A DNA stretch of 64,000 nt from Luteitalea sp. TBR-22 (lineage in GTDB: Bacteria > Acidobacteriota > Vicinamibacteria > Vicinamibacterales > Vicinamibacteraceae), in contig NZ_AP024452.1 in assembly GCF_016865485.1 (NCBI RefSeq), positions 3,556,501-3,620,500 on the forward strand. Direction: 5' to 3'. The position numbers and the translations under genes are program-made. Shown piece by piece: positions 1 to 64,000 of the stretch; position 1 is the stretch's first letter; each line of letters opens with the position of its first letter. The notes beneath the pieces were generated by a model. That model had not been told where the DNA came from, made no database searches, and saw nothing but the letters and a program-made list of their open reading frames with translations.

Positions 1-562
1 ACTCCTCGGTCGCCCCGTCGGCCACGTACTCCTCCCGCAGGTCGACGCGGGCCGCCATGGTGTCCTGCCCGAAGGCCCGCCGGAACACGAGGTGGGTCTG
101 CTCGCGCGCCGTGAACTCCTCGGCGACGTGCGCGTTGGTCACCACCAGGTGCTCGGCGACGATCCATGCCGTGCCCGCCTGGTGCAGGCGCGGATGGCCG
201 GTCAGCTCGATGCGCCCGACGCTGGCCAGCCGTGACTCGAACCGCGCCCGCGTGGCCTCGAGCCGGCGACGCAACTCCGGCGATTCCGGCAGCTGGATGC
301 GATTGCGCTGGACGAGCATCGCAGGGCGGCCATGCGCCACCACGACCGCCTCCACCTGGATCTGGCCGTCGAGTTCCTCCGCGTTGCGGGCTTCCGCCGG
401 CCAGCCGGGCTCGCCCTCGACGAAGGTGCGCACCGACGCCATGCTCACGCCGATGCGGGCAGCCGGCACGGGTCGCTCGTTCCGCCCCGCCATGGCGAGG
501 AGTTCGTGTGCGATGGGTTGGTCGGCCAGCAGCACGGCGCGCGCACGTTCGCGAAGGGACAT
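1..562 (-). CDS. Trypsin-like serine protease, N-terminal part (cut by window edge)
   Basis: The reading frame opens with ATG at 562 and runs off the left edge after 187 codons. Residues 129-151 read AGTAWIVAEHLVVTNAHVAE, the typical entry of a chymotrypsin-fold (S1/S46-like) protease, and the TNAH motif supplies the catalytic His (H145). The catalytic Asp and Ser would lie outside the window. About 120 residues precede the protease domain; they start MSLRERARAV, contain no signal peptide and match no domain I recognise, so a cytoplasmic protease or effector-type protein is more likely than a DegP-type periplasmic one. The downstream gene is unknown. Confidence 0.75.
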   Translation of the reverse strand, partial: MSLRERARAVLLADQPIAHELLAMAGRNERPVPAARIGVSMASVRTFVEGEPGWPAEARNAEELDGQIQVEAVVVAHGRPAMLVQRNRIQLPESPELRRRLEATRARFESRLASVGRIELTGHPRLHQAGTAWIVAEHLVVTNAHVAEEFTAREQTHLVFRRAFGQDTMAARVDLREEYVADGATEE

Positions 563-627
563 GCCCCTAGAACGCCCGCGCCGCCCGCCGCGCACAGCGT
601 GGCCGACAGACAGCCGCCGGCCCCGCC

Positions 628-1416
628 TCAGTCGATCGCCACGTCGACCAGCAGCAGGGCGTCCGCGTCGGCCCCGTAGGGTCCCTGCAGCACCGACGTC
701 CCGCTCGGCGCGACGACCAGGGAGCAGCCGATGCACGCGTGCCCCGCCCACGCCCCTGCGGTGATCGGCCCGACGTTGCTCGCCCCGGCGACCCACACAT
801 GCTCGTCGCGCGCGACCGCGCCGTAGCACCGACGCCACAGCTCGCCGTACGGCGTCGCGGCGTTGTCGTGGTCGGGCGGCACGGCCCACGCGCACGGCGA
901 CAGCAGGAGGCGCGCGCCCATGCGGGCCAGCGTGCGGCTGATCACCTCGCCCTCGGCGAAGGCGTCGGCGCAGATCAGCAGGCCGAGGCGTCCCCACGGT
1001 GACTCGGTCACGCCGAGGCGGTCGCCGCGGGCGTAGGTGCCGGCGGCGATGTCGAGCTCGTTGATCTTGCGATGGTGCAGGCGAACGACGCCGGTGTCGT
1101 CGATGAGCACGGCCGCGTTGTAGACAGCGGCCTCGGCCCGCTCGACGATGCCAGAGCAGACCCAGACGCCGGCGCGGCGCGCGGCGGCGCGGAAGGCGGC
1201 GCAGGTCGGGCCGTCGGGGATGGCGTCGGCGAGGCGGGCCGAATCGGGCGCCATCCAGCCGAGAGGCAATGCCTCAGGGAGCAGGACGAGGTCGGCGCCG
1301 GCCGCGGCGGCCTCGTCGATGCGCGCGAGTGCGCGGGCGAGTGTCGCTTCACGCTCGCCGGGCACGATGCGCAGTTGCGCGAGGGCGAGGCGCAGGTGTG
1401 TGGGCCGGGACGTCAC
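628..1416 (-). CDS. Carbon-nitrogen hydrolase (nitrilase family)
   Basis: A 262-residue cytoplasmic protein of normal length for single-domain nitrilase-superfamily amidases. The Glu-Lys-Cys triad is visible: E48 in LLPEAL, K117 in HHRKINELDIAAG and C149 in LLICADAF. These enzymes hydrolyse non-peptide C-N bonds of amides, carbamoyl compounds or nitriles through a thioimidate/acyl-cysteine intermediate; the substrate cannot be told from sequence. The start is GTG at 1416, six nt after a -10-like TACCCT, so the transcript is probably leaderless. The gene is transcribed away from tRNA-Glu. It could equally be an omega-amidase or N-carbamoyl-amino-acid amidase-like enzyme. Confidence 0.88.
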   Translation of the reverse strand: MTSRPTHLRLALAQLRIVPGEREATLARALARIDEAAAAGADLVLLPEALPLGWMAPDSARLADAIPDGPTCAAFRAAARRAGVWVCSGIVERAEAAVYNAAVLIDDTGVVRLHHRKINELDIAAGTYARGDRLGVTESPWGRLGLLICADAFAEGEVISRTLARMGARLLLSPCAWAVPPDHDNAATPYGELWRRCYGAVARDEHVWVAGASNVGPITAGAWAGHACIGCSLVVAPSGTSVLQGPYGADADALLLVDVAID

Positions 1417-1422
1417 CGAGGC

Positions 1423-1446
1423 AGGGTACCTCGCCTGTGGTACCCT
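1423..1446. promoter_or_regulatory. Symmetric dyad with divergent -10 boxes
   Basis: AGGGTACC (1423-1430) and GGTACCCT (1439-1446) are perfect inverted repeats separated by 8 nt. Read in either direction the dyad ends in GGTACCCT, matching the GGTANNNT -10 box seen before many genes in this window. On the minus strand it lies 6 nt before the nitrilase GTG; on the plus strand it lies 50 nt before tRNA-Glu. It may be a bidirectional promoter, an operator, or both. Confidence 0.45.
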
Positions 1447-1496
1447 TGGGGGTCGGCCGGCCCTCCCGGGCCCGTGCCCTCAGCAGCACCCCCTCC

Positions 1497-1572
1497 GTCC
1501 CCATCGTCCAGAGGCCCAGGACGCGGCCCTTTCAAGGCTGAAACGCGGGTTCGAATCCCGCTGGGGACGCCA
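1497..1572 (+). tRNA. tRNA-Glu (anticodon TTC)
   Basis: A 76-nt cloverleaf including the encoded CCA. The acceptor GTCCCC pairs with GGGGAC, the anticodon loop is CTTTCAA (TTC) on a CGGCC/GGCTG stem, and the T arm is GCGGG-TTCGAAT-CCCGC. The close match to bacterial tRNA-Glu, including the D-arm run GTCCAGAGGCCCAGGAC, makes the identity secure. Confidence 0.97.
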
Positions 1573-1631
1573 ACTCCCTTCGGGCCGCTCCTGTCACACG
1601 AGTGACGGATCATTCCGACGACAGGCGTGAC

Positions 1632-1766
1632 ATGGCCGCCCCACAGGGGTTGGCGATGCGCTCGCGAGTCCCCCGGAGCGTGATCACCCCGGGCTCTCTA
1701 CAGACGTCCGTCGGCTGGTTCACGCTCACCACCGACGACGAGTTCCGCGACTTGCGCGCGAAGTAG
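1632..1766 (+). CDS. Possible 44-residue ORF, unknown
   Basis: ATG at 1632 opens 44 codons ending at TAG 1766, just short of the convergent small basic gene. The C-terminal half (VGWFTLTTDDEFRDLRAK) looks protein-like, but the N-terminal half has no homology I recognise and there is no clear ribosome-binding site or -10 box. It may be a remnant of a longer gene or chance coding. Confidence 0.2.
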   Translation: MAAPQGLAMRSRVPRSVITPGSLQTSVGWFTLTTDDEFRDLRAK

Positions 1767-1771
1767 CGCGC

Positions 1772-2002
1772 TTACCGCTTCTTCGCGGCCCGCTTGGTGA
1801 CCCGCGGCTGATCGCCCTGATCGCCGTATCCGGGCTTGACGGCTTTCTTCGCCACCCGCCGCCGGTCCGCCGCCAACGACTGCCCCAGGTCGTCCGACTC
1901 CTTGAAGGTGCCCTCGGCGCTGCGCTTGACCAGCCGCTTGTCCCGGCCGGTATCGATGAGCGTGCGCTTGGTGGATGCGCGCTTGGTCGTCTTCTTCGCC
2001 AT
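1772..2002 (-). CDS. Small basic conserved hypothetical protein
   Basis: A 76-residue Lys/Arg-rich protein starting MAKKTTKRASTKRTLIDTG and ending in KKR. The central FKESDDLGQSLAADRRR is the recognisable core of a small conserved bacterial family of unknown function; the basic tails suggest nucleic-acid binding, which is inference. A GTG three codons upstream (2011) is also in frame, but it falls inside the -10-like box TAGAGT (complement of 2010-2015). ATG 2002, seven nt after that box, is therefore the better start. No partner gene is evident. Confidence 0.7.
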   Translation of the reverse strand: MAKKTTKRASTKRTLIDTGRDKRLVKRSAEGTFKESDDLGQSLAADRRRVAKKAVKPGYGDQGDQPRVTKRAAKKR

Positions 2003-2009
2003 GACGCGC

Positions 2010-2015
2010 ACTCTA
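2010..2015 (-). promoter_or_regulatory. -10 box TAGAGT, probable leaderless promoter
   Basis: GGTAGAGT on the minus strand ends 7 nt before ATG 2002. The usual spacing from a -10 box to the start of transcription would put the first transcribed base at or next to the start codon. Confidence 0.45.
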
Positions 2016-2205
2016 CCCCGAACCTGGCATGCCCGAATCTCGACTGGACGTCCGTTGCTACAGGTGCAACCAGATCCGCGCCGGCATCCTGAAGTGCCGC
2101 ACGAGTCGATTCGCGGTGTCGGCCATCACCGACCGCGTCCCGAGGCACCCGTCGCGTGGCGCCTGGCCAGCACAGGCGTATAGTGCTTCCAGAGGGGGTG
2201 TCCCC

Positions 2206-3042
2206 ATGGACGCACCGACGAACGAGACGCCTGCCGTCGCGTTCGAGCACGTGGCACTCGCGTTCGACGACGTCGAGGTCCTCCGCGACGTGAGCTTCTC
2301 GATCCCCGACGGCCACATGGCCATCCTCATGGGGCCGAGCGGGGGTGGCAAGTCCCTCATCCTGAAGCTGATTCTCGGCCTCGTCCGCCCCGATTCCGGC
2401 GTGATTCGCATCCATGGCGTGCGCATCGACGACATGCCCGAGCGCCGGCTCATGACGGTGCGCGACGACATCGGCATGCTGTTCCAGGAAGGCGCCCTGT
2501 TCGACTCCCTCACCGTCGGCGAGAACGTCGGCTTCAAGCTCGAGGACGAACATCGGATGCCGGCGGCGGAGATCCAGGCGCGCGTCGACGCGATGCTGAC
2601 CGCCACTGGCTTGCGGGAGTTCATCGACCGTAGCCCGGCGGAGCTCTCGGGCGGCCAGCGCCGCCGCGTCGCCGTGGCGCGGGCCATGGCCGCCCAGCCG
2701 CGCCTGCTCCTCCTCGACGAACCCACCTCGGGCCTCGACCCGATTACGGCCAAGACCGTCGATGCCGCCATCCTCGCGCTCCGCGACGTCGAGCACGTCA
2801 CGATGATCCTCGTCACCCACCAGCTGGAGGATGCCTTCTACCTCGCCGGCCACGAAGCCGTCGCGACGCCCGGCGGCATGGCGATCGTCGCCGCGCCGCA
2901 CCGCAGCGCCAAGGAGGTGACCTTCCTCGTCCTCGACGGTGGCGTGATCACCTTCGACGGCAGCATCGACGCCATCCTGGCCTCAGACGATGCGTACATC
3001 AGCCGGAGCCTGGCCGGCTGGGTGCCGCCGCTGCACGCCTGA
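2206..3042 (+). CDS. ABC transporter ATP-binding protein, MlaF-like
   Basis: A 278-residue ATPase with every catalytic motif: Walker A GPSGGGKS (43-50), Q-loop Q94, signature LSGGQ (147-151), Walker B LLLLDEP (167-173) and switch His H205 (VTHQ). The stretch FQEGALFDSLTVGENV is characteristic of MlaF-type subunits that power inter-membrane phospholipid transport with the permease MlaE and substrate-binding MlaD. Neither partner is encoded nearby, so the ATPase is an orphan here. ATG 2206 is chosen because AGAGGGGG lies 9 nt upstream; an in-frame extension to 2029 has low-quality sequence. TATAGT at 2179-2184 may be its -10 box. Confidence 0.85.
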   Translation: MDAPTNETPAVAFEHVALAFDDVEVLRDVSFSIPDGHMAILMGPSGGGKSLILKLILGLVRPDSGVIRIHGVRIDDMPERRLMTVRDDIGMLFQEGALFDSLTVGENVGFKLEDEHRMPAAEIQARVDAMLTATGLREFIDRSPAELSGGQRRRVAVARAMAAQPRLLLLDEPTSGLDPITAKTVDAAILALRDVEHVTMILVTHQLEDAFYLAGHEAVATPGGMAIVAAPHRSAKEVTFLVLDGGVITFDGSIDAILASDDAYISRSLAGWVPPLHA

Positions 3043-3054
3043 CCCGCCGCCTGC

Positions 3055-3060
3055 TAGGAT
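3055..3060 (+). promoter_or_regulatory. Extended -10 box TGCTAGGAT, probable leaderless promoter
   Basis: TAGGAT preceded by TGC ends 9 nt before ATG 3070 of the SDR gene, and no Shine-Dalgarno sequence lies between. The same TGCTAGGAT occurs upstream of purA. Confidence 0.45.
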
Positions 3061-3069
3061 CGCGAGCCG

Positions 3070-3843
3070 ATGGAGACCTTCGTGACCGACCTGCGTGATC
3101 GCGTCGTCCTGATCACCGGCGCATCGACCGGCATCGGCGCCGCGGCCGCGCTCGCCTTCGCGCGCGCCGGCAGCCGGCTGGCCCTTCACTACAACGCCAG
3201 CGAGGACGCCGCCCGCAGGGTCGCGCAGGACGCAGAGTCCCTCGGCGCGCCGGTGCTGCTCACGCAGGGCGACCTCGGCGGCACCGACGCCGTGCCGCGC
3301 ATCGTCGCCGAGACGATGGCCCGCTACGGCCGCATCGACGTGCTCGTCAACAACGCCGGCGGGATGCTCGGGCGGCGCGGCATCGCCGAGTACACCGCGG
3401 CGCACCTGCAGCAGGTCCTCGCCCTCAACGTCACGCAGGTCGTGATGCTGGTGCACGAGGTCGTGCCGATCATGCGTGCGCAGGGGCGCGGCAACATCAT
3501 CAACGTGACCTCGATTGCCGCACGCACCGGTGGGGCCGGCGGCGCCGTGCTGTACGCCGGCGCCAAGGGCTTCATCTCGACGGTCACGCACGGGTGGGCG
3601 CGCGAGCTCGCGCCCGACAACATCAGGGTCAACGCCGTGTCGCCCGGCGTGGTGACCACGCCGTTCCACGAGCGCTACTCGACGCCCGCGCAGCTCGAGG
3701 CGATGCGCGCCAGCATCCCGGTCGGCCGCCTCGGCACGGCCGAGGAATGCGCCGGCACGTTCCTGTACCTGGCGTCCGATCAGGCCTCGGGCTACGTGAC
3801 CGGCCAGGTCGTCGAGGTCAACGGCGGCCAGTACATGCCGTAG
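3070..3843 (+). CDS. SDR-family oxidoreductase (FabG-like)
   Basis: A 257-residue classical short-chain dehydrogenase/reductase, cytoplasmic, NAD(P)H-dependent. It has the glycine motif TGASTGIG (16-23), NNAG (94-97) and catalytic Ser148-Tyr162-Lys166 (SIA...YAGAK). The C-terminal VTGQVVEVNGGQ is typical of 3-oxoacyl-reductase/glucose-dehydrogenase-like members, but the substrate is not inferable. It follows the MlaF-like gene by 27 nt, yet has its own -10 box, so co-transcription is possible rather than certain. Confidence 0.9.
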   Translation: METFVTDLRDRVVLITGASTGIGAAAALAFARAGSRLALHYNASEDAARRVAQDAESLGAPVLLTQGDLGGTDAVPRIVAETMARYGRIDVLVNNAGGMLGRRGIAEYTAAHLQQVLALNVTQVVMLVHEVVPIMRAQGRGNIINVTSIAARTGGAGGAVLYAGAKGFISTVTHGWARELAPDNIRVNAVSPGVVTTPFHERYSTPAQLEAMRASIPVGRLGTAEECAGTFLYLASDQASGYVTGQVVEVNGGQYMP

Positions 3844-3864
3844 GCGCCCTGTCACCCGTCACGC

Positions 3865-4101
3865 ATGCCGCCGACCGTGATCCTCCTGACGCGCCCCGGG
3901 TGCGCCGACACCGTGCCGCTGCGGGCGCGACTCGGCGCCGCCCTCGCCGATGCCGCCCTCGTCGGCGGCTACGAGGAGGTCGACACCACCAGGCTCGACG
4001 CGCAGGACCCGCGTCGCGGCTACCCCACGCCGACGATCCTGGTGGATGGGCACGACCTGTTCGACATGCCTCCGCCCCCGGCCGGTCAACCGCCGACCTG
4101 A
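3865..4101 (+). CDS. Small glutaredoxin/thioredoxin-like protein
   Basis: A 78-residue protein with an N-terminal beta-strand followed by RPGCADT (10-16), then GYPTPTILVDGHDLF, a cis-Pro region like that of thioredoxin-fold proteins. Only one cysteine (C13) is present where glutaredoxins have CxxC, so a monothiol redox, metal-binding or purely structural role is possible. ATG 3865 is 21 nt after the SDR stop, suggesting the same transcript. Confidence 0.6.
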   Translation: MPPTVILLTRPGCADTVPLRARLGAALADAALVGGYEEVDTTRLDAQDPRRGYPTPTILVDGHDLFDMPPPPAGQPPT

Positions 4102-4276
4102 CGGGTCTACCCGGGCGGAGTTCCGTCCAGGCACAGGCTTGCGACGCGGCTGCGCGCCCTCGCACAGGTCCCCTGACCCGATCGGTCGCGTGGGCGAGGC
4201 CTTACGCGATCACCATGCGCGCCACCCCGACCTGACATACAATCCCGCCCTGACCTCCGAAGGGATTGGCAGACGC

Positions 4277-5431
4277 ATGTCCAAGTGGTCCGACCGGACG
4301 TTCCTCGACGGCCTGCGCCAGGCCGGCGACCCGCTGGCCGACGCCGCGGTCGCCCGGCTGCGCGACGAAGGCGGCGCGGGCGCGGTAGGGCGCGCCTTCC
4401 GGCACCTGCAGGGCAATGCCACCCCCCTGCCCGCCGACGCGCCCGAAGCGCTGCACGCGTTCATGCGCGATGCCGGCGGCCTGCCGCCCTGGGTGCAGCC
4501 GTCGCGGCTGCAGCACGGCTCCAGCGCGTTCCTGAAGAACGCCCTCCCGTCGGTGGTGGTGCTCCTCGCGTCGAGCCTGCCGCGCGGCTACGCGGCGCCG
4601 TGCCTGACGCACATCCTGTCGATCTCGCGCAACCTCGAACGGCACCCGTACGAGCGGCTGATGGGCGTCGTGCAACTGCTGGTCAACGTCTCCGACCACC
4701 GCGCGTTCCTCGACGGCGGCAGCGCCATCGTGACGGCCAAGAAGCTGCGGCTGCTGCACGCGGGCATCCGGGTCCTGGCCGACCAGTATCGCCCGCACTT
4801 CCGCGCCAGCTACGGCGTGCCGGTCAACCACGAGGACATGCTCGCCACGATCATGGCGTTCTCGTACCTGCTGGTGGTCGGCATCCGACGCCTCGGCCTG
4901 CCGCTGGCCGACCAGGAGGCGGAGGACCTGTACTACCTGTGGCGGGTGTTCGCCGTGCTGATGGGGATCCACCCGCCGGGCGACCCGCACGACGACAGCC
5001 TCGTGCCGGCCACGCTCACCGAGGCGGCGGAGTTCTACGCCGCCTACGTGGCGCGCAACAACACCGCGCCCGAGGCCAACCCCTACGGCGTCACGCTGGC
5101 CGAGGACAACCTCGCGATGATGGAGCGGCTGCTGCCGCCGGTGGCTCGCCTGTGCGGCCTCGGGTTCGCTCCGCACTTGTGCATGACCGAGCTGATGTCG
5201 CCCGAGGAACTCGCCCGTGTCGGCTTCGGGCCGCTGCACGGCCACCGGCTGCTGAAGGCGATCCTGACGTGGGTCCTGCGCGCGGGACAGTGGACCGGCC
5301 ACCACGACGCCTTCGCCGCACACCTCGCCCAACTCGTGTTGCAGGGCATGGTGGAGGTCGACCGCCGCGGCGAGGTCGAGTTCTCCGTGCCCTTCGATCG
5401 GTTCGACCTGCAGGGCTCAGCGTTCAGATAG
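4277..5431 (+). CDS. DUF2236 oxygenase (MpaB / rubber-oxygenase-like)
   Basis: A 384-residue all-helical protein of the DUF2236 family, which includes the fungal oxygenase MpaB and the haem b-dependent latex-clearing protein Lcp. The core KKLRLLHAGIRVL (155-167) carries the conserved His (H161, a candidate haem ligand), followed by VNHEDMLATIMAFSY and LYYLWRVFAVLMGI, all diagnostic segments. No signal peptide is seen, unlike secreted Lcp. ATG 4277 is preferred to longer in-frame starts because homology begins there; TACAAT at 4238-4243 is a plausible -10. The next gene, 44 nt on, is a Pyr4-like membrane protein, so oxidation of a terpenoid or lipid is a reasonable but unproven guess. Confidence 0.8.
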   Translation: MSKWSDRTFLDGLRQAGDPLADAAVARLRDEGGAGAVGRAFRHLQGNATPLPADAPEALHAFMRDAGGLPPWVQPSRLQHGSSAFLKNALPSVVVLLASSLPRGYAAPCLTHILSISRNLERHPYERLMGVVQLLVNVSDHRAFLDGGSAIVTAKKLRLLHAGIRVLADQYRPHFRASYGVPVNHEDMLATIMAFSYLLVVGIRRLGLPLADQEAEDLYYLWRVFAVLMGIHPPGDPHDDSLVPATLTEAAEFYAAYVARNNTAPEANPYGVTLAEDNLAMMERLLPPVARLCGLGFAPHLCMTELMSPEELARVGFGPLHGHRLLKAILTWVLRAGQWTGHHDAFAAHLAQLVLQGMVEVDRRGEVEFSVPFDRFDLQGSAFR

Positions 5432-5475
5432 CGCCAGCCGCGGAGCGCTGGCCTCACCACCACGGAAGGGACCCG

Positions 5476-6186
5476 ATGACCGCCATCGTCTGGATCAACT
5501 GGCAGGACTACACCGGCACCGAGCTGTTCTTCTACGGCATGGGCTGCCTGCTGTGGGTGATCGCCTACGCGATCTACATCCGCAACATCTTCGTCCTGAA
5601 GTATGTCGAGATGCCGGTCTTCGCCGGTTGTTGCGACGTCGCGTGGGAGTTCGTGTGGAGCTTCCTGGCGCAGAACGACCTGGGCATGCTGTTCCAGGGC
5701 GCCAACTACGTGTGGTTCTTCCTCGATGCCGGCCTGATCTTCAGTTACGGCGTGCTCTTCCTCGGCGCCAAGCAGCTGACGGTGCCGCAGCTGACGCCGC
5801 GCAGCGTGTTCATCCCGATGTGCCTGGCCATCGCCGTGGCCGCGGGAGCGGCCACCTACTTCCTGCACCACCAGGGCCTCGACAACTCGGTCGGCGGACG
5901 GTCGGCCTACCTGATCCAGCTGTCGATCTCGTTCCTCTACGTGCCGCTGATGCTGCGGCAGCCGACCCTCGAGAACTTCTCCTGGAACGCCAACTGGCTG
6001 CGCGCCGCGGGCTCGGCGCTCGTCGTGGTGTTCTTCTTCATCCACTTCCCCGACGACTGGTTCCTGCTGACGATCGGCTGCACGTCGGCCGTCGTCGACG
6101 GCGTGTTCCTGTACCTGTACAAGCAGAAGGAACGCCGACTGGCGGCGGGGGTCGTACCGGCGGCGGTGAGCGCCGTCCCGGCGTGA
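5476..6186 (+). CDS. Seven-helix protein resembling Pyr4/PaxB terpene cyclases
   Basis: A 236-residue integral membrane protein with about seven hydrophobic helices. MPVFAGCCDVAWEFVWSF (46-63) matches the MP..A.CCN.AWE motif of the Pyr4/PaxB transmembrane terpene cyclase family, whose Glu is essential; here it is E58. FFLDAGLIFSYG (81-92) follows at the expected place, and the last helix carries VVDGVFLYLY with D208 where Pyr4-type enzymes have a second essential Asp. GAAGGGAC lies 6 nt before ATG 5476, a reasonable Shine-Dalgarno site. It follows the DUF2236 oxygenase and is probably co-transcribed. No prenyltransferase is nearby. Alternative: an uncharacterised membrane protein sharing only the fold. 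Confidence 0.6.
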   Translation: MTAIVWINWQDYTGTELFFYGMGCLLWVIAYAIYIRNIFVLKYVEMPVFAGCCDVAWEFVWSFLAQNDLGMLFQGANYVWFFLDAGLIFSYGVLFLGAKQLTVPQLTPRSVFIPMCLAIAVAAGAATYFLHHQGLDNSVGGRSAYLIQLSISFLYVPLMLRQPTLENFSWNANWLRAAGSALVVVFFFIHFPDDWFLLTIGCTSAVVDGVFLYLYKQKERRLAAGVVPAAVSAVPA

Positions 6187-6195
6187 ACTGAGGGT

Positions 6196-9100
6196 TCAGA
6201 CCAGGGCCTGGGCGGCCACGACGTCGGCGCCGCCAGCCTCTCCCCACGCGTCGACGAGCGGCCGCAGCAGGGCGGCCGCCTCTGCCGAGCGCCCGTCGGC
6301 GCCGAGCAGGCGTGCCAGGTCGATGGCGGCCCGCAGTTCGAACGTCCGGGCCCGCTGCGCGCGCGCCACCTCGATCGCCCGCTGGCAGGCCTCGACACAC
6401 GCCGCCGTGTCGCGGCCCTCGGCCGCGCGCACGCGTCCGTCGAGTCGGTGCAGTTCGGCCTCCCAGTAGCGCTCGCCCTCGTCCTCGGTGACCGCGAACG
6501 CCTCGGACAGGAAGGCCCTTGCCCGCTCGACCCGCCCCTGCCGGAGGCTCGCGTCGGCCATCCAGGCGAGGTAGCGGCTGCACTGCAGGGAGCTGGCGTA
6601 GGCGTTCCGCATGATGGCGATCGCGGTGGCGCCCTGCTCGATGGCGGCATCGACGTCGGCCGGCGGCTCGGGACCGCGGAGCGCCTGCACCGCCCGGCTG
6701 ATCTGCCAGAACACGGTCCAGTACTGGTAGCCGTGCTCGGTGCTGAGCGCGATGAGCGCCTCGGTGGCGGTCGCCGATCCGGCCGCGTCCTCCATGGACA
6801 GGGCCATCGCCATGCGGTTGACCAGTGCGACCGACTCGGTGAACGGCGATCGCTGCCGCGCCTCCAGCAGGGCGTCTTCCGCCGCCTGGATCGCCCGTGC
6901 CGGCTCGCCGAGCAGCCAGCGGACGTCGGCCAGCAACGACCGTGCGACGGCGCCGATGTCGTAGGCAATCGCGCGGGTGGCAAGGCCGTCGGGCGGGTAG
7001 AGCGACAGCAGCGTCTCGAAGTTGTCGCGTGCCTGCGCGAAATGCCCCAGGAAGAGGTCCGCCGCCGCGCTGGTGTACAGGCCGAGGAGCCGCGCGTCGC
7101 CGTCGCCGTGCGCCACGCCGTACTCGAGGCGCTGCTGCGCCAGCTCGCGGGCGCGCCGGAGCTTGCCGCGGCTCGCGTAGAAGTTCCACAGGCCGAACGC
7201 CAGTTCATGCGGCACGTCGCCGACCTGCGTGACCAGCGCGAGCAGGCGCTCCTGCGTGGCCTCGACCTCGGGCGAGCCCAGGCCGTGCACCATGCCGAGC
7301 GACAGTACCAGCGCGCCACGCGCGCCGATCTCCTTGCGGTCGCGTTCCGCCGTCGGCGGTAGCGCCGCCAACGCGGTGAGGGCCTGCCGCAGGTGGCCGA
7401 TGGCCTCGGCGTGGGCGTAGCGACCCATCGCCGACTGCCCGGCCGCCAGCCAGTGCTCGAAGGCCGGCGCGAAGCGCTCGGCCGACATGTAGTGGTGCGC
7501 GAGCAACTCGTGCGATGCCTCCTCGCCGTTGGTGCGCTGCAGTTCCTCGAGCGCGGCGGCGATGCGGAGGTGAATCTGCTGCCGCTCCCGGCGCAGCAGC
7601 GAGTCGTAGGCGGCGTCGCGCACGAGCGCGTGCTTGAAGGCGTAGCGGGCCGCCACCCCGAAGCCGCGCCGGTGCACGAGTCCCGACTGCACCAGTTGCC
7701 GCAGTTCGCGCTCGAGCTGGTCCGGCGGATGCGCCGATACCGCCGACAACAACGGCAGCGTGAACGCCCGGCCGATGACCGAGGCCAGTTGCGCGACTTC
7801 CTTGGCCGGCCCCAGCCGCGCCAGGCGCGTCGTGAGCGACTCGCGCAATGTCGCCGGCAACTCGCGCCATTCCGCCGAGTCGTGCGACGAGGTGCCCCCT
7901 TCCATCACCGACCGCGTGAGTTCCTCCACGAACAGCGGGACACCGTCGGTGCGCGCCACGATCTGCGCCTGCACCTGCGGCAGCAGCGCGCCGTCGCCGA
8001 CCAGCGCCCGGATCAGGCGCTCGACCTCCTCCTGCGCGAGCGCGCCGAGCGTGACCTGCGTCACCTGCGCCCTCGCCGCCCACGGCACCTCGAGCGTGTT
8101 GGGCCGCAGCGTCATCACGAGCAGCAGCGGCGCCGACTGCGCCTGATCGATCAGGCGGTCCAGCCACGCCAGCGTCGTCGCGTCGAGCCAGTGCAGATCC
8201 TCGATCAGCAGCACCAGCGGCTCGCGCTGCGCCATCTCCAGCACCAGCGCCACGAGCGCGTCGAGCGTCTCCTCGCGCTGCCGCTCCGGCGGCATCGCAC
8301 GCAGCGGCCGGTCGGGTGGTACCGCGATCCCGAGGAGGCCCGCCACGAGCGGCACGGCCTCGCCCAGGCCGTGGTCGTCCAGCAGCCCGACCAGCCGCGC
8401 CGCCGGCGTCGGGCCGGGCGCGGTCGCGAGCAGGCGCTGCAGCCACTGCACCACGGCGTGCATCGGCGTGTTCTGCGTGTAGGGGGTGCCGTGCGTGGCC
8501 ATCCAGCGCAGGGGCGCGTTGCCCTGCGCGGCATCGAGTCGTTCGCGCGTGGCGCGCAGCAGCCTGGACTTGCCGATGCCGGGCTCGCCGGTGATCAGCA
8601 CAGCGTGACCGTGACCGGCCCGGGCGTCCTGCCAGCGTGCCTCGAGCAGCGCGAGCTCGCGCTCGCGGCCGACGATCGGCGACAGGTCGAACACCGCGTC
8701 GTCGCCGCCGTCCTGGCCGTCGCGCATCCGCCAGGCGGCGATGCCGACCCCTGACCCCGATCCGTGGGCCAGCGACGGCAACGGTTCGGCCACCACGCCG
8801 CGGTGCACCAGCGATCGGGTGGCGCCGCTCACGACCACGGCGCCGGGCGCCGCCGAGGCGAGCAGGCGCAACGCGACGTCCAGCGTTGCTCCGAGGACCA
8901 CGGGTTCCGGTGCCCCGGGGCTCGTCGTGACGACCGCCGTGCCGGTGTGGATGCCGACACGCAGGGCCGGCACCACCCGCCCGAGGCCGGGGACGGCGGC
9001 CAGCTGTGCCTCCACTTCCCCAACCAGGTCGAGCCCCGTGCGCACGGCCCGCCACGCGTCGTCCTCGTGCGCCTGCGGATAACCGAAGTACACCAGCAAC

Positions 9101-10248
9101 CGGTGCCCCATGGCGGTGCCGAGGGTGCCGTCGTACCGCTGCACGGCCTGCAGCGCCAGGGGGCGCAGCTGCATCATCAGCTCGTACAGGCTCTCGGGAT
9201 CGAAGGCCTCGCCGGGCTCGGTGCCCGGGCTGGCCGCATCGGCCAGCTCGCAGCAGAGGACCGTCATCTGCCGGCGTTCCGTGCTCGTCAGCGGCGGTGG
9301 CGAGGGACGCGCGCTCGGCGGCGGCGTGGCGCCCTCGACCTGCGTGAACACCTCCGTCGCCGCCGGCGCGACGGCGCGACGCGCGCCCTTGTCGAGGCCG
9401 CCGGCCCGTTCGATGCGCTCGAGCGCCGCGGCCACCTCCCAGCTGCCCTGCGGTCGCTGCGCCGCCGACTTGCTCAGGAGACGGTGGGTGAGCTCGGCGA
9501 GCGCCGGCGGAATCGCCGGTTCGAGCGAGGCGACCGGATCCGGCTCGTACGCGCAGATCCGCGCCAGCGTCTCGGTGGGCGTGGCCGCGTGGAACGGCGA
9601 CATCCCGGTCAGCAACTCGTAGAGCAGCGAGCCCAGAGAGAACAGGTCGGACCGGTGGTCCACCGTCAGGCCCTGCGCCTGCTCCGGCGACATCGCGTGA
9701 CACGTGCCGACCACCGTGCCCGGGGTCGAAATCTCCTGGTCGACGTCGCCCTGCCACGCCTTGGCGAGGCCGAAATCGAGGATCTTCACGCGACCGGCCG
9801 CGGTGACCATCACGTTGGTCGCTTTCAGGTCGCGGTGGACGATGCCCTGCGCGTGCGCCTCGGACAACCCCTCGGCGATCTCGCGCGCCACCCGCACGGC
9901 CCGGCCGATGTCCATGCGCCCTTCACGGAGCAACCGGTCGAGGGTCTTGCCCTCGACCAGTTCCATGACGATCCAGTCGCCGTCGGCCGTCTCGACGATC
10001 TCGTAGATGTGGACGATGGCTGGATGATTGAGGCGCGCGGCCATGCGGGCCTCGCGGCGGAACCGGAGGCTGCGTGACTGGTCGGCCATCGTCGGCAGCA
10101 GGCGCTTGATGGCGACGGGCCGCTGCAGCGACTCGTCGAACGCGCGATACACCGCCCCCATGCCACCGGCGCCCAGGCGCTGCTCGATGCGGTACTGGCC
10201 GACGCGGGAGGGCTCGGCGGGCTTGCCACCGTCCGGGGTGGAACTCAC
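6196..10248 (-). CDS. Ser/Thr protein kinase with cyclase-like, AAA ATPase and TPR regions
   Basis: A 1350-residue multidomain signalling protein. Residues 16-280 form a complete PknB-like kinase: GAGGMG loop, AIK (K48), HRDLKATN (D140), DFG (D158), SPEQ. From about 324 to 480 is a class III nucleotide-cyclase-like domain (TVLCCELADA, VYFGYP, RVGIHTG) in which the first metal Asp is Glu and the second is missing, so catalysis is doubtful. A P-loop ATPase follows (VGRERE, then GEPGIGKSR), and the last 400 residues are helical TPR-like repeats. Such proteins are common in acidobacteria and myxobacteria. GTG 10248 is chosen because TAAAAT ends 8 nt upstream; a start at 10350 would add 34 unrelated residues. 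Confidence 0.88.
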   Translation of the reverse strand: MSSTPDGGKPAEPSRVGQYRIEQRLGAGGMGAVYRAFDESLQRPVAIKRLLPTMADQSRSLRFRREARMAARLNHPAIVHIYEIVETADGDWIVMELVEGKTLDRLLREGRMDIGRAVRVAREIAEGLSEAHAQGIVHRDLKATNVMVTAAGRVKILDFGLAKAWQGDVDQEISTPGTVVGTCHAMSPEQAQGLTVDHRSDLFSLGSLLYELLTGMSPFHAATPTETLARICAYEPDPVASLEPAIPPALAELTHRLLSKSAAQRPQGSWEVAAALERIERAGGLDKGARRAVAPAATEVFTQVEGATPPPSARPSPPPLTSTERRQMTVLCCELADAASPGTEPGEAFDPESLYELMMQLRPLALQAVQRYDGTLGTAMGHRLLVYFGYPQAHEDDAWRAVRTGLDLVGEVEAQLAAVPGLGRVVPALRVGIHTGTAVVTTSPGAPEPVVLGATLDVALRLLASAAPGAVVVSGATRSLVHRGVVAEPLPSLAHGSGSGVGIAAWRMRDGQDGGDDAVFDLSPIVGRERELALLEARWQDARAGHGHAVLITGEPGIGKSRLLRATRERLDAAQGNAPLRWMATHGTPYTQNTPMHAVVQWLQRLLATAPGPTPAARLVGLLDDHGLGEAVPLVAGLLGIAVPPDRPLRAMPPERQREETLDALVALVLEMAQREPLVLLIEDLHWLDATTLAWLDRLIDQAQSAPLLLVMTLRPNTLEVPWAARAQVTQVTLGALAQEEVERLIRALVGDGALLPQVQAQIVARTDGVPLFVEELTRSVMEGGTSSHDSAEWRELPATLRESLTTRLARLGPAKEVAQLASVIGRAFTLPLLSAVSAHPPDQLERELRQLVQSGLVHRRGFGVAARYAFKHALVRDAAYDSLLRRERQQIHLRIAAALEELQRTNGEEASHELLAHHYMSAERFAPAFEHWLAAGQSAMGRYAHAEAIGHLRQALTALAALPPTAERDRKEIGARGALVLSLGMVHGLGSPEVEATQERLLALVTQVGDVPHELAFGLWNFYASRGKLRRARELAQQRLEYGVAHGDGDARLLGLYTSAAADLFLGHFAQARDNFETLLSLYPPDGLATRAIAYDIGAVARSLLADVRWLLGEPARAIQAAEDALLEARQRSPFTESVALVNRMAMALSMEDAAGSATATEALIALSTEHGYQYWTVFWQISRAVQALRGPEPPADVDAAIEQGATAIAIMRNAYASSLQCSRYLAWMADASLRQGRVERARAFLSEAFAVTEDEGERYWEAELHRLDGRVRAAEGRDTAACVEACQRAIEVARAQRARTFELRAAIDLARLLGADGRSAEAAALLRPLVDAWGEAGGADVVAAQALV

Positions 10249-10256
10249 GACCGACC

Positions 10257-10262
10257 ATTTTA
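10257..10262 (-). promoter_or_regulatory. -10 box TAAAAT, probable leaderless promoter
   Basis: GATAAAAT on the minus strand is strikingly AT-rich for this genome and ends 8 nt before GTG 10248 of the kinase gene. Confidence 0.5.
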
Positions 10263-10377
10263 TCGCCAACTCAGGGCCCTCCCGGCCCGCACCTCCGTGG
10301 CCAGCAAATCCGTTTCCATTCCGGCTGGCCCTAGGTCGAGCAGTCGCCACCGGTCGGCCGGTGCAATAGTGGTTGGC

Positions 10378-11097
10378 GTGTCGATTCGATCGCTACCGAC
10401 AACACTCGCCGCGCTGCTCGTGATCAGTGGCTGGACCCTGCCCGCCGCTGCACAGGAGCCACCGGTCCACGAGGGCCATCAGTCCGCGACGCTGGCCGAG
10501 CACGCCGAGGGCCACGAGGACCATCACTCGCCGCGGATCGAGGTGGAGCTCGCGGGGTCGAGCATCTTCCAGTCGGGTGGCGCGAGCCTGAGACTCGGGT
10601 CGCCGCTCCGCGCCGAGATCCGGTACTTCGGGGTCGAAGGCAACGACATCGGGGTGGCCGGCCTCGGCTGGGAGCTCCGCGTCGGCGGGCTCCGCGTCAT
10701 TCCCGGCGTGGCCTGGGGCTTCGGCCGCGAGAACGAGCCGGGGCCGATGATCACGGCGCGCTGGGTGTACGAGGATGAGCACTGGATCTCCCAGGGCGTC
10801 TGGGTCCAGTCACTCGGCGAGTACCAGCAACCGGTGGCCGGGTCCGAGGACGCGTCGGCGACGGAGGAAATGGAAACCGTCGTCAAGTACGCGGGCGCGC
10901 TCGACGGCATCCACGTGAGCCGGCGGTTCGGACGCGTGGAGGCGGGCCCGATGGTCGAGCACATCCGCTACCGCGAGGAGAATGCCTGGAAGGGTGGCGG
11001 ACGCGTGGCGGTGGGCCTCGGGCACTCGCTGCGGCTGGTCGGACAGGTGGTCGGGCCCGGCACCGAGGTGCGCGGCGGGTTCGCCTGGGAGTACTAG
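10378..11097 (+). CDS. Secreted His-rich protein, probable outer-membrane barrel
   Basis: A 239-residue protein starting at GTG 10378 (GTG 10369 is also possible) with a Sec signal peptide (SIRSLPTTLAALLVISGWTLPAAAQ). Just after cleavage comes a His/Glu-rich stretch with eight His between roughly residues 31 and 52 (VHEGHQ, EHAEGHEDHH), a plausible metal-binding patch. The rest is alternating-hydrophobic beta-strand sequence ending in FAWEY, an aromatic C-terminus typical of outer-membrane barrels. AATAGT ends 7 nt upstream of the GTG. It is convergent with the lipid kinase gene and the two stops overlap by 4 bp. The function is unknown; a metal-linked role is inference from the His patch. 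Confidence 0.65.
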   Translation: MSIRSLPTTLAALLVISGWTLPAAAQEPPVHEGHQSATLAEHAEGHEDHHSPRIEVELAGSSIFQSGGASLRLGSPLRAEIRYFGVEGNDIGVAGLGWELRVGGLRVIPGVAWGFGRENEPGPMITARWVYEDEHWISQGVWVQSLGEYQQPVAGSEDASATEEMETVVKYAGALDGIHVSRRFGRVEAGPMVEHIRYREENAWKGGGRVAVGLGHSLRLVGQVVGPGTEVRGGFAWEY

Positions 11098-11984
11098 GCG
11101 CCGGGCGCCGGGCAGAGGAAGCGCACCGCGCCCGGCCTCAACGTGTAAGCACACTGCGACGCCTCGAGGACCTCGCCGTCGGTGTTGACCTTGATGGGGC
11201 GCCCGAACGAGCAGGTGACGGCCCGGGCCCTGAAGTAGGCGACGTCCTCGTCGTCCACGTGCGTGCCCACCGACAGGCGCGGCAGCAGCGCGATGAAGTC
11301 GAGCGCCGACCGCGCGCGCACCAGGCAGACCTCCATCACGCCGTCGTCGGGCCGTGCCGTCGGCGCGAGCTGGTGTCCGCCGCCGATCCACGCACCGTTG
11401 CACACCGCGAACAGGCGGAGGTCGTCCTCGATCACGCGCCCGTCGGCCTCGACGCGGGCGGGGACCGGCTCGTGCTCGAGGAACGCGCGCACGCCGCCAA
11501 CCAGATACGCAGCGCGCCCGACCGCCTGCTTCAACGCGCTGTTCACGTGTGCCGAGGTCTCCGCCGTGAAGCCGCCGGCAGAGGCGTTCAGGAAGGCGCG
11601 ATCGCCCAGCATCGCCAGGTCGATGGCACGCGTGGCGCCCGACACGATGGCGTCGAGCGCGGCAGTCGGCGCCTCCACGCCCAGGCTGCGCGCGAAGTCG
11701 TTGCCGGTGCCGATGGGCAGCACCGCCACGGCGACCCTGCCGAGGGCGTCCGCATCGGCCAGGCCGTTGACCACTTCGTTGAGGGTGCCATCACCCCCCG
11801 CCGCGATCACGGCGTCGCAGCCGGTCGAGGCCGAGGCGGCGAGGCGACGCGCCTGGCCCGGCCCGGTCGTCTCCAGCCACTCGGCGGAGTGCCCGGCCCC
11901 CGTCAGCCTGGCCCGCAGTTCCTCCACGGGAGCGCGGTCGTCGGCCGTGCCCGCCGCCGGATTGACGATCACGGCCATGCGCAT
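11094..11984 (-). CDS. Diacylglycerol/lipid kinase family protein (YegS-like)
   Basis: A 296-residue member of the DAGK/YegS/sphingosine kinase family, which phosphorylates lipids such as diacylglycerol at the membrane. Nucleotide-binding motifs are present: VNPAAG (8-12), GGDGTLNEV (63-71) and GTGNDFARSLG (92-102). The C-terminal beta-sandwich region (GGGHQLAPTARPDDGVMEVCLV) is intact, so length and architecture are normal. ATG 11984 starts MRMAVIVNP; longer starts have no support. It begins 4 nt after the DUF697 gene stop, so the two form an operon. Confidence 0.88.
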   Translation of the reverse strand: MRMAVIVNPAAGTADDRAPVEELRARLTGAGHSAEWLETTGPGQARRLAASASTGCDAVIAAGGDGTLNEVVNGLADADALGRVAVAVLPIGTGNDFARSLGVEAPTAALDAIVSGATRAIDLAMLGDRAFLNASAGGFTAETSAHVNSALKQAVGRAAYLVGGVRAFLEHEPVPARVEADGRVIEDDLRLFAVCNGAWIGGGHQLAPTARPDDGVMEVCLVRARSALDFIALLPRLSVGTHVDDEDVAYFRARAVTCSFGRPIKVNTDGEVLEASQCAYTLRPGAVRFLCPAPGA

Positions 11985-11988
11985 GGGA

Positions 11989-13035
11989 TCAGGCCTGCCT
12001 GTCCGTCGGGGTGCCACGGCGCTGCCGCATGGGCAACCAGCCACGGAGCCTGCCCCAACTCCGCGGCGCCGCTGGCATGGACGACTTCACCTGCTCCAGC
12101 AGTTGTTGCGCGAGTCCCCGGCCGCGTTCCAGACCCTCCGCGGTGTACCGCGACAGCGACTCTGGCGTCACCTCGACGCCTGCCAGCGCCCATGCCGTCA
12201 GGGCGCGGCCCATCGCGTAGGTGCCGGCATACGCGATGGCGACCTTCGGGACGAGCCCGGCCACCGGGATCAGCCCGACCAACTGGCGGGCGACCTGCCG
12301 GAACAGGAAGCCTCCACCGATCACACCCAGAATCTCGGCCATCATCGCCCGCGGCTCGTCGTTGCGGCCGGCGGCCAGCGCAATCTTGTAGCCCATGATC
12401 AGCTGGTTCTTGGTCAGCACCACCATGTCGCCGAGGTTCAGTGGCGCAGTGAGGACCGGGATGGTCTCGGCCAGCCCGGTGGTGACCGCGAACGACGCGT
12501 TGGCCTTCGCGGTCTCGTCGACGATGCGCTCGGCGACGATGGGACGGAAGGCCGGGAGCGCTGCCGCCACCGCCAGGCGGGCATCACCCTCGACGAGCCC
12601 GACGATGGCCGTGAGCAGGCCTCGAGGGGGATTGAGGGGATCGGTCACGGCGACCCGCGCCTCTTCGCCGAGCCTCCTGGCTGCAGCGGCGGGCTCCTCG
12701 GTGCCGACGACCACTGTGATCCTCGGCCAGCGCGACCGAATGCACTGCTCGTCGGCCCCCTTCATCGCCAGCGACAGGTCGGGCATGGCCGAGGCCAGCA
12801 CGACGGCCAGCGGCGTCGTGGGTCGATGACGCAACGTGTCGGGATGCACGACAACCACGTAGGTGTGCACGTGCCCGCCCGGCACGGCGGCGAGCCCGGC
12901 CCGAACGCGCTGCCCCAGAGCCTCGTCCTCGGCGACGACGAGCAATTCGAAGGGCGTGCGGGCCGAGGCGCGGATCCGCTCGAGATCGACGTCGCTGATG
13001 ACGCGCCACAGGTTGGCCAGCTTGAGGGACGCCAC
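11989..13035 (-). CDS. DUF697-domain protein
   Basis: A 348-residue protein. The C-terminal half contains the DUF697/YcjF-type region (LTAPLNLGDMVVLTKNQLIM, later AIAYAGTYAMGRALTAW) with two hydrophobic segments likely to sit in the membrane. The N-terminal 150 residues alternate strands and helices (TPFELLVVAEDE, PLAVVLASAMPDL) like a degenerate Rossmann or GTPase-like domain, but no P-loop is visible. GTG 13035 lies 9 nt after a -10-like TACACT. It is transcribed into the lipid kinase gene, suggesting a membrane-associated role; the actual function is unknown. Confidence 0.75.
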   Translation of the reverse strand: MASLKLANLWRVISDVDLERIRASARTPFELLVVAEDEALGQRVRAGLAAVPGGHVHTYVVVVHPDTLRHRPTTPLAVVLASAMPDLSLAMKGADEQCIRSRWPRITVVVGTEEPAAAARRLGEEARVAVTDPLNPPRGLLTAIVGLVEGDARLAVAAALPAFRPIVAERIVDETAKANASFAVTTGLAETIPVLTAPLNLGDMVVLTKNQLIMGYKIALAAGRNDEPRAMMAEILGVIGGGFLFRQVARQLVGLIPVAGLVPKVAIAYAGTYAMGRALTAWALAGVEVTPESLSRYTAEGLERGRGLAQQLLEQVKSSMPAAPRSWGRLRGWLPMRQRRGTPTDRQA

Positions 13036-13044
13036 GATGGGTGC

Positions 13045-13050
13045 AGTGTA
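13045..13050 (-). promoter_or_regulatory. -10 box TACACT, probable leaderless promoter
   Basis: GATACACT on the minus strand ends 9 nt before GTG 13035. A heptamer tandem repeat (13053-13080) lies directly upstream of the box, where the -35 element would be. Confidence 0.45.
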
Positions 13051-13052
13051 TC

Positions 13053-13080
13053 GGGAATCGGGGATCGCGGCTCGGGGATC
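13053..13080. repeat. Four-copy heptamer repeat (GGGAATC type)
   Basis: The copies are GGGAATC, GGGGATC, GCGGCTC and GGGGATC, back to back between the divergent DUF697 and SDR genes. The same heptamer family appears at 53500-53537 and 62528-62555. Confidence 0.7.
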
Positions 13081-13164
13081 GACGGGATGGCCAAGAGCGA
13101 AACATGGCGGTCGGGCTCGAGCGGCGCGCGACGATTGGCGCCGTGCTTGCAAACGTCGGGGGCC

Positions 13165-14184
13165 ATGAAGCGGATTGCCTTGAAGGATCAGGTGCTGGTC
13201 ATCACCGGCGCCACGAGCGGCATCGGGCTGGCCACGGCGCGTCTGGCGGCGCGGCGAGGTGCGCGTGTCGTGCTCGTCGGTCGCGACCGCGACGCGCTCG
13301 ATCGCGTCGTCGGTGAGCTCGACCGATACGCCACAGGTCGGCGCGTCGCCCTCGGCTGCGTCGCCGACGTCGCCGACGCGGACCAGGTCATGCAGGTGAT
13401 GAAGGCGGCAGAGGCGGCGTTCGGGCAGGTGCACACCTGGGTGAACAACGCGGGCGTCTCGGTGTACGGCCGGGTGACCGATGTCCCGCTCGAGGATCAG
13501 CGGCGCCTGTTCGACGTGAACGTGTGGGGCGTGGTGCACGGGTGTCGCGCGGCGGTCAGGCACTTCGGCGCCCGCGGCGGCGTCATCGTCAACGTCGGCA
13601 GCATCGCCTCGGACCTGGCGTTGCCACTGCAGGGGGCCTACAGCGCGTCGAAACACGCGGTGCGGGCGTTCTCCGACGCGCTGCGACTCGAGGTGACCGA
13701 GGCCGGCCTGCCGATTGCCGTCTGCCTGGTGAAGCCATCGGCGATCGACACGCCGTTCTTCGACCATGCGCGCAACTACATGGCCTTCGACGTGGAGGCC
13801 CCGCCGCCGCTCTACAGCGCCGACGTCGTGGCCCGCGCCATCCTTCGCTGCGCCGAACGCCCGGTGCGGGAGATCACGGTGGGCGGCGTGGGACGCGCGA
13901 TCACGCTGTCGGGGGCGCTGGCACCACGCCTCACCGACGCGTGGATGCGCCGTCTCATGTTCCGCGCCCAGCAAGGCGCCCCGGCCGACGACCTGCGCGA
14001 CGGGAACCTCGACGTCCCGGCCGGACCTCACGTCGCCACGGGCGCGCGCTCGCGGGTGCCGCTGCGCCACAGCGCGTACACGGGCGCCGCCCTCTCCGAC
14101 CTCAGTCGAGCCCTGCCGCTGGTCACCGCCGCGGTGGCCATGACTGCCGCCTATCGCCTGTGGTCGAGCGCGCCGGCGCGCTGA
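13165..14184 (+). CDS. SDR-family oxidoreductase with C-terminal extension
   Basis: A 339-residue short-chain dehydrogenase: glycine motif TGATSGIG (14-21), NNAG (94-97), catalytic Ser146, Tyr159 and Lys163 (YSASKHA). About 90 residues follow the core, including an APR(L)TDAWMRRLMF segment and a hydrophobic patch near the end (LPLVTAAVAMTAAYRLW) that may anchor it to a membrane; this extended form is common among acyl-CoA/lipid-type SDRs in large-genome bacteria. GGGGG lies 2-6 nt upstream of ATG 13165. It is divergent from DUF697/lipid kinase, and the tandem repeat array begins soon after its stop. Confidence 0.85.
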   Translation: MKRIALKDQVLVITGATSGIGLATARLAARRGARVVLVGRDRDALDRVVGELDRYATGRRVALGCVADVADADQVMQVMKAAEAAFGQVHTWVNNAGVSVYGRVTDVPLEDQRRLFDVNVWGVVHGCRAAVRHFGARGGVIVNVGSIASDLALPLQGAYSASKHAVRAFSDALRLEVTEAGLPIAVCLVKPSAIDTPFFDHARNYMAFDVEAPPPLYSADVVARAILRCAERPVREITVGGVGRAITLSGALAPRLTDAWMRRLMFRAQQGAPADDLRDGNLDVPAGPHVATGARSRVPLRHSAYTGAALSDLSRALPLVTAAVAMTAAYRLWSSAPAR

Positions 14185-14229
14185 TGAATGCTGCGAGGCC
14201 GCGAGGCCGCTCCGCGGCGCACCCGCGGC

Positions 14230-14702
14230 GTTCGAGCCGAACGGGCCGAGCCGCAGGCGACGGCCCCAGGCACCACGCCACGCTCCCTGCACCCCGGTAG
14301 TGTGACGTCACAATGCGCGCCGCGCCGACGCGCGAGCGGATCGGGCCGAGCCGCAGGCGACGGCCCCACGCACCCCGCCACGCTCCCTGCACCCCGGTAG
14401 TGTGACGTCACAATGCGCGCCGCGCCAACGCGTCGAGCCGATCGGGCCGAGCCGAAGGCGACAGCCCCACGCACCACGCCACGCTCCCTGCACCCCGGTC
14501 AGTGTGACGTCACAATGCGCGCCGCGCCGACGCGCGAGCGGATCGGGCCGAGCCGCAGGCGACACGCACCCCGCCAATGGCCCCACGCATCCCGCCACGC
14601 TTCCTGCACCCCGGTCAGTGTGACGTCACAATGCGCGCCGCGCCAACGCGTCGAGCCGATCGGGCCGAGCCGAAGGCGACGGCCCAAGGCACGACAGCAC
14701 GC
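14230..14702. repeat. Tandem array of ~100-116 bp units with TGTGACGTCACA
   Basis: Four palindromes TGTGACGTCACA occur at 14301-14312, 14401-14412, 14503-14514 and 14619-14630, each followed by ATGCGCGCCGCGCC and embedded in a highly similar unit that also contains CGGGCCGAGCC, AGGCGAC and CACGCTCCCTGCACCCCGGT. Units alternate between two versions (ACGCGCGAGCG and ACGCGTCGAGCC). The period is 100, 102 and 116 bp, with a partial unit at each end. No convincing gene lies in the array. The arrangement could bind a dimeric regulator at each palindrome, or be a non-coding expansion beside a tRNA integration site. It ends 10 bp before the insertion sequence. Confidence 0.9.
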
Positions 14703-14706
14703 TCAC

Positions 14707-14711
14707 CACCG
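14707..14711. repeat. IS target-site duplication CACCG, left copy
   Basis: Identical to 16991-16995 at the other end of the element; 5 bp is within the size range made by IS21-family transposition. Confidence 0.8.
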
Positions 14712-14874
14712 TGTCAAGCGACAGGAGGAATTGACCCCCTGCCGACAACAAAAGTGACCCCCTCCTTCTGTTGATCCAGCTTGGGTGTGTGCCGGTCTCC
14801 GCCGTGGGGCCCGGCGCGCGGAGGCGGGGCGGTCTGTGCCCCGCCGAGCACGACGGGCTCCACGGCGGGCGCGG

Positions 14875-15654
14875 TCACGCCTCGCGTCGACTGCTCTGGC
14901 CGAGCAGCCCCGCCTTCTTCTTCTGCCGCAACCGATAGCTCTCGCCCTGGACCATCAGCGTGTAGCTGTGATGCAGGAGGCGGTCGAGGATCGCTGCGGC
15001 CAGCACCTCGTCGCCAAAGACCGTGCCCCACTGCGTCACCAGCTGGTTGGTGGTGATCAGCGTGCCGCCGCGCTCGTAGCGCCGGGCCACGAGCTGGAAG
15101 AACAGGTGTGCGCTGCGGCGCTCGAAGGGCAGGTAGCCCAGCTCGTCGATGATCAGCAGCTTGGGCTTGCTGTAGAACGTGAGCCGCTCGGCCAACTGCC
15201 CCTCGGTCTCGCTCTTGGCCAGCGCGCCGATCAGGGCGGTAGCACTGGTGAACAGTACCGAATGTCCGCTCTCGACGGCTGCGCGGCCCAGACCAATCGC
15301 GAGGTGCGTCTTGCCGACGCCGGGCGGGCCGAAGATCAACACATTCTCCGCCTGGCTGATGAACCGGCCGGTCGCCAGCTCGCGCACGAGCCGCTGATCG
15401 ATCGACGCCTGGAACTTGAAGTCGAAGTCGTCGAGCGTCTTGACCGTCGGGAAGTGCGCGATCTGAATACCCATCGCGATGCGCTTGCGCTGCTTGGCCG
15501 CCGTCTCCTGCTGCAACAGCTGGTCGAGGAAGTCGAGGTACGTGGGCTCGCTCCGGGCCGCCTCGGCCAACGCGGCGTCGAGCCGCTCGGCCAGGTATCC
15601 GAGGCGCAACCGCTGCAGATGCTCGACGACACGCGCCTGCGTCACGACGCTCAT
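14875..15654 (-). CDS. istB: IS21-family helper ATPase IstB
   Basis: A 259-residue DnaA/DnaC-like AAA+ ATPase that assists the IstA transposase in target selection and strand transfer. Walker A GPPGVGKT is at 109-116, Walker B LLIIDELGYLP follows, and the C-terminal RRYERGGTLITTNQ is characteristic of IstB. Length is normal for the family. Its ATG (15652-15654) overlaps the istA stop in an ATGA quartet, giving translational coupling, the usual arrangement. Confidence 0.95.
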   Translation of the reverse strand: MSVVTQARVVEHLQRLRLGYLAERLDAALAEAARSEPTYLDFLDQLLQQETAAKQRKRIAMGIQIAHFPTVKTLDDFDFKFQASIDQRLVRELATGRFISQAENVLIFGPPGVGKTHLAIGLGRAAVESGHSVLFTSATALIGALAKSETEGQLAERLTFYSKPKLLIIDELGYLPFERRSAHLFFQLVARRYERGGTLITTNQLVTQWGTVFGDEVLAAAILDRLLHHSYTLMVQGESYRLRQKKKAGLLGQSSRREA

Positions 15655-16925
15655 GCCGGTCCCCCGATCAGGACCGCGTAATCCTGCAGGGAGCGCCCGA
15701 GCGACGCCAGCGGCGCCGCGACGACCGCCTCCTGCCGCGTGGACACGGTGGTCCGCCAGAGCCCAGCCCAGTGGGCCGGGTCGATGACGCAGGTGTGCGG
15801 CCCGAACGACCGCCGATGCGTGGCGACCAGCTGGCCGCCGTGATAGATGCGCACGGTGTCGTCGCCGATCGCGACTTCGACGTGCTCGCGCACCAACGGA
15901 TGCGGCACGCTGTAGCGCACCGTGTCGATGTCGACCAACGCATCGGCGGCAACGCGTCGCCGCACCCGCTGCTCGCGCCGCGGCAGGGCGCGCAGGGGCA
16001 GCGGACGCAGCGCCGGCTGCTCGTCACGCGAAAACCGTACGGCCGGCGCCTCATGGGTCGTGCCGTGGATCCGCTGATCGGCCAGCGCCATCCACGTCGC
16101 CAGATGCGTCTCGAGCGACGCGAACGTCAGACCGGCGAGGGCGTTTCGCTTGACGTATTTGACGCCCGACTCCGTCTTGCCTTTCGTGCGTGCGCGATAG
16201 GGCGCACACGCCCGTGGCTGCACATCCCAGTCGCGGCAGAAGGCCAGGTCGGCCGGATGAAAGTGCACGGTGCTGGTCGCGACGTCGCGCCCGCTGACCA
16301 GGGCCCGCGCGTTATCGCCCAGCACGGTGCGGGTGACGCCGCCGAAGTGCTGGAACGCCGCGGCCAATCCCTCGCGCCACTCATCCTGGCGCTCGTGCAG
16401 GAACGCTTTGACAAAGATCCGCCGCGAGTAACTCAACACGGCGACGAGCAGGTGGAGGCGTACCGCGGTGCCGGCGATCTCGACGCGTTTCTGTCCGAAG
16501 TCGACCTGCAGCTGCTCGCCAGGCGCGGTCTCGACGCGCACGGTCGCGACCTCCGCCACGCGGCGGGCCCGCCGCAGATCGCGCACCGCGCGCTCGACCG
16601 TCCGCACGCTGACGGCCACGCCCTGCTCGGCGAGCAGCCGATGCGCCACCACCGCATTACCCTCCGCGACGCCCTCGTAGAGCCGGCGCGCCTCGGCGCG
16701 GGCCGCCTCGCTCAAGCACCGCGCCTGGGGCCGCACCTGCACGCCCGCTGGGACGGCCGTCCGCAGGTACCGCTTCACCGTATTGCGTGCCACGCCCAGC
16801 GTCGCCGCAATCCGCTTGCTCCCGACCCCGCGCGCCGCCAGCGCGCGGATCGAGGCCACCACCTCCCCCTCGAGCACCAGGACCTCCTGGTCGAGAGGTA
16901 CCAAACCCCGCTCAGCTCGCTCCAT
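15651..16925 (-). CDS. istA: IS21-family transposase IstA
   Basis: A 424-residue DDE transposase. The N-terminal helix-turn-helix reads GVGSKRIAATLGVARNTVKRYL (34-54, in parts), and the catalytic triad is D142 (LQVDFGQ), D204 (VLGDNARAL) and E252 (GKTESGVKYVKR). The C-terminal beta-rich part resembles other IstA proteins. No frameshift or stop is present, so the protein should be functional. It is translated first and feeds into istB. The left-hand inverted repeat, about 150 bp beyond istB, and the right-hand one, 40 bp before istA, bound the element. Confidence 0.95.
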   Translation of the reverse strand: MERAERGLVPLDQEVLVLEGEVVASIRALAARGVGSKRIAATLGVARNTVKRYLRTAVPAGVQVRPQARCLSEAARAEARRLYEGVAEGNAVVAHRLLAEQGVAVSVRTVERAVRDLRRARRVAEVATVRVETAPGEQLQVDFGQKRVEIAGTAVRLHLLVAVLSYSRRIFVKAFLHERQDEWREGLAAAFQHFGGVTRTVLGDNARALVSGRDVATSTVHFHPADLAFCRDWDVQPRACAPYRARTKGKTESGVKYVKRNALAGLTFASLETHLATWMALADQRIHGTTHEAPAVRFSRDEQPALRPLPLRALPRREQRVRRRVAADALVDIDTVRYSVPHPLVREHVEVAIGDDTVRIYHGGQLVATHRRSFGPHTCVIDPAHWAGLWRTTVSTRQEAVVAAPLASLGRSLQDYAVLIGGPA

Positions 16926-16990
16926 CTGTCCTCCTCCCGAGGGGGTCAGATTTAGTGTCGCGAGGGGGTCAATATCACTGTCGCTCTACA

Positions 16991-16995
16991 CACCG
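16991..16995. repeat. IS target-site duplication CACCG, right copy
   Basis: Matches 14707-14711. Its last G is also the first base of the duplicated tRNA-Lys 3' segment. Confidence 0.8.
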
Positions 16996-17012
16996 CGCCC
17001 GGTGGGACTCGA
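16995..17012. repeat. Duplicated 3' end of tRNA-Lys (att-like)
   Basis: Eighteen bases, GCGCCCGGTGGGACTCGA, are repeated exactly at 17085-17102 inside tRNA-Lys, 90 bp away in the same orientation. The segment spans the acceptor 3' strand and much of the T arm, the region most often used as an attachment core by tyrosine recombinases. No integrase gene is present in the window. Confidence 0.7.
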
Positions 17013-17080
17013 GCGCGAGGCGAGCCGAAGGCGGAGCCGAGCGCCTGAGGCCGGCCGGCGCGCACCACGCGCGGCGCGCG

Positions 17081-17156
17081 TGGTGCGCCCGGTGGGACTC
17101 GAACCCACGACCAACGGCTTAAAAGGCCGCTGCTCTACCGACTGAGCTACAGGCGC
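17081..17156 (-). tRNA. tRNA-Lys (anticodon TTT)
   Basis: A 76-nt cloverleaf with encoded CCA. The acceptor GCGCCTG pairs with CGGGCGC, D arm GCTC...GAGC, anticodon stem GCGGC/GCCGT with loop CTTTTAA (TTT), T arm GTGGG-TTCGAGT-CCCAC. It is transcribed toward the tandem array and insertion sequence. Confidence 0.96.
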
Positions 17157-17205
17157 ACGTCTCCCAGTCTAGCAGCGGGCCGGCGCCCCCGGCCGGCGCC
17201 GCCCC

Positions 17206-17712
17206 TCACATCTTCTCGTCGGCGCTCTCGCCGTAGAGGGCCGGCACCGTCGACCCCATGGCGCGCAGGTACGCCGCCAGTTGCCCACGGTGGTGGATGC
17301 CGTGGTTGTTGGCCAGGCCCAGGTACGTGGCGTTGGGCGCCTCGATCATCCCGAAGAAGCTCACCGAGGCGGCCAGCGCCTCGCCCGACATCGCGCGGAC
17401 CGCGGCCAGTCGCGCCGGCACCTCCCGCTCGTGGAACGCGACCACGTCCGCGATGGTGGCAAACGAGTCGAGCAGCGCCTTGCCCTTGGCCCCGTCCGAG
17501 GCGAACGCGCCGGCGATGATGCAGTCGAGGAACCACACGTCGCTCTGGGCGATGTGCGTGGCCAGTTCCCACGCCGACCGCGAGCGCGGATCGGGGCGGT
17601 AGTCCCGGCCGCTGTCGGGCACCGCGCGCAGCACCTTCGCCGTCGTGCGGGCCTCGCGGGTCATCAGGTCGGCAAACTGTGTGGCAAGGAACGTGGCCTG
17701 TTCTGGGGTCAT
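17206..17712 (-). CDS. DinB-family protein
   Basis: A 168-residue four-helix-bundle protein of the DinB/YfiT superfamily. The three metal-binding His are in place: H53 (ATHIAQS), H137 and H141 (NNHGIHHRGQL). Members are metal-dependent, often thiol S-transferases or uncharacterised stress proteins; the substrate here is unknown. ATG 17712 is used because CAGGAG lies 8 nt upstream; a longer frame to 17766 is unsupported. It follows the ABC permease by 73 nt on the same strand and may be the last gene of the purA transcript. Confidence 0.85.
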   Translation of the reverse strand: MTPEQATFLATQFADLMTREARTTAKVLRAVPDSGRDYRPDPRSRSAWELATHIAQSDVWFLDCIIAGAFASDGAKGKALLDSFATIADVVAFHEREVPARLAAVRAMSGEALAASVSFFGMIEAPNATYLGLANNHGIHHRGQLAAYLRAMGSTVPALYGESADEKM

Positions 17713-17785
17713 GCACACTCCTGTGGTTCTGGTGGCCCGGGGCGACTGCCGGCCGCGGGCCTGCATTGCAGGGAAGGCGCTTCGA

Positions 17786-18823
17786 CTAGCGCCAGCGGAA
17801 GAGGCGGAGCGCCGCGGCGAAGCTGGCCACCATCCAGGTCCCGAGCACGGCGACCTGCGGGACCAGCGCCGCCAGGCCGCTGCCGTCGATCATCACGCCG
17901 CGCAGCGCCTGGTTCAGCGCCGTCAGCGGCAGCAGGGCGATGGCCGGCTGCATCACCGCCGGGAAATTCTCCGAGGCGAAGAAGACGCCGGAGAACACCC
18001 ACATCGGGACCATCACGAGGTTCATCAGCCCCGACACGCCCTCCACCGTCTGCGAGCGGCTCGCGACGAGCAGGCCGAGCCCCGAGAAGGTCAGCGCGCC
18101 GAGCAGGCACAAGGCCATCAGCAGCAGCCACGAGCCGTGCACGGGCACACCGAAGACGAGCACGGCGAACCCGAGCAGCGCGCCGACCTCCAGCACCAGG
18201 AAGATCAGCCGCGAGGCCATGTGCGACAGCAGGTAGTCGCGGCGACGCATCGGGGTCGCCACCAGTCGCTTGAGCAGCTTGCGCACGCGTGCCTGCACGA
18301 CCGAGAACCCGACGCTCCACATGCCGGTGCCCATGATGTTCATGCCGAGCAGGCCCGGCACCACCCAGTCGATGTACCGCGATCCCGGCACCGTGACCAG
18401 GCGGTCGGCCACCGGCACCGCCGGCGCGCGGCCCGCCGCGCGCTGCAGCGCATCGTCGACGACGAACCGCGCCACCCGACTCTCCGGCCGGCTGGGATCG
18501 AACTCGTAGGTCACCGGCGTCCCCGGCACCACCAGCAGGTGGATCGCGCCGTTGCGCAGGGCCACATCGGCCTCGGCGCGCGACACCACCTTCATGCGCA
18601 CGCCTGCCGTCCTGCCGAGCACGGCATCGACGCCAGGCGCGGTCGACGCGGTGGCCGGCGCATGCAGCACGCCGACCAGCACGTCGGGCGTGCCCTGGTT
18701 GCGAAAGGCCAGGCCGAGCGCACACGACAGCATCACCGGGAAGGCGAACACCCAGAACACCGCCTCGGGTTCGCGCAGGAACTCGCGGAAGCGCGACAGG
18801 GTCAGTTCACGCAAGGCCGACAT
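17786..18823 (-). CDS. ABC-2 type transporter permease
   Basis: A 345-residue inner-membrane protein: one helix near the N-terminus (VFWVFAFPVMLSCALGLAF), an extracytoplasmic loop of about 120 residues, then five helices including VPGLLGMNIMGTGMW and LCLLGALTFSGLGLLVA. The arrangement matches NatB/YhaP-like ABC-2 exporters. The following ATPase-permease spacing is only 3 nt with the upstream ATPase, so the pair forms one exporter of unknown substrate (drugs, lipids or sodium are typical for the family). Confidence 0.88.
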   Translation of the reverse strand: MSALRELTLSRFREFLREPEAVFWVFAFPVMLSCALGLAFRNQGTPDVLVGVLHAPATASTAPGVDAVLGRTAGVRMKVVSRAEADVALRNGAIHLLVVPGTPVTYEFDPSRPESRVARFVVDDALQRAAGRAPAVPVADRLVTVPGSRYIDWVVPGLLGMNIMGTGMWSVGFSVVQARVRKLLKRLVATPMRRRDYLLSHMASRLIFLVLEVGALLGFAVLVFGVPVHGSWLLLMALCLLGALTFSGLGLLVASRSQTVEGVSGLMNLVMVPMWVFSGVFFASENFPAVMQPAIALLPLTALNQALRGVMIDGSGLAALVPQVAVLGTWMVASFAAALRLFRWR

Positions 18824-18826
18824 CGC

Positions 18827-19813
<987 letters not shown>

Positions 19814-19814
19814 G

Positions 19815-21128
<1,314 letters not shown>

Positions 21129-21185
21129 GACGGGAATGTCTTCGACGGGAACTCGTCGTGCGACGGCACGACTACGGAACACGAC

Positions 21186-21191
21186 ATCCTA
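21186..21191 (-). promoter_or_regulatory. Extended -10 box for purA (TGCTAGGAT)
   Basis: On the minus strand TAGGAT is preceded by TGC, an extended -10. It lies 58 nt before ATG 21128, leaving a leader of about 50 nt. No good -35 is visible. Confidence 0.4.
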
Positions 21192-21238
21192 GCAAACCGC
21201 CGTGCGCCCACGCCACCCGGGCATGCCCTCTCGGGAGG

Positions 21239-21267
21239 TTGACAGTGCCTCCCCCGCTCCGTAGGCT
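21239..21267 (+). promoter_or_regulatory. Sigma-70 type promoter TTGACA-17-TAGGCT
   Basis: A perfect -35 hexamer TTGACA (21239-21244), a 17-nt spacer and TAGGCT (21262-21267), 15 nt before ATG 21283 of the AAA-like ATPase gene. Confidence 0.55.
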
Positions 21268-21282
21268 CTAGTCCCTCCGCCC

Positions 21283-22392
21283 ATGCCCCTGATCGACCGC
21301 GTGCTGTCCGTGCTTGCCTCGCCCACACCGGGCATCCCGCTGTTGATCGGCGGGTGCAGTGCCGGGCGCACGCATGCGCTGCACGGGGTGCTCGCGCGCC
21401 TCGACGGCGACACGACGCCCGTCTATCTCGACGTCGAGCGCCTCGCCACGACGCCCGAGCAGTGCTACCGCTCGCTGCTGCGCCACGTGCGCGTCGCCGA
21501 AGACGGGCCGGCGCTGCCCGCGCCCGCGTCGCTGGCCACGCCGCGCGATGCGTACGCCGCAATCCTCGTGCTCCTCACCCGCGCCCGCGCCGCGTCGGGT
21601 CGCCCCTTCACTTTCCTGCTCGACGAGGTACTCGACCTGCGGACCTTCGAGAGCTTCCCCGGACTCAAGACGCTGATGGCCGAGACGGGGTCGGCGCTCG
21701 GCGCCTCCGAGAACCGCTTCGTGCTCGCGACGCGCTTCAGACACCGGGGCACCAAGCTGGCCGGTGCGTGGCCGCGCGTCACGCCGGTGCTGCTCGACGA
21801 CGCAGCCGACGACGAGCGCGACGGCGAGGCGCTGGCCGGGCTCGACCCGCTGGAGCGACAGCAGGTACGCGCCCTGACCGGCGGACGCGTCGGCTACGCC
21901 GTGCTGGTGGGCGCCGCGCTCCGCGAGGCCCGGCGCCACGGCCTGGCCGATCCGGTCGGCGCGCTCACCGAGCAGATGCTCTGCGGCAGCGCACTCGAGC
22001 GGCGCCTGCGGCTGTCCTACGAAGTGCGGCTGCAGCGGGCGCGCGGCTACGGCGCCCTGCGCGCCATCCTCGACGTGCTGTCGGAGCAGCAGCCACTGAC
22101 GCTCACGCAGATCGCGCAGCGCCTCAACCGCACCCCGGGCTCGACCAAGGACTACCTGTCGTGGATGCTCGACGTGGACCTGCTCACCGTCGAGCGCAAG
22201 CGGTACACCGTGACCGACCCGTTGCTGCGGCTGTGGGTGCGACTCAACAACGGGCCCGGCGCGCCGTCCGATGCGCTCGTGGCGCGCGAGACGCAGCGCT
22301 TCGCCCTCGAGCGTCTGGCGACCCTGCCCGACGTGGCGGTGGCCGTCGCCCGCCCCGCCTCATCGCCGGGCGGCATCATCGAGATCGACTGA
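21283..22392 (+). CDS. AAA-like ATPase with winged-helix C-terminus
   Basis: A 369-residue protein built like archaeal-type/ORC-Cdc6-like ATPases: a nucleotide-binding N-terminal domain with Walker-B-like FTFLLDEV (109-116), a helical linker, and a winged-helix domain from about 255 (LTLTQIAQRLNRTPGSTKDYLSWM). The Walker A position reads GGCSAGRTH (23-31): the invariant Lys is Arg, so ATP may bind weakly or not be hydrolysed. It is divergent from purA and has its own TTGACA promoter. The reading frame runs 33 bp into the convergent RNase III gene. Its role is unknown; DNA binding or a decayed toxin/antitoxin-type ATPase is possible. Confidence 0.7.
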   Translation: MPLIDRVLSVLASPTPGIPLLIGGCSAGRTHALHGVLARLDGDTTPVYLDVERLATTPEQCYRSLLRHVRVAEDGPALPAPASLATPRDAYAAILVLLTRARAASGRPFTFLLDEVLDLRTFESFPGLKTLMAETGSALGASENRFVLATRFRHRGTKLAGAWPRVTPVLLDDAADDERDGEALAGLDPLERQQVRALTGGRVGYAVLVGAALREARRHGLADPVGALTEQMLCGSALERRLRLSYEVRLQRARGYGALRAILDVLSEQQPLTLTQIAQRLNRTPGSTKDYLSWMLDVDLLTVERKRYTVTDPLLRLWVRLNNGPGAPSDALVARETQRFALERLATLPDVAVAVARPASSPGGIIEID

Positions 22393-23343
22393 GCCCTCCC
22401 GCAGCGCCTCGAGCGCGCGGCGCGCCGCCTGCTGCTCGGCCTCCTTGCGACTGCGCCCGGACGCCTGCGCGAGCACCTGTCCCGCCGCGGCCACGTCCAC
22501 CGTGAACACCTTGTCGTGATCGGGACCGGCCTGGTCGACGATGCGATATGCCGGCGGCGGCTGGCGCCGCGCCTGCAGGTATTCCTGGAGTGACGACTTG
22601 AAGTCCCCGGCGCCGGCCACGCTCAACCCGCGGGCGCGCGTCTCCTCGAGCAGCGGCGCGAGCAGGCGCAGGATCAGGGCCCGCGCGGCGGCAAGCCCCC
22701 CATCGAGGTAGACGGCGGCGATCAGCGCCTCGCAGGCGTCGGCGAGCAGCACGGGCTTCTGCCGGCCGCCGGTCTTCTCCTCGCCGCGGCCCAGGCGCAG
22801 GTGCGTGCCGAGATCGATCGACTCGGCGACGCGCGCCAGCGCCGTGTACGACACCAGCGAGGCCTTCATCTTGCTCTTCTGCCCCTCGTCCGACTGCGGG
22901 TATTCCTCGAAGACGAGATCGGCGATGACGAAGCCGAGCACCGCGTCGCCGAGGAACTCGAACGACTCGTTGGTGGACTCGGCGCCCTTGCCGTCCTCGT
23001 GGGCACGCGAGCGGTGCGTCAGCGCCTGCTCGAGGTAGCCGCGATCGCGGAAGCGATACCCGATCGCGGACTCGAGCGGACCGAGATCGTCGCGCAGCGG
23101 CACGACCTTCGGTCCCGGGGACGGCGGGGCGTCGTAGCGACGCAGCAGGCGCGACGCCTCCTCCGCTTCCTCGGCGGGCACCGTGATGCGCAGTTGCCCG
23201 AAGAAGGCGATGGGCACCGGGAACACGCTGCGCAGCGGCGATCGTTCGATGACCGGCGACAGCCCCTCGGCCTCGAGCAGGCCGACGACGAGCGCGGCCT
23301 CGGCCTCCGACTGGGTGGTGCAGACGACGACGCGCCTGGTCAC
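22360..23343 (-). CDS. rnc: Ribonuclease III with N-terminal DUF2007 domain
   Basis: A 327-residue fusion. Residues 1-70 (VVVCTTQSEAEAALVVGLLE, then FFGQLRITVPAEEAEEASRLL) are a DUF2007 signal-transduction-like domain. Residues 85-235 are the RNase III core with signature NESFEFLGDAVLG (125-137) and metal-binding E129, D133, D202 and E205; residues 245-315 are the double-stranded-RNA-binding domain (FKSSLQEYLQA ... SRKEAEQQAARRALEAL). It cleaves dsRNA in rRNA and mRNA processing. Normal RNase III is about 225-250 residues. GTG 23343 overlaps the phosphatase stop as GTGA, with GAGG 8 nt upstream; no other start lies between the domains. Confidence 0.88.
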   Translation of the reverse strand: MTRRVVVCTTQSEAEAALVVGLLEAEGLSPVIERSPLRSVFPVPIAFFGQLRITVPAEEAEEASRLLRRYDAPPSPGPKVVPLRDDLGPLESAIGYRFRDRGYLEQALTHRSRAHEDGKGAESTNESFEFLGDAVLGFVIADLVFEEYPQSDEGQKSKMKASLVSYTALARVAESIDLGTHLRLGRGEEKTGGRQKPVLLADACEALIAAVYLDGGLAAARALILRLLAPLLEETRARGLSVAGAGDFKSSLQEYLQARRQPPPAYRIVDQAGPDHDKVFTVDVAAAGQVLAQASGRSRKEAEQQAARRALEALREGSVDLDDAARR

Positions 23344-25490
23344 GCGCCCGCCTCGGCCGCCCCAGCGACGGCCATCGGCGCCGCGTCGGCCGACACCTTC
23401 AGCACGATCATGGTCATGTCGTCGTGCTGCTCGGCGCCATCGGCGAACTCGCGGACGCTCTCGAAGATCTCGTCGCACAGGGCGTCGGGTTCCAGGGCCG
23501 CATTCTCCTCGACGCACAGGCAGAGGCGGTCCTCGCCGTACAGGTCGCGGACGCCGTTCATCGCCTCGCTGATGCCATCGGTGAACATCACGAGCACGTC
23601 GCCGGGCGCCAGCGTGAGCGTGTGCTCCTTGAGCATGCCCTCGAACCTGGCGCGCACCGACTCCATGCGGACCCCGAGCACCAGTCCCTCGGGCGCCAGC
23701 AGGCGCGTCCGCGGGAAGGCATCGCCCGCCCGCAGGTGGATCAGCGGCGTGTGGCCGGCGCGCGCGTGGGTGAGCGTGCGCTGCCGCAGGTCGAGCACCG
23801 CATAGGTCATCGTCACGAAGCTGGTGCGGCCCATGTTGGTCGACAGCACGCGATTGACCTCGCCGAGCAGCGCGCGCGGCGACTGGTGCGTCTTGGACAA
23901 GGCGAGCATCAGCCCCTTCAGCTCCGCCATGTACAGCGCCGCCGAGGCGCCCTTGCCCGAGACGTCGGCCACCAGCAGCCCGATGCGATCCTCGTCCAGC
24001 GGGAAGAAGTCGCAGTAGTCGCCGCCGATCTCGCGCGCCGGGCGGCAGGCCGCCGCCAGGGTCACGTCGCCGCGACGCAACGTCTCGGAGGGCAGCAGCG
24101 ACGTCTGGATGTCGCGCGCAATCTGCAGCTCCTGCTGCAGGCGCTCCTTGACCACCTTCTGCTCGAGCAGTTCCTCGATGGTCTCCACCATCGAGTTGAA
24201 CGACGAGGCGAGCGCGCCGAACTGGTCGCGCGTCCGCACGCGGATGCGGTGGGAGAGATCCTCGGCCTGCACCCGGCGGGTCCCCTCGAACAGCTCGTGG
24301 ATCGACCCGGTGATCGATCGCGCCAGGCTCACGCCCATCACGAAGGCCACCGTCTGGATCACCAGGAACAGGCTGCCGATGATCAGCAGCACGATGAGCA
24401 GCAGCTGGCCGAAGGACATGCCGCCGCCGATCGCCTGTGCCTCGGTGATGCGGCGGTAGACGTGCGCGAGGCTCGGCTGGATCTGCAGCCCCAGCTTGCA
24501 GCTGCCGCCGCTGTTCCAGTCGGTCACGTCGAGGAAGTTCACCCACGAGAGCACCGTCGGTGAGGCCTCGACGCGGATCTCGCGCCCTTCGGGCACCGCG
24601 CACGGATCCGCGCTGCTCGAGGCGTTCATGGGCCGCGCGAGGCCGCCGAGACGGATCCCGGTCTCCTCCCGGATCACGCCCGCCGCGGCGTCGTCGAGCG
24701 GCAGGTCGACGACGACGGCCCGGCGCGCGGTACCGGCCGCGCCGATCCAGGACACGCTGCGCACGATCAGGCGTGCGCCGGCCGCGACGCCGGCGGCCTC
24801 GGTCACCGGGATGACCACTGCCGACGGCCCCTGGCGCACCAGCCACTCCGGAATGGAGGTGGGCGCCGTGCCGTGATCCCAGGCGCCGACCGTGATCGCC
24901 GCATCGCGCGCCTCGCCGTTCATCGGCAGCAGCGCGATCGAGATGCCCGGGTACGTGCGGGCGCCGGCCGCGACCTTGCGCCTGAGCAGGTCGCGCGCGT
25001 CGGCGGTCGTGCGGGTCTGCTGCAGCTCGACGGCCGCCATGTCGGCGTAGACGCGGCCCTGCGCCTGCAGGTCGGCCAGCTTCTCCTTCACGAGGTACGA
25101 GCTGAAGCTCAGCAGCGTGAGCGCACCGACGATCAGGAAGAACAGGAAGATCAGGGCGGCCGGCACGACCCCGATGAAGAAGTACGACAGGATCAGCTTG
25201 CGGCGGACGCGCCAGAGCAGGCGCTGCCGCAACACGCGGCTCACGCGCCACAGGACGACGGCGCCACCGACGATCACGGCGGCCGTCGCAAGGCGACGCA
25301 GGGTCTCCAGCGTATCGGCTGGTCCGGTGGCCAGGCCGGCGACTGCGAGCAGCACGCGCGAGAGCAGGCCGGCGAGCAGGACGCGGCCCGCCCAGTGCTG
25401 CAACAGCAGGGCGCGCGCCGACGGCAGCGGCAGCAGGTCGTGCGCAGGGGGCGCTTCGAGGCGCACCGAGCCGGGCGAGTCAGGCGGCAT
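23340..25490 (-). CDS. Membrane PP2C/SpoIIE-type phosphatase with HAMP
   Basis: A 716-residue regulator. The N-terminal 150 residues hold three or so helices (including LILSYFFIGVVPAALIFLFF), then an extracytoplasmic sensor of about 220 residues, a further helix (LLLIVLLIIGSLFLVIQTVAF), HAMP (RSITGSIHELFEGTRRVQAEDL), a coiled coil and a SpoIIE phosphatase with GGDYCDFF, LVADVSGKG, FTDGISEA and HDDMTMIVLK holding the metal Asp residues. Such proteins dephosphorylate anti-sigma-factor antagonists in partner-switching pathways. No antagonist or anti-sigma gene is nearby. It is translationally coupled to the DUF2007-RNase III gene, which is unusual. Confidence 0.9.
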   Translation of the reverse strand: MPPDSPGSVRLEAPPAHDLLPLPSARALLLQHWAGRVLLAGLLSRVLLAVAGLATGPADTLETLRRLATAAVIVGGAVVLWRVSRVLRQRLLWRVRRKLILSYFFIGVVPAALIFLFFLIVGALTLLSFSSYLVKEKLADLQAQGRVYADMAAVELQQTRTTADARDLLRRKVAAGARTYPGISIALLPMNGEARDAAITVGAWDHGTAPTSIPEWLVRQGPSAVVIPVTEAAGVAAGARLIVRSVSWIGAAGTARRAVVVDLPLDDAAAGVIREETGIRLGGLARPMNASSSADPCAVPEGREIRVEASPTVLSWVNFLDVTDWNSGGSCKLGLQIQPSLAHVYRRITEAQAIGGGMSFGQLLLIVLLIIGSLFLVIQTVAFVMGVSLARSITGSIHELFEGTRRVQAEDLSHRIRVRTRDQFGALASSFNSMVETIEELLEQKVVKERLQQELQIARDIQTSLLPSETLRRGDVTLAAACRPAREIGGDYCDFFPLDEDRIGLLVADVSGKGASAALYMAELKGLMLALSKTHQSPRALLGEVNRVLSTNMGRTSFVTMTYAVLDLRQRTLTHARAGHTPLIHLRAGDAFPRTRLLAPEGLVLGVRMESVRARFEGMLKEHTLTLAPGDVLVMFTDGISEAMNGVRDLYGEDRLCLCVEENAALEPDALCDEIFESVREFADGAEQHDDMTMIVLKVSADAAPMAVAGAAEAGA

Positions 25491-25548
25491 GCGGTCTCGG
25501 CCCCGCGCAGCGCACGGTCATGTGCGCGTCAGGCCAGCAGTGGCCGAA

Positions 25549-25557
25549 TGATACCAT
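25549..25557. promoter_or_regulatory. Overlapping divergent -10-like boxes
   Basis: ATGATACCA holds TACCAT on the plus strand (25552-25557) and TATCAT on the minus strand (25554-25549), between the divergent PLP-enzyme and phosphatase genes. Both are TANNNT boxes, 31 and 58 nt before the respective starts. Confidence 0.35.
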
Positions 25558-25588
25558 CGCGCTTTTCGCCTTTCCCGAGAGGATTGTC

Positions 25589-26749
25589 GTGATCGTCGAC
25601 CCCACTGCCCGCTTCTCCACCCTCTGCATCCACGCCGGGCAGGCGCCCGACGAGGCGACCGGCGCCATCATCACGCCGCTCTACCAGACCTCGACCTACG
25701 TGCAGGAGGGCCTCGGGCGGCACAAGGGGCATGAGTACGCACGCACGAGCAACCCGACGCGCGCGGCCATCGAGGCCAACGTCGCCGCGCTCGAGGGCGG
25801 GACGGCCGGCTTCGGCTGGGCCTCGGGCATGGCCGCCATCAACGCCGTGCTGTCGTTGCTCTCGCCCGGCGATCACGTGGTGGTCACAGACAATACGTAC
25901 GGTGGCACGTATCGATTGTTCGAGCGCGTGCTGCGCAAGTCGGGGATCGACTTCACGTACGTGGACACCTCCGACGAGGAGGCGACGCGGCAGGCGTTCA
26001 CGGCCCGGACGCGGATGCTGTTCCTCGAGACGCCGACCAATCCGGTGCTGCGCCTGGCCGACATCGCCGCGCTCTCGGCAGCGGCCCACGCGCACGGCGA
26101 CGTGACGGTGGTGGTCGACAACACCTTCGCGAGCCCGGCCGTCCAGCAACCGCTGCTGGTCGGCGCCGACATCGTCCTGCACAGCACGACGAAGTACCTC
26201 AACGGGCACTCCGACAGCGTCGGCGGCATGGTCGTGGTCAAGCACGCCGCGCACGCCGAGTGGCTGAAGTTCTACCAGAACGCGGCGGGTGCCATCCTGA
26301 GCGCCTTCGACTCCTGGCTGATCCTGCGCGGCACCAAGACGCTCGCGGTGCGGATGGCGGCTCACAACGCCAACGGCCAGGCCATTGCCGAGTACCTGGC
26401 GGCGCACCCGAAGGTGCCGCGCGTGCACTACCCCGGCCTGCCGGCGCACCCGCAGCACGCGCTGGCGCAGCGCCAGATGCGCGGGTACACGGGCATGGTG
26501 TCGTTCGACGCCGGGACGCCGGCCCGCGCGCAAGCCGTGCTCGAGCGGACCAGGCTGTTCGCGCTGGCCGAGAGCCTCGGCGGCGTCGAGAGCCTGATCT
26601 CGCACCCGGCGTCGATGACGCACGCGTCGGTGCCGCCGGAGCGACGCGCGGCGTTGGGCGTGACCGACAGCCTCGTGCGCCTCTCGGTGGGCATCGAGGA
26701 CGTGGACGACCTCAAGGCCGACCTGGAGCAGGCGCTGGCGGTGCTCTGA
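25589..26749 (+). CDS. Trans-sulfuration PLP enzyme (cystathionine synthase/lyase family)
   Basis: A 386-residue Cys/Met-metabolism PLP enzyme. The Schiff-base lysine is K202 in HSTTKYLNGHSD, the cofactor-ring Asp is D178 (VVVDNTFASP), and YARTSNPTR, EGG and LVRLSVGIED are family hallmarks. It could be cystathionine gamma-synthase, gamma-lyase, O-acetylhomoserine sulfhydrylase or methionine gamma-lyase; sequence alone does not decide. GTG 25589 is used because AGAGG lies 6 nt before it and homology begins there. It is divergent from the phosphatase gene and convergent with cutA. Confidence 0.92.
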   Translation: MIVDPTARFSTLCIHAGQAPDEATGAIITPLYQTSTYVQEGLGRHKGHEYARTSNPTRAAIEANVAALEGGTAGFGWASGMAAINAVLSLLSPGDHVVVTDNTYGGTYRLFERVLRKSGIDFTYVDTSDEEATRQAFTARTRMLFLETPTNPVLRLADIAALSAAAHAHGDVTVVVDNTFASPAVQQPLLVGADIVLHSTTKYLNGHSDSVGGMVVVKHAAHAEWLKFYQNAAGAILSAFDSWLILRGTKTLAVRMAAHNANGQAIAEYLAAHPKVPRVHYPGLPAHPQHALAQRQMRGYTGMVSFDAGTPARAQAVLERTRLFALAESLGGVESLISHPASMTHASVPPERRAALGVTDSLVRLSVGIEDVDDLKADLEQALAVL

Positions 26750-26753
26750 CACT

Positions 26754-26876
26754 TTGAAATCGGAAATTTGAAATGCTCGGCGGCTCGGCCTGACGGCCTT
26801 CCCTCGCTCGAGAGGCCTTGAAGGCGCGGTGCCGCAGACCCGCGCTCGAGAATTTCACATTCTCCAATTTCAGATT
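26754..26876. repeat. AT-rich inverted repeat with heptamer arms
   Basis: The left arm is TTGAAAT-CGGAAAT-TTGAAAT followed by GCTCG (26754-26779); the right arm, CGAG-AATTTCACATTCTCC-AATTTCAG (26847-26873), is its imperfect reverse complement (about 23 of 27 positions with one gap). Between them are about 67 GC-rich bases. It lies between convergent genes and covers the cutA stop, so it may act as a two-way terminator, or be a small repeat element. Its low GC stands out strongly. Confidence 0.6.
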
Positions 26877-27250
26877 GACGTGTTGGCCCTCACCCACTGC
26901 AGGTAGGCGTCACTGCCGCCGGCCACGTCGAGCACCAGCCACTCCGGCGTCTCGTACGGGTGCGCGGCACGGACGGCCTCCCACAACGCCGGCAGGGCGT
27001 GACGCGTCGTCTTGATCACCCACTGGTGCTCCTCGGCTTCCTCGATTGCCCCCTGCCAGCGGTAGGTGACGCGGTGCCGCGGCAGGCGCGTGACACAGGC
27101 CGCCAGGCCGCCCTCGACGAGCCGTCGCGCGACCGCGGCAACGGCATCGTCCTCGTCGGGCCACGTGGTCAGCGCGATCACCACCTGATCGTCGGTCGAG
27201 TCGTGCGATCCGTCGTTGTCTGCCGATCCGGAATCCTGTATCGTCCTCAT
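26870..27250 (-). CDS. cutA: Divalent-cation tolerance protein CutA
   Basis: A 126-residue CutA1-family protein, normally a very stable homotrimer linked to metal tolerance. Diagnostic segments are VVIALTTWPDEDDAVAAVARRLVEGGLAACV, read in parts, VTYRWQGAIEEAEEHQWVIKT, and HPYETPEWLVLDV. Orthologues are about 105-112 residues and begin at the first strand, so GTG near 27184 (VVIALTT) is an alternative start to ATG 27250; the first 20 residues (acidic, Asp/Ser-rich) look non-conserved. Confidence 0.9.
   Translation of the reverse strand: MRTIQDSGSADNDGSHDSTDDQVVIALTTWPDEDDAVAAVARRLVEGGLAACVTRLPRHRVTYRWQGAIEEAEEHQWVIKTTRHALPALWEAVRAAHPYETPEWLVLDVAGGSDAYLQWVRANTSI
27216..27244 (+). promoter_or_regulatory. 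Possible promoter TTGTCT-17-TATCGT for the ftsB-like gene
   Basis: TTGTCT (27216-27221) and TATCGT (27239-27244) each match 4 of 6 consensus bases at 17-nt spacing, ending 14 nt before ATG 27259. It falls inside the annotated cutA N-terminus, which would fit the shorter cutA start. Confidence 0.3.
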
Positions 27251-27258
27251 GGCTCGTA

Positions 27259-27663
27259 ATGTCTGCTCCTGAACCCCTGCGCGGATCCCGTCCCACGTCG
27301 CGTCGCGCGACCGGCGGGCAGGCCGTGTCGGCGATGCGCCGACGCCTGGTGCGGGGCGCGCTCGGGATCGTACTCGTGCTCGCCATCGTCGACGGCGTGT
27401 TCGGGGATCGCGGCGTGTTTGCCAACATGCAGCAGCGCGAGGTGCTGAGCACGCTGCAGACCTCCATCGACGACCTGCACGCGCAGAACGCCGCGCTCAC
27501 CGACGACATCCGCCGATTGCGCGAGGACGAATCGGCGGTCGAGGAACTCGCGCGCGAGGAACTCGGGCTGATCAAGGACGGCGAGTTGCTGATCATCCTG
27601 CGCGACACGCCCGAGCAGGCCGCGCCCGGCAGCTCGACACCGCCGACGGCCGCCCGCCGCTGA
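27259..27663 (+). CDS. FtsB/DivIC-like septum formation protein
   Basis: A 134-residue single-pass membrane protein: basic cytoplasmic N-terminus, one helix (RGALGIVLVLAIVDGVFG, about 32-49), then a periplasmic coiled coil (LQTSIDDLHAQNAALTDDIRRLREDESAVEELAREELGLIKDGE, read in parts) ending in the ELGLIKDGE motif typical of FtsB/DivIC. These proteins form the FtsQBL divisome subcomplex at the septum. An internal Met (about residue 26, MRRRLVRG) is a plausible alternative start. It is divergent from cutA by 8 bp and lies just before the initiator tRNA. Confidence 0.82.
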   Translation: MSAPEPLRGSRPTSRRATGGQAVSAMRRRLVRGALGIVLVLAIVDGVFGDRGVFANMQQREVLSTLQTSIDDLHAQNAALTDDIRRLREDESAVEELAREELGLIKDGELLIILRDTPEQAAPGSSTPPTAARR

Positions 27664-27674
27664 CGGGAATGCGT

Positions 27675-27703
27675 TTGACCGATCGCGGCGTGCATGCTAA
27701 GGT
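27675..27703 (+). promoter_or_regulatory. Promoter of initiator tRNA (TTGACC-17-TAAGGT)
   Basis: TTGACC (27675-27680), a 17-nt spacer and an extended -10 TGCTAAGGT (27695-27703), 44 nt before the tRNA. This is the best sigma-70-like match in the window. Confidence 0.65.
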
Positions 27704-27747
27704 GGTGAAGTTGTTCGGGAGCGCCCGTCGCTTCCAGACATCGGTGA

Positions 27748-27824
<77 letters not shown>

Positions 27825-27841
27825 ATACAGGACAGCCGCTG

Positions 27842-27869
27842 AAAGCCACGAGCAATCGTGGCTTTTGTC
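27842..27869 (+). terminator. Rho-independent terminator after tRNA-fMet
   Basis: A perfect 10-bp stem AAAGCCACGA / TCGTGGCTTT with loop GCAA, followed by a short T-rich tail (TTTTGTCGTTT). It ends the tRNA transcript 18 nt after CCA. Confidence 0.85.
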
Positions 27870-27968
27870 GTTTCCGGGTATTGCCCAGCCACGGTCCGGA
27901 AACCCGCATGCCGCGCTGGCCTCGCGATTCCGTGGGCATCGCGTCACGTCAGCACGCCGGCGCAAGAC

Positions 27969-28044
27969 GGGCCGGTCGCCCTGTGACGGGAACCGGCCCG
28001 GCCTGGAATGGGGTGGACGGGCGGAGGCCACTTCCCCGCCCGTC
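27969..28044 (-). terminator. Two GC-rich hairpins downstream of the 28-kb gene
   Basis: GGGCCGGT/ACCGGCCC (27969-27976 and 27992-27999) and GACGGGCGG/CCGCCCGTC (28016-28024 and 28036-28044) are separate stem-loops. The second begins 7 nt after the stop at 28051 of the minus-strand gene. Neither has a T-run, so termination strength is uncertain. Confidence 0.4.
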
Positions 28045-28050
28045 ACGCCG

Positions 28051-29103
28051 CTAGGCGGCGGCAAGCCGCCAGTCGTACGTCACGTCGTAGGTGCCGCCGT
28101 GCGCGGCGAACCGAGCGACGTACTGCGGGCTGTCGGTCGCGCCGCCGCTCCACCGCGAGGCGAGCGAGTCGAGGGTCACCGAGACCGTCTGGGGCGGGAA
28201 CACGTCGTCGCTCCACCACGACTTGAGCCACTCGAAGATCCTGCCCACGACCCAGCCGAGCGCCGCGCCGATGATCGCGCCGAGCGGCCCGAGCGCGGAA
28301 CCGATTGCGCCGCCGACCGCTGTCGTCAGCGCCTCCAGCAGGTGCCCCTTCACGGCATCGACCAGCTTGTTGAGGAAGTCGCCCAGCCCTCCCATGTCCT
28401 TCTCGGCGAGCACCATCGTCACGAAGTAGCTCTTGGGCCACTCGGACCCTTCGAGCATGTTGAACGACGTGAAGACCTTCGGCGGCGAGTAGACCTTCTC
28501 ATCACCGTCGTCGAAGCTGTTGCCGACGCGGAACTCCGACAGCTTGCGCGTGTCTCCGGTCTCGTCGGTGTCGGAGCCTCCGAGCGCGATCTCGTCGTCG
28601 CCGGCCCATTCCGGGTTGCACTCGTCCACGCAGCGGACCTTGTGGATGCGCATCTCCAGATGATGCAGCGATTGCTGCGGCACCAGCCCCACGTGCAGCA
28701 GGTCCGTCGGCACGTGCAGGCCGTGAAGTTCGCCGATCGGGAACTTCAGTGTCGCCGGGAATGGCAGGTTCTTCACGACGTCCACGATGGGCGTCGCGAG
28801 TCGGAGGTCGAGGCCGCCGAGATCGCCGAAGTGCTGTTCGCGTGTCGACTTCGGTGCCTTCACGAGTGGCATCACGCGTGCGGTTGCGGCCTGGCGCACG
28901 CTCGGCTCGAGAGCGAGGAACCGGGAGCGGAAGATCTGCTCCGCGCTGTTGGCCTGTGACGGGATCTTGTAGGTGGCGGGCTCGGCTTCGCTGGCGACGG
29001 CCCGTTCCGATGCGATGAGGAACGTATGGAGCACCCGCTTGGCGACGGCGCGGACCTTCGGGTGGGTCAGGTCGACGGTATTGGACGCGATGATGCCTGG
29101 CAT
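28051..29103 (-). CDS. Unknown 350-residue protein with acidic loops and glycine zipper
   Basis: Residues 145-205 hold an acidic, possibly Ca-binding beta domain (VRCVDECNPEWAGDDEIALG, then DTDETGDT and FDDGDEK). Residues 258-290 are a strongly hydrophobic glycine zipper (AVGGAIGSALGPLGAIIGAALG) resembling membrane-inserting or bacteriocin-like segments, followed by WLKSWW. The last 50 residues form a beta-rich tail (TYDVTYDWRL). There is no signal peptide. ATG 29103 has AGGAGG 7 nt upstream. It follows the subtilase-like gene by 46 nt, so the two are probably co-expressed, perhaps as protease and client. I do not recognise a named family. Confidence 0.65.
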   Translation of the reverse strand: MPGIIASNTVDLTHPKVRAVAKRVLHTFLIASERAVASEAEPATYKIPSQANSAEQIFRSRFLALEPSVRQAATARVMPLVKAPKSTREQHFGDLGGLDLRLATPIVDVVKNLPFPATLKFPIGELHGLHVPTDLLHVGLVPQQSLHHLEMRIHKVRCVDECNPEWAGDDEIALGGSDTDETGDTRKLSEFRVGNSFDDGDEKVYSPPKVFTSFNMLEGSEWPKSYFVTMVLAEKDMGGLGDFLNKLVDAVKGHLLEALTTAVGGAIGSALGPLGAIIGAALGWVVGRIFEWLKSWWSDDVFPPQTVSVTLDSLASRWSGGATDSPQYVARFAAHGGTYDVTYDWRLAAA

Positions 29104-29149
29104 GACATGCCTCCTGCTGGCGGGGTGATGATGCGACGCGGCGGAGACG

Positions 29150-29956
29150 TCATGTCGCCGCCGTGACAGGTACGCACGCTGGCGGCGACCGGGACGACGC
29201 GCAAAGGCACTGGAGGCCGGCCGCCACGACGCACGCAACCGAGGAACCGCTCCGCCACTCGGCACGGTCGTCGTCGATGGCGCCCGGGATCCCGACACCG
29301 GGTGCGGTCAGGTCGAGCGCAGGCCAGCGGCAGCCGTCGGCACTGAGGCGCCCCGCGCCATCGAGTGCGGCTACCGCGATGGCGCCGGCGTGGCGCGCCG
29401 GGAACAGGATGGGCTGAGGGTGAAGGTTGCCGGCTGCCGCGAACACCCGCACGCCCCGCGCGTGTGCACGGTCGATACCGGCGGCGAGTTCGTCGTCCCA
29501 CGCCGTGGTGCCAAGCGGCAAGGCCACCAGCGTGGTGCGCGTGGACAGCCAGTCGATCGCCCTGGCCACGACCGACGGTCGCGCGACGCCGGAGCCCTCG
29601 GCAACCAGCACGACCGACAGGTGGGCGCGCGGGACGAGCCCGAGCACGTGTCGGCGCCCCTGTCCGACCAGCAAGGACGCGGAGTACGTGCCGTGGTCGA
29701 CGAGCGCACGAGCCGGGTGCGTGGTTCCCGCGAAGTTGGCGACGATGAGGGATGCGCCGCACAGGTCCGCCAGTCGTGGATCCAGCGCCGTCTCGATCAG
29801 TCCGAGGTGCAGTCCTGCACCGCGGCGCCGAGGAGGCTCGCGGAGCCCTGCCAGGGCTGCGGTGACGAGCGGAACTGCGGCATAGCACTCAGTCAGATAG
29901 GTCGCCAGGTCGAGGACCAGCGAAGCGGACGTGCGCGCAGTGATGGGCGTTGGCAT
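29150..29956 (-). CDS. Subtilisin-like (S8) protein with Asp-to-Glu change
   Basis: A compact 268-residue subtilase fold without signal peptide or propeptide. Motifs are His88 in VDHGTYSASLL, oxyanion Asn177 in VFAAAGN, and Ser239 in SGSSVACVVAAGL. The position of the catalytic Asp (normally D[T/S]G) reads HLGLIETALD, so Asp is replaced by Glu55. The enzyme may be weak, altered or a pseudoprotease. ATG 29956 is used as a longer frame is unsupported. Small cytoplasmic subtilases of this kind occur in peptide-maturation (PatA/PatG-like) and effector cassettes; here the partner is the glycine-zipper protein just downstream. Confidence 0.7.
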   Translation of the reverse strand: MPTPITARTSASLVLDLATYLTECYAAVPLVTAALAGLREPPRRRGAGLHLGLIETALDPRLADLCGASLIVANFAGTTHPARALVDHGTYSASLLVGQGRRHVLGLVPRAHLSVVLVAEGSGVARPSVVARAIDWLSTRTTLVALPLGTTAWDDELAAGIDRAHARGVRVFAAAGNLHPQPILFPARHAGAIAVAALDGAGRLSADGCRWPALDLTAPGVGIPGAIDDDRAEWRSGSSVACVVAAGLQCLCASSRSPPACVPVTAAT

Positions 29957-30168
29957 GGCCGGACGGGTCTCGCACCACCCCCGATCGTCCGCGCAGACGT
30001 GCACTGCGGCTATCGGTCACCACCTGATGTGGCGTCAGGAAGAGCCGTAGTCGTGAGGCGTCACGTGCGACATGTCGCGTCGCGCCCGTGCCGCCAGCGC
30101 TGGTGGTCGCTCTCGAGTTCGTGATCGAGCACGACGCGCGATGCTCACGCTGGCCAGCAGGAGGGCGT

Positions 30169-30192
30169 CCCGGGTTCCGGCCGGAACCCGGG
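30169..30192. repeat. Perfect 24-bp palindrome
   Basis: CCCGGGTTCCGG followed immediately by its exact reverse complement. It lies 18 nt past the stop of the beta-propeller gene (minus strand), so it may be a terminator or an operator; no T-run follows on either strand. Confidence 0.5.
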
Positions 30193-30209
30193 CCCGTCGC
30201 GCCCGGTGT

Positions 30210-31315
30210 CTAGGTCTCGGGCACCTGAGTCACGCGTACGAACTGCCGACCGCGCCGCGCGACGTAGGTGACCGTGCCTTCCACGGAGATGGTCGGAATC
30301 CCCGCGGAGAGGATCTCGTCGTAGACCGGTCCTGCCGCGCCGTCGACCGCGACGACCGAGGTCGCCTTGCCGCTGGCATCACGCTGCGTGAGGTCGTAGG
30401 CGACGTGAACGGTCTCACCGCTCAGCGACGTCCGGACATTGTCCAGACGCCGAGCCGTGTGCTCGGCCACCTGGCGCCCGTCCACGAAGACGCGGTACGT
30501 GCTGTCGCCGTCACTCGCCACGAACACGGCATGCTCACCAGCCAGGCTGAGGGCGGTGCAGTCGGCGCCTTTCCAGGCAACCTCTTTCACGCGCGCATCA
30601 TCGGCCATCAGGACGAGCGTGTCACCGGACACACCCACGTAGGACACGGCGCCGTTGTCGCCGAATCGGGGGGCACCCAGCCGTCCTTGGCCTGCACGTA
30701 GTATGCGTAACGATGCGGCTGCGGAGTGGCTCCAGCCTCCGAGCGCGGTTCAGGGAACGCCCACGACATGCCGGTGATGACGTACCTCCCCACGTGGTAC
30801 TCCCCCAGCCAGATCTTGTCCGCCTCCGGTCCGCGCTCCTGCCCGTTCTCGACGACGACCCACTTCCTGTTTCGCTTGGCCGGGTAGATGACGCGACTGC
30901 CATCCGCGCTGAGCATCGGTGCACCCACTTCGTCGTAGGGCCGACCCGACACTCCGTCCACCACGACAAGCCATTTGCCGTCCCTCTTCGCGCTGAACGC
31001 CACGCGGTGGCCGTCCTCGCTGAACTGCAGGCCACCGACCGCCTCGTAGGCCGCCGACGCCGTGCCATCCACGACGAATTGCCACACCTTGCCGTCCCTG
31101 GCCGCGTAGGCGAAGCGCTCGCCGCTGGCGCTGAAGCGGATCGCCGCGATCTCGTCGTGCGCAGTGCCCTGCACCACGCCATTCAACCGGACGACCGAGC
31201 GCTTCTCCTGCCGCTCCTCCCAGGCAATCCTTTGACCGTGGCGGCCGACGACCGGGCGCGCATCGGCAGGGTCGATGCCTCGCAGGACCGCAAGGGCGCG
31301 CCGCCGCGGCGCCAC
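30210..31315 (-). pseudogene. WD40/TolB-like beta-propeller gene broken by a frameshift
   Basis: Two overlapping frames encode one propeller-like protein. The first (31315-30608) has repeats of the type AIRFSASGERFAYAARDGK, LQFSEDGHRVAFSAKRDGK and PMLSADGSRVIYPAKRNRK. After GWVPP the frame is lost at a run of six G (30668-30673 on plus); adding one base lets translation continue as RFGDNGAVSYVGVSGDTLVL to the stop at 30210. The repaired product would be about 370 residues. The 5' end is also unclear: GTG 31315 has no signal peptide or ribosome-binding site, so a second lesion upstream is possible. A sequencing error in the homopolymer is the main alternative to true decay or phase variation. 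Confidence 0.7.
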
Positions 31316-31422
31316 GTCGGCGTCGACCGCCGCCGGTGCTGTGGCTTCCGGCGTGATGGGCAGAGGGCGCTACGGCACGCCACGCCGCGGCGGGCGTTGC
31401 CGCGGCAACGAACCGGACGCGT

Positions 31423-32337
31423 TCAGTTGGGCGAGGACGCGTCGCTCGCGGTGGGCTCGGCCGGCGGCGCGGGATGGGGACGGAGGGCGGCGATGAGGAC
31501 GGCGACGAGGATGACGCCGTACACGCCATAGATGGCGGCGGCGGACCGCAGGCCCGCCCAGGCGATCAGTTCCTTGGCATTGGTCAGCAGCAGCAGGCCG
31601 GCCACCGACACGCCCATCAGGCGGGCCGGGATGCGACGCGTCGCCCAGGCCGCCACCGGGGCCGCCACGACTCCACCGAGCAGCATCGGGACAATGACCG
31701 AAGGCTTGAAACCGCCGCTGCCGACCGCGGCGATCAGCGAGAACGCCGCCGTCGACGCCACAGCGATTTCGGCCGTGTTGACCGAGCCGATCGCGAAGCG
31801 CGGACGCACGCCGCGGTGCAGCAGGAAGGGCGTGACCACCGGTCCCCACGCACCGATCATCCCGTTGGTGATCCCGCCCAGGAACCCGGCGGTCCGCACG
31901 CCGCGCTTGTCGTAGATCAGCTCTCGCTTGGTCGAGCCCTCGATGGGCACCGTGTCCTTGACCTTCGGCGGCAGGGGGCGCGAGAAGCGCAGCAGGATCC
32001 GGACGCCCACCAGGGTCAGGAGCATCGCGAGATACGGCCGGATGGTCGAGCCCTTGACGTTCGAAAGGACGGTGACGCCAATCAGCGCCCCGACGCACCC
32101 GGGGATCGCCAGGCGGAGCACGAGTTCCCGGTCGAGGTTGCGGAATCGCCAGTGCGAGATGGCACCGACGGCTCCCGTGGCGACCTTGGCGATGTTGACC
32201 GACGCCGACACCGCCGTGGGCGCAAGCCCGGTGCTCAGCAGGATGCTCGAGCTCGTCGGACCAAAGCCCATGCCCAATGCGCCATCGACCAGGGACGCCG
32301 CAAAGCCCGCGAGCCCATACAGGACCATTTCACCCAT
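31423..32337 (-). CDS. TSUP-family permease (TauE/SafE-like)
   Basis: A 304-residue inner-membrane protein with about eight helices in two related halves. The N-terminal YGLAGFAASLVDGALGMGFG and the internal FLGGITNGMIGAWGPVVTPFLL are the paired signature segments of the TauE/SafE sulfite/organosulfur exporter superfamily, close to DUF81 members. The substrate may be sulfite, thiosulfate or a sulfonate; the window has no sulfur-oxidation genes to help. The Pro-rich C-terminus is cytoplasmic. A separate start at residue 4 (ATG) is possible. Confidence 0.87.
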   Translation of the reverse strand: MGEMVLYGLAGFAASLVDGALGMGFGPTSSSILLSTGLAPTAVSASVNIAKVATGAVGAISHWRFRNLDRELVLRLAIPGCVGALIGVTVLSNVKGSTIRPYLAMLLTLVGVRILLRFSRPLPPKVKDTVPIEGSTKRELIYDKRGVRTAGFLGGITNGMIGAWGPVVTPFLLHRGVRPRFAIGSVNTAEIAVASTAAFSLIAAVGSGGFKPSVIVPMLLGGVVAAPVAAWATRRIPARLMGVSVAGLLLLTNAKELIAWAGLRSAAAIYGVYGVILVAVLIAALRPHPAPPAEPTASDASSPN

Positions 32338-32480
32338 GCATCACCATTGATTGCCCATGCCGGCTCACCCTGCAGGCGGCCGCCGCGCCACACAGCTTAT
32401 CGGCATTCGCTGCCGCGAGAGCAATGTATGTCAGCCTTCCGCCGCCACCGGCACGGCCGATGTGGCCGTGCGCCACAGGC

Positions 32481-33752
32481 TCAAGAGCCGGCCGCGGCCG
32501 GACGTGACGCCGCGGTCGCAGGTGGCGCACTGGGGCGAGCCGACGCGCCTGCCGGCGCCGGCCCGTCCGCGGCCGGCGCTGTCGGGTCGATGCGATACAT
32601 GAGGTCGTCGAGCACGACCTGCCAGTACCCCAGCGAGCGCATCTCGATGCGCGTGATCCCGCGATAGTCGGCGTCGAAGTACACGGGGCCGGCCACCCGG
32701 CCGCGCAGCCTGTCGGTGTAGGCCAGATCGGTGCCCCGCCACGCGCGGACCTCGATGTCGAAGCGCTCGGCGTTGGGCCAGGCCACGCCGATGTGCGTGC
32801 CCGCCAGGTCGAAGGGCTGCGCGCGGGAGATCGTGGCCGGGTGCCCCGAGCTGTTGTAGGCGAAGTACTCCGACGAGGTGGTGCCGTTGATCATGCCGTC
32901 GGACTTGTACATCTTCTGGTGCGTCGCGACCCAGTTGTACCAGTCGAGGCCGGCGTAGCCGCGCGGCACCTCGTAGAGCGTGTCGGATGGCGTCAGCGTG
33001 TCGAAGTCGACCACCCGGGACTCGGTCCGCGACGGGGGCGCGGTCGCCCCGACGACGACCCGCGAGAGCACGACCGCGTAGTCACGCACGGTCACGCGGC
33101 GCACCACCTGCGCGGCCCGCTGCGAGAACGTGAGCTGCCACTCGCCCGCCTCGGCCGGAAACGTGAACGCGCCCGAGGCCTCGACCTTCGGATACTCGAG
33201 ATCGCCGCTGGGCGACAACGCCCTGATGGTCACCGGTGCCCCATCGACCGCCACGCTGCCCGAGATGGTCAGTTCAGGAGCGATGCCGACGGGGATGAGC
33301 GTGCGCTCGGCCACCAGGCCTGCCGGTGAGCCGTCGAGCCTCTTGAACGAGAACTCCTGCTCGCCGTTGCGTGAGGTGACGACCCATCCCTTGGGCGGGC
33401 GCGCCTCGATGCGGTAGGCGCCCGGCTCGTTGATCGGCGCCGCCCACTTGGTGGCCGACATCGGGAAGTTGGTGAACCCGGAGATGTTCGACACCGCGCC
33501 CACGGCATCGCCCCGCGGCCGGAACAACGCGACCTCGAGGCCCGCGTAGGGTCGGTCGGCCGTGTCGTAGATGCCGTTGCGATTGATGTCGCGGTAGGCG
33601 AAGCAGGAGATGTTCAGCTCGGACCCACGGTTGCGCCACCAGTCCCACACGTACCAGGCGCCACCGGCGATGAGGCCGGCCGTGACCAGCAGTTCCAGCC
33701 AGCGACGCAGGGGCGGCAGCACGCGACGAGGGAGGGCCTCACCAGCAGTCAT
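32481..33752 (-). CDS. Membrane-anchored protein with SdrD-B-like domain
   Basis: A 423-residue protein with an N-terminal anchor (ELLVTAGLIAGGAWYVWDWW, 20-39) and a large extracytoplasmic part. FAYRDINRNGIYDTADRPYAGLEVALF (51-77, in parts) is an SdrD B-type, Ca-binding prealbumin-like domain; a second beta-sandwich follows (ELTISGSVAVDGAPVTIRAL), and residues 230-390 look like a beta-rich ligand-binding domain. The C-terminus is a Pro/Ala tail. ATG 33752 is 8 nt after the -10 box TATGAT. A cell-surface or carbohydrate-binding role is inference. Confidence 0.65.
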   Translation of the reverse strand: MTAGEALPRRVLPPLRRWLELLVTAGLIAGGAWYVWDWWRNRGSELNISCFAYRDINRNGIYDTADRPYAGLEVALFRPRGDAVGAVSNISGFTNFPMSATKWAAPINEPGAYRIEARPPKGWVVTSRNGEQEFSFKRLDGSPAGLVAERTLIPVGIAPELTISGSVAVDGAPVTIRALSPSGDLEYPKVEASGAFTFPAEAGEWQLTFSQRAAQVVRRVTVRDYAVVLSRVVVGATAPPSRTESRVVDFDTLTPSDTLYEVPRGYAGLDWYNWVATHQKMYKSDGMINGTTSSEYFAYNSSGHPATISRAQPFDLAGTHIGVAWPNAERFDIEVRAWRGTDLAYTDRLRGRVAGPVYFDADYRGITRIEMRSLGYWQVVLDDLMYRIDPTAPAADGPAPAGASARPSAPPATAASRPAAAGS

Positions 33753-33760
33753 GGGCCGGG

Positions 33761-33766
33761 ATCATA
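33761..33766 (-). promoter_or_regulatory. -10 box TATGAT, probable leaderless promoter
   Basis: On the minus strand CTATGAT ends 8 nt before ATG 33752, with no Shine-Dalgarno sequence between. Confidence 0.45.
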
Positions 33767-33825
33767 GGGCATCCCGCCTGGCGGGCCGAGTGACCCGGTG
33801 CCCTCCCGAAGCCCGGCACGAGTGG

Positions 33826-33831
33826 TATGCT
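33826..33831 (+). promoter_or_regulatory. -10 box TATGCT, probable leaderless promoter
   Basis: GGTATGCT ends 8 nt before GTG 33840. The 11-mer TATGCTCCGCG recurs exactly at 34729 and, with one change, at 36075, before the next two plus-strand promoters. Confidence 0.5.
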
Positions 33832-33839
33832 CCGCGCCC

Positions 33840-34718
33840 GTGCGCATCCTCATCGCCTTCACCGTGCTTCTCGTCGCCCTGATCTGCCCGTCTGCACCTG
33901 CGTCGGCGCAGATCACCGTGGCGCAGGACGTGCCGTACGTGGCCGGCGGCCATCCGCGGCAGGTGCTCGACATCCATGCACCGGCCGGCGCCAGGGGCCT
34001 GCCGGTCGTCTTCTGGATCCACGGCGGGGGTTGGCAGACCGGCCACAAGGGCCTGGTGGCCTCCAAGCCGAAGGCCTTCACCGAGCGCGGCTTCGTGTTC
34101 GTGTCGATCAACCACCGGCTGTTGCCCGGGTCGCCGATGGAGGACGTCGTGTCGGACGTGCATACGGCCCTGGCCTGGGTCCGCGCGCACGTCGCCGAGT
34201 ACGGCGGAGACCCGTCGCGCGTGCTGGTGATGGGCCACTCGTCGGGCGGCCAGCTCGCGGCCCTGATGTGCGTCGACGACCGGCGCCTGAAGGCGGCCGG
34301 CCAGTCGCTGGCGTTCATCAAGGGGTGCGTGCCCGTCGATGCCGACACGTTCGACATCCGGGCGATCATCGAGGTCGCCGAAACCCGCGCCCGCGTGCAC
34401 GGCCTGCCGCTGCCGACGTTCGGACATCGCCAGAAGTTCGGCAACGACCCGGCCAGGCATCGCGACTTCTCGCCGGTCACGCACGTGGCCGCCGGCAAGG
34501 CCATCCCGCCCTTCCTCATCGTGCACGTGAGCGAGAACGCCGACACCGGCGCGCAGGCGCGCCGCATGAAGGCGGCCCTCGAGGCGGCCGGTGTCACCGC
34601 GACGATCGTCAGCGGTCGCGACACGACGCACGGCAGGATCAACGACGACATCGGGACGCCAGGCGACCCGGTCACCAGCGAGCTGTTCGCGTTCGTCGAC
34701 AAGGCGCTCCAGCGGTGA
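33840..34718 (+). CDS. Secreted alpha/beta-hydrolase (esterase)
   Basis: A 292-residue hydrolase with a Sec signal peptide (RILIAFTVLLVALICPSAPASAQ). The oxyanion motif HGGGW is at 61-65 and the nucleophile elbow GHSSGG places Ser at 134; an Asp (SENAD) and His (TTHGRIND) complete a plausible triad. This is the hormone-sensitive-lipase/BD-FAE carboxylesterase type, acting on short acyl esters outside the cytoplasm. GTG 33840 directly starts the signal peptide and lies 8 nt after the -10. It precedes a second secreted protein by 34 nt. Confidence 0.88.
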   Translation: MRILIAFTVLLVALICPSAPASAQITVAQDVPYVAGGHPRQVLDIHAPAGARGLPVVFWIHGGGWQTGHKGLVASKPKAFTERGFVFVSINHRLLPGSPMEDVVSDVHTALAWVRAHVAEYGGDPSRVLVMGHSSGGQLAALMCVDDRRLKAAGQSLAFIKGCVPVDADTFDIRAIIEVAETRARVHGLPLPTFGHRQKFGNDPARHRDFSPVTHVAAGKAIPPFLIVHVSENADTGAQARRMKAALEAAGVTATIVSGRDTTHGRINDDIGTPGDPVTSELFAFVDKALQR

Positions 34719-34728
34719 GCGTCTCGTG

Positions 34729-34734
34729 TATGCT
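34729..34734 (+). promoter_or_regulatory. -10 box TATGCT
   Basis: Same TATGCTCCGCG 11-mer as at 33826. It ends 18 nt before ATG 34753, and AAGGAG (34742-34747) lies between, so this transcript would begin almost at its Shine-Dalgarno site. Confidence 0.45.
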
Positions 34735-34752
34735 CCGCGGCAAGGAGACCCC

Positions 34753-35340
34753 ATGACAGCTGCCGCAATCCTCGCCACCCTCGCCCTCGGCGCGCAGGCG
34801 CCCGCCACGCCGGCCACCATCCCGTCGCCCGACGTCCAGATCGCCGGTGCCGTGCAGGCCGCCCCCGCCGACCAGCGCGCGACGGCGACCGTCATCGGCT
34901 TCGACGCACAGGGCAAGCACACCACGCTCCGCCGCGGGACCGGCTCGCTGGTCTGCCTGGCCGACGACCCCGGGGTCGCCGAGTTCTCCGTCGCCTGCTA
35001 CCACAAGGACCTCGAGCCGTTCATGGCACGCGGGCGCGAACTCGCGTCGGCCGGCTCGAAGGGCCGCGGCCCCGCCGGCGACGTCCGCTACAAGGAGATC
35101 GAGGCCGGGACGCTGAAGATGCCGGCGGTGCCGACGCTGCTGACGATCGTCCAGGGCACCGGCTTCGACGCGGCGGCCGGCACGGTCACCAACAGCTACA
35201 CCCGCTGGGTGATCTACACGCCCGGCGCGACGGCCGAGTCCACCGGACTGCCGCTCACCCCGGCACCCGGGGCGCCATGGCTGATGTTCCCCGGCACGCC
35301 AGGCGCCCACATCATGATCAGCCCCGCCCGGCCGAAGTGA
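34753..35340 (+). CDS. Secreted protein of unknown function
   Basis: A 195-residue protein with a short, weak signal peptide (MTAAAILATLALGAQAPATPA). The mature part has RRGTGSLVCLADDPGVAEFSVACYHKDLEPFMARGRELASAG, read in parts, containing two cysteines that could form a disulfide, and ends in PWLMFPGTPGAHIMISP. I recognise no family. AAGGAG lies 5 nt before the start. It follows the esterase and probably shares regulation with it. Confidence 0.65.
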   Translation: MTAAAILATLALGAQAPATPATIPSPDVQIAGAVQAAPADQRATATVIGFDAQGKHTTLRRGTGSLVCLADDPGVAEFSVACYHKDLEPFMARGRELASAGSKGRGPAGDVRYKEIEAGTLKMPAVPTLLTIVQGTGFDAAAGTVTNSYTRWVIYTPGATAESTGLPLTPAPGAPWLMFPGTPGAHIMISPARPK

Positions 35341-35445
35341 GGCGACCGGCGCCGGCGCGTGAGCGTCGCGTCCCTGACGCTGACGTCCGGGCGCGGCGCG
35401 CCGCGCCGTGACGGGCAGTCCTGATCGGCGTTGCCACGAGGGCGT

Positions 35446-35955
35446 TCACCGCAGCGTGACGCCCACCGTGAGCGTCGCGCGGATGTGCGGCGGGCCGCCG
35501 ATGGCGAACTCGGGCGCGATGAAGACGCGCCGTCCCGCAGCGATACGGACGCCCCCACCGACCTGCAAGAGCATGCCGACGTCGGAGTAGTCGGCACCGA
35601 ACACGCGCGCGCTGTGCCACAGCGCGCCGGCCGCAACCAGCGCGTACGGCACCACGGGGCGACTCCACCGGAGCACGCTCGCCCGAACGGTCGCTGCCAA
35701 CAGCAGGTCTCTGTCGCTCCCCGGCCCGACCATGTACGACAGATCGCCGCTAGCGGCCAGGTGAGGCATCGCCCGCCACTCCAGGCCGAGGCCGCCCATC
35801 CCGTGGTCGATCCGCCCGTCGTCGGCGAAGGCCACGTAGCCGCCGCTCACGAGGAGCGCCGGTGGCGGCGCGGGAAGCGACGCAGCGGACTGGGCGTGGG
35901 TCAGCCGCGGACACAGCAGGAGCAGGAGGGACAGCAGGACAGCGCGCGGCAGCAT
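35446..35955 (-). CDS. Small outer-membrane beta-barrel protein
   Basis: A 169-residue protein with a clear signal peptide (PRAVLLSLLLLLCPRLTHAQ) and alternating amphipathic strands (VSGGYVAFADDG, MGGLGLEWRAM, LAATVRASVLRW, PYALVAAGALW, HIRATLTVGVTLR), the pattern of OmpA/OmpW-like eight-stranded barrels. GAAGGAG 7 nt upstream supports ATG 35955. It is convergent with the preceding gene and divergent from the Gfo/Idh gene. The function is unknown. Confidence 0.75.
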   Translation of the reverse strand: MLPRAVLLSLLLLLCPRLTHAQSAASLPAPPPALLVSGGYVAFADDGRIDHGMGGLGLEWRAMPHLAASGDLSYMVGPGSDRDLLLAATVRASVLRWSRPVVPYALVAAGALWHSARVFGADYSDVGMLLQVGGGVRIAAGRRVFIAPEFAIGGPPHIRATLTVGVTLR

Positions 35956-36074
35956 CGGTGAACTCCTTCACCACCGAATGCGACGGGCGCCGCGAGATCG
36001 GCTCATCGCCCGGGTCGGCGTCGCCCTCTCCCGTCACGGCGAGTGGCGACGCCCACCCGAGGGCGCCCGCGATC

Positions 36075-36080
36075 TATACT
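36075..36080 (+). promoter_or_regulatory. -10 box TATACT
   Basis: TATACTCCGCG differs by one base from the boxes at 33826 and 34729. It lies 31 nt before ATG 36112. Confidence 0.45.
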
Positions 36081-36111
36081 CCGCGCGTCCGCGCATCCCG
36101 CGCGTCGCCCC

Positions 36112-37515
36112 ATGACCCACACACCTCGTCGCCAGTTCATCAAGCAGGGCCTCCTCGGCACGGCCGGCGCCACCATCGCCAGCCTCGGCACGAGCGCGAA
36201 GTCCTACGCCGCCATCCAGGGCGCCAACGACCGCATCAACCTCGCGGTGATCGGCGTCCGCAACCAGGGCACCGTGCACCTGAACGCCTGGTGCGGCCTG
36301 AAGGACAGCCACAACGTCGCCGTCCGCACCGTGTGCGACGTCGACGAGCGCCTCTGGGCTCCCGCGGTGTCCCTCGTGTCCGGCAAGTCCGGCATCACGC
36401 CGACGACGCAGTGGGACCTGCGCAAGGTGTTCGAGGACAAGACCATCGACGCCGTCTCGATCGTCGTGCCCAACCACTGGCACGCGCTGGCGATGATCTG
36501 GGCGGTGCAGGCGGGCAAGCACGTGTACGTCGAGAAGCCCGCCTCCCACAACATCTGGGAAGGCCGGCGGATGATCGAGGCCGCCCGCAAGTACGACCGG
36601 TTCGTGCAGGTGGGCCTCAACAACCGATCGGGCATCGCGGTGCGTGAGGCGATCGCGTTCCTGCACGGCGGCGGCATCGGCAAGCTCTACATGGCGCGCG
36701 CACTCTGCTTCAAGGCGCGCGACTCCTATGGCGTCGCCAAGGAGGGACCGACGCCGGCGGAGTTCCATTACGACATGTGGGTCGGGCCGGCCGCGTGGCA
36801 GCCCTACGCCGAGAAGCGCACCCACTACAACTGGCACTGGTACTGGAACACCGGCAACGGCGACACGGGCAACACCGGACCGCACCAGCTCGACATCGCG
36901 CGCTGGGGCCTGCGCAAGGACGAGCACCCGGTGACGGTGTACTCGGCCGGCGGCATCTACGGCTTCCGCACCGACGATGCGACGCAGACGCCGGGGAGAC
37001 GCGTGTACGGCGACGTCGAGGCCTACGGGCACGATCGCACCACGCAGGAGACGCCGAACACGCAGACGGCGACCTACAAGTACGCCGACGGCACGCTGCT
37101 CGAGATGGAGACGCGCGGCCGCTACACCAATCACGAGGGCAGCCAGGGCCAGGAGGTGGGCAACCTGTTCTTCGGCGAGGACGGGTGGCTGGAGATCAGC
37201 GGCGGCACCTGGCGGGCGTTCAAGGGACGCAGCCGCGAGCCCATCGCCGGGTCGAAGCCGGACACGCCCGACGGCAACCACTGGGCCAATTTCATCGAGG
37301 CCCTGCGCGCGAACCGCAAGGCCGAGCTGCACGCCGACATCCACGAGGGGCACCTGTCGACATCGCTGTGCCACCTGGCCAACATCTCGTACCGCACCGA
37401 GCAGGCGCTGCGGTTCGACGGCGCGAAGGAGCAGTTCGTCGGCGCGCCGGCCGCCGACGCCCTGTTGAGGCGCCCCGCCTACCGCCAGGGCTTCGAAGTG
37501 CCGTCGCAGGTGTAG
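36112..37515 (+). CDS. Tat-exported Gfo/Idh/MocA-family oxidoreductase
   Basis: A 467-residue NAD(P)-dependent oxidoreductase. The N-terminus has a Tat signal (RRQFIKQGLLGTAGATIASL). The Rossmann start INLAVIGVRNQG and the hallmark EKPASHNIWEGRRMIEAAR identify Gfo/Idh/MocA, and the later NWHWYWNTGNGDTGNTGPHQ is typical of the periplasmic subgroup widespread in Acidobacteria, Planctomycetes and Bacteroidetes that acts on sugars. The exact sugar substrate is unknown. ATG 36112 gives a proper Tat N-region; an upstream extension of 23 codons does not. Confidence 0.9.
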   Translation: MTHTPRRQFIKQGLLGTAGATIASLGTSAKSYAAIQGANDRINLAVIGVRNQGTVHLNAWCGLKDSHNVAVRTVCDVDERLWAPAVSLVSGKSGITPTTQWDLRKVFEDKTIDAVSIVVPNHWHALAMIWAVQAGKHVYVEKPASHNIWEGRRMIEAARKYDRFVQVGLNNRSGIAVREAIAFLHGGGIGKLYMARALCFKARDSYGVAKEGPTPAEFHYDMWVGPAAWQPYAEKRTHYNWHWYWNTGNGDTGNTGPHQLDIARWGLRKDEHPVTVYSAGGIYGFRTDDATQTPGRRVYGDVEAYGHDRTTQETPNTQTATYKYADGTLLEMETRGRYTNHEGSQGQEVGNLFFGEDGWLEISGGTWRAFKGRSREPIAGSKPDTPDGNHWANFIEALRANRKAELHADIHEGHLSTSLCHLANISYRTEQALRFDGAKEQFVGAPAADALLRRPAYRQGFEVPSQV

Positions 37516-37524
37516 CGGGGCTCT

Positions 37525-38505
37525 TCAGTGCGTGCTGGCGAGCAACGGCGCCAGCACGCGCGCCAGATCGTCGTCGGCCTTCGGCTGCGCGACGTCCCTG
37601 AACAGGAACCACCGCTCCTCGTGCGCCGCCGATCCGCCCGGCGGCAGCGAGGCGAGCACGCCGAGCGTCTCGAGCTCGATGAAGGCGCCGGCGGTGTAGG
37701 TCTCGGTGTTGACGCCGCCGTCAGGGTAGGTCGCCCCGTCCTTCCAGTCGTAACGCTTGACGAACAGCTGCCCGGCCCGGTGGTACGCCGCCCAGTTCTG
37801 GTGGTTGGCAATCCCGATCTTCTGGGAACCCTGGCGCGCCGCGTCGTTGTGCAGCCGCAGGAACTTCGGCCCGATCTGCCAACGCGGGTCCGACAGGTCC
37901 GTGTACGCCCACAACGTCACCTGCCGCACCGGCAACAGCGCGTCGTCGTGGCTGGCATACGGCTCCTGCGGCAGGATCACCGTGCCGCCGCCGTTCATGA
38001 TCGTCAGCGCCCAGGGCGCGACCTGGATGTCCCACAACGACGTGTTCTCGAGGCGGTGGCCGACGGTCACGCCCGAGCCGGTCTCGGCCAGCGTCACCGT
38101 CATCACCTTGCGCAGTCCGGTCCGGGGCTCCACGTCCTGCGTGAGCGTGGCGGTGCGGCCCTCGACCTTGACGTCGACCGGCGCGTTGTCGGGCGAGTAG
38201 CTGCGGGGCATGTGCTCGGGCCCGGCCCACAGCCGGTGCCCGCCCCACGGCTTCCAGTCGCCGAGTGCCGTCTTGACCGTCGTCTCGGGCACCCAGCCCA
38301 GGAGGTTGTCGCCTCCCACGAAGCCGTAGCGCAGGATGCGCGGGCCGATCTCGGTGGCCAGCAGCACCTCCACCGTTCCGTTGGTCATCCGCACGCACTG
38401 TCCCTGTCCGGGGCACGCCACCCGCTGCACCGTCACCTCCGCACGCGCTGGCATCGCCGAGGCGACCGCCAGGGCCACCACCAGCCCGATCACGGTTCTG
38501 CGCAT
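37525..38505 (-). CDS. Secreted DUF4380 protein (aldose-epimerase-like fold)
   Basis: A 326-residue protein with a signal peptide (RRTVIGLVVALAVASAMPARA). EIGPRILRYGFVGGDNLLG and GGHRLWAGPEHMPRSYSPDN are characteristic of DUF4380, a family with a galactose-mutarotase-like fold. A role in sugar recognition outside the cytoplasm is inference, supported by the convergent Tat-exported Gfo/Idh gene. ATG 38505 is 6 nt after the -10 box TAAGAT. Confidence 0.82.
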   Translation of the reverse strand: MRRTVIGLVVALAVASAMPARAEVTVQRVACPGQGQCVRMTNGTVEVLLATEIGPRILRYGFVGGDNLLGWVPETTVKTALGDWKPWGGHRLWAGPEHMPRSYSPDNAPVDVKVEGRTATLTQDVEPRTGLRKVMTVTLAETGSGVTVGHRLENTSLWDIQVAPWALTIMNGGGTVILPQEPYASHDDALLPVRQVTLWAYTDLSDPRWQIGPKFLRLHNDAARQGSQKIGIANHQNWAAYHRAGQLFVKRYDWKDGATYPDGGVNTETYTAGAFIELETLGVLASLPPGGSAAHEERWFLFRDVAQPKADDDLARVLAPLLASTH

Positions 38506-38511
38506 GGCCGC

Positions 38512-38517
38512 ATCTTA
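38512..38517 (-). promoter_or_regulatory. -10 box TAAGAT, probable leaderless promoter
   Basis: GGTAAGAT on the minus strand ends 6 nt before ATG 38505. Confidence 0.5.
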
Positions 38518-38576
38518 CCCTCGGGCACGGCCACTCCGGCGGCGAGCGGCCGTTCGGTCGCGCCCGGCCCTGACGT

Positions 38577-38582
38577 TACCCT
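38577..38582 (+). promoter_or_regulatory. -10 box TACCCT, probable leaderless promoter
   Basis: GTTACCCT ends 10 nt before ATG 38593; no Shine-Dalgarno sequence is present. Confidence 0.4.
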
Positions 38583-38592
38583 TGTCGAACTC

Positions 38593-40152
38593 ATGCCCGG
38601 ACGCAGCCCCCTCTTCAATCGCCTGGCGCGCGTCATGCGCGCCGCCGCCCCCACCACGCCACAGGCTCCCGCGGTCACCCCGCCGTCACCGTCGCGCCGT
38701 GCCTTCCTCGCGCATACGGCGGCCCTGGCGGCTGTTGCCGCCGGCGGTCGGGTGAGCGCGGCCGGGGCGCCACGCGTCGCCATCGTCGGCGCCGGATTGG
38801 CGGGCCTGCTCTGCGCCGATCGCCTGCAGTCGGGCGGCATCGTGCCGGTGGTGTACGAGGGACAGGCTCGCGTCGGCGGTCGATGTCGATCCCTCCGGGG
38901 CTTCTTCCCCGGCCAGGTCGCCGAGCTCGGCGGCGAGTTGATCGACACGCAGCACAAGACCATGCTCGGCCTGGCCAACCGGTTCGGCCTGGCGCTGGAG
39001 GACATGGGCAAGCAACCCGGCGAGGAGACCTTCTTCTTCGGCGGCACGCACTACACCGAGGACGAGGTCATCGCCGAGTACCGTGTGCTCGCGCCGCGGA
39101 TGCGCGAGGACATGAAGACGTCGTCGGGAGCGCCGACCGCCTTCAGCTCGACGCCGGGTGACGTCGCGCTCGACAACACCGACCTGGCCACCTACCTGGC
39201 GACGCGGGCGGCGGACCTGCCGCTGATCCGCGCGCTGATCACCATCGCGTACGAGGGCGAGTACGGGCTGCCGGCGAGCCAGCAGTCGTGCCTGAACCTG
39301 CTGCTGTTCATCCACGCCGACCGCCGCTCCTATTGGCAACCCTGGGGCGTGTTCAGCGACGAGCGCTATCACGTGGTCGACGGCAACGACCGGATCGCCC
39401 AGGGACTGCTGGCCGATTTCAGCGGCGTCGTCGAGTACGGGCGCGCCCTGCGAGGACTGCGCCGCACGGCCTTCGGCGACTACGAGCTCCGGTTCGCGAG
39501 CGGCGCCCCGGTCACGGCCGACGTCGTGGTGGTGACGCTGCCCTTCTCCGTCCTGCGCACGCTCGACCTCGATCCGTCGCTGGGCCTGTCGAACGGGAAG
39601 CGGCACGCCATCGACACCCTCGGCTACGGCACCAACGCCAAGACGATGGTCGGCTTCGGTTCCGCGCCCTGGTCAACGCAGTACGGTGGCAACGGCTCGG
39701 CCTACACCGACCTGGCCAACGTGCAGCAGGTGTGGGAAACCAACCCGACGCGTCACGGCGCCGGCGCGATCCTCACCGACTTCGCCTCCGGCCCTCGTGG
39801 CGCGCAACTGCGCGTGGACCGGCTCCAGTCGCAGGTCAGCGCATGGCTGGGCGACCTCGACACCGTGTGGCCCGGGGTGGCGGCAGCGGCCTCGCGCGAC
39901 GGTCGTGCGTACCGCGCGGCACTCGCGCCGTGGCCGACCTCGCCGTGGGCCCTGGGCTCCTACACCTGCTACAGGCCCGGGCAGTTCACGACCGTCGCCG
40001 GCTACGAGGGCCAGCGCGCGGGACACCTGCACTTCGCAGGCGAGCACACCGACTCGTTCTACTCCTGGCAGGGCTTCATGGAAGGCGCCTGCCTCTCGGG
40101 CCTCGCCGCCGCAAATGCCATCCTGGCCGACGTGAAGAAGGGCCTGGTGTGA
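38593..40152 (+). CDS. Tat-exported flavin amine oxidase
   Basis: A 519-residue FAD-dependent amine oxidase. A twin-Arg signal (SRRAFLAHTAALAAVAAGG, R35-R36) precedes the FAD-binding start RVAIVGAGLAGLLCADRLQ (61-79). Further family segments are EGQARVGGRCRS, AELGGELIDTQHKTM and, near the end, LHFAGEHTDSFYSWQGFMEGA, which closes the FAD site. It oxidises amines to aldehydes, releasing ammonia and hydrogen peroxide; the substrate is unknown. ATG 38593 is the only start giving a normal Tat N-region. It is divergent from DUF4380 and 49 nt before the Sua5 gene. Confidence 0.9.
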   Translation: MPGRSPLFNRLARVMRAAAPTTPQAPAVTPPSPSRRAFLAHTAALAAVAAGGRVSAAGAPRVAIVGAGLAGLLCADRLQSGGIVPVVYEGQARVGGRCRSLRGFFPGQVAELGGELIDTQHKTMLGLANRFGLALEDMGKQPGEETFFFGGTHYTEDEVIAEYRVLAPRMREDMKTSSGAPTAFSSTPGDVALDNTDLATYLATRAADLPLIRALITIAYEGEYGLPASQQSCLNLLLFIHADRRSYWQPWGVFSDERYHVVDGNDRIAQGLLADFSGVVEYGRALRGLRRTAFGDYELRFASGAPVTADVVVVTLPFSVLRTLDLDPSLGLSNGKRHAIDTLGYGTNAKTMVGFGSAPWSTQYGGNGSAYTDLANVQQVWETNPTRHGAGAILTDFASGPRGAQLRVDRLQSQVSAWLGDLDTVWPGVAAAASRDGRAYRAALAPWPTSPWALGSYTCYRPGQFTTVAGYEGQRAGHLHFAGEHTDSFYSWQGFMEGACLSGLAAANAILADVKKGLV

Positions 40153-40189
40153 CGCGGACCGGCCCACGGGCCGGTTCGTCCCACCCGGG

Positions 40190-40195
40190 TATCAT
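40190..40195 (+). promoter_or_regulatory. -10 box TATCAT, probable leaderless promoter
   Basis: GGTATCAT ends 6 nt before ATG 40202 of the Sua5 gene. Confidence 0.5.
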
Positions 40196-40201
40196 CGAAC
40201 G

Positions 40202-41155
40202 ATGGTCCGCGCCGAGGACATCCACGCGGCCGTCACGGCCCTTCGTGCCGGCCACGTCGTCGGGCTGCCGACCGAAACGGTCTACGGGCTCGCCGGCGAC
40301 GCCTCCAATCCTGCAGCCGTCGCCCGCATCTTCGCCATCAAGGGACGACCGGCCACGCACCCGGTGATCGTCCATGTGCGCGACGCCGACGCGGCGCGCA
40401 CGTGGACCCGCACCTGGACAGCGGCGGCTGCCGCACTGGCGCACCGCTTCTGGCCCGGCCCCCTCACCCTGGTGCTTCCCAAGGCCGATCACGTGCTGCC
40501 CCAGGTGACCGGCGGGCAGGACACGGTGGCGCTGCGTGTCCCCGCGCACCCGGTCGCGCAGGCCGTGCTGCAGGCCTTCGACGGCGGACTCGCCGCGCCG
40601 TCGGCCAATCGTTACGGCCGCGTCAGCCCGACCACCGCCGCGCACGTGCGCGCCGATCTCGGCGAGGAAGTCGCCCTCGTGCTCGATGGCGGCCCCTGCG
40701 ACGTCGGCCTGGAGTCGACCATCGTCGACTGCACCACCGACCTGCCGCGGGTACTGAGGCCAGGGCGCATCACGGCCGAGGAGATTGCGTCCGCAGCGGG
40801 TGGACTCGGCGAGGTCTCCGGCGAGGTGCCGCGCGTGCCTGGCAGCGTCGTCTCCCACTACGCACCGCGGACGCCCGTCGAGATCGTCGAGCCCGGATCG
40901 CTGGCCGGCGCCATCGACGCGCACAGGACGCGCGGCGAGCAGGTGGCCGTCCTCGCTCCCGGTGCGGGCGCTCTCTCGGGCGTCAGCGCCGGAATCGACG
41001 CCGATGCCGATGCGCACGCGTTCGGTCGACGACTGTACGCGCATCTGCGTGCACTCGATGCCACCGGAGCCGACGTCATCCTCGTCGCGCAGCCGCCTGC
41101 CGGTGCGGCCTGGCAGGCCGTGCACGACCGCCTGCGGCGAGCGGCCGCCCGTTAG
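40202..41155 (+). CDS. L-threonylcarbamoyladenylate synthase (Sua5 type)
   Basis: A 317-residue enzyme for the first step of the tRNA t6A modification (threonine, bicarbonate and ATP to threonylcarbamoyl-AMP). The YrdC core covers about 1-200: GLPTETVYGLAGDA, IFAIKGRPATHPVIVHV, FWPGPLTLVLPK, AAPSANRYGRVSPT and LESTIVDC. The HYAPRTPV linker and roughly 100 further residues form the C-terminal Sua5 domain, so this is the long Sua5 rather than the short TsaC/YrdC form. It acts in the cytoplasm. The stop overlaps the convergent SCO gene by 4 bp. Confidence 0.95.
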   Translation: MVRAEDIHAAVTALRAGHVVGLPTETVYGLAGDASNPAAVARIFAIKGRPATHPVIVHVRDADAARTWTRTWTAAAAALAHRFWPGPLTLVLPKADHVLPQVTGGQDTVALRVPAHPVAQAVLQAFDGGLAAPSANRYGRVSPTTAAHVRADLGEEVALVLDGGPCDVGLESTIVDCTTDLPRVLRPGRITAEEIASAAGGLGEVSGEVPRVPGSVVSHYAPRTPVEIVEPGSLAGAIDAHRTRGEQVAVLAPGAGALSGVSAGIDADADAHAFGRRLYAHLRALDATGADVILVAQPPAGAAWQAVHDRLRRAAAR

Positions 41156-41817
41156 CCCGGTGGACGATCGCCCCCCGCGCCCGTCAGCAGTGCCGCGTCC
41201 TCGACGAGGTGATCCAGCTCCGCGGGCTGCAGTCCGTTGTAGATCCCGCGGATGCGCCCGCCGCCGTCGACCAGGAGCAGCTTCTCCGAGTGCACCAGTG
41301 GCGCGCCGTCCTCTCCTGACGGCGAACGCGCGTCCATCGCGAAGTAGCGGTCGCGCGCGAGTCGCGAGATCTCGGTGCGCGCGCCAGTCACGAACGTCCA
41401 CGTGTCGGCATCAGCGCGGTTGCGGGACGCGAACGCGGCAAGGATCGCCGGCGTGTCCGTTTCTGGCGTCACCGAGTACGCGACGACGCGCAGGCCCGTG
41501 CCACGCGTGCGGTCCGCGACGGTGCGCAGGCTGCCCATCAGTCGCGGGCAGATGTTGGGACACTGCGTATACAGGAAGCTCACGACGTGCACCTGCCCCC
41601 GCACGTCATCGTCGGTGAACGGCGCGCCGGTGTGTGCCTGCAGGCGGAAGGGCCCGACCCGGTGCGCCACCGGCGACCAGTGCGGGGTGAAGGTCGCCTC
41701 GTCGTAGTACGGCAGCGGCGCATCGACGGCCGGCGGTGGCCCACCGTGAACCGGCAGGACCAGTGCGGCGATCACGGCCGTGCCGATGGCGAGGGCTGCG
41801 AATCCTCTGGTCGTCAT
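41152..41817 (-). CDS. SCO1/SenC-family copper protein
   Basis: A 221-residue thioredoxin-fold protein anchored or secreted by an N-terminal hydrophobic segment (FAALAIGTAVIAALVLPV). The copper/redox site is complete: C86 and C90 in TQCPNICPRLM and H176 in LVHSEKLLL. SCO proteins deliver copper to the Cu-A site of cytochrome oxidase or act as thiol-disulfide reductases; no oxidase gene is in the window. Its ATG overlaps the upstream gene's stop (ATGA), making it the third gene of a coupled operon. Confidence 0.92.
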   Translation of the reverse strand: MTTRGFAALAIGTAVIAALVLPVHGGPPPAVDAPLPYYDEATFTPHWSPVAHRVGPFRLQAHTGAPFTDDDVRGQVHVVSFLYTQCPNICPRLMGSLRTVADRTRGTGLRVVAYSVTPETDTPAILAAFASRNRADADTWTFVTGARTEISRLARDRYFAMDARSPSGEDGAPLVHSEKLLLVDGGGRIRGIYNGLQPAELDHLVEDAALLTGAGGDRPPG

Positions 41818-42245
41818 GATCGAGGCCTCGCGACCGGTGCTCCCGTCATCGTGCCCGGCGCGCACGGGTAGGCATTGACGAACCCGTACCGTCGCCCGGC
41901 ACGCACTTCGTAATTGAGATAGAGCCGTCCCTGCTCGTCCCAGGACTGCTGCACGCCCTCCTCCCGGCCATCGACGTAGTGCCGGAGCTCGTAGGGCTGC
42001 CCATTGCTGCGCCACGTGCGGTACTCGCCGTGGTACGCGCCGTTGCGGTGAGTCGACTGCGAGCGCAGCCGTCCGTTCGGCCACCAGGTGCGTGCCACGC
42101 CCTCGCGCACGCCGCCCTTCAGGGTCTCGCGCGAGGCCAGCGTGCCGTCGGCATACCTGGTCTCCACCTCCCCGAGGGCCGGTGCCGGGGGCGTTTCGAG
42201 GGACAGGACGACCAGGGTCACCAGCAGCAGGCTCCGCGCGATCAC
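41814..42245 (-). CDS. YwqK-like repeat protein, exported
   Basis: A 143-residue protein with an N-terminal signal or anchor (ARSLLLVTLVVLSLETPPAPA) and MORN-like repeats of the YwqK type: TWWPNGRLRSQSTHRNGAYHGEYRTW, read in parts, SNGQPYELRHYVDGREEG and DEQGRLYLNYEV. Databases often call such proteins YwqK antitoxins, but the signal sequence and the operon with YHYH and SCO proteins point to an envelope role. GTG 42245 overlaps the YHYH stop (GTGA), and its own stop overlaps the SCO start. Confidence 0.8.
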   Translation of the reverse strand: MIARSLLLVTLVVLSLETPPAPALGEVETRYADGTLASRETLKGGVREGVARTWWPNGRLRSQSTHRNGAYHGEYRTWRSNGQPYELRHYVDGREEGVQQSWDEQGRLYLNYEVRAGRRYGFVNAYPCAPGTMTGAPVARPRS

Positions 42246-42994
42246 CCCAGCCTCCCGGCGGCGCCGCGGAAGCAGCCCGAGATGTACGGTGGGGCCGACA
42301 CCACGTGATAGTGGTAGATGCCTGCCGGCACCTCGCGCGTCGCGTGCGTGTGTCCGTTGCAGCTGTCGAGCGCCGACGGCACCGACCCGTCCTGGTCGCG
42401 AGGCCCGTACACCGGGAAGCCATCGAGCAGCACGCCGATCAGGCTGTCGGCGCCGCGGTTGGACGTGAGCCAGAGGGGTTCGACGTGGTAGTGGTACTGG
42501 CCGGTCTGCTGCGGGTGGCCGTTGAACCGATCGAACGTCAGGATCTCCTGCGCGAGCGGCGAACGCCCCGCCGCGTACTGGTTGAAGATGGCCACGCCGT
42601 TGACGGCGATGCCGATGGGGCCCAGGGGTGTGTCCGAGGCGGTGCCGACGGCCGGCGAGGCAGCCACCTGCATGGACAGCGACTGCGTGGCGATCTGGTT
42701 GGGGGCCATCACCATGCCGGCGTGCGGCGCCTCGTACATGGCGTGCCCGCGACCCCAGTAGGGGCTCACGTGGTCGGGCACGCCGTTGGAGCGCAGGCTG
42801 ACCGTGGTGCCCGACTGCGCGACCGTGACGGCCGACTGGAACTGCGCGTAGATGCCGCGTGTGTCGACGCCGGCGGCGACCGGGGTGGCGCTCGTCGAGG
42901 CGCTCGCCGTCGTCGACGTGGTGGGCGCCGTGGGGGAGCCCGAGTTGCAGGCGGTGGCCAGGACCACCAGGGCCGTGATGCCAATCAATCGCAT
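42242..42994 (-). CDS. YHYH-domain lipoprotein
   Basis: A 250-residue lipoprotein with lipobox LATAC (C16), then a Ser/Thr-rich linker and the YHYH domain, including QYHYHVEPLW and IYHYHVVSAPP, which carry the clustered His that name the family. The His-rich motifs and the coupled SCO gene suggest metal (copper) handling, which is inference. GGAGG precedes ATG 42994 by 8 nt; TATGGT (complement of 43015-43020) is a possible -10. It heads the three-gene operon and is divergent from the response regulator. Confidence 0.88.
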   Translation of the reverse strand: MRLIGITALVVLATACNSGSPTAPTTSTTASASTSATPVAAGVDTRGIYAQFQSAVTVAQSGTTVSLRSNGVPDHVSPYWGRGHAMYEAPHAGMVMAPNQIATQSLSMQVAASPAVGTASDTPLGPIGIAVNGVAIFNQYAAGRSPLAQEILTFDRFNGHPQQTGQYHYHVEPLWLTSNRGADSLIGVLLDGFPVYGPRDQDGSVPSALDSCNGHTHATREVPAGIYHYHVVSAPPYISGCFRGAAGRLG

Positions 42995-43041
42995 GTGCGT
43001 GCCTCCATGCCAGGACCATACGGGCGGCGCCTTGCGGAATC

Positions 43042-43073
43042 CTGAAGCGCGGACCTTCAGATTTGCGTAAGGT
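43042..43073 (+). promoter_or_regulatory. Dyad CTGAAG-7-CTTCAG and -10 box before the response regulator
   Basis: CTGAAG (43042-43047) and CTTCAG (43055-43060) form a 19-bp dyad directly upstream of TAAGGT (43068-43073), which ends 12 nt before GTG 43086. The dyad lies in the 91-bp region shared with the divergent YHYH operon (its -10-like TATGGT is at 43015-43020), a natural place for the OmpR-type regulator to bind. Confidence 0.4.
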
Positions 43074-43085
43074 GGTGACGCCATC

Positions 43086-43775
43086 GTGAGTCTCGCCGTG
43101 CGCGCCCGCATCCTCCTCGTGGAAGACGACGACCGACTGGGCCGGCAGGTCGCCGACAACCTGGCGGCGGCCGGCTTCGACGTGACGTGGCGGACGCGCG
43201 GCGACGCCGTGGAGGACGACGACCTGGGCGCGGCCAGCCTCGTGGTGCTCGACCTGATGCTGCCGGGGGCGCACGGACTCGACGTGCTCAAGCGGATTCG
43301 CGAGCGGGCCCACCCGGTGCCCGTGCTGGTGCTCAGCGCGCGGCAGGACACCCGCGACAAGGTGCGCGCCTTCGAGCTCGGCGCCGACGACTACCTCGCC
43401 AAGCCGTTCTGGCCGGAGGAACTGCTCGCGCGCGTGCGGGCCCGGCTCCGCCGCCCGGCCCTCGCCGACGCCGGCCGCGCCATCGACTTCGGACCGCTAC
43501 GCGTCGATCCCGACACGCGGCGCGTCACCGTCGAGGGCACCCCGGTCGACCTGACGCGCGCGGAGTTCGCCATCCTCGCCGCGCTGGCGCGGCGCCCCGG
43601 GGCCGCCGTGTCGCGCGCCGCCCTCGTCCAGTCGGCCCTGGATCCGGAACGCGACGGCGACGAGCGCACGCTGGACGTGCACGTGTCGCGGCTGCGCAAG
43701 AAGCTGGGTGCCGCCGGGCGTCTCGTCGGCACGGTCTGGGGCGTCGGCTACCGGCTTGCGGAGCCAGCGCCGTGA
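43086..43775 (+). CDS. OmpR-family response regulator
   Basis: A 229-residue two-domain regulator. The receiver has the acidic pair in VEDDD (13-16), phospho-acceptor D56 (VVLDLMLPG) and K106 (YLAKPF). The C-terminal winged helix runs from about 130 with LTRAEFAILAALARRPG and LDVHVSRLRKKL ... VWGVGYRL, the OmpR/PhoB recognition-helix pattern. Its stop overlaps the histidine kinase GTG (GTGA). Divergence from the YHYH-YwqK-SCO operon suggests that operon as a target. Confidence 0.93.
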   Translation: MSLAVRARILLVEDDDRLGRQVADNLAAAGFDVTWRTRGDAVEDDDLGAASLVVLDLMLPGAHGLDVLKRIRERAHPVPVLVLSARQDTRDKVRAFELGADDYLAKPFWPEELLARVRARLRRPALADAGRAIDFGPLRVDPDTRRVTVEGTPVDLTRAEFAILAALARRPGAAVSRAALVQSALDPERDGDERTLDVHVSRLRKKLGAAGRLVGTVWGVGYRLAEPAP

Positions 43776-45142
43776 CGCTCCGCACCCGCCTGGCCGTGAC
43801 GAGCCTGGGCGTGCTGGTCCCGCTGGCGGCGTTGCTCACCGTCGTCGCCGACCGGGCGCGCCACCGCGGCATGGAAGACACCGTGCAGCGACTGGTCAGC
43901 CTGCGCCTGCAGGACGGCGGAGACGTGTGCGGGAGCGGGCGTGTCCGCCCCGAGGATGCGCCGCCGCCAGCGCCGCCTGGCGGCCCCCCGGGGCCCGCCG
44001 CCGTGGAGTTCCTCGGCTACGATGCGCGGTTCACGCCTCTGGCCGCGAGTGCTCCGGCGCTGACGGACGACCAACGCGACGCCCTCGCAGCCGGCCGCAC
44101 GTGGTCGGGCACCTGGCCGACACCCGCCGGCGCCGGCATCGCACTCGCCTTCCCGGCCCCCACCGGACGTCGCTGCGCGTTCGCGGTCGCCCGACTGCGC
44201 CCGCGGCCGGGCGTCAGGCGCGATCAGCTGGCAGCCCTCGCCGTCAGTCTGGTGGGTGTCCTCGGCGCGACGTGGCTGGCCGCCGGTCCGGTGCTCACAC
44301 GGCTGAAGGCCCTGACGGCGGCGGTCCATGCCTCGGCCCAACGACGCTACGCCGCTCCCATTGTCATGGGCGGCCGGACCGACGAGATCACCGACCTGGC
44401 CGCGGCCTTCAACGCGGCGGGCGCGAGTGTCCGGGCTCACCTGCTCGACGTCGAGGCACGGGGCGAGACACTGCGCGAGTTCGTGGCCAACACGACCCAC
44501 GACATCGCGGTCCCGTTGAGCGCGCTGCAGGGACATCTCGCCGCGCTGGAGTCGGACGCCGCCCTGGGCGACCAGGCCCGTCGACGCGTCAGGCACGCCG
44601 TGGAGGAGGCGCACTATCTCGGCTCGCTGCTGCGCAACCTCGGCGCCGCAGCGAGACTCGACGGCGCGCGGGCCGTCGAGCGACACCCGGTCGACCTCGT
44701 CGGGCTCGTCGAGCGCGTCGTGGTGCGCCTGGGCGTCCTGGCGCGGGCCCGTGAGGTGACGTTGCAGCACGGCGTCCCTGCCGAAGCGGTCACGACGATC
44801 ACCGACCTCACCCTGCTCGAGCAGGCGCTCGGCAACCTCGTTGACAACGCGATCCAGTACAACCGCCCGGGCGGGCACGTGGCCGTGGTGCTCGATTGCG
44901 ATCGTGCCCGCTACACGCTCACCGTGCTCGACGATGGCCCGGGCATCCCGGCCGACGACCTCGACGCCCTGCTCACGGCGCGTTCACGCGGCGCCGACGC
45001 GCGCACGCGGCGCCCGGACGGGCAGGGCCTGGGCCTCGCGATCGTCGCCGACGCCGCGCGCCTGCTCGACCTCACGCTCGCCTTCGATCATCCGATCGAC
45101 GGCGGTCTTCGCGTGACGATCACCGGATCGCTCGACGCGTGA
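43772..45142 (+). CDS. Sensor histidine kinase
   Basis: A 456-residue membrane kinase: helix 1 (TSLGVLVPLAALLTVVA, 10-26), a periplasmic sensor of about 120 residues with two or three Cys and a Pro-rich loop, helix 2 (LAALAVSLVGVLGATWLAAGPVL), HAMP, then a degenerate H-box NTTHDIAVPLSALQGHL with H243 and HATPase motifs (N-box LVDNAIQYNRP, DDGPGIP, GQGLGLAIVADAA). It pairs with the upstream regulator by translational coupling. The signal is unknown; a metal is plausible from the neighbouring operon. Confidence 0.92.
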   Translation: MTLRTRLAVTSLGVLVPLAALLTVVADRARHRGMEDTVQRLVSLRLQDGGDVCGSGRVRPEDAPPPAPPGGPPGPAAVEFLGYDARFTPLAASAPALTDDQRDALAAGRTWSGTWPTPAGAGIALAFPAPTGRRCAFAVARLRPRPGVRRDQLAALAVSLVGVLGATWLAAGPVLTRLKALTAAVHASAQRRYAAPIVMGGRTDEITDLAAAFNAAGASVRAHLLDVEARGETLREFVANTTHDIAVPLSALQGHLAALESDAALGDQARRRVRHAVEEAHYLGSLLRNLGAAARLDGARAVERHPVDLVGLVERVVVRLGVLARAREVTLQHGVPAEAVTTITDLTLLEQALGNLVDNAIQYNRPGGHVAVVLDCDRARYTLTVLDDGPGIPADDLDALLTARSRGADARTRRPDGQGLGLAIVADAARLLDLTLAFDHPIDGGLRVTITGSLDA

Positions 45143-45167
45143 CCGCCGTCCCGGCCTCCCCTTCCTT

Positions 45168-45240
45168 CCCTTCTCCCTTCTCCCTTCTCCCTTCCGGCAT
45201 TCTCGGAATTCTCGGCATTCCCTGCATTCCCGGCATTCAC
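45168..45240. repeat. Heptamer and nonamer tandem repeats
   Basis: CCCTTCT is repeated three and a half times (45168-45193), followed directly by five imperfect 9-mers of the type GGCATTCYC (45196-45240). The block fills the gap between the kinase stop and the convergent hydrolase and includes the hydrolase stop codon. Base use is pyrimidine-rich and unlike the surrounding genes. Confidence 0.8.
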
Positions 45241-46163
45241 CTGTAGGGTCCCGCCAGATCTTCCTTCGTCGGCGCGGCGGTGCCGATGCGGCGGTGCAGG
45301 AACTCGAGCTGATCGGCAAAGTGCGACGGCGGCAGCCGATGTCCGGCGTCGTACCAGCGCTTCTCGGTGCCCTCGGGTGCGATCGCGTGGAACGCGGCGG
45401 CGACGTGCGGCAGCACGGCCTCGTCGAGCCGGCCGTTCTGGAGCAGCACCCGGGCCCCGTCGGCGCGCGGAAAGAACACCTCGCCGGAGATTGGCCGCAT
45501 CGCGGCCAGCCAGGCCTCGCGTTGCAGGGCAGGCAGTTCGCTGACCGGCGGCAGCCACCCTCCGCCTGAGGCCGTGAAGTGCGCGATGAAGCCCGCGTCG
45601 CCCACGGCCAGCACGAAGGCGCGCACGCGCGGCTCGACCCCGGCGAGGATGCCGCCCATGGCCGCCCCGTAACTGCCGCCGATGAAGCCGATCCGGGTCG
45701 GGTCGACGTCGGGGCGCGCCACCAGCACATCGATCGCGCGTCGCATGTCCACGATCGTCTGAATCTGCTCCTCGGCATCTCGCGGCGTGAAGCTGATCGG
45801 ATCGCGAGGATCGCGTCGCGCGAACGCCGCGTCGATGCCGATCACGACCGCGCCCTTGCGCGCCACGAACAGCGCGCGTGGGTCCATGTGCTCCGTGCTG
45901 CCGGGGGCACCATGCGCCATCACCACGCCCGCGAGGCGCTGCCCGGCGGGAACCGGCGGCACGAACAGCTTCCCCGTCACCCGTCCGCCGCGAGGGCTGT
46001 CGAAGCTGATGGCATAGGTACGGATGCCCTCGGCCTCCCGCACCAGCGCGGATTGGAGCCGCAGGGCGGCCGACGGGTCGTAATCGAAGGGCGCGTCCTC
46101 GCGCGCCACGGCGGGGCAGGCGACGAGCGCCAACAGGAGGCAGGGAGTCAGCCAGTTCATCAT
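45237..46163 (-). CDS. Secreted alpha/beta-hydrolase (dienelactone-hydrolase-like)
   Basis: A 308-residue hydrolase with a signal peptide (NWLTPCLLLALVACPAVA). The nucleophile elbow is GGSYGAAMGG, with later Asp (GRLDEAVLPH) and His (AGHRLPPSH) completing a triad, as in dienelactone-hydrolase/acetyl-xylan-esterase-like proteins. The substrate is unknown. Two adjacent ATGs (46163 and 46160) are equivalent starts, and no ribosome-binding site is visible. The last codons and stop lie in the 9-bp repeat block. Confidence 0.85.
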   Translation of the reverse strand: MMNWLTPCLLLALVACPAVAREDAPFDYDPSAALRLQSALVREAEGIRTYAISFDSPRGGRVTGKLFVPPVPAGQRLAGVVMAHGAPGSTEHMDPRALFVARKGAVVIGIDAAFARRDPRDPISFTPRDAEEQIQTIVDMRRAIDVLVARPDVDPTRIGFIGGSYGAAMGGILAGVEPRVRAFVLAVGDAGFIAHFTASGGGWLPPVSELPALQREAWLAAMRPISGEVFFPRADGARVLLQNGRLDEAVLPHVAAAFHAIAPEGTEKRWYDAGHRLPPSHFADQLEFLHRRIGTAAPTKEDLAGPYR

Positions 46164-46317
46164 GGCGGCCAAGACGAGTCGCGACGCTCCCGCGTTCGAA
46201 ACCGTCCGCTCCCGAACGAAGTGTCCGCATCCGCACGCTCGGCCGTTCGCCTGTCGCCTCGATCACGTTGACAGTACGGGACGTGCCCGCTGGGCAGCGC
46301 GCACGCCCGCATGCCTC

Positions 46318-48081
46318 ATGTCCTGGATCTCATCGCTGCTGGTTGCGCTGTTGGCCGGCGCCGTTGCGCTGCTGGCCGGTGGTGTCGTCGCCGCCTTGTG
46401 CGTCGACTGGTACCACATCTCCTCGCGCGAGGGCGCGTCGGGGTTCTTCGTCGTCTTCACTGCCCTGCTCAGCGGCGGCGCCGGAACGCTGGTCGGCCTG
46501 GCGCTGGCGCGAGGCGTCGCCACCATCCCCGGCATGACGGCGCTGAAGGCGCTCGGCCTGGCGACGGCCGTGGTGCTGACGGTGGCCGGAGCCGTGGGGT
46601 CGGCCGCCCGGTTGCTGGCCGACGTTCCGCCCGAGATCGATGGCGAGACGCTCTTGCTCGCCATCGAGTTGCAGTGGCCCGCCGGGCAGCCCGCGCCTCG
46701 TGCCGAGGCCGGCGCCGGCGAGGTCCGCCTCGGCACGCTCAGTGGTTCGACGGTGCGCCGCGAGGAGGCCGGACCGCTGTTCCTCGAGGATGCGCACCTG
46801 GTGAACGGGGCGTGGGTCGTGCCGGGCGTCGCGCCGATCTTCACCTCGCGCGGCACGCCTGTCGTCAACGTGACCGTCGCCGGCGCGCCCCTCGCATCCG
46901 TGCTCCCGCCCCTGCCACGCCGCCCCGGCCAGAGCGACCGGCAGTGGAGTGCGTGGATCGCCATCCCGGCGTCGGCAGGCCGGGCAGGTGCAGCACCGTC
47001 GGCATACCGCTTCCGGGTGTTGCGCAGCAGTGATCCCGTCCGTTCGCAGCAGGCGGGGCCTTTCACCGTCGAGACCATCGCTCGCTGGTTCACGCGGTTC
47101 CGGGGCGAGGACCTGCAGGTGAGCGGCGAGTACCGGGTCCGACGCAACGGCGCGCCGGTTCCGGGCGCCGAGTCGCTGACGTGGGTCGCCCTGGTCAGCC
47201 GCGAGCCCTGGACCCTCCTGGCTGCTGGCGACGATGGCTGCCGCCTCCTCGCCGCGGCCGCAAGCGCCGCGCCGATGCCGTGCGACGCCAGCGCCCCGGC
47301 CTGGAACCTCCTGGCACTCGACCGCGCGACGACCAGCGAGCCGCGCGCCCAACGCCAGTGGCTCGACACGACGACATTCCGCGACCCGGGGGTGTACGTC
47401 GTCGGGCCGATGCTGCTCGACACTCGCACGCCGGCCCTGTCGCCGCACGGCTGGCCGAGTGAGCCGATGCACGAGCAGGACCGCCCACCGCTGGCGCTGT
47501 CACCCGACGCGCGGACGATGGCGTGGTTCGCCCCGGGCAACGGCTACGACACCGAACCGGCCATCGCGACGCTGCGACTCGACACCGGCGCGACCACGGT
47601 GACGCCGATCGATCGCACGCGGATGCGCTACCGCACGCCGGAGCTGGACATCACGCCGGCATGGTTCGCGCACCACTTCCACTGGGTGCGATCGGAGGCG
47701 GGCGCCGACGTGCTCGACGCGCGCCCCGACGCTCCCCTGCTGCCGTACCGCGGAGCGCTCTCGGAGGCCCGGGACGGCGGATACCAGACGTACCTGCTGT
47801 CGCCGGGGGGCCGGCCGCTGCGCGACGCCGTCGTCGACATCCTGCTCACCGAGCTGGGGGGCGTGCGACGCGATCCGGATGCGTCGGCGGCCGACACGCC
47901 GCGCATCGAAGTGGAAGGCGTCGTCTACGAGGTGTCGTACAGCCCTGGCGGCGACGAAGTGCGCCTGGTCACCTACGCGACACGCGCGGCGGCGATGGCC
48001 CGGGTGGCGGCGCACCTTGACGCAATCGCGACGTCAGGCCGCCTCGATGCGCTCTTCACGAAGGACACGACGCCGCCGTGA
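46318..48081 (+). CDS. Membrane protein of unknown function
   Basis: A 587-residue protein with three N-terminal helices (SLLVALLAGAVALLAGGVVAAL; FFVVFTALLSGGAGTLVGLAL; ALGLATAVVLTVAGAVGSAA) and a soluble remainder of about 480 residues. That part has beta-sandwich character in the first half (ELQWPAGQPAPRAEAG) and propeller-like blades in the second (LALSPDARTMAWFAPGNG, ATLRLDTGATTVTPI). No catalytic motif is recognised. ATG 46318 is used because the first helix begins there; a long in-frame extension upstream is Arg-rich and unlikely. TTGACA at 46268 is a lone -35-like match. Confidence 0.65.
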   Translation: MSWISSLLVALLAGAVALLAGGVVAALCVDWYHISSREGASGFFVVFTALLSGGAGTLVGLALARGVATIPGMTALKALGLATAVVLTVAGAVGSAARLLADVPPEIDGETLLLAIELQWPAGQPAPRAEAGAGEVRLGTLSGSTVRREEAGPLFLEDAHLVNGAWVVPGVAPIFTSRGTPVVNVTVAGAPLASVLPPLPRRPGQSDRQWSAWIAIPASAGRAGAAPSAYRFRVLRSSDPVRSQQAGPFTVETIARWFTRFRGEDLQVSGEYRVRRNGAPVPGAESLTWVALVSREPWTLLAAGDDGCRLLAAAASAAPMPCDASAPAWNLLALDRATTSEPRAQRQWLDTTTFRDPGVYVVGPMLLDTRTPALSPHGWPSEPMHEQDRPPLALSPDARTMAWFAPGNGYDTEPAIATLRLDTGATTVTPIDRTRMRYRTPELDITPAWFAHHFHWVRSEAGADVLDARPDAPLLPYRGALSEARDGGYQTYLLSPGGRPLRDAVVDILLTELGGVRRDPDASAADTPRIEVEGVVYEVSYSPGGDEVRLVTYATRAAAMARVAAHLDAIATSGRLDALFTKDTTPP

Positions 48082-48090
48082 CGCGCGGCG

Positions 48091-51084
<2,994 letters not shown>

Positions 51085-51225
51085 GCAGACAGCGAGGGAG
51101 CGCCCGGCAAGGCCCCGGACGCACCTTCGAAAGGAATCGGCGACCCGCGCCGCAACGTGAGCGGCAGCGCCCATGCGCTGCCTGCCAGGAGCTGGAGGCC
51201 CGGCCCCTGCCTGCCGGCCGACGAC

Positions 51226-52092
51226 TCAGCCGAACAACGTCGCCGGATCGACCCCGGCGGCGAGGATGCGTCCGCCGTCGTAGGTGTAGTGCAGGCCGCC
51301 GTCGTTCCACCGGCGCAGGCGGTAGATCGTCGCGAACGGGAAGTCCGGCGCCGCGCCGCCCTGGCCGCCGACCACCTCGCCGCCGCGGCGCACGTTGTCC
51401 TGCATCCAGGCCGGGACGAGCAGGTGATACGGATTGCGCTGCACCTCGCCGACGTGGAACGACAGGGCCGCCATCATGTCGGCCAGGTCCTGCACGCTCG
51501 ATTCCACCATCAGGTTCGGCGTCGACATCGCGCCCCAGAACTCGGTCTCGACGACGTGGCAGCTGAAGTCGGCAGCCTGCCTGGCCAGCGCGTCGACGAG
51601 CAGGTGGTACGTGCCGATGTGCGAGCTGTTCCAGTCGGTCTCGTGCGGGAAGAAGACGACGCGTGGCTGGTGCTCGGCGAGGATGCGCGCGATCACGTCG
51701 ACACAGCTCGCCCAGTGCGCGGGATCGGTGGCGCGCGTCTTCGCGTTGATCTTCTCGAGGCCGCCCGGGATGGTCTGCACGAGGTCGAAGCCGAGGTACG
51801 CGCAGGCCAGCGCCAGCTCGTCCCAGCGGCCCTGCTGCCGCGCCTTGTTGCTGCCCTGCGTCACGGCCACGTTGACGACCCGATAGCCCGACTCGCGCAG
51901 CAGGCGCAACGCCAGCCCGCCGATGATGCACTCGTCGTCGGGGTGCGGCGAGAAGATGAGCGCGCGGGGCGCGTCGGGGGCGACCGGCGGGTGCGTCGGC
52001 ATCGGGAAGCCGCCGAGCGGGAACTGCTTGCCCTGCTGCATCGACCGCGCGATCCCCGCGACGAAATCGTGGTACGGCGTCGGCCCGCTCAT
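51226..52092 (-). CDS. PIG-L family deacetylase
   Basis: A 288-residue zinc deacetylase of the LmbE/PIG-L type, cytoplasmic, removing acetyl groups from N-acetyl sugars or similar compounds (as MshB and BshB do). The metal motif SPHPDDE places H50, D53 and E54; PHETDWNSSHIGTYHLLVDAL supplies the third ligand and the catalytic region. ATG 52092 overlaps the ROK gene stop (ATGA), so the two enzymes are made together and may act on the same sugar. Confidence 0.9.
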   Translation of the reverse strand: MSGPTPYHDFVAGIARSMQQGKQFPLGGFPMPTHPPVAPDAPRALIFSPHPDDECIIGGLALRLLRESGYRVVNVAVTQGSNKARQQGRWDELALACAYLGFDLVQTIPGGLEKINAKTRATDPAHWASCVDVIARILAEHQPRVVFFPHETDWNSSHIGTYHLLVDALARQAADFSCHVVETEFWGAMSTPNLMVESSVQDLADMMAALSFHVGEVQRNPYHLLVPAWMQDNVRRGGEVVGGQGGAAPDFPFATIYRLRRWNDGGLHYTYDGGRILAAGVDPATLFG

Positions 52093-53495
52093 CGCGTCAC
52101 CTCCGGCAGGCTCGCGGCCGCAATGGCCTGTCCGTGCCGCTTGTCCTTCTCGTCGGGCACGTGGAACGTGATCCGTGAGGCGAGCTCGGGGAACTCGACC
52201 TCCAGCACATGGCGGGCGCCGTTGACGATGTCGTCGCCGCCGGGGCCCGACGTCACGCGGCCGAGCACGAGCACGTGCGCGATGTCGTAGAAGTCGGCAA
52301 AGTGCGCCACGCCGTACCCGAGGTACGTCCCCAGCGTCTCGTAGATCTGCTTCGCGCCGGCATGCCCCTCGGCGCGCAGCTTCTGGACGACCTTCAGCTT
52401 CTCGGGCAGGCCCATGTCGGCGGGCGTCTCGATGCCGGCCACCGGCGCGAGGCGGCCCACCGCCTGCTGCGAGAAGTACTGCGAGCCGACCCCGAAGTCA
52501 CCCGACCACTCGTCGACCGGCGCGTCGGGATTGAAGGCGACGGGCACGAACGCCAGTTCGTTCAGCCACGAGGTGATGTTGCCGTCGCGCGTGACGTAGC
52601 CGGCCGCCGTGCTCGTGCCCAGCGCAATCCCCAGGATCGCGTTCTTGCCGAGCGACATCGAGCCGGCCAGGGCGGTGACCTCGCCGTCGTTGACGACCTC
52701 GAACGGCACGTCGTTCCACGCCTTCTTCACCTCGAAGAAGATGCCCTTCACGCGCGCATCGAACAGGTCCTGCGGCACGCCGCGGAACAGCGAGCCGGCC
52801 TTGACGCGGTTGTTGACGTACACGCCCGCTGCGCTGCCGCCGATGGCATCGACGCGCGGCAGGTGCTCCGCGGCCTTCTTCAGCGAGTCCATGATCCCGT
52901 CGAAGTGGTACTGCGGATCGGGCTTGTGGTAGGGATCCCACACCGTCTCCTCGCTGAACACCACCTCCCCGTTCACCACGGCGGCGACCTTGCGATCGCT
53001 GCCGCCGAGGTCGAACCCGATGCGGTTGCCCTCGAGGTGCCGCCCCAGCGGCCGGGTGACCGAACGCTCGGCCGGCAGGTCGCTGGTGTGCACCACTTCA
53101 ATCGGGTGATCGAACATCCGGAACGCCACCAGATCGGCATCGAAGCGCCCGGTGGCCGTCTCGCTGTAATGGGCCTCGAGCGACGCCGCCAGGTCGGCGG
53201 GCCCGTCGATGTACACCTTCCAGCCGCCACGCGACCAGAGCAGGAACTTCACGAAGCGCTCGACGAACGCGGCATTGCCCGCGGCATCGGCATGCGAGGC
53301 CGGCAGCACGGCAATGTCGAAGCGGAAGACGGAGCCATCGGCCTGCTCGATGGCGAGGCGCACCGGCACGCCGCCGCCGGCGGCGGCCACCTGGGCCCGG
53401 TAGGCGCGCACCGCGAGCACGGCGGGCCGGAAGGCCGGGTCGAGCACCGGCGTGACCTTGGGGGCGACGAGAGGGAGTCCGTTGAGCGTGTCCAT
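52089..53495 (-). CDS. ROK-family sugar kinase-like protein
   Basis: A 468-residue protein of the ROK/hexokinase fold. The phosphate-binding GFDLGGSDRKVAAV (160-173) and the later GIALGTSTAAGYVTRDGN and GRVTSGPGGDDIVNGA are the ATP-binding elements. An N-terminal extension of about 150 residues precedes the first motif, more than in typical ROK glucokinases (about 300 residues in all). The substrate may be glucose, N-acetylglucosamine or N-acetylmannosamine. ATG 53495 follows directly on a heptamer repeat. It is coupled to the PIG-L gene. Confidence 0.85.
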   Translation of the reverse strand: MDTLNGLPLVAPKVTPVLDPAFRPAVLAVRAYRAQVAAAGGGVPVRLAIEQADGSVFRFDIAVLPASHADAAGNAAFVERFVKFLLWSRGGWKVYIDGPADLAASLEAHYSETATGRFDADLVAFRMFDHPIEVVHTSDLPAERSVTRPLGRHLEGNRIGFDLGGSDRKVAAVVNGEVVFSEETVWDPYHKPDPQYHFDGIMDSLKKAAEHLPRVDAIGGSAAGVYVNNRVKAGSLFRGVPQDLFDARVKGIFFEVKKAWNDVPFEVVNDGEVTALAGSMSLGKNAILGIALGTSTAAGYVTRDGNITSWLNELAFVPVAFNPDAPVDEWSGDFGVGSQYFSQQAVGRLAPVAGIETPADMGLPEKLKVVQKLRAEGHAGAKQIYETLGTYLGYGVAHFADFYDIAHVLVLGRVTSGPGGDDIVNGARHVLEVEFPELASRITFHVPDEKDKRHGQAIAAASLPEVTR

Positions 53496-53499
53496 GGAC

Positions 53500-53537
53500 G
53501 GGAGTCGGGAATCGGGAATCGGGAGTCGGGAGTCGGG
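53500..53537. repeat. (GGGARTC)5 heptamer repeat before the ROK gene
   Basis: The copies are GGGAGTC, GGGAATC, GGGAATC, GGGAGTC, GGGAGTC, then GGG. The block ends 5 nt before ATG 53495 on the coding side, so it forms the presumed leader or upstream region of the ROK gene. Six GGG runs with 4-nt spacers could form a G-quadruplex on the plus strand. Confidence 0.85.
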
Positions 53538-53717
53538 CGCATTCCAGGCCCGGGGTGGGTGCCTGCACGAGAGCCCCGAGTCGGGCGCGGCGGGCCGGCG
53601 GAGGCCGACGGGCCCGTCAGCCCGGCGTGCGCGGGACCACGATACCACCGGCGCCGGCCGCCGCGCGTGGCCGGCCGGCGAGCCACCGCGCCGCCCGGCG
53701 TGGCCAGCCGTCACGTT

Positions 53718-54581
53718 TCAGCCGGCGATCTCGTCGAGCACGCGTCGCCCGACGGCGGGCATGTCCAGCGCTCGGTACGCCTCGGCGAAGCGCACGCCGC
53801 CCTGCAGGCCGCGCACCCGGGCCGTGCTCAGCTTGATCTCGCCCCACGGCGTCAGCGCCAGTTCGCGTCCGCCCGGATGGAGCGTGGTCCTGGCGTCGAC
53901 GCGCGCTGCATCCTTCGCGATCGGCGCCTCGGCGTTCAGCTGGCGGAACGTGTTGACGATCTCGACGACGTCGCCGATCTCGGCGCCGACGTCGACGAAC
54001 ACGTCTGCCGGGAAGCTGCGTTGCGGATCGACCTCGTAGGCGTACATCTCGCGCCCGTACGTCACGGTCAGCCCGCCGAGGATGGTCGCCGCGTTGCGCA
54101 CCGCCTTCTCGGCGACGATGCCGGCCACGGCGTGATCGGCAGGGGCCCGGCCGCGCTCGTCGCGATCGTTCATCAGCGTCACGTCGGGCCGGACGTCGAC
54201 AACGACCTCGGCGATCGCCTTGATGGTGGCCAGGTCGTCGACCACCTGCTGGTAGCCGAACGACAGGTAGCGCTTCTCCACGCCCATCGACCGGGCGATC
54301 TCGTCGCTGCGCTGACGGATGCGGGCCTCGCGGCCCCTCGTGACGTCCCAGGTCGAGTAGTCACCCACCAGGTTGAGGACGACGACCCGGTGCCCGCGAC
54401 GCACCGCCTTGAGGATCAGGCCGCCGGCGCCGATCTCGCAATCGTCGAAGTGAGCGCCGATCGCCAGGATGGTTCGTGGGCGTGGCGTGGCCTGCGGACG
54501 GGCCTCGGCACGCGTCCCGAGCACCGGCAGGGCAACGGCCACCGCCGCCCGGCGAAGCACCTCACGACGGGTGGTCGCCAT
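53718..54581 (-). CDS. Tat-exported PIG-L family deacetylase
   Basis: A 287-residue second PIG-L enzyme, here with a twin-Arg signal (TTRREVLRRAAVAVALPVLG). The metal motif is the variant AIGAHFDDCEIGAGG (H44, D47, E49), and NDRDERGRAPADHAVAGIV gives the third-ligand region. It would act outside the cytoplasm, unlike the paralogue at 51226. It precedes ROK and PIG-L on the same strand but is separated by 222 bp carrying the heptamer repeat, and it follows DUF3617 by 9 nt. Confidence 0.88.
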   Translation of the reverse strand: MATTRREVLRRAAVAVALPVLGTRAEARPQATPRPRTILAIGAHFDDCEIGAGGLILKAVRRGHRVVVLNLVGDYSTWDVTRGREARIRQRSDEIARSMGVEKRYLSFGYQQVVDDLATIKAIAEVVVDVRPDVTLMNDRDERGRAPADHAVAGIVAEKAVRNAATILGGLTVTYGREMYAYEVDPQRSFPADVFVDVGAEIGDVVEIVNTFRQLNAEAPIAKDAARVDARTTLHPGGRELALTPWGEIKLSTARVRGLQGGVRFAEAYRALDMPAVGRRVLDEIAG

Positions 54582-54590
54582 CGAATCCTC

Positions 54591-55031
54591 CTACTTCGCG
54601 CAGGCGCCCAGCCGCCGCGCCGTCAACACCTCATGGCTCTTCGCGCCGTTGGTGACCGAGTCGATGATGATCGTGTAGGCCTCGGCGCTGCGCACCTCGA
54701 GCACCGACGTCGAGGTCGACGTGGTCCCCGCCATCTTGCACGTGGCCGTGAACCGGTACGTCGTTCCGCTCTGGCTCACCGGCGAGAACTGGCAACCGGC
54801 CCTGGTGAGGATCTCGCGCTGGGATCGGTGCTCGGCGGTGGGATCGAGGCACTCGGTGCGCGACACCTTTTCCGGTGTTCGCCCGCCCGTCTCCATCGTC
54901 CTGTCGATCTGCCAACGCCCCGGCGTGAACGCCGGCCAGTCGGCGGCAAGGCCGACCAACGAGAACCCCGCGACGCACACCGTCGCCAGCGATGCGCGAG
55001 CCCCTGACTTGCGGTAAGCGGATGTGAGCAT
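54591..55031 (-). CDS. Exported DUF3617 protein
   Basis: A 146-residue protein with a signal peptide (SLATVCVAGFSLVGLAA) and a DUF3617 domain: PGRWQIDRTMETGG, then CLDP and CQFSPVSQSGTTYRFTATCKMAG with conserved cysteines. Family function is unknown; members are secreted or periplasmic. ATG 55031 lies 8 nt after the -10 box TAGACT. It heads the run DUF3617, Tat PIG-L. Confidence 0.82.
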   Translation of the reverse strand: MLTSAYRKSGARASLATVCVAGFSLVGLAADWPAFTPGRWQIDRTMETGGRTPEKVSRTECLDPTAEHRSQREILTRAGCQFSPVSQSGTTYRFTATCKMAGTTSTSTSVLEVRSAEAYTIIIDSVTNGAKSHEVLTARRLGACAK

Positions 55032-55039
55032 GGCTGGCC

Positions 55040-55045
55040 AGTCTA
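55040..55045 (-). promoter_or_regulatory. -10 box TAGACT, probable leaderless promoter
   Basis: GGTAGACT on the minus strand ends 8 nt before ATG 55031; no Shine-Dalgarno sequence lies between. Confidence 0.5.
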
Positions 55046-55124
55046 CCCCCGTCCGGCACCGGCGGATGCGGCTTGTCGGGACGAACGGGCGAACGAGCCG
55101 GCTCGGGATTCCGTCATTAGGGGC

Positions 55125-56381
55125 GTGTTCCGTTCACGACTCACCTTTTCCCGATTCGGCCCACTCCTGCGCCTGTTCGCCATGCTCACCATGGCCGCGG
55201 GCTCGCCTGACGCTCAGGCCGCCACCTCCTTGCAGCCGTCCGGTCCACACGCCGTCGGCCGGCGTTTCGAGACGTGGCGTGATGACGGCCGGCCCGACCC
55301 CGTGGACCCGGCCCGACGGCGAGAGGTCACCGTCACGATCTGGTACCCCGCGGAGGGCTCCAGCACGCCCAGCGCCGAACTGCCGCTGCCCGCGCCCTGG
55401 AACGAGGCACGGCTGTCGCGCCTCGGGAAGCGGTTCGGCGGGCCCTTCGTGGACGCCCTGCGCGCGTACCACGTGTCGGCGCGCACCGATGCGCCCCTCC
55501 TGCCGGGAACCACCCGCTTCCCGGTGCTGCTGCTCATGCCCGGACTCGGCTGGCTTCCCACCGACTACAGCGGGCTGGCCGAGGATCTCGCCAGTCACGG
55601 CTACGTCGTCGTGGGATTCGGATCGCCCGGGTTCGCCGACCTGGTACGGTTCCCCGATGGGCGTGAGGTCGAACGCACGCTCGGCATCGGCGCGGCGATC
55701 GGGACCGACCAGCAGCACGTGCACGAGGATGCGCGCTTCGTGACCCGACGCATCCCCGCGCTCGATGCCGATTCGGGCAGCCCCCTCCGGGGCAGGCTCG
55801 ATCTGTCGCGACTCGGTGCCGTCGGGCACTCCCTCGGCGGGACGATGGCGCACGTCCTGGCGGCCAGCGAGCCGACCATCCGCAGCGCCGTGAACCTCGA
55901 TGGCGACCCGATGGGATCGGTGCTCGAAATCCGGCCGACGCGCCCCCTTCTCCTGATCAGCTCCGAGTCACCGACGATCGACGAGGCGCCGGCGTTCCCG
56001 TCCCCGGAGCATCGTGACCGCGTCCGCGAGGGGCTGGAGAGGAGCGAGGGTCGGCGCACCGACGACTGGGCACGGATGTCCTCGGCGTCGCCGGCTGCGT
56101 TCCGCATCCGTGTCGCCGGGACACGCCACCTGAACTTCCCCGACGCGGCACTCTTCGAGGACCTCCTGACGACGCCTGCGGAACGCTGGATGAAGGTGGG
56201 CCAGATCGACGGGCTCCGCGGCCTCGAGATCACGCGGGCACTCGTCCGCGCGTTCTTTGCGCACACGCTATCCTCTGGCGACGACGCCATGCTGCAGGCG
56301 CCCGAGCGCTTCTTCCCCGAGACCCGTCGGGAGCGCGCGTCCGTGCCGTCAGCCGTTCGCCCGGGAGCTGACGCCCGTTGA
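55125..56381 (+). CDS. Secreted alpha/beta-hydrolase (PAF-acetylhydrolase-like)
   Basis: A 418-residue hydrolase with a signal peptide (RLFAMLTMAAGSPDAQA). VTVTIWYPAEG, FPVLLLMPGLGWLPTDYSGLAEDLASHGY (in parts) and the elbow GAVGHSLGGTMA are typical of the platelet-activating-factor acetylhydrolase group; GTRHLNFPDA holds the likely catalytic His. The substrate is unknown. The start is GTG 55125; an ATG in another frame nearby is not usable. It is divergent from DUF3617 and 27 bp before the FN3 protein. Confidence 0.82.
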   Translation: MFRSRLTFSRFGPLLRLFAMLTMAAGSPDAQAATSLQPSGPHAVGRRFETWRDDGRPDPVDPARRREVTVTIWYPAEGSSTPSAELPLPAPWNEARLSRLGKRFGGPFVDALRAYHVSARTDAPLLPGTTRFPVLLLMPGLGWLPTDYSGLAEDLASHGYVVVGFGSPGFADLVRFPDGREVERTLGIGAAIGTDQQHVHEDARFVTRRIPALDADSGSPLRGRLDLSRLGAVGHSLGGTMAHVLAASEPTIRSAVNLDGDPMGSVLEIRPTRPLLLISSESPTIDEAPAFPSPEHRDRVREGLERSEGRRTDDWARMSSASPAAFRIRVAGTRHLNFPDAALFEDLLTTPAERWMKVGQIDGLRGLEITRALVRAFFAHTLSSGDDAMLQAPERFFPETRRERASVPSAVRPGADAR

Positions 56382-56408
56382 TCGAGGTATCCCCGGCATG
56401 GAGCCTCC

Positions 56409-57908
56409 ATGCACCCGAGTGTCGCGAGCGCTGCTGCCATCGTCCTGCTGCTGGGAGCGACGCCCGCGTGGGCGGGCGATCCTCCGCGCGACGTCATCGT
56501 CGGCCCCCTCGTCAGCAGCTCCGTGGGGGAACGGCCCCTGGCGTCCTCCAGCCGCCTGGCCGTGTCCTGGGCACGACCTGACCGCGCCGATCACCTCGTG
56601 GTCGTCGCGCGCGAGGCGGTGCAGGGCACCGGCCCCCGCGTGTCGCTGGCCGCTCACGCGACCGACGTCACACTGACCGGGCTGAAGGCGGACACCACCT
56701 ACGTCGTCACGGTGCTGGCATGCCAGGACGAGGCGTGCACGCGCTGGGAGGCCTCGCCGGCAGTGGAGGCCACCACCGCCACCGAGTACTGGCAGTTGGT
56801 GGGCGCCGGGCACACGGTCGACCGCCTGACGACGATCGTGGCCGACGGCAACGCACGCCTCAGCGCCACGCGCTTCGGCGCCGACGCCGGCGACGTGGCC
56901 GGGCAGGTGCAGCTGTACTACGGACCGATGCCGCGTGACCGCCGACAGTCCCTGGCGGCCGCGGTGGCGGCCGGTGGCGCCGACCCGGCGGTCCCGGAGA
57001 CCTTCCTGTCGTTCAGCAGCCGGGCGGGATCGAGCGGGCTCCTGTCGCCGACTGCGCCGACGCCCCTGGTGGCATCGCTGGCAACCGGCCAGGGCGTCCC
57101 GGTGACGCACCCCGATGGTGGCTTCGTGCGGCTGTTCTTCGAGGCACAGGGCGCCGATGGGCGCACGCGCGCCATGTGGATCGACAGCAAGGACGGCTAT
57201 CGCGGCCTCGACTTCAATGCCGGCCCGGGCAGCACGTGCGAGACGGCGGCCGACTATGCGGCAGGTGGCGGGTGCGCCCCCACGGTGGCCATCGCCGTCG
57301 AAGGCGACGTCGAGGGCAACCCGCGCATCCGCAACGCCCGCCAGTTCAAGGTCGCGTGGCCGACCATGGACGCGCCGCACTGGGATCTGTCGGCCGGCAC
57401 GTTCATGGTGTTCACCACCGATCGCGTCGAGGGCTGCGCGCCGGCCTCACACAACCATGGCTACGCGGTGTGGGACGGCACGCGCTGGGTCGTGCAGTAT
57501 CGCGAGGACGGATGTCCCAAGCTGTTCACCAGCGCGCAGGCGGCGTTCCCGCTGCACGCTGGCGGCGTCCGCTATCGGCTCTACTACGGCGACCCGTCGA
57601 TCCAGGAAGGACGCGCCACGTCGAACCTGCCGTTCCTCGGCCCGAAGAAGCTGATCTACGCCGACGGCGCGCTCACGGGTGCGCCCGACCGGGTGGACTT
57701 CGAGGACTGGGAACCACAGGACGCCGCGCGCGACGTGGTGTTCCTGTGGCCCGACGGCTCGGTGCTCGACGCGCGCGCCGAGGGCTACATCGACGACTAC
57801 CACTTCCTGATGCCCACGGGCAGCCCTGACCTGCAGGTGATGTACATCACCATCACCGACGGCGCGATCGCGCCGATCGCGGTGGCGGCGCTCCTCCGCA
57901 ACCCGTGA
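56409..57908 (+). CDS. Secreted protein with FN3-like domain, unknown function
   Basis: A 499-residue protein with a signal peptide (SVASAAAIVLLLGATPAWA). Residues 45-125 look like a fibronectin type III domain (SRLAVSWARPDRADHLVVVA, LTGLKADTTYVVTVLAC). The rest, about 370 residues, is beta-rich with segments such as YWQLVGAGHTVDRLTTIVADGN, MWIDSKDGYRGLDFN and DVVFLWPDGSVLD, and several Cys pairs. I recognise no enzymatic motif. A surface or substrate-binding role is inference. GGAG lies 7 nt before ATG 56409. Confidence 0.65.
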   Translation: MHPSVASAAAIVLLLGATPAWAGDPPRDVIVGPLVSSSVGERPLASSSRLAVSWARPDRADHLVVVAREAVQGTGPRVSLAAHATDVTLTGLKADTTYVVTVLACQDEACTRWEASPAVEATTATEYWQLVGAGHTVDRLTTIVADGNARLSATRFGADAGDVAGQVQLYYGPMPRDRRQSLAAAVAAGGADPAVPETFLSFSSRAGSSGLLSPTAPTPLVASLATGQGVPVTHPDGGFVRLFFEAQGADGRTRAMWIDSKDGYRGLDFNAGPGSTCETAADYAAGGGCAPTVAIAVEGDVEGNPRIRNARQFKVAWPTMDAPHWDLSAGTFMVFTTDRVEGCAPASHNHGYAVWDGTRWVVQYREDGCPKLFTSAQAAFPLHAGGVRYRLYYGDPSIQEGRATSNLPFLGPKKLIYADGALTGAPDRVDFEDWEPQDAARDVVFLWPDGSVLDARAEGYIDDYHFLMPTGSPDLQVMYITITDGAIAPIAVAALLRNP

Positions 57909-57914
57909 GCCGCG

Positions 57915-58166
57915 TCAGCGGCAGCCGCCCTTGCGCAGCAGCGGTACCGCGGGGCACCAGTTGGTGAGCGACGACTGGAAGAGGTTCAAGCCTGCAAACA
58001 GCGTCAGGTAGAGCCAGTTCCGGTGCACGAACATCCCGAGCAGCACCGAAGTGACCACCACCACGCCCGCCAGCATTCGCAGCCCGCGATGGATGGTGAA
58101 GGTGCGGTCCCGGCAGATGTGCATGTCGAGGGGACGTGGTGCGTGGGTTGGTTGCTGTGAAGCCAT
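57915..58166 (-). CDS. DUF2892 (YgaP-like) inner-membrane protein
   Basis: An 83-residue protein with two helices (GLRMLAGVVVVTSVLLGMFV and LYLTLFAGLNLFQSSLTNWCPAVPLL, in parts). The NLFQSSLT.WCP motif is the signature of DUF2892. These small proteins often sit beside RND efflux or rhodanese genes. It starts 4 nt after the RND pump stop, so it is the last gene of the efflux operon; its role is unknown. Confidence 0.88.
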   Translation of the reverse strand: MASQQPTHAPRPLDMHICRDRTFTIHRGLRMLAGVVVVTSVLLGMFVHRNWLYLTLFAGLNLFQSSLTNWCPAVPLLRKGGCR

Positions 58167-58170
58167 GATG

Positions 58171-61361
<3,191 letters not shown>

Positions 61362-61362
<1 letters not shown>

Positions 61363-62573
61363 CACTTCGCTCCCGCCCGCAGCGGCGTGCCGTCGGTGAG
61401 TCCGATGGGAGGCGTGGACACGACACGCTCGCCATCACCGAGACCGGTCACCACCTCGATGCCTTCCGGCAGGGTCCGGCCGACCACGACCATGCGCAGG
61501 CGTGCCACGTCGCCGTCGGCGACGAACACGGAGGTGACCTGCCCGTGGCGCACGATCGCCGAAGACGGGACGAGCATCGCCGCGACCGGAGCGCCTGCGA
61601 AGCGGACCCGGCCGAACATCCCGGAGCGCAGGCGCGCGTCGCCGGGCAGGGCGATCTTGAGCAGGTAGGCGCGCGCGTCGGCATCCATGGCCCGTGCGAC
61701 CTCGCTGACGGTGCCCCGCAGGAGCACCGGCGAGGCCGCATCGACCTCCACGTCGACCTGCTGGCCCACCGTCAGGCCCGCCACCCTGGAGGCGTCCACC
61801 CGGACGTCGAGCCTCAACGCGCCGTCGTCCTCGAGCCGCAGCAGGGGCATGCCGGGCGCAGCCATGTTGCCGGGCTCGACGAGTTTCTCGGCGACGACGC
61901 CGGCAAACGGCGCCGTCACGACCGCGAAGCCGGCGGTCACCGACGCCGCCTCGCTCCCGGCCCGGGCGCTGGCCAGCGAGGCCTGCGCCTGCTGGATCCG
62001 CGCATCGATCGCGGCAAGCTGCGCCTCGGCGGCCCGGAAGGACGCCGTCGCCTGGTCGAGTTCCTGCGTCGTCGCCGACTTGCGCCCGTGCAGGGCGACG
62101 ACGCGGTCGTAGGACGCCCTGGCCAGCGCCAGGCCCGCCTCTGCGGCGCGACGGTCGGCGCTACCGGCGGTCACGGCCTGCTCGGCCGCCAGCGCCGACG
62201 ACTGGGCGCCGCGTGCGGTGGCGCCCAGGTCGCGGTCGTCGAGCACGACGAGCACCTGACCGGCGCGGACACGATCGCCGGGCTGGACGCGCACCTCTCG
62301 CACCGGCGCCATCAGCCGGCTGGTGACGACGGCCGTCGTGCGAGCCTGCACCAGCCCGCCTGCCTCGACGAGCGCCGCGTGCGGCGCCCTGGCGACCGTG
62401 ACCGTCGATACCGCCACCGGCGCCTTCTTCTCTGCCGTCCCCGGCCTGTCGTGACTCCCGCCGCACGCCCCTGCAACAAGCGCGGCTCCCGCAACGAGGG
62501 CGATGCCGGCCCCAGCGCGGGCGGGTCGATTCCCGACTCCCGACTGCCGATTCCCGTAAGTGATGCTGTACAT
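61362..62573 (-). CDS. RND efflux periplasmic adaptor (lipoprotein)
   Basis: A 403-residue membrane-fusion protein that links the RND pump to TolC. A lipobox (LVAGAC, C37) anchors it. Lipoyl half-motifs ([22 protein letters not shown] and [22 protein letters not shown], in parts), a long helical hairpin (about 110-190) and beta-barrel domains are present. The N-terminal residues [11 protein letters not shown] are encoded by a four-copy heptamer repeat (62528-62555), which lengthens the signal-peptide n-region. The start follows TolC by 5 nt. Confidence 0.93.
62528..62555. repeat. Four-copy heptamer repeat inside the adaptor gene
   Basis: On the plus strand GATTCCC, GACTCCC, GACTGCC, GATTCCC, i.e. 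GGGARTC-type heptamers on the coding strand. The block is in frame over 28 bp near the start of the adaptor CDS and changes the sequence just before the signal peptide. Confidence 0.8.
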
Positions 62574-62578
62574 GATTG

Positions 62579-63922
62579 CTATCGTCCGAGCGCGCGGTCG
62601 AGGCCGGCCGACTCCACCGACACGTCGACGCGAGCGCGCAACTGTTGTTCATGGGCCTGCACCACCGCCTCGGCGGCCCGCAGGAGGGCGGTGACGTCGG
62701 CCAGCCCCTGCTCGTAGCGGTCGCGCACGATGCGCTGTCGCTCGGCGGCCTGCGCGACGACGGTCGCCGCCAGGGCTTCTCGCGCCCGGGCCGACGTCAG
62801 GCGCGACGCGGCGGCTCGGACCTCGAGGCGCACCCCGGTCTCGGCCCGCTCGCGCTCCAGGGCCCGCCGCCGCGAGGCTTCCGTGACCTCCGCGATGCGC
62901 GCCTTGTCGGCCATGCCGCGAAACAGGTTGATCCGCACGCCGGCGCCGACGCCCCAGCTGCCGGAGCGGTCGGCCCACGCACCGCCGTTGCCTTCCCAGC
63001 CGCCCTGCGCGAAGACCTGCGGCATGTAGCTGGCGCGCGCCTCGGCGACCTGCGCGCCGGCCAGGTCCACCATCAGCCGCGCCTGCTGCAGTTCGGGCCG
63101 CTGCCGGAGCGCCTCGGCCTCGAGGGCTGCCGTGTCCGCGACGGGCGCGGCCGACGAGGGCGCGAGGGGGGCGAGCACGAAGGCGGCGTCGAGCGGCTCT
63201 CCCATCACGCGGTTCAGGTCGGCGCGCGCGAGATCGGCCGCCAGGGTGGCGCGCAGTCGGCCCTCTTCGACCGCCGCCCGGTGGACCTCGACGGCGAGCA
63301 CGTCGGCCTCGGTAACCAGGCCGGCGTCGCGGCGATCGCGTGCCAGCTTCAGGTCGCCGTCGGCCGCCTCGAGCGCCGCCCGGGCCGCCTGCAGCGAGGC
63401 CTCGGCCTGCAGCACCTGTCCAAAGGCCTGGGTCGCCGCGACCGCGAGCGCCTGCGTGGCCGTGAGGCGTCCCGAGGCCGCCAGCCGCACGCCGAGTTCG
63501 GCGGCGCGGACCCGGGCGCGCGTCGCCCCGCCATCCCACACCGACTGCTCGGCGCCCACGGCCAGCCGGAAGTTGTCGACGGCATCGGGATGGTTGAGGG
63601 CCTCGAGCGCGAAGTCGGCGGCCGTGAACTGCCGCTGCGCGAGCAGCGAGCCGAAGACGAATACGGGTTGATTGCCGCGCTGCCAGGCTTCGGTCGCATC
63701 CACCCGCGGCAGGTAGCCGGCGCGCGCCTGGGTGACGCGGTGGACGGCTTCCTGCTCGGCGAGCGCCGCAATCCTGGCGTCGGGGTTGCCGGCCTGCGCC
63801 CGCGCGATGGCGTCCCGCAGCGTCAGGGGCGCCTGCGCCCGCAGGGGCGCTGCCGGCATCGCGACGACGAGCAGGACCGCGCCGATGACGGAAATCGAAG
63901 ACGTACGTATCATCAGGGGCAT
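62579..63922 (-). CDS. TolC-family outer-membrane efflux protein
   Basis: A 447-residue outer-membrane channel with a signal peptide (VIGAVLLVVAMPAAPLRA) and the internally duplicated coiled-coil/strand structure of TolC-like proteins: LTLRDAIARAQAGNPD near the start and QARLMVDLAGAQVAEARASYMPQVFAQGGW, in parts, in the second half. It forms the outer channel for the RND pump encoded next. ATG 63922 and ATG 63913 are both possible; the second avoids overlap with the divergent gene. Confidence 0.92.
   Translation of the reverse strand: MPLMIRTSSISVIGAVLLVVAMPAAPLRAQAPLTLRDAIARAQAGNPDARIAALAEQEAVHRVTQARAGYLPRVDATEAWQRGNQPVFVFGSLLAQRQFTAADFALEALNHPDAVDNFRLAVGAEQSVWDGGATRARVRAAELGVRLAASGRLTATQALAVAATQAFGQVLQAEASLQAARAALEAADGDLKLARDRRDAGLVTEADVLAVEVHRAAVEEGRLRATLAADLARADLNRVMGEPLDAAFVLAPLAPSSAAPVADTAALEAEALRQRPELQQARLMVDLAGAQVAEARASYMPQVFAQGGWEGNGGAWADRSGSWGVGAGVRINLFRGMADKARIAEVTEASRRRALERERAETGVRLEVRAAASRLTSARAREALAATVVAQAAERQRIVRDRYEQGLADVTALLRAAEAVVQAHEQQLRARVDVSVESAGLDRALGR
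63908..63913 (+). promoter_or_regulatory. -10 box TATCAT, probable leaderless promoter
   Basis: CGTATCAT ends 7 nt before ATG 63921. It lies within the first codons of the divergent TolC gene. Confidence 0.45.
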
Positions 63923-64000
63923 GGATGCCGCTTCCGCGACAAACGTGACACCGGCCGACGACTACGCCGCGTTGGTCCGGGATGCCGCGGAGGGCGACCC
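63921..64000 (+). CDS. N-terminus of a probable ECF sigma factor (cut by window edge)
   Basis: Twenty-six codons reach the window edge: MDAASATNVTPADDYAALV followed by RDAAEGD. The stretch YAALVRDAAEGD closely resembles the start of ECF sigma region 2 (typically LV.RA..GD..AF). It is divergent from the efflux operon with overlapping or nearly touching starts, so it may control that operon. The short length keeps confidence low. Confidence 0.45.
   Translation, partial: MDAASATNVTPADDYAALVRDAAEGD

Follow-up and report, generated by a model that had tools for sequence, protein, structure and literature searches.

Sequence evidence for a haem oxygenase and a Pyr4-like membrane protein recurring side by side with signal transducers of exchangeable output type

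By sequence, an MPAB/Lcp-type oxygenase and a Pyr4-like membrane protein, with their key residues retained in nearly all copies, recur side by side, and in at least three phyla the unit that they form is linked to a signal transducer of exchangeable output type. We put at about 45% the probability that the two proteins produce or alter an isoprenoid signal in the membrane which the neighbouring transducer reads; the pair would then be the input, or enzyme, half of a signalling cassette. The locus in the window (the whole 64,000-nucleotide stretch of DNA that was analysed) has the following features, where class A is a score group of the membrane proteins defined below:

4277..5431, + strand: gene of an MPAB/Lcp-type (DUF2236) haem oxygenase (ATG 4277, stop 5431; 384 aa; PF09995 and LcpK30 matches)
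4655-4657, + strand: codon of oxygenase R127 (present in 24/24 aligned paired homologues)
4757-4759, + strand: codon of oxygenase H161, the predicted proximal haem ligand (present in 24/24 aligned paired homologues)
5476..6186, + strand: gene of a Pyr4-like seven-helix membrane protein (ATG 5476, stop 6186; 236 aa; PF25129 match)
5647-5649, + strand: codon of E58 of the membrane protein (kept in 36/36 class A sequences)
6097-6099, + strand: codon of D208 of the membrane protein (kept in the 35/35 class A sequences that reach it)
6196..10350, - strand: gene of a Ser/Thr protein kinase with an AAA_16 (STAND-type) ATPase, the putative signalling partner (1384 aa; Pfam matches)

The oxygenase and membrane-protein genes are separated by a gap of 44 bases. 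The partner gene is convergent with the pair, with 9 bases between the genes. Lying on opposite strands, pair and partner are not one operon in the window, and their link there rests on conservation elsewhere. The partner matches Pkinase with 164.9 bits and AAA_16 with 85.7 bits in Pfam; a Guanylate_cyc-like stretch (E 0.0078) is below the cut-off, and no membrane sensor domain was found by Pfam. The three-gene block is also present, at 75-80% DNA identity, in a second genome of the window's genus (G362, locus L020). The window genome is a single contig of 6.47 Mb, and a plasmid origin was rejected, as just two Nostoc plasmids match, weakly.

The sequence-only reading had described the upstream gene as a haem-type DUF2236 oxygenase related to MpaB and Lcp, and this was confirmed. 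PF09995 (MPAB_Lcp_cat) matches the protein with 55.9 bits against a cut-off of 23 (E 8.5e-15, Pfam). The rubber oxygenase LcpK30 (PDB 5o1m/5o1l) is matched with E 3e-14 when the single sequence is the query and with E 1.6e-42 when a profile of 24 oxygenase homologues is used, the profile alignment being near full-length. Residues R127, K156, R158, H161, R165, N184, T191 and W222 are present in all 24 aligned paired oxygenases. H161 and R127 align with H198 and R164 of LcpK30, which, according to excerpts of PMC6311187, ligate or position the haem and are essential in that enzyme. The profile score, the proximal haem histidine and the R164 equivalent thus place the window protein in the MPAB/Lcp superfamily, with LcpK30 and fungal MpaB. 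It nevertheless differs from a rubber oxygenase proper. The position of T168 of LcpK30 is occupied by V131 in the window, and by V also in L020 and L022 (3/24; T in 21/24 of the aligned oxygenases). The same excerpts describe T168 as near-invariant (99.6% of 495 Lcp homologues) and the T168A variant of LcpK30 as retaining just 2% activity (PMC6311187). The distal ligand K167 of LcpK30 is not conserved either. By hydropathy, the only measure used, the window protein lacks a hydrophobic N-terminal stretch that could be an export signal, whereas Lcp is a secreted enzyme. By hydropathy only, six of the 24 homologues carry a hydrophobic helix at the N terminus with basic residues after it, a pattern suggestive of a cytosolic domain.

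The membrane protein had been put forward as a relative of Pyr4, and profile comparison agrees: PF25129 (Pyr4-TMTC) matches it with 55.9 bits against a curated cut-off of 27 (E 6.3e-15, Pfam). No NCBIfam family was found for it or for the window oxygenase. The motif CCDVAWE with E58, and an aspartate, D208, in the last helix, lie where the sequence-only reading had placed them, and both acids are conserved in class A. CCDVAWE comprises residues 52-58; D54 within it is atypical, the position being N in 33/36 class A sequences. W57, E58, D84 and S152 are found in 36/36 and D208 in 35/35 sequences of the class A alignment, which holds 36 sequences from 35 loci (L038 gives two) and in which the row of L023 ends before D208. 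Among nine sequences of both classes from the Acidobacteriota phylum, E58 is kept in 9/9 and D208 in 7/9. The corresponding residues of Pyr4, which is itself absent from the alignment, we take to be E63 and D218, its essential membrane glutamate and last-helix aspartate.

The AlphaFold (AF2) model of the membrane protein has seven helices (pLDDT 93.5, pTM 0.87), with E58 in helix 2 and D208 in helix 7. The protein combines the profile match, a compact multi-helix membrane fold, and a membrane glutamate with a last-helix aspartate, and resembles Pyr4-like cyclases, including the bacterial XiaH, TylF, GroF and ZigF, in profile, in length (~230 aa), in its seven predicted helices and in the acid pair. 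By VIA-align, the best matches in the PDB are the KDEL receptor, at Z 13.4 with 178 positions aligned and an rmsd of 3.7, and SWEET transporters, at Z 11.6, but Foldseek E-values for the fold matches are 0.06 or higher and a Z of ~13 may reflect just a common helical arrangement. No Pyr4-like cyclase appeared by name among the best 50 matches of each fold search, and a PDB search with the cyclase profile A4 gave no sequence relatives up to E 1. Weak matches to a bornavirus matrix protein were taken as chance.

The first scan covered a species-level genome collection with a profile and motifs from four already paired cyclases and gave 27 loci. Their titles name Acidobacteria/Holophagae, Bacteroidetes-type organisms, Ignavibacteria, Kapaibacterium, Candidatus Uabimicrobium (Planctomycetota in NCBI) and one 'Desulfobulbaceae' MAG. 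Desulfobacterota was rejected as a further phylum, since the genome of that MAG (L044) groups with the Bacteroidota sample. Profile A4, built from 29 cyclases, was then run blind to neighbours on a sample of 395 genomes from the phylum to which G405 (L029, Catalimonadaceae) belongs. Its 25 matches in this Bacteroidota-phylum sample comprise 8 at 124 bits or more (class A) and 17 at 104 bits or less (class B). Two of 294 planctomycete genomes match A4, one in each score group. PF25129 is found in 9/396 sampled genomes of the window's phylum; of the five that are not counted as class A, four (all but L013) were scored with A4 and give 80-86 bits. Class A profile matches occur in 3/7 genomes of the window's family, all three of the window's genus. 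The cyclase is an accessory gene in this genus, because two other genomes of the genus are without it. The class A loci counted (n=36: window, L020-L046, L096-L101, L117, L154) belong to Acidobacteriota, Bacteroidota and a single planctomycete. Genes were called mechanically, and the calls are weaker in GC-rich loci.

Recurrence of the pair outside the window genome, which the sequence-only reading had left to a survey, was found: the oxygenase gene adjoins the cyclase gene in 30/36 class A loci. In L117, of the window's genus, it is convergent and not upstream, and in L024 it is split into two frames. The oxygenase is absent beside the cyclase in L028, L034, L046, L097, L100 and L101. A genome search found no oxygenase in the genomes of L028, L034 and L046. 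The genomes of L097, L100 and L101 do not belong to the 40 oxygenase-positive genomes of a sample that is presumably identical to that of the A4 run. In the Bacteroidota-phylum sample, the oxygenase profile gives 49 matches in 40/395 genomes. Just 5 of the 30 oxygenase loci read there (L050, L122-L150, with L138 running into a contig end) have an adjoining cyclase of class A within 1.5 kb, so the oxygenase family taken as a whole lacks diagnostic value, and the pairing is restricted to some oxygenases. For the second oxygenase copies (L067-L069), the 1.5 kb that were read contain no cyclase. L015, a more remote pair from Acidobacteriota that is outside the 36-locus count, is convergent and lies beside a cNMP-binding protein kinase.

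The sequence-only reading had proposed a 'two-gene isoprenoid-tailoring module'. The pairing holds, but the main point was missed, as class A adjoins signal-transduction genes. Such a gene adjoins the unit in 33/36 class A loci. The recurrent downstream gene was first met by clustering neighbouring proteins, and Pfam identified it as a signal transducer of varying type:

L029, L033, L035-L037, downstream: HisKA/HATPase histidine kinases (Pfam)
L028, L030, L043 (scanned singly) and L027, L031 (clustering and tally), downstream: HisKA_2 kinases
L026, L034, L046, L097, downstream: adenylate/guanylate cyclases (Pfam)
L025, L039, L044, L045, L096, downstream: SpoIIE/PP2C phosphatases (Pfam)
Window, L021, L041 (scanned as L017), L042, L098, L099: Ser/Thr kinase-AAA_16 giants, of which several also contain GAF and end in SpoIIE or a cyclase
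L038, downstream: kinase running into the contig end
L032, L040, downstream: AAA_16 proteins
L100, downstream: another histidine kinase
L020, downstream: homologue of the window's partner

The transducer is upstream instead in L022, L101 and L117. L024 has no signalling neighbour: PurL-type AIRS domains flank it on the downstream side and a methyltransferase on the upstream side. At L023, a PD40 protein lies next to the oxygenase, and the contig ends inside the cyclase gene. The contig of L154 also ends inside the cyclase gene, and of the three loci outside the 33, one thus has no transducer and two are truncated by a contig end. The Pfam tally over 32 downstream pieces, most of them scanned singly as well, gives HATPase_c 10, SpoIIE 9, AAA_16 8, Pkinase 7 and Guanylate_cyc 5; these pieces represent 31 genes (L027 is split), 29 of which are signalling genes, with L022 and L024 as exceptions. 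Of 16 loci in which the spacing was measured, 11 have an output gene that overlaps the cyclase gene, four of them by 4 bases; start codons were picked mechanically, and the true overlap may be shorter in some. Clustering with a prenyltransferase and an epoxidase is typical of Pyr4-like cyclases without strictly defining them. The families listed for class A flanks (25 of 35 downstream, 25 of 67 upstream) include neither of these enzymes nor a polyprenyl synthase, and a fragment of a biosynthetic cluster was provisionally set aside on this ground.

The transducers have no single receptor domain in common, their types including 6TM, 7TMR-DISM, TPR-kinase and kinase-STAND. The N-terminal membrane domain of the L029 kinase was modelled with a pLDDT of 87.8 and aligns with 15 other kinase, cyclase and phosphatase partners. 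Its best PDB match is Rv1625c of M. tuberculosis (7yzk), with a probability of 1.00 and a TMq of 0.53 but an E-value of 0.14. The L028 partner matches MASE7 below the cut-off (E 1.9e-4). The membrane domain of Rv1625c is reported, in excerpts of PMC12505454, to respond to lipids and unsaturated fatty acids.

The output type follows the cyclase tree, with 8 changes compared with 17-23 in 300 label shuffles. This is a quick tree of 36 sequences, in which the long branches L038b, L046, L117 and L099 are unsurely placed. The cyclase-output loci L026, L034 and L097 fall into one supported group with five kinase-output loci; outputs have therefore been exchanged there, in a direction that the tree does not give.

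Family membership and the kept active-site residues lead us to infer that the pair acts on an isoprenoid. The oxygenase would act by oxidation or cleavage on a C=C bond in menaquinone or a polyprenyl lipid, either of them a common isoprenoid of the membrane; such a substrate is suggested because no dedicated prenyltransferase was seen beside the pair. The Pyr4-like protein might then cyclise or bind the oxygenase product via E58 and D208 inside the membrane, and the resulting lipophilic terpenoid would be the ligand of the neighbouring transducer. In kinase, cyclase and phosphatase partners it would be received by the N-terminal membrane domain that resembles Rv1625c, and elsewhere by kinase-STAND giants such as that of the window. 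The cassette would work like a synthase-receptor operon, and would either report the isoprenoid state in an O2-dependent way or carry a signal between cells. We prefer this reading because the catalytic residues are conserved and a receptor-like domain is present in many partners. We hold, at rather less than even odds, the broader proposal that this is a portable O2-dependent oxygenase/7TM input module with lineage-specific outputs, in which a cyclised or cleaved isoprenoid serves as second messenger or pheromone in at least three phyla.

Several observations stand against the cassette. Six class A loci hold the cyclase and a transducer without the oxygenase, and a common ligand must suit transducers without a receptor domain common to them all. 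The partner of the window is encoded on the opposite strand, and the oxygenase there has V131 for T168 and lacks K167. By E-value, the likeness to Rv1625c is weak. The cyclase is missing from two other genomes of the window's genus, and L024 is without a signalling neighbour.

The arrangement resembles synthase/6TM-receptor operons of the CqsA-CqsS type, and the lipid-responsive 6TM adenylate cyclase Rv1625c, in that a putative enzyme gene is next to the gene of a receptor-like membrane protein whose output is a kinase or a cyclase. Adjacency of an enzyme gene and a transducer gene is found in 33/36 loci, although in the window the genes are convergent and not co-directional. Enzymes of the CqsA-CqsS type presumably belong to families other than the oxygenase/Pyr4-like pair, and the outputs here also include SpoIIE phosphatases and, as in the window, kinase-STAND giants. 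According to excerpts of PMC4821796, the membrane domain of CqsS is able to drive Rv1625c.

If the cassette reading is true, a branch of the Pyr4-like terpene cyclases serves signal transduction and not natural-product assembly, and the MPAB/Lcp oxygenases gain a sensory role. The same input module beside easily read outputs (cAMP, phosphotransfer) would be a genetic handle for ligand and mechanism. Among the matches listed in the open-licence PMC literature, no report links Pyr4-like or DUF2236 proteins to signal transducers, and the suggested cassette built on isoprenoid chemistry is, within the same matches, previously undescribed.

An unlikely but close alternative is that the Pyr4-like protein is itself a 7TM receptor driving the adjacent transducer, with E58 and D208 binding a ligand instead of catalysing, and that the oxygenase, if present, supplies or destroys an isoprenoid ligand or reports oxygen. 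It comes near the preferred reading because the constant member is the cyclase gene and not that of the oxygenase, the cyclase staying with the transducer where the oxygenase is missing. Swappable output types would also suit a receptor, as would the KDEL receptor and SWEET being the best VIA-align matches in the PDB, although the Foldseek E-values and the possibly generic helical arrangement noted above weaken the fold argument. Against this alternative, the presumed counterparts of the catalytic acids of Pyr4 are conserved in full, as an enzyme would lead one to expect, and many partners already have a membrane sensor-like domain of their own. A rhodopsin with a carotenoid-cleaving oxygenase (Blh/Brp) is a known case of an oxygenase gene beside a 7TM protein. 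The gene arrangement is alike, but the families differ and a chromophore is not indicated, and the likeness to the receptor alternative is in logic only.

We consider it improbable that the pair is a plain isoprenoid-tailoring one with a metabolic or protective product, next to a regulator that controls it or answers the same stress. Where characterised, according to excerpts of two papers, both families do act on isoprenoids (PMC13307353, PMC6311187); two class B relatives lie beside UbiA and others beside FAD-dependent reductases, and a regulator near metabolic genes is frequent. Signalling neighbours in 33/36 loci, mostly downstream, close and changing in class, would however be unusual for a regulated metabolic operon. 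XiaH, TylF, GroF and ZigF are described in excerpts of PMC13307353 as belonging to meroterpenoid or triterpenoid pathways, the zig cluster encoding a prenyltransferase and P450s, whereas class A adjoins signal transducers. The survey excerpted there retained 264 of 1107 candidates by their terpenoid-gene neighbours (PMC13307353). Class A would probably be filtered out of it. If the cassette reading holds, some of the bacterial Pyr4-like genes that genome mining drops for missing terpene neighbours may form a distinct functional class.

It is very improbable that the linkage has no function, signalling genes being common and the motif search having over-sampled one spreading block: the 27-locus set did come from motifs of four already paired sequences, the loci are related and not independent, and L029, L033 and L036 lie in regions rich in signalling genes, but samples blind to neighbours agree, local and class B controls are lower, and the association persists despite differing gene order (L022, L117, window). 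In the neighbour-blind Bacteroidota-phylum sample, a signalling gene is adjacent in 7/7 readable class A loci and the oxygenase in 5/8; the neighbour-blind Acidobacteriota sample has 4 class A loci in 396 genomes, all with both. Among 147 control genes lying 3-6 places away, HisKA was found in 10, HATPase_c in 9, response regulator in 10 and Guanylate_cyc in 4, with SpoIIE, Pkinase and other families outside the best 25 having at most 3 members each. The signalling total of this control is ~30/147 if HisKA and HATPase_c share proteins, and up to ~45/147 otherwise. The class B control used 16 of the 17 cyclases of the Bacteroidota-phylum sample, one very weak match being left out. Signalling genes account for 3 of its 32 flanking genes: L110 has a PAS histidine kinase, L112 a Roc/COR protein and L115 a protein kinase. 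Fisher tests of 29/31 against 3/32, 30/147 and 45/147 give p values of 3e-12, 1e-14 and 4e-11, respectively, which are descriptive only, as the loci are related. Other class B flanks include ClpS (8), tRNA synthetase (5) and UbiA (2), together with four short frames without a family.

Among the class A loci, in which the Pyr4-like gene mostly lies beside the oxygenase gene and a signal-transduction partner, L024 (4404-6259) is the only one lacking a signalling neighbour among those readable on both sides. Its oxygenase is broken into two frames. Given the split oxygenase and the missing signalling neighbour, the module looks as though it were decaying. Other arrangements, the last two from outside the class A set, are, in coordinates local to each locus:

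L038, 1555-2930: two tandem class A cyclase-like genes, oxygenase on one side, kinase on the other
L041, 6246-6788: DUF6272 gene ahead of the oxygenase
L042, 6270-6818: DUF6272 gene ahead of the oxygenase, assigned by clustering
L015, 9015-11026: convergent cyclase-like and oxygenase genes, a distant Acidobacteriota pair
L151 (genome G789), 3048-8162: caspase-like, GDSL lipase, MPAB/Lcp oxygenase and DUF5995 regions in one open frame (1705 aa)

The second of the tandem genes in L038 is highly divergent. Both DUF6272-bearing loci are Holophagae/Acidobacteria loci in which the C-terminal end of the partner is SpoIIE. The convergent pair in L015 is adjoined by a gene for a cNMP-binding protein kinase.

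The title of the metagenome-assembled genome carrying L044 (JAGXRP010000082), Desulfobulbaceae, conflicts with its placement, as it groups with Bacteroidota in the genome search.

The neighbours of the lower-scoring class B Pyr4-like genes (L102-L116 and L118, sampled from the Bacteroidota phylum) are mostly non-signalling. ClpS accounts for eight of the 32 flanking genes, a class II tRNA synthetase for five and UbiA for two, and FAD-dependent reductases are found close by.
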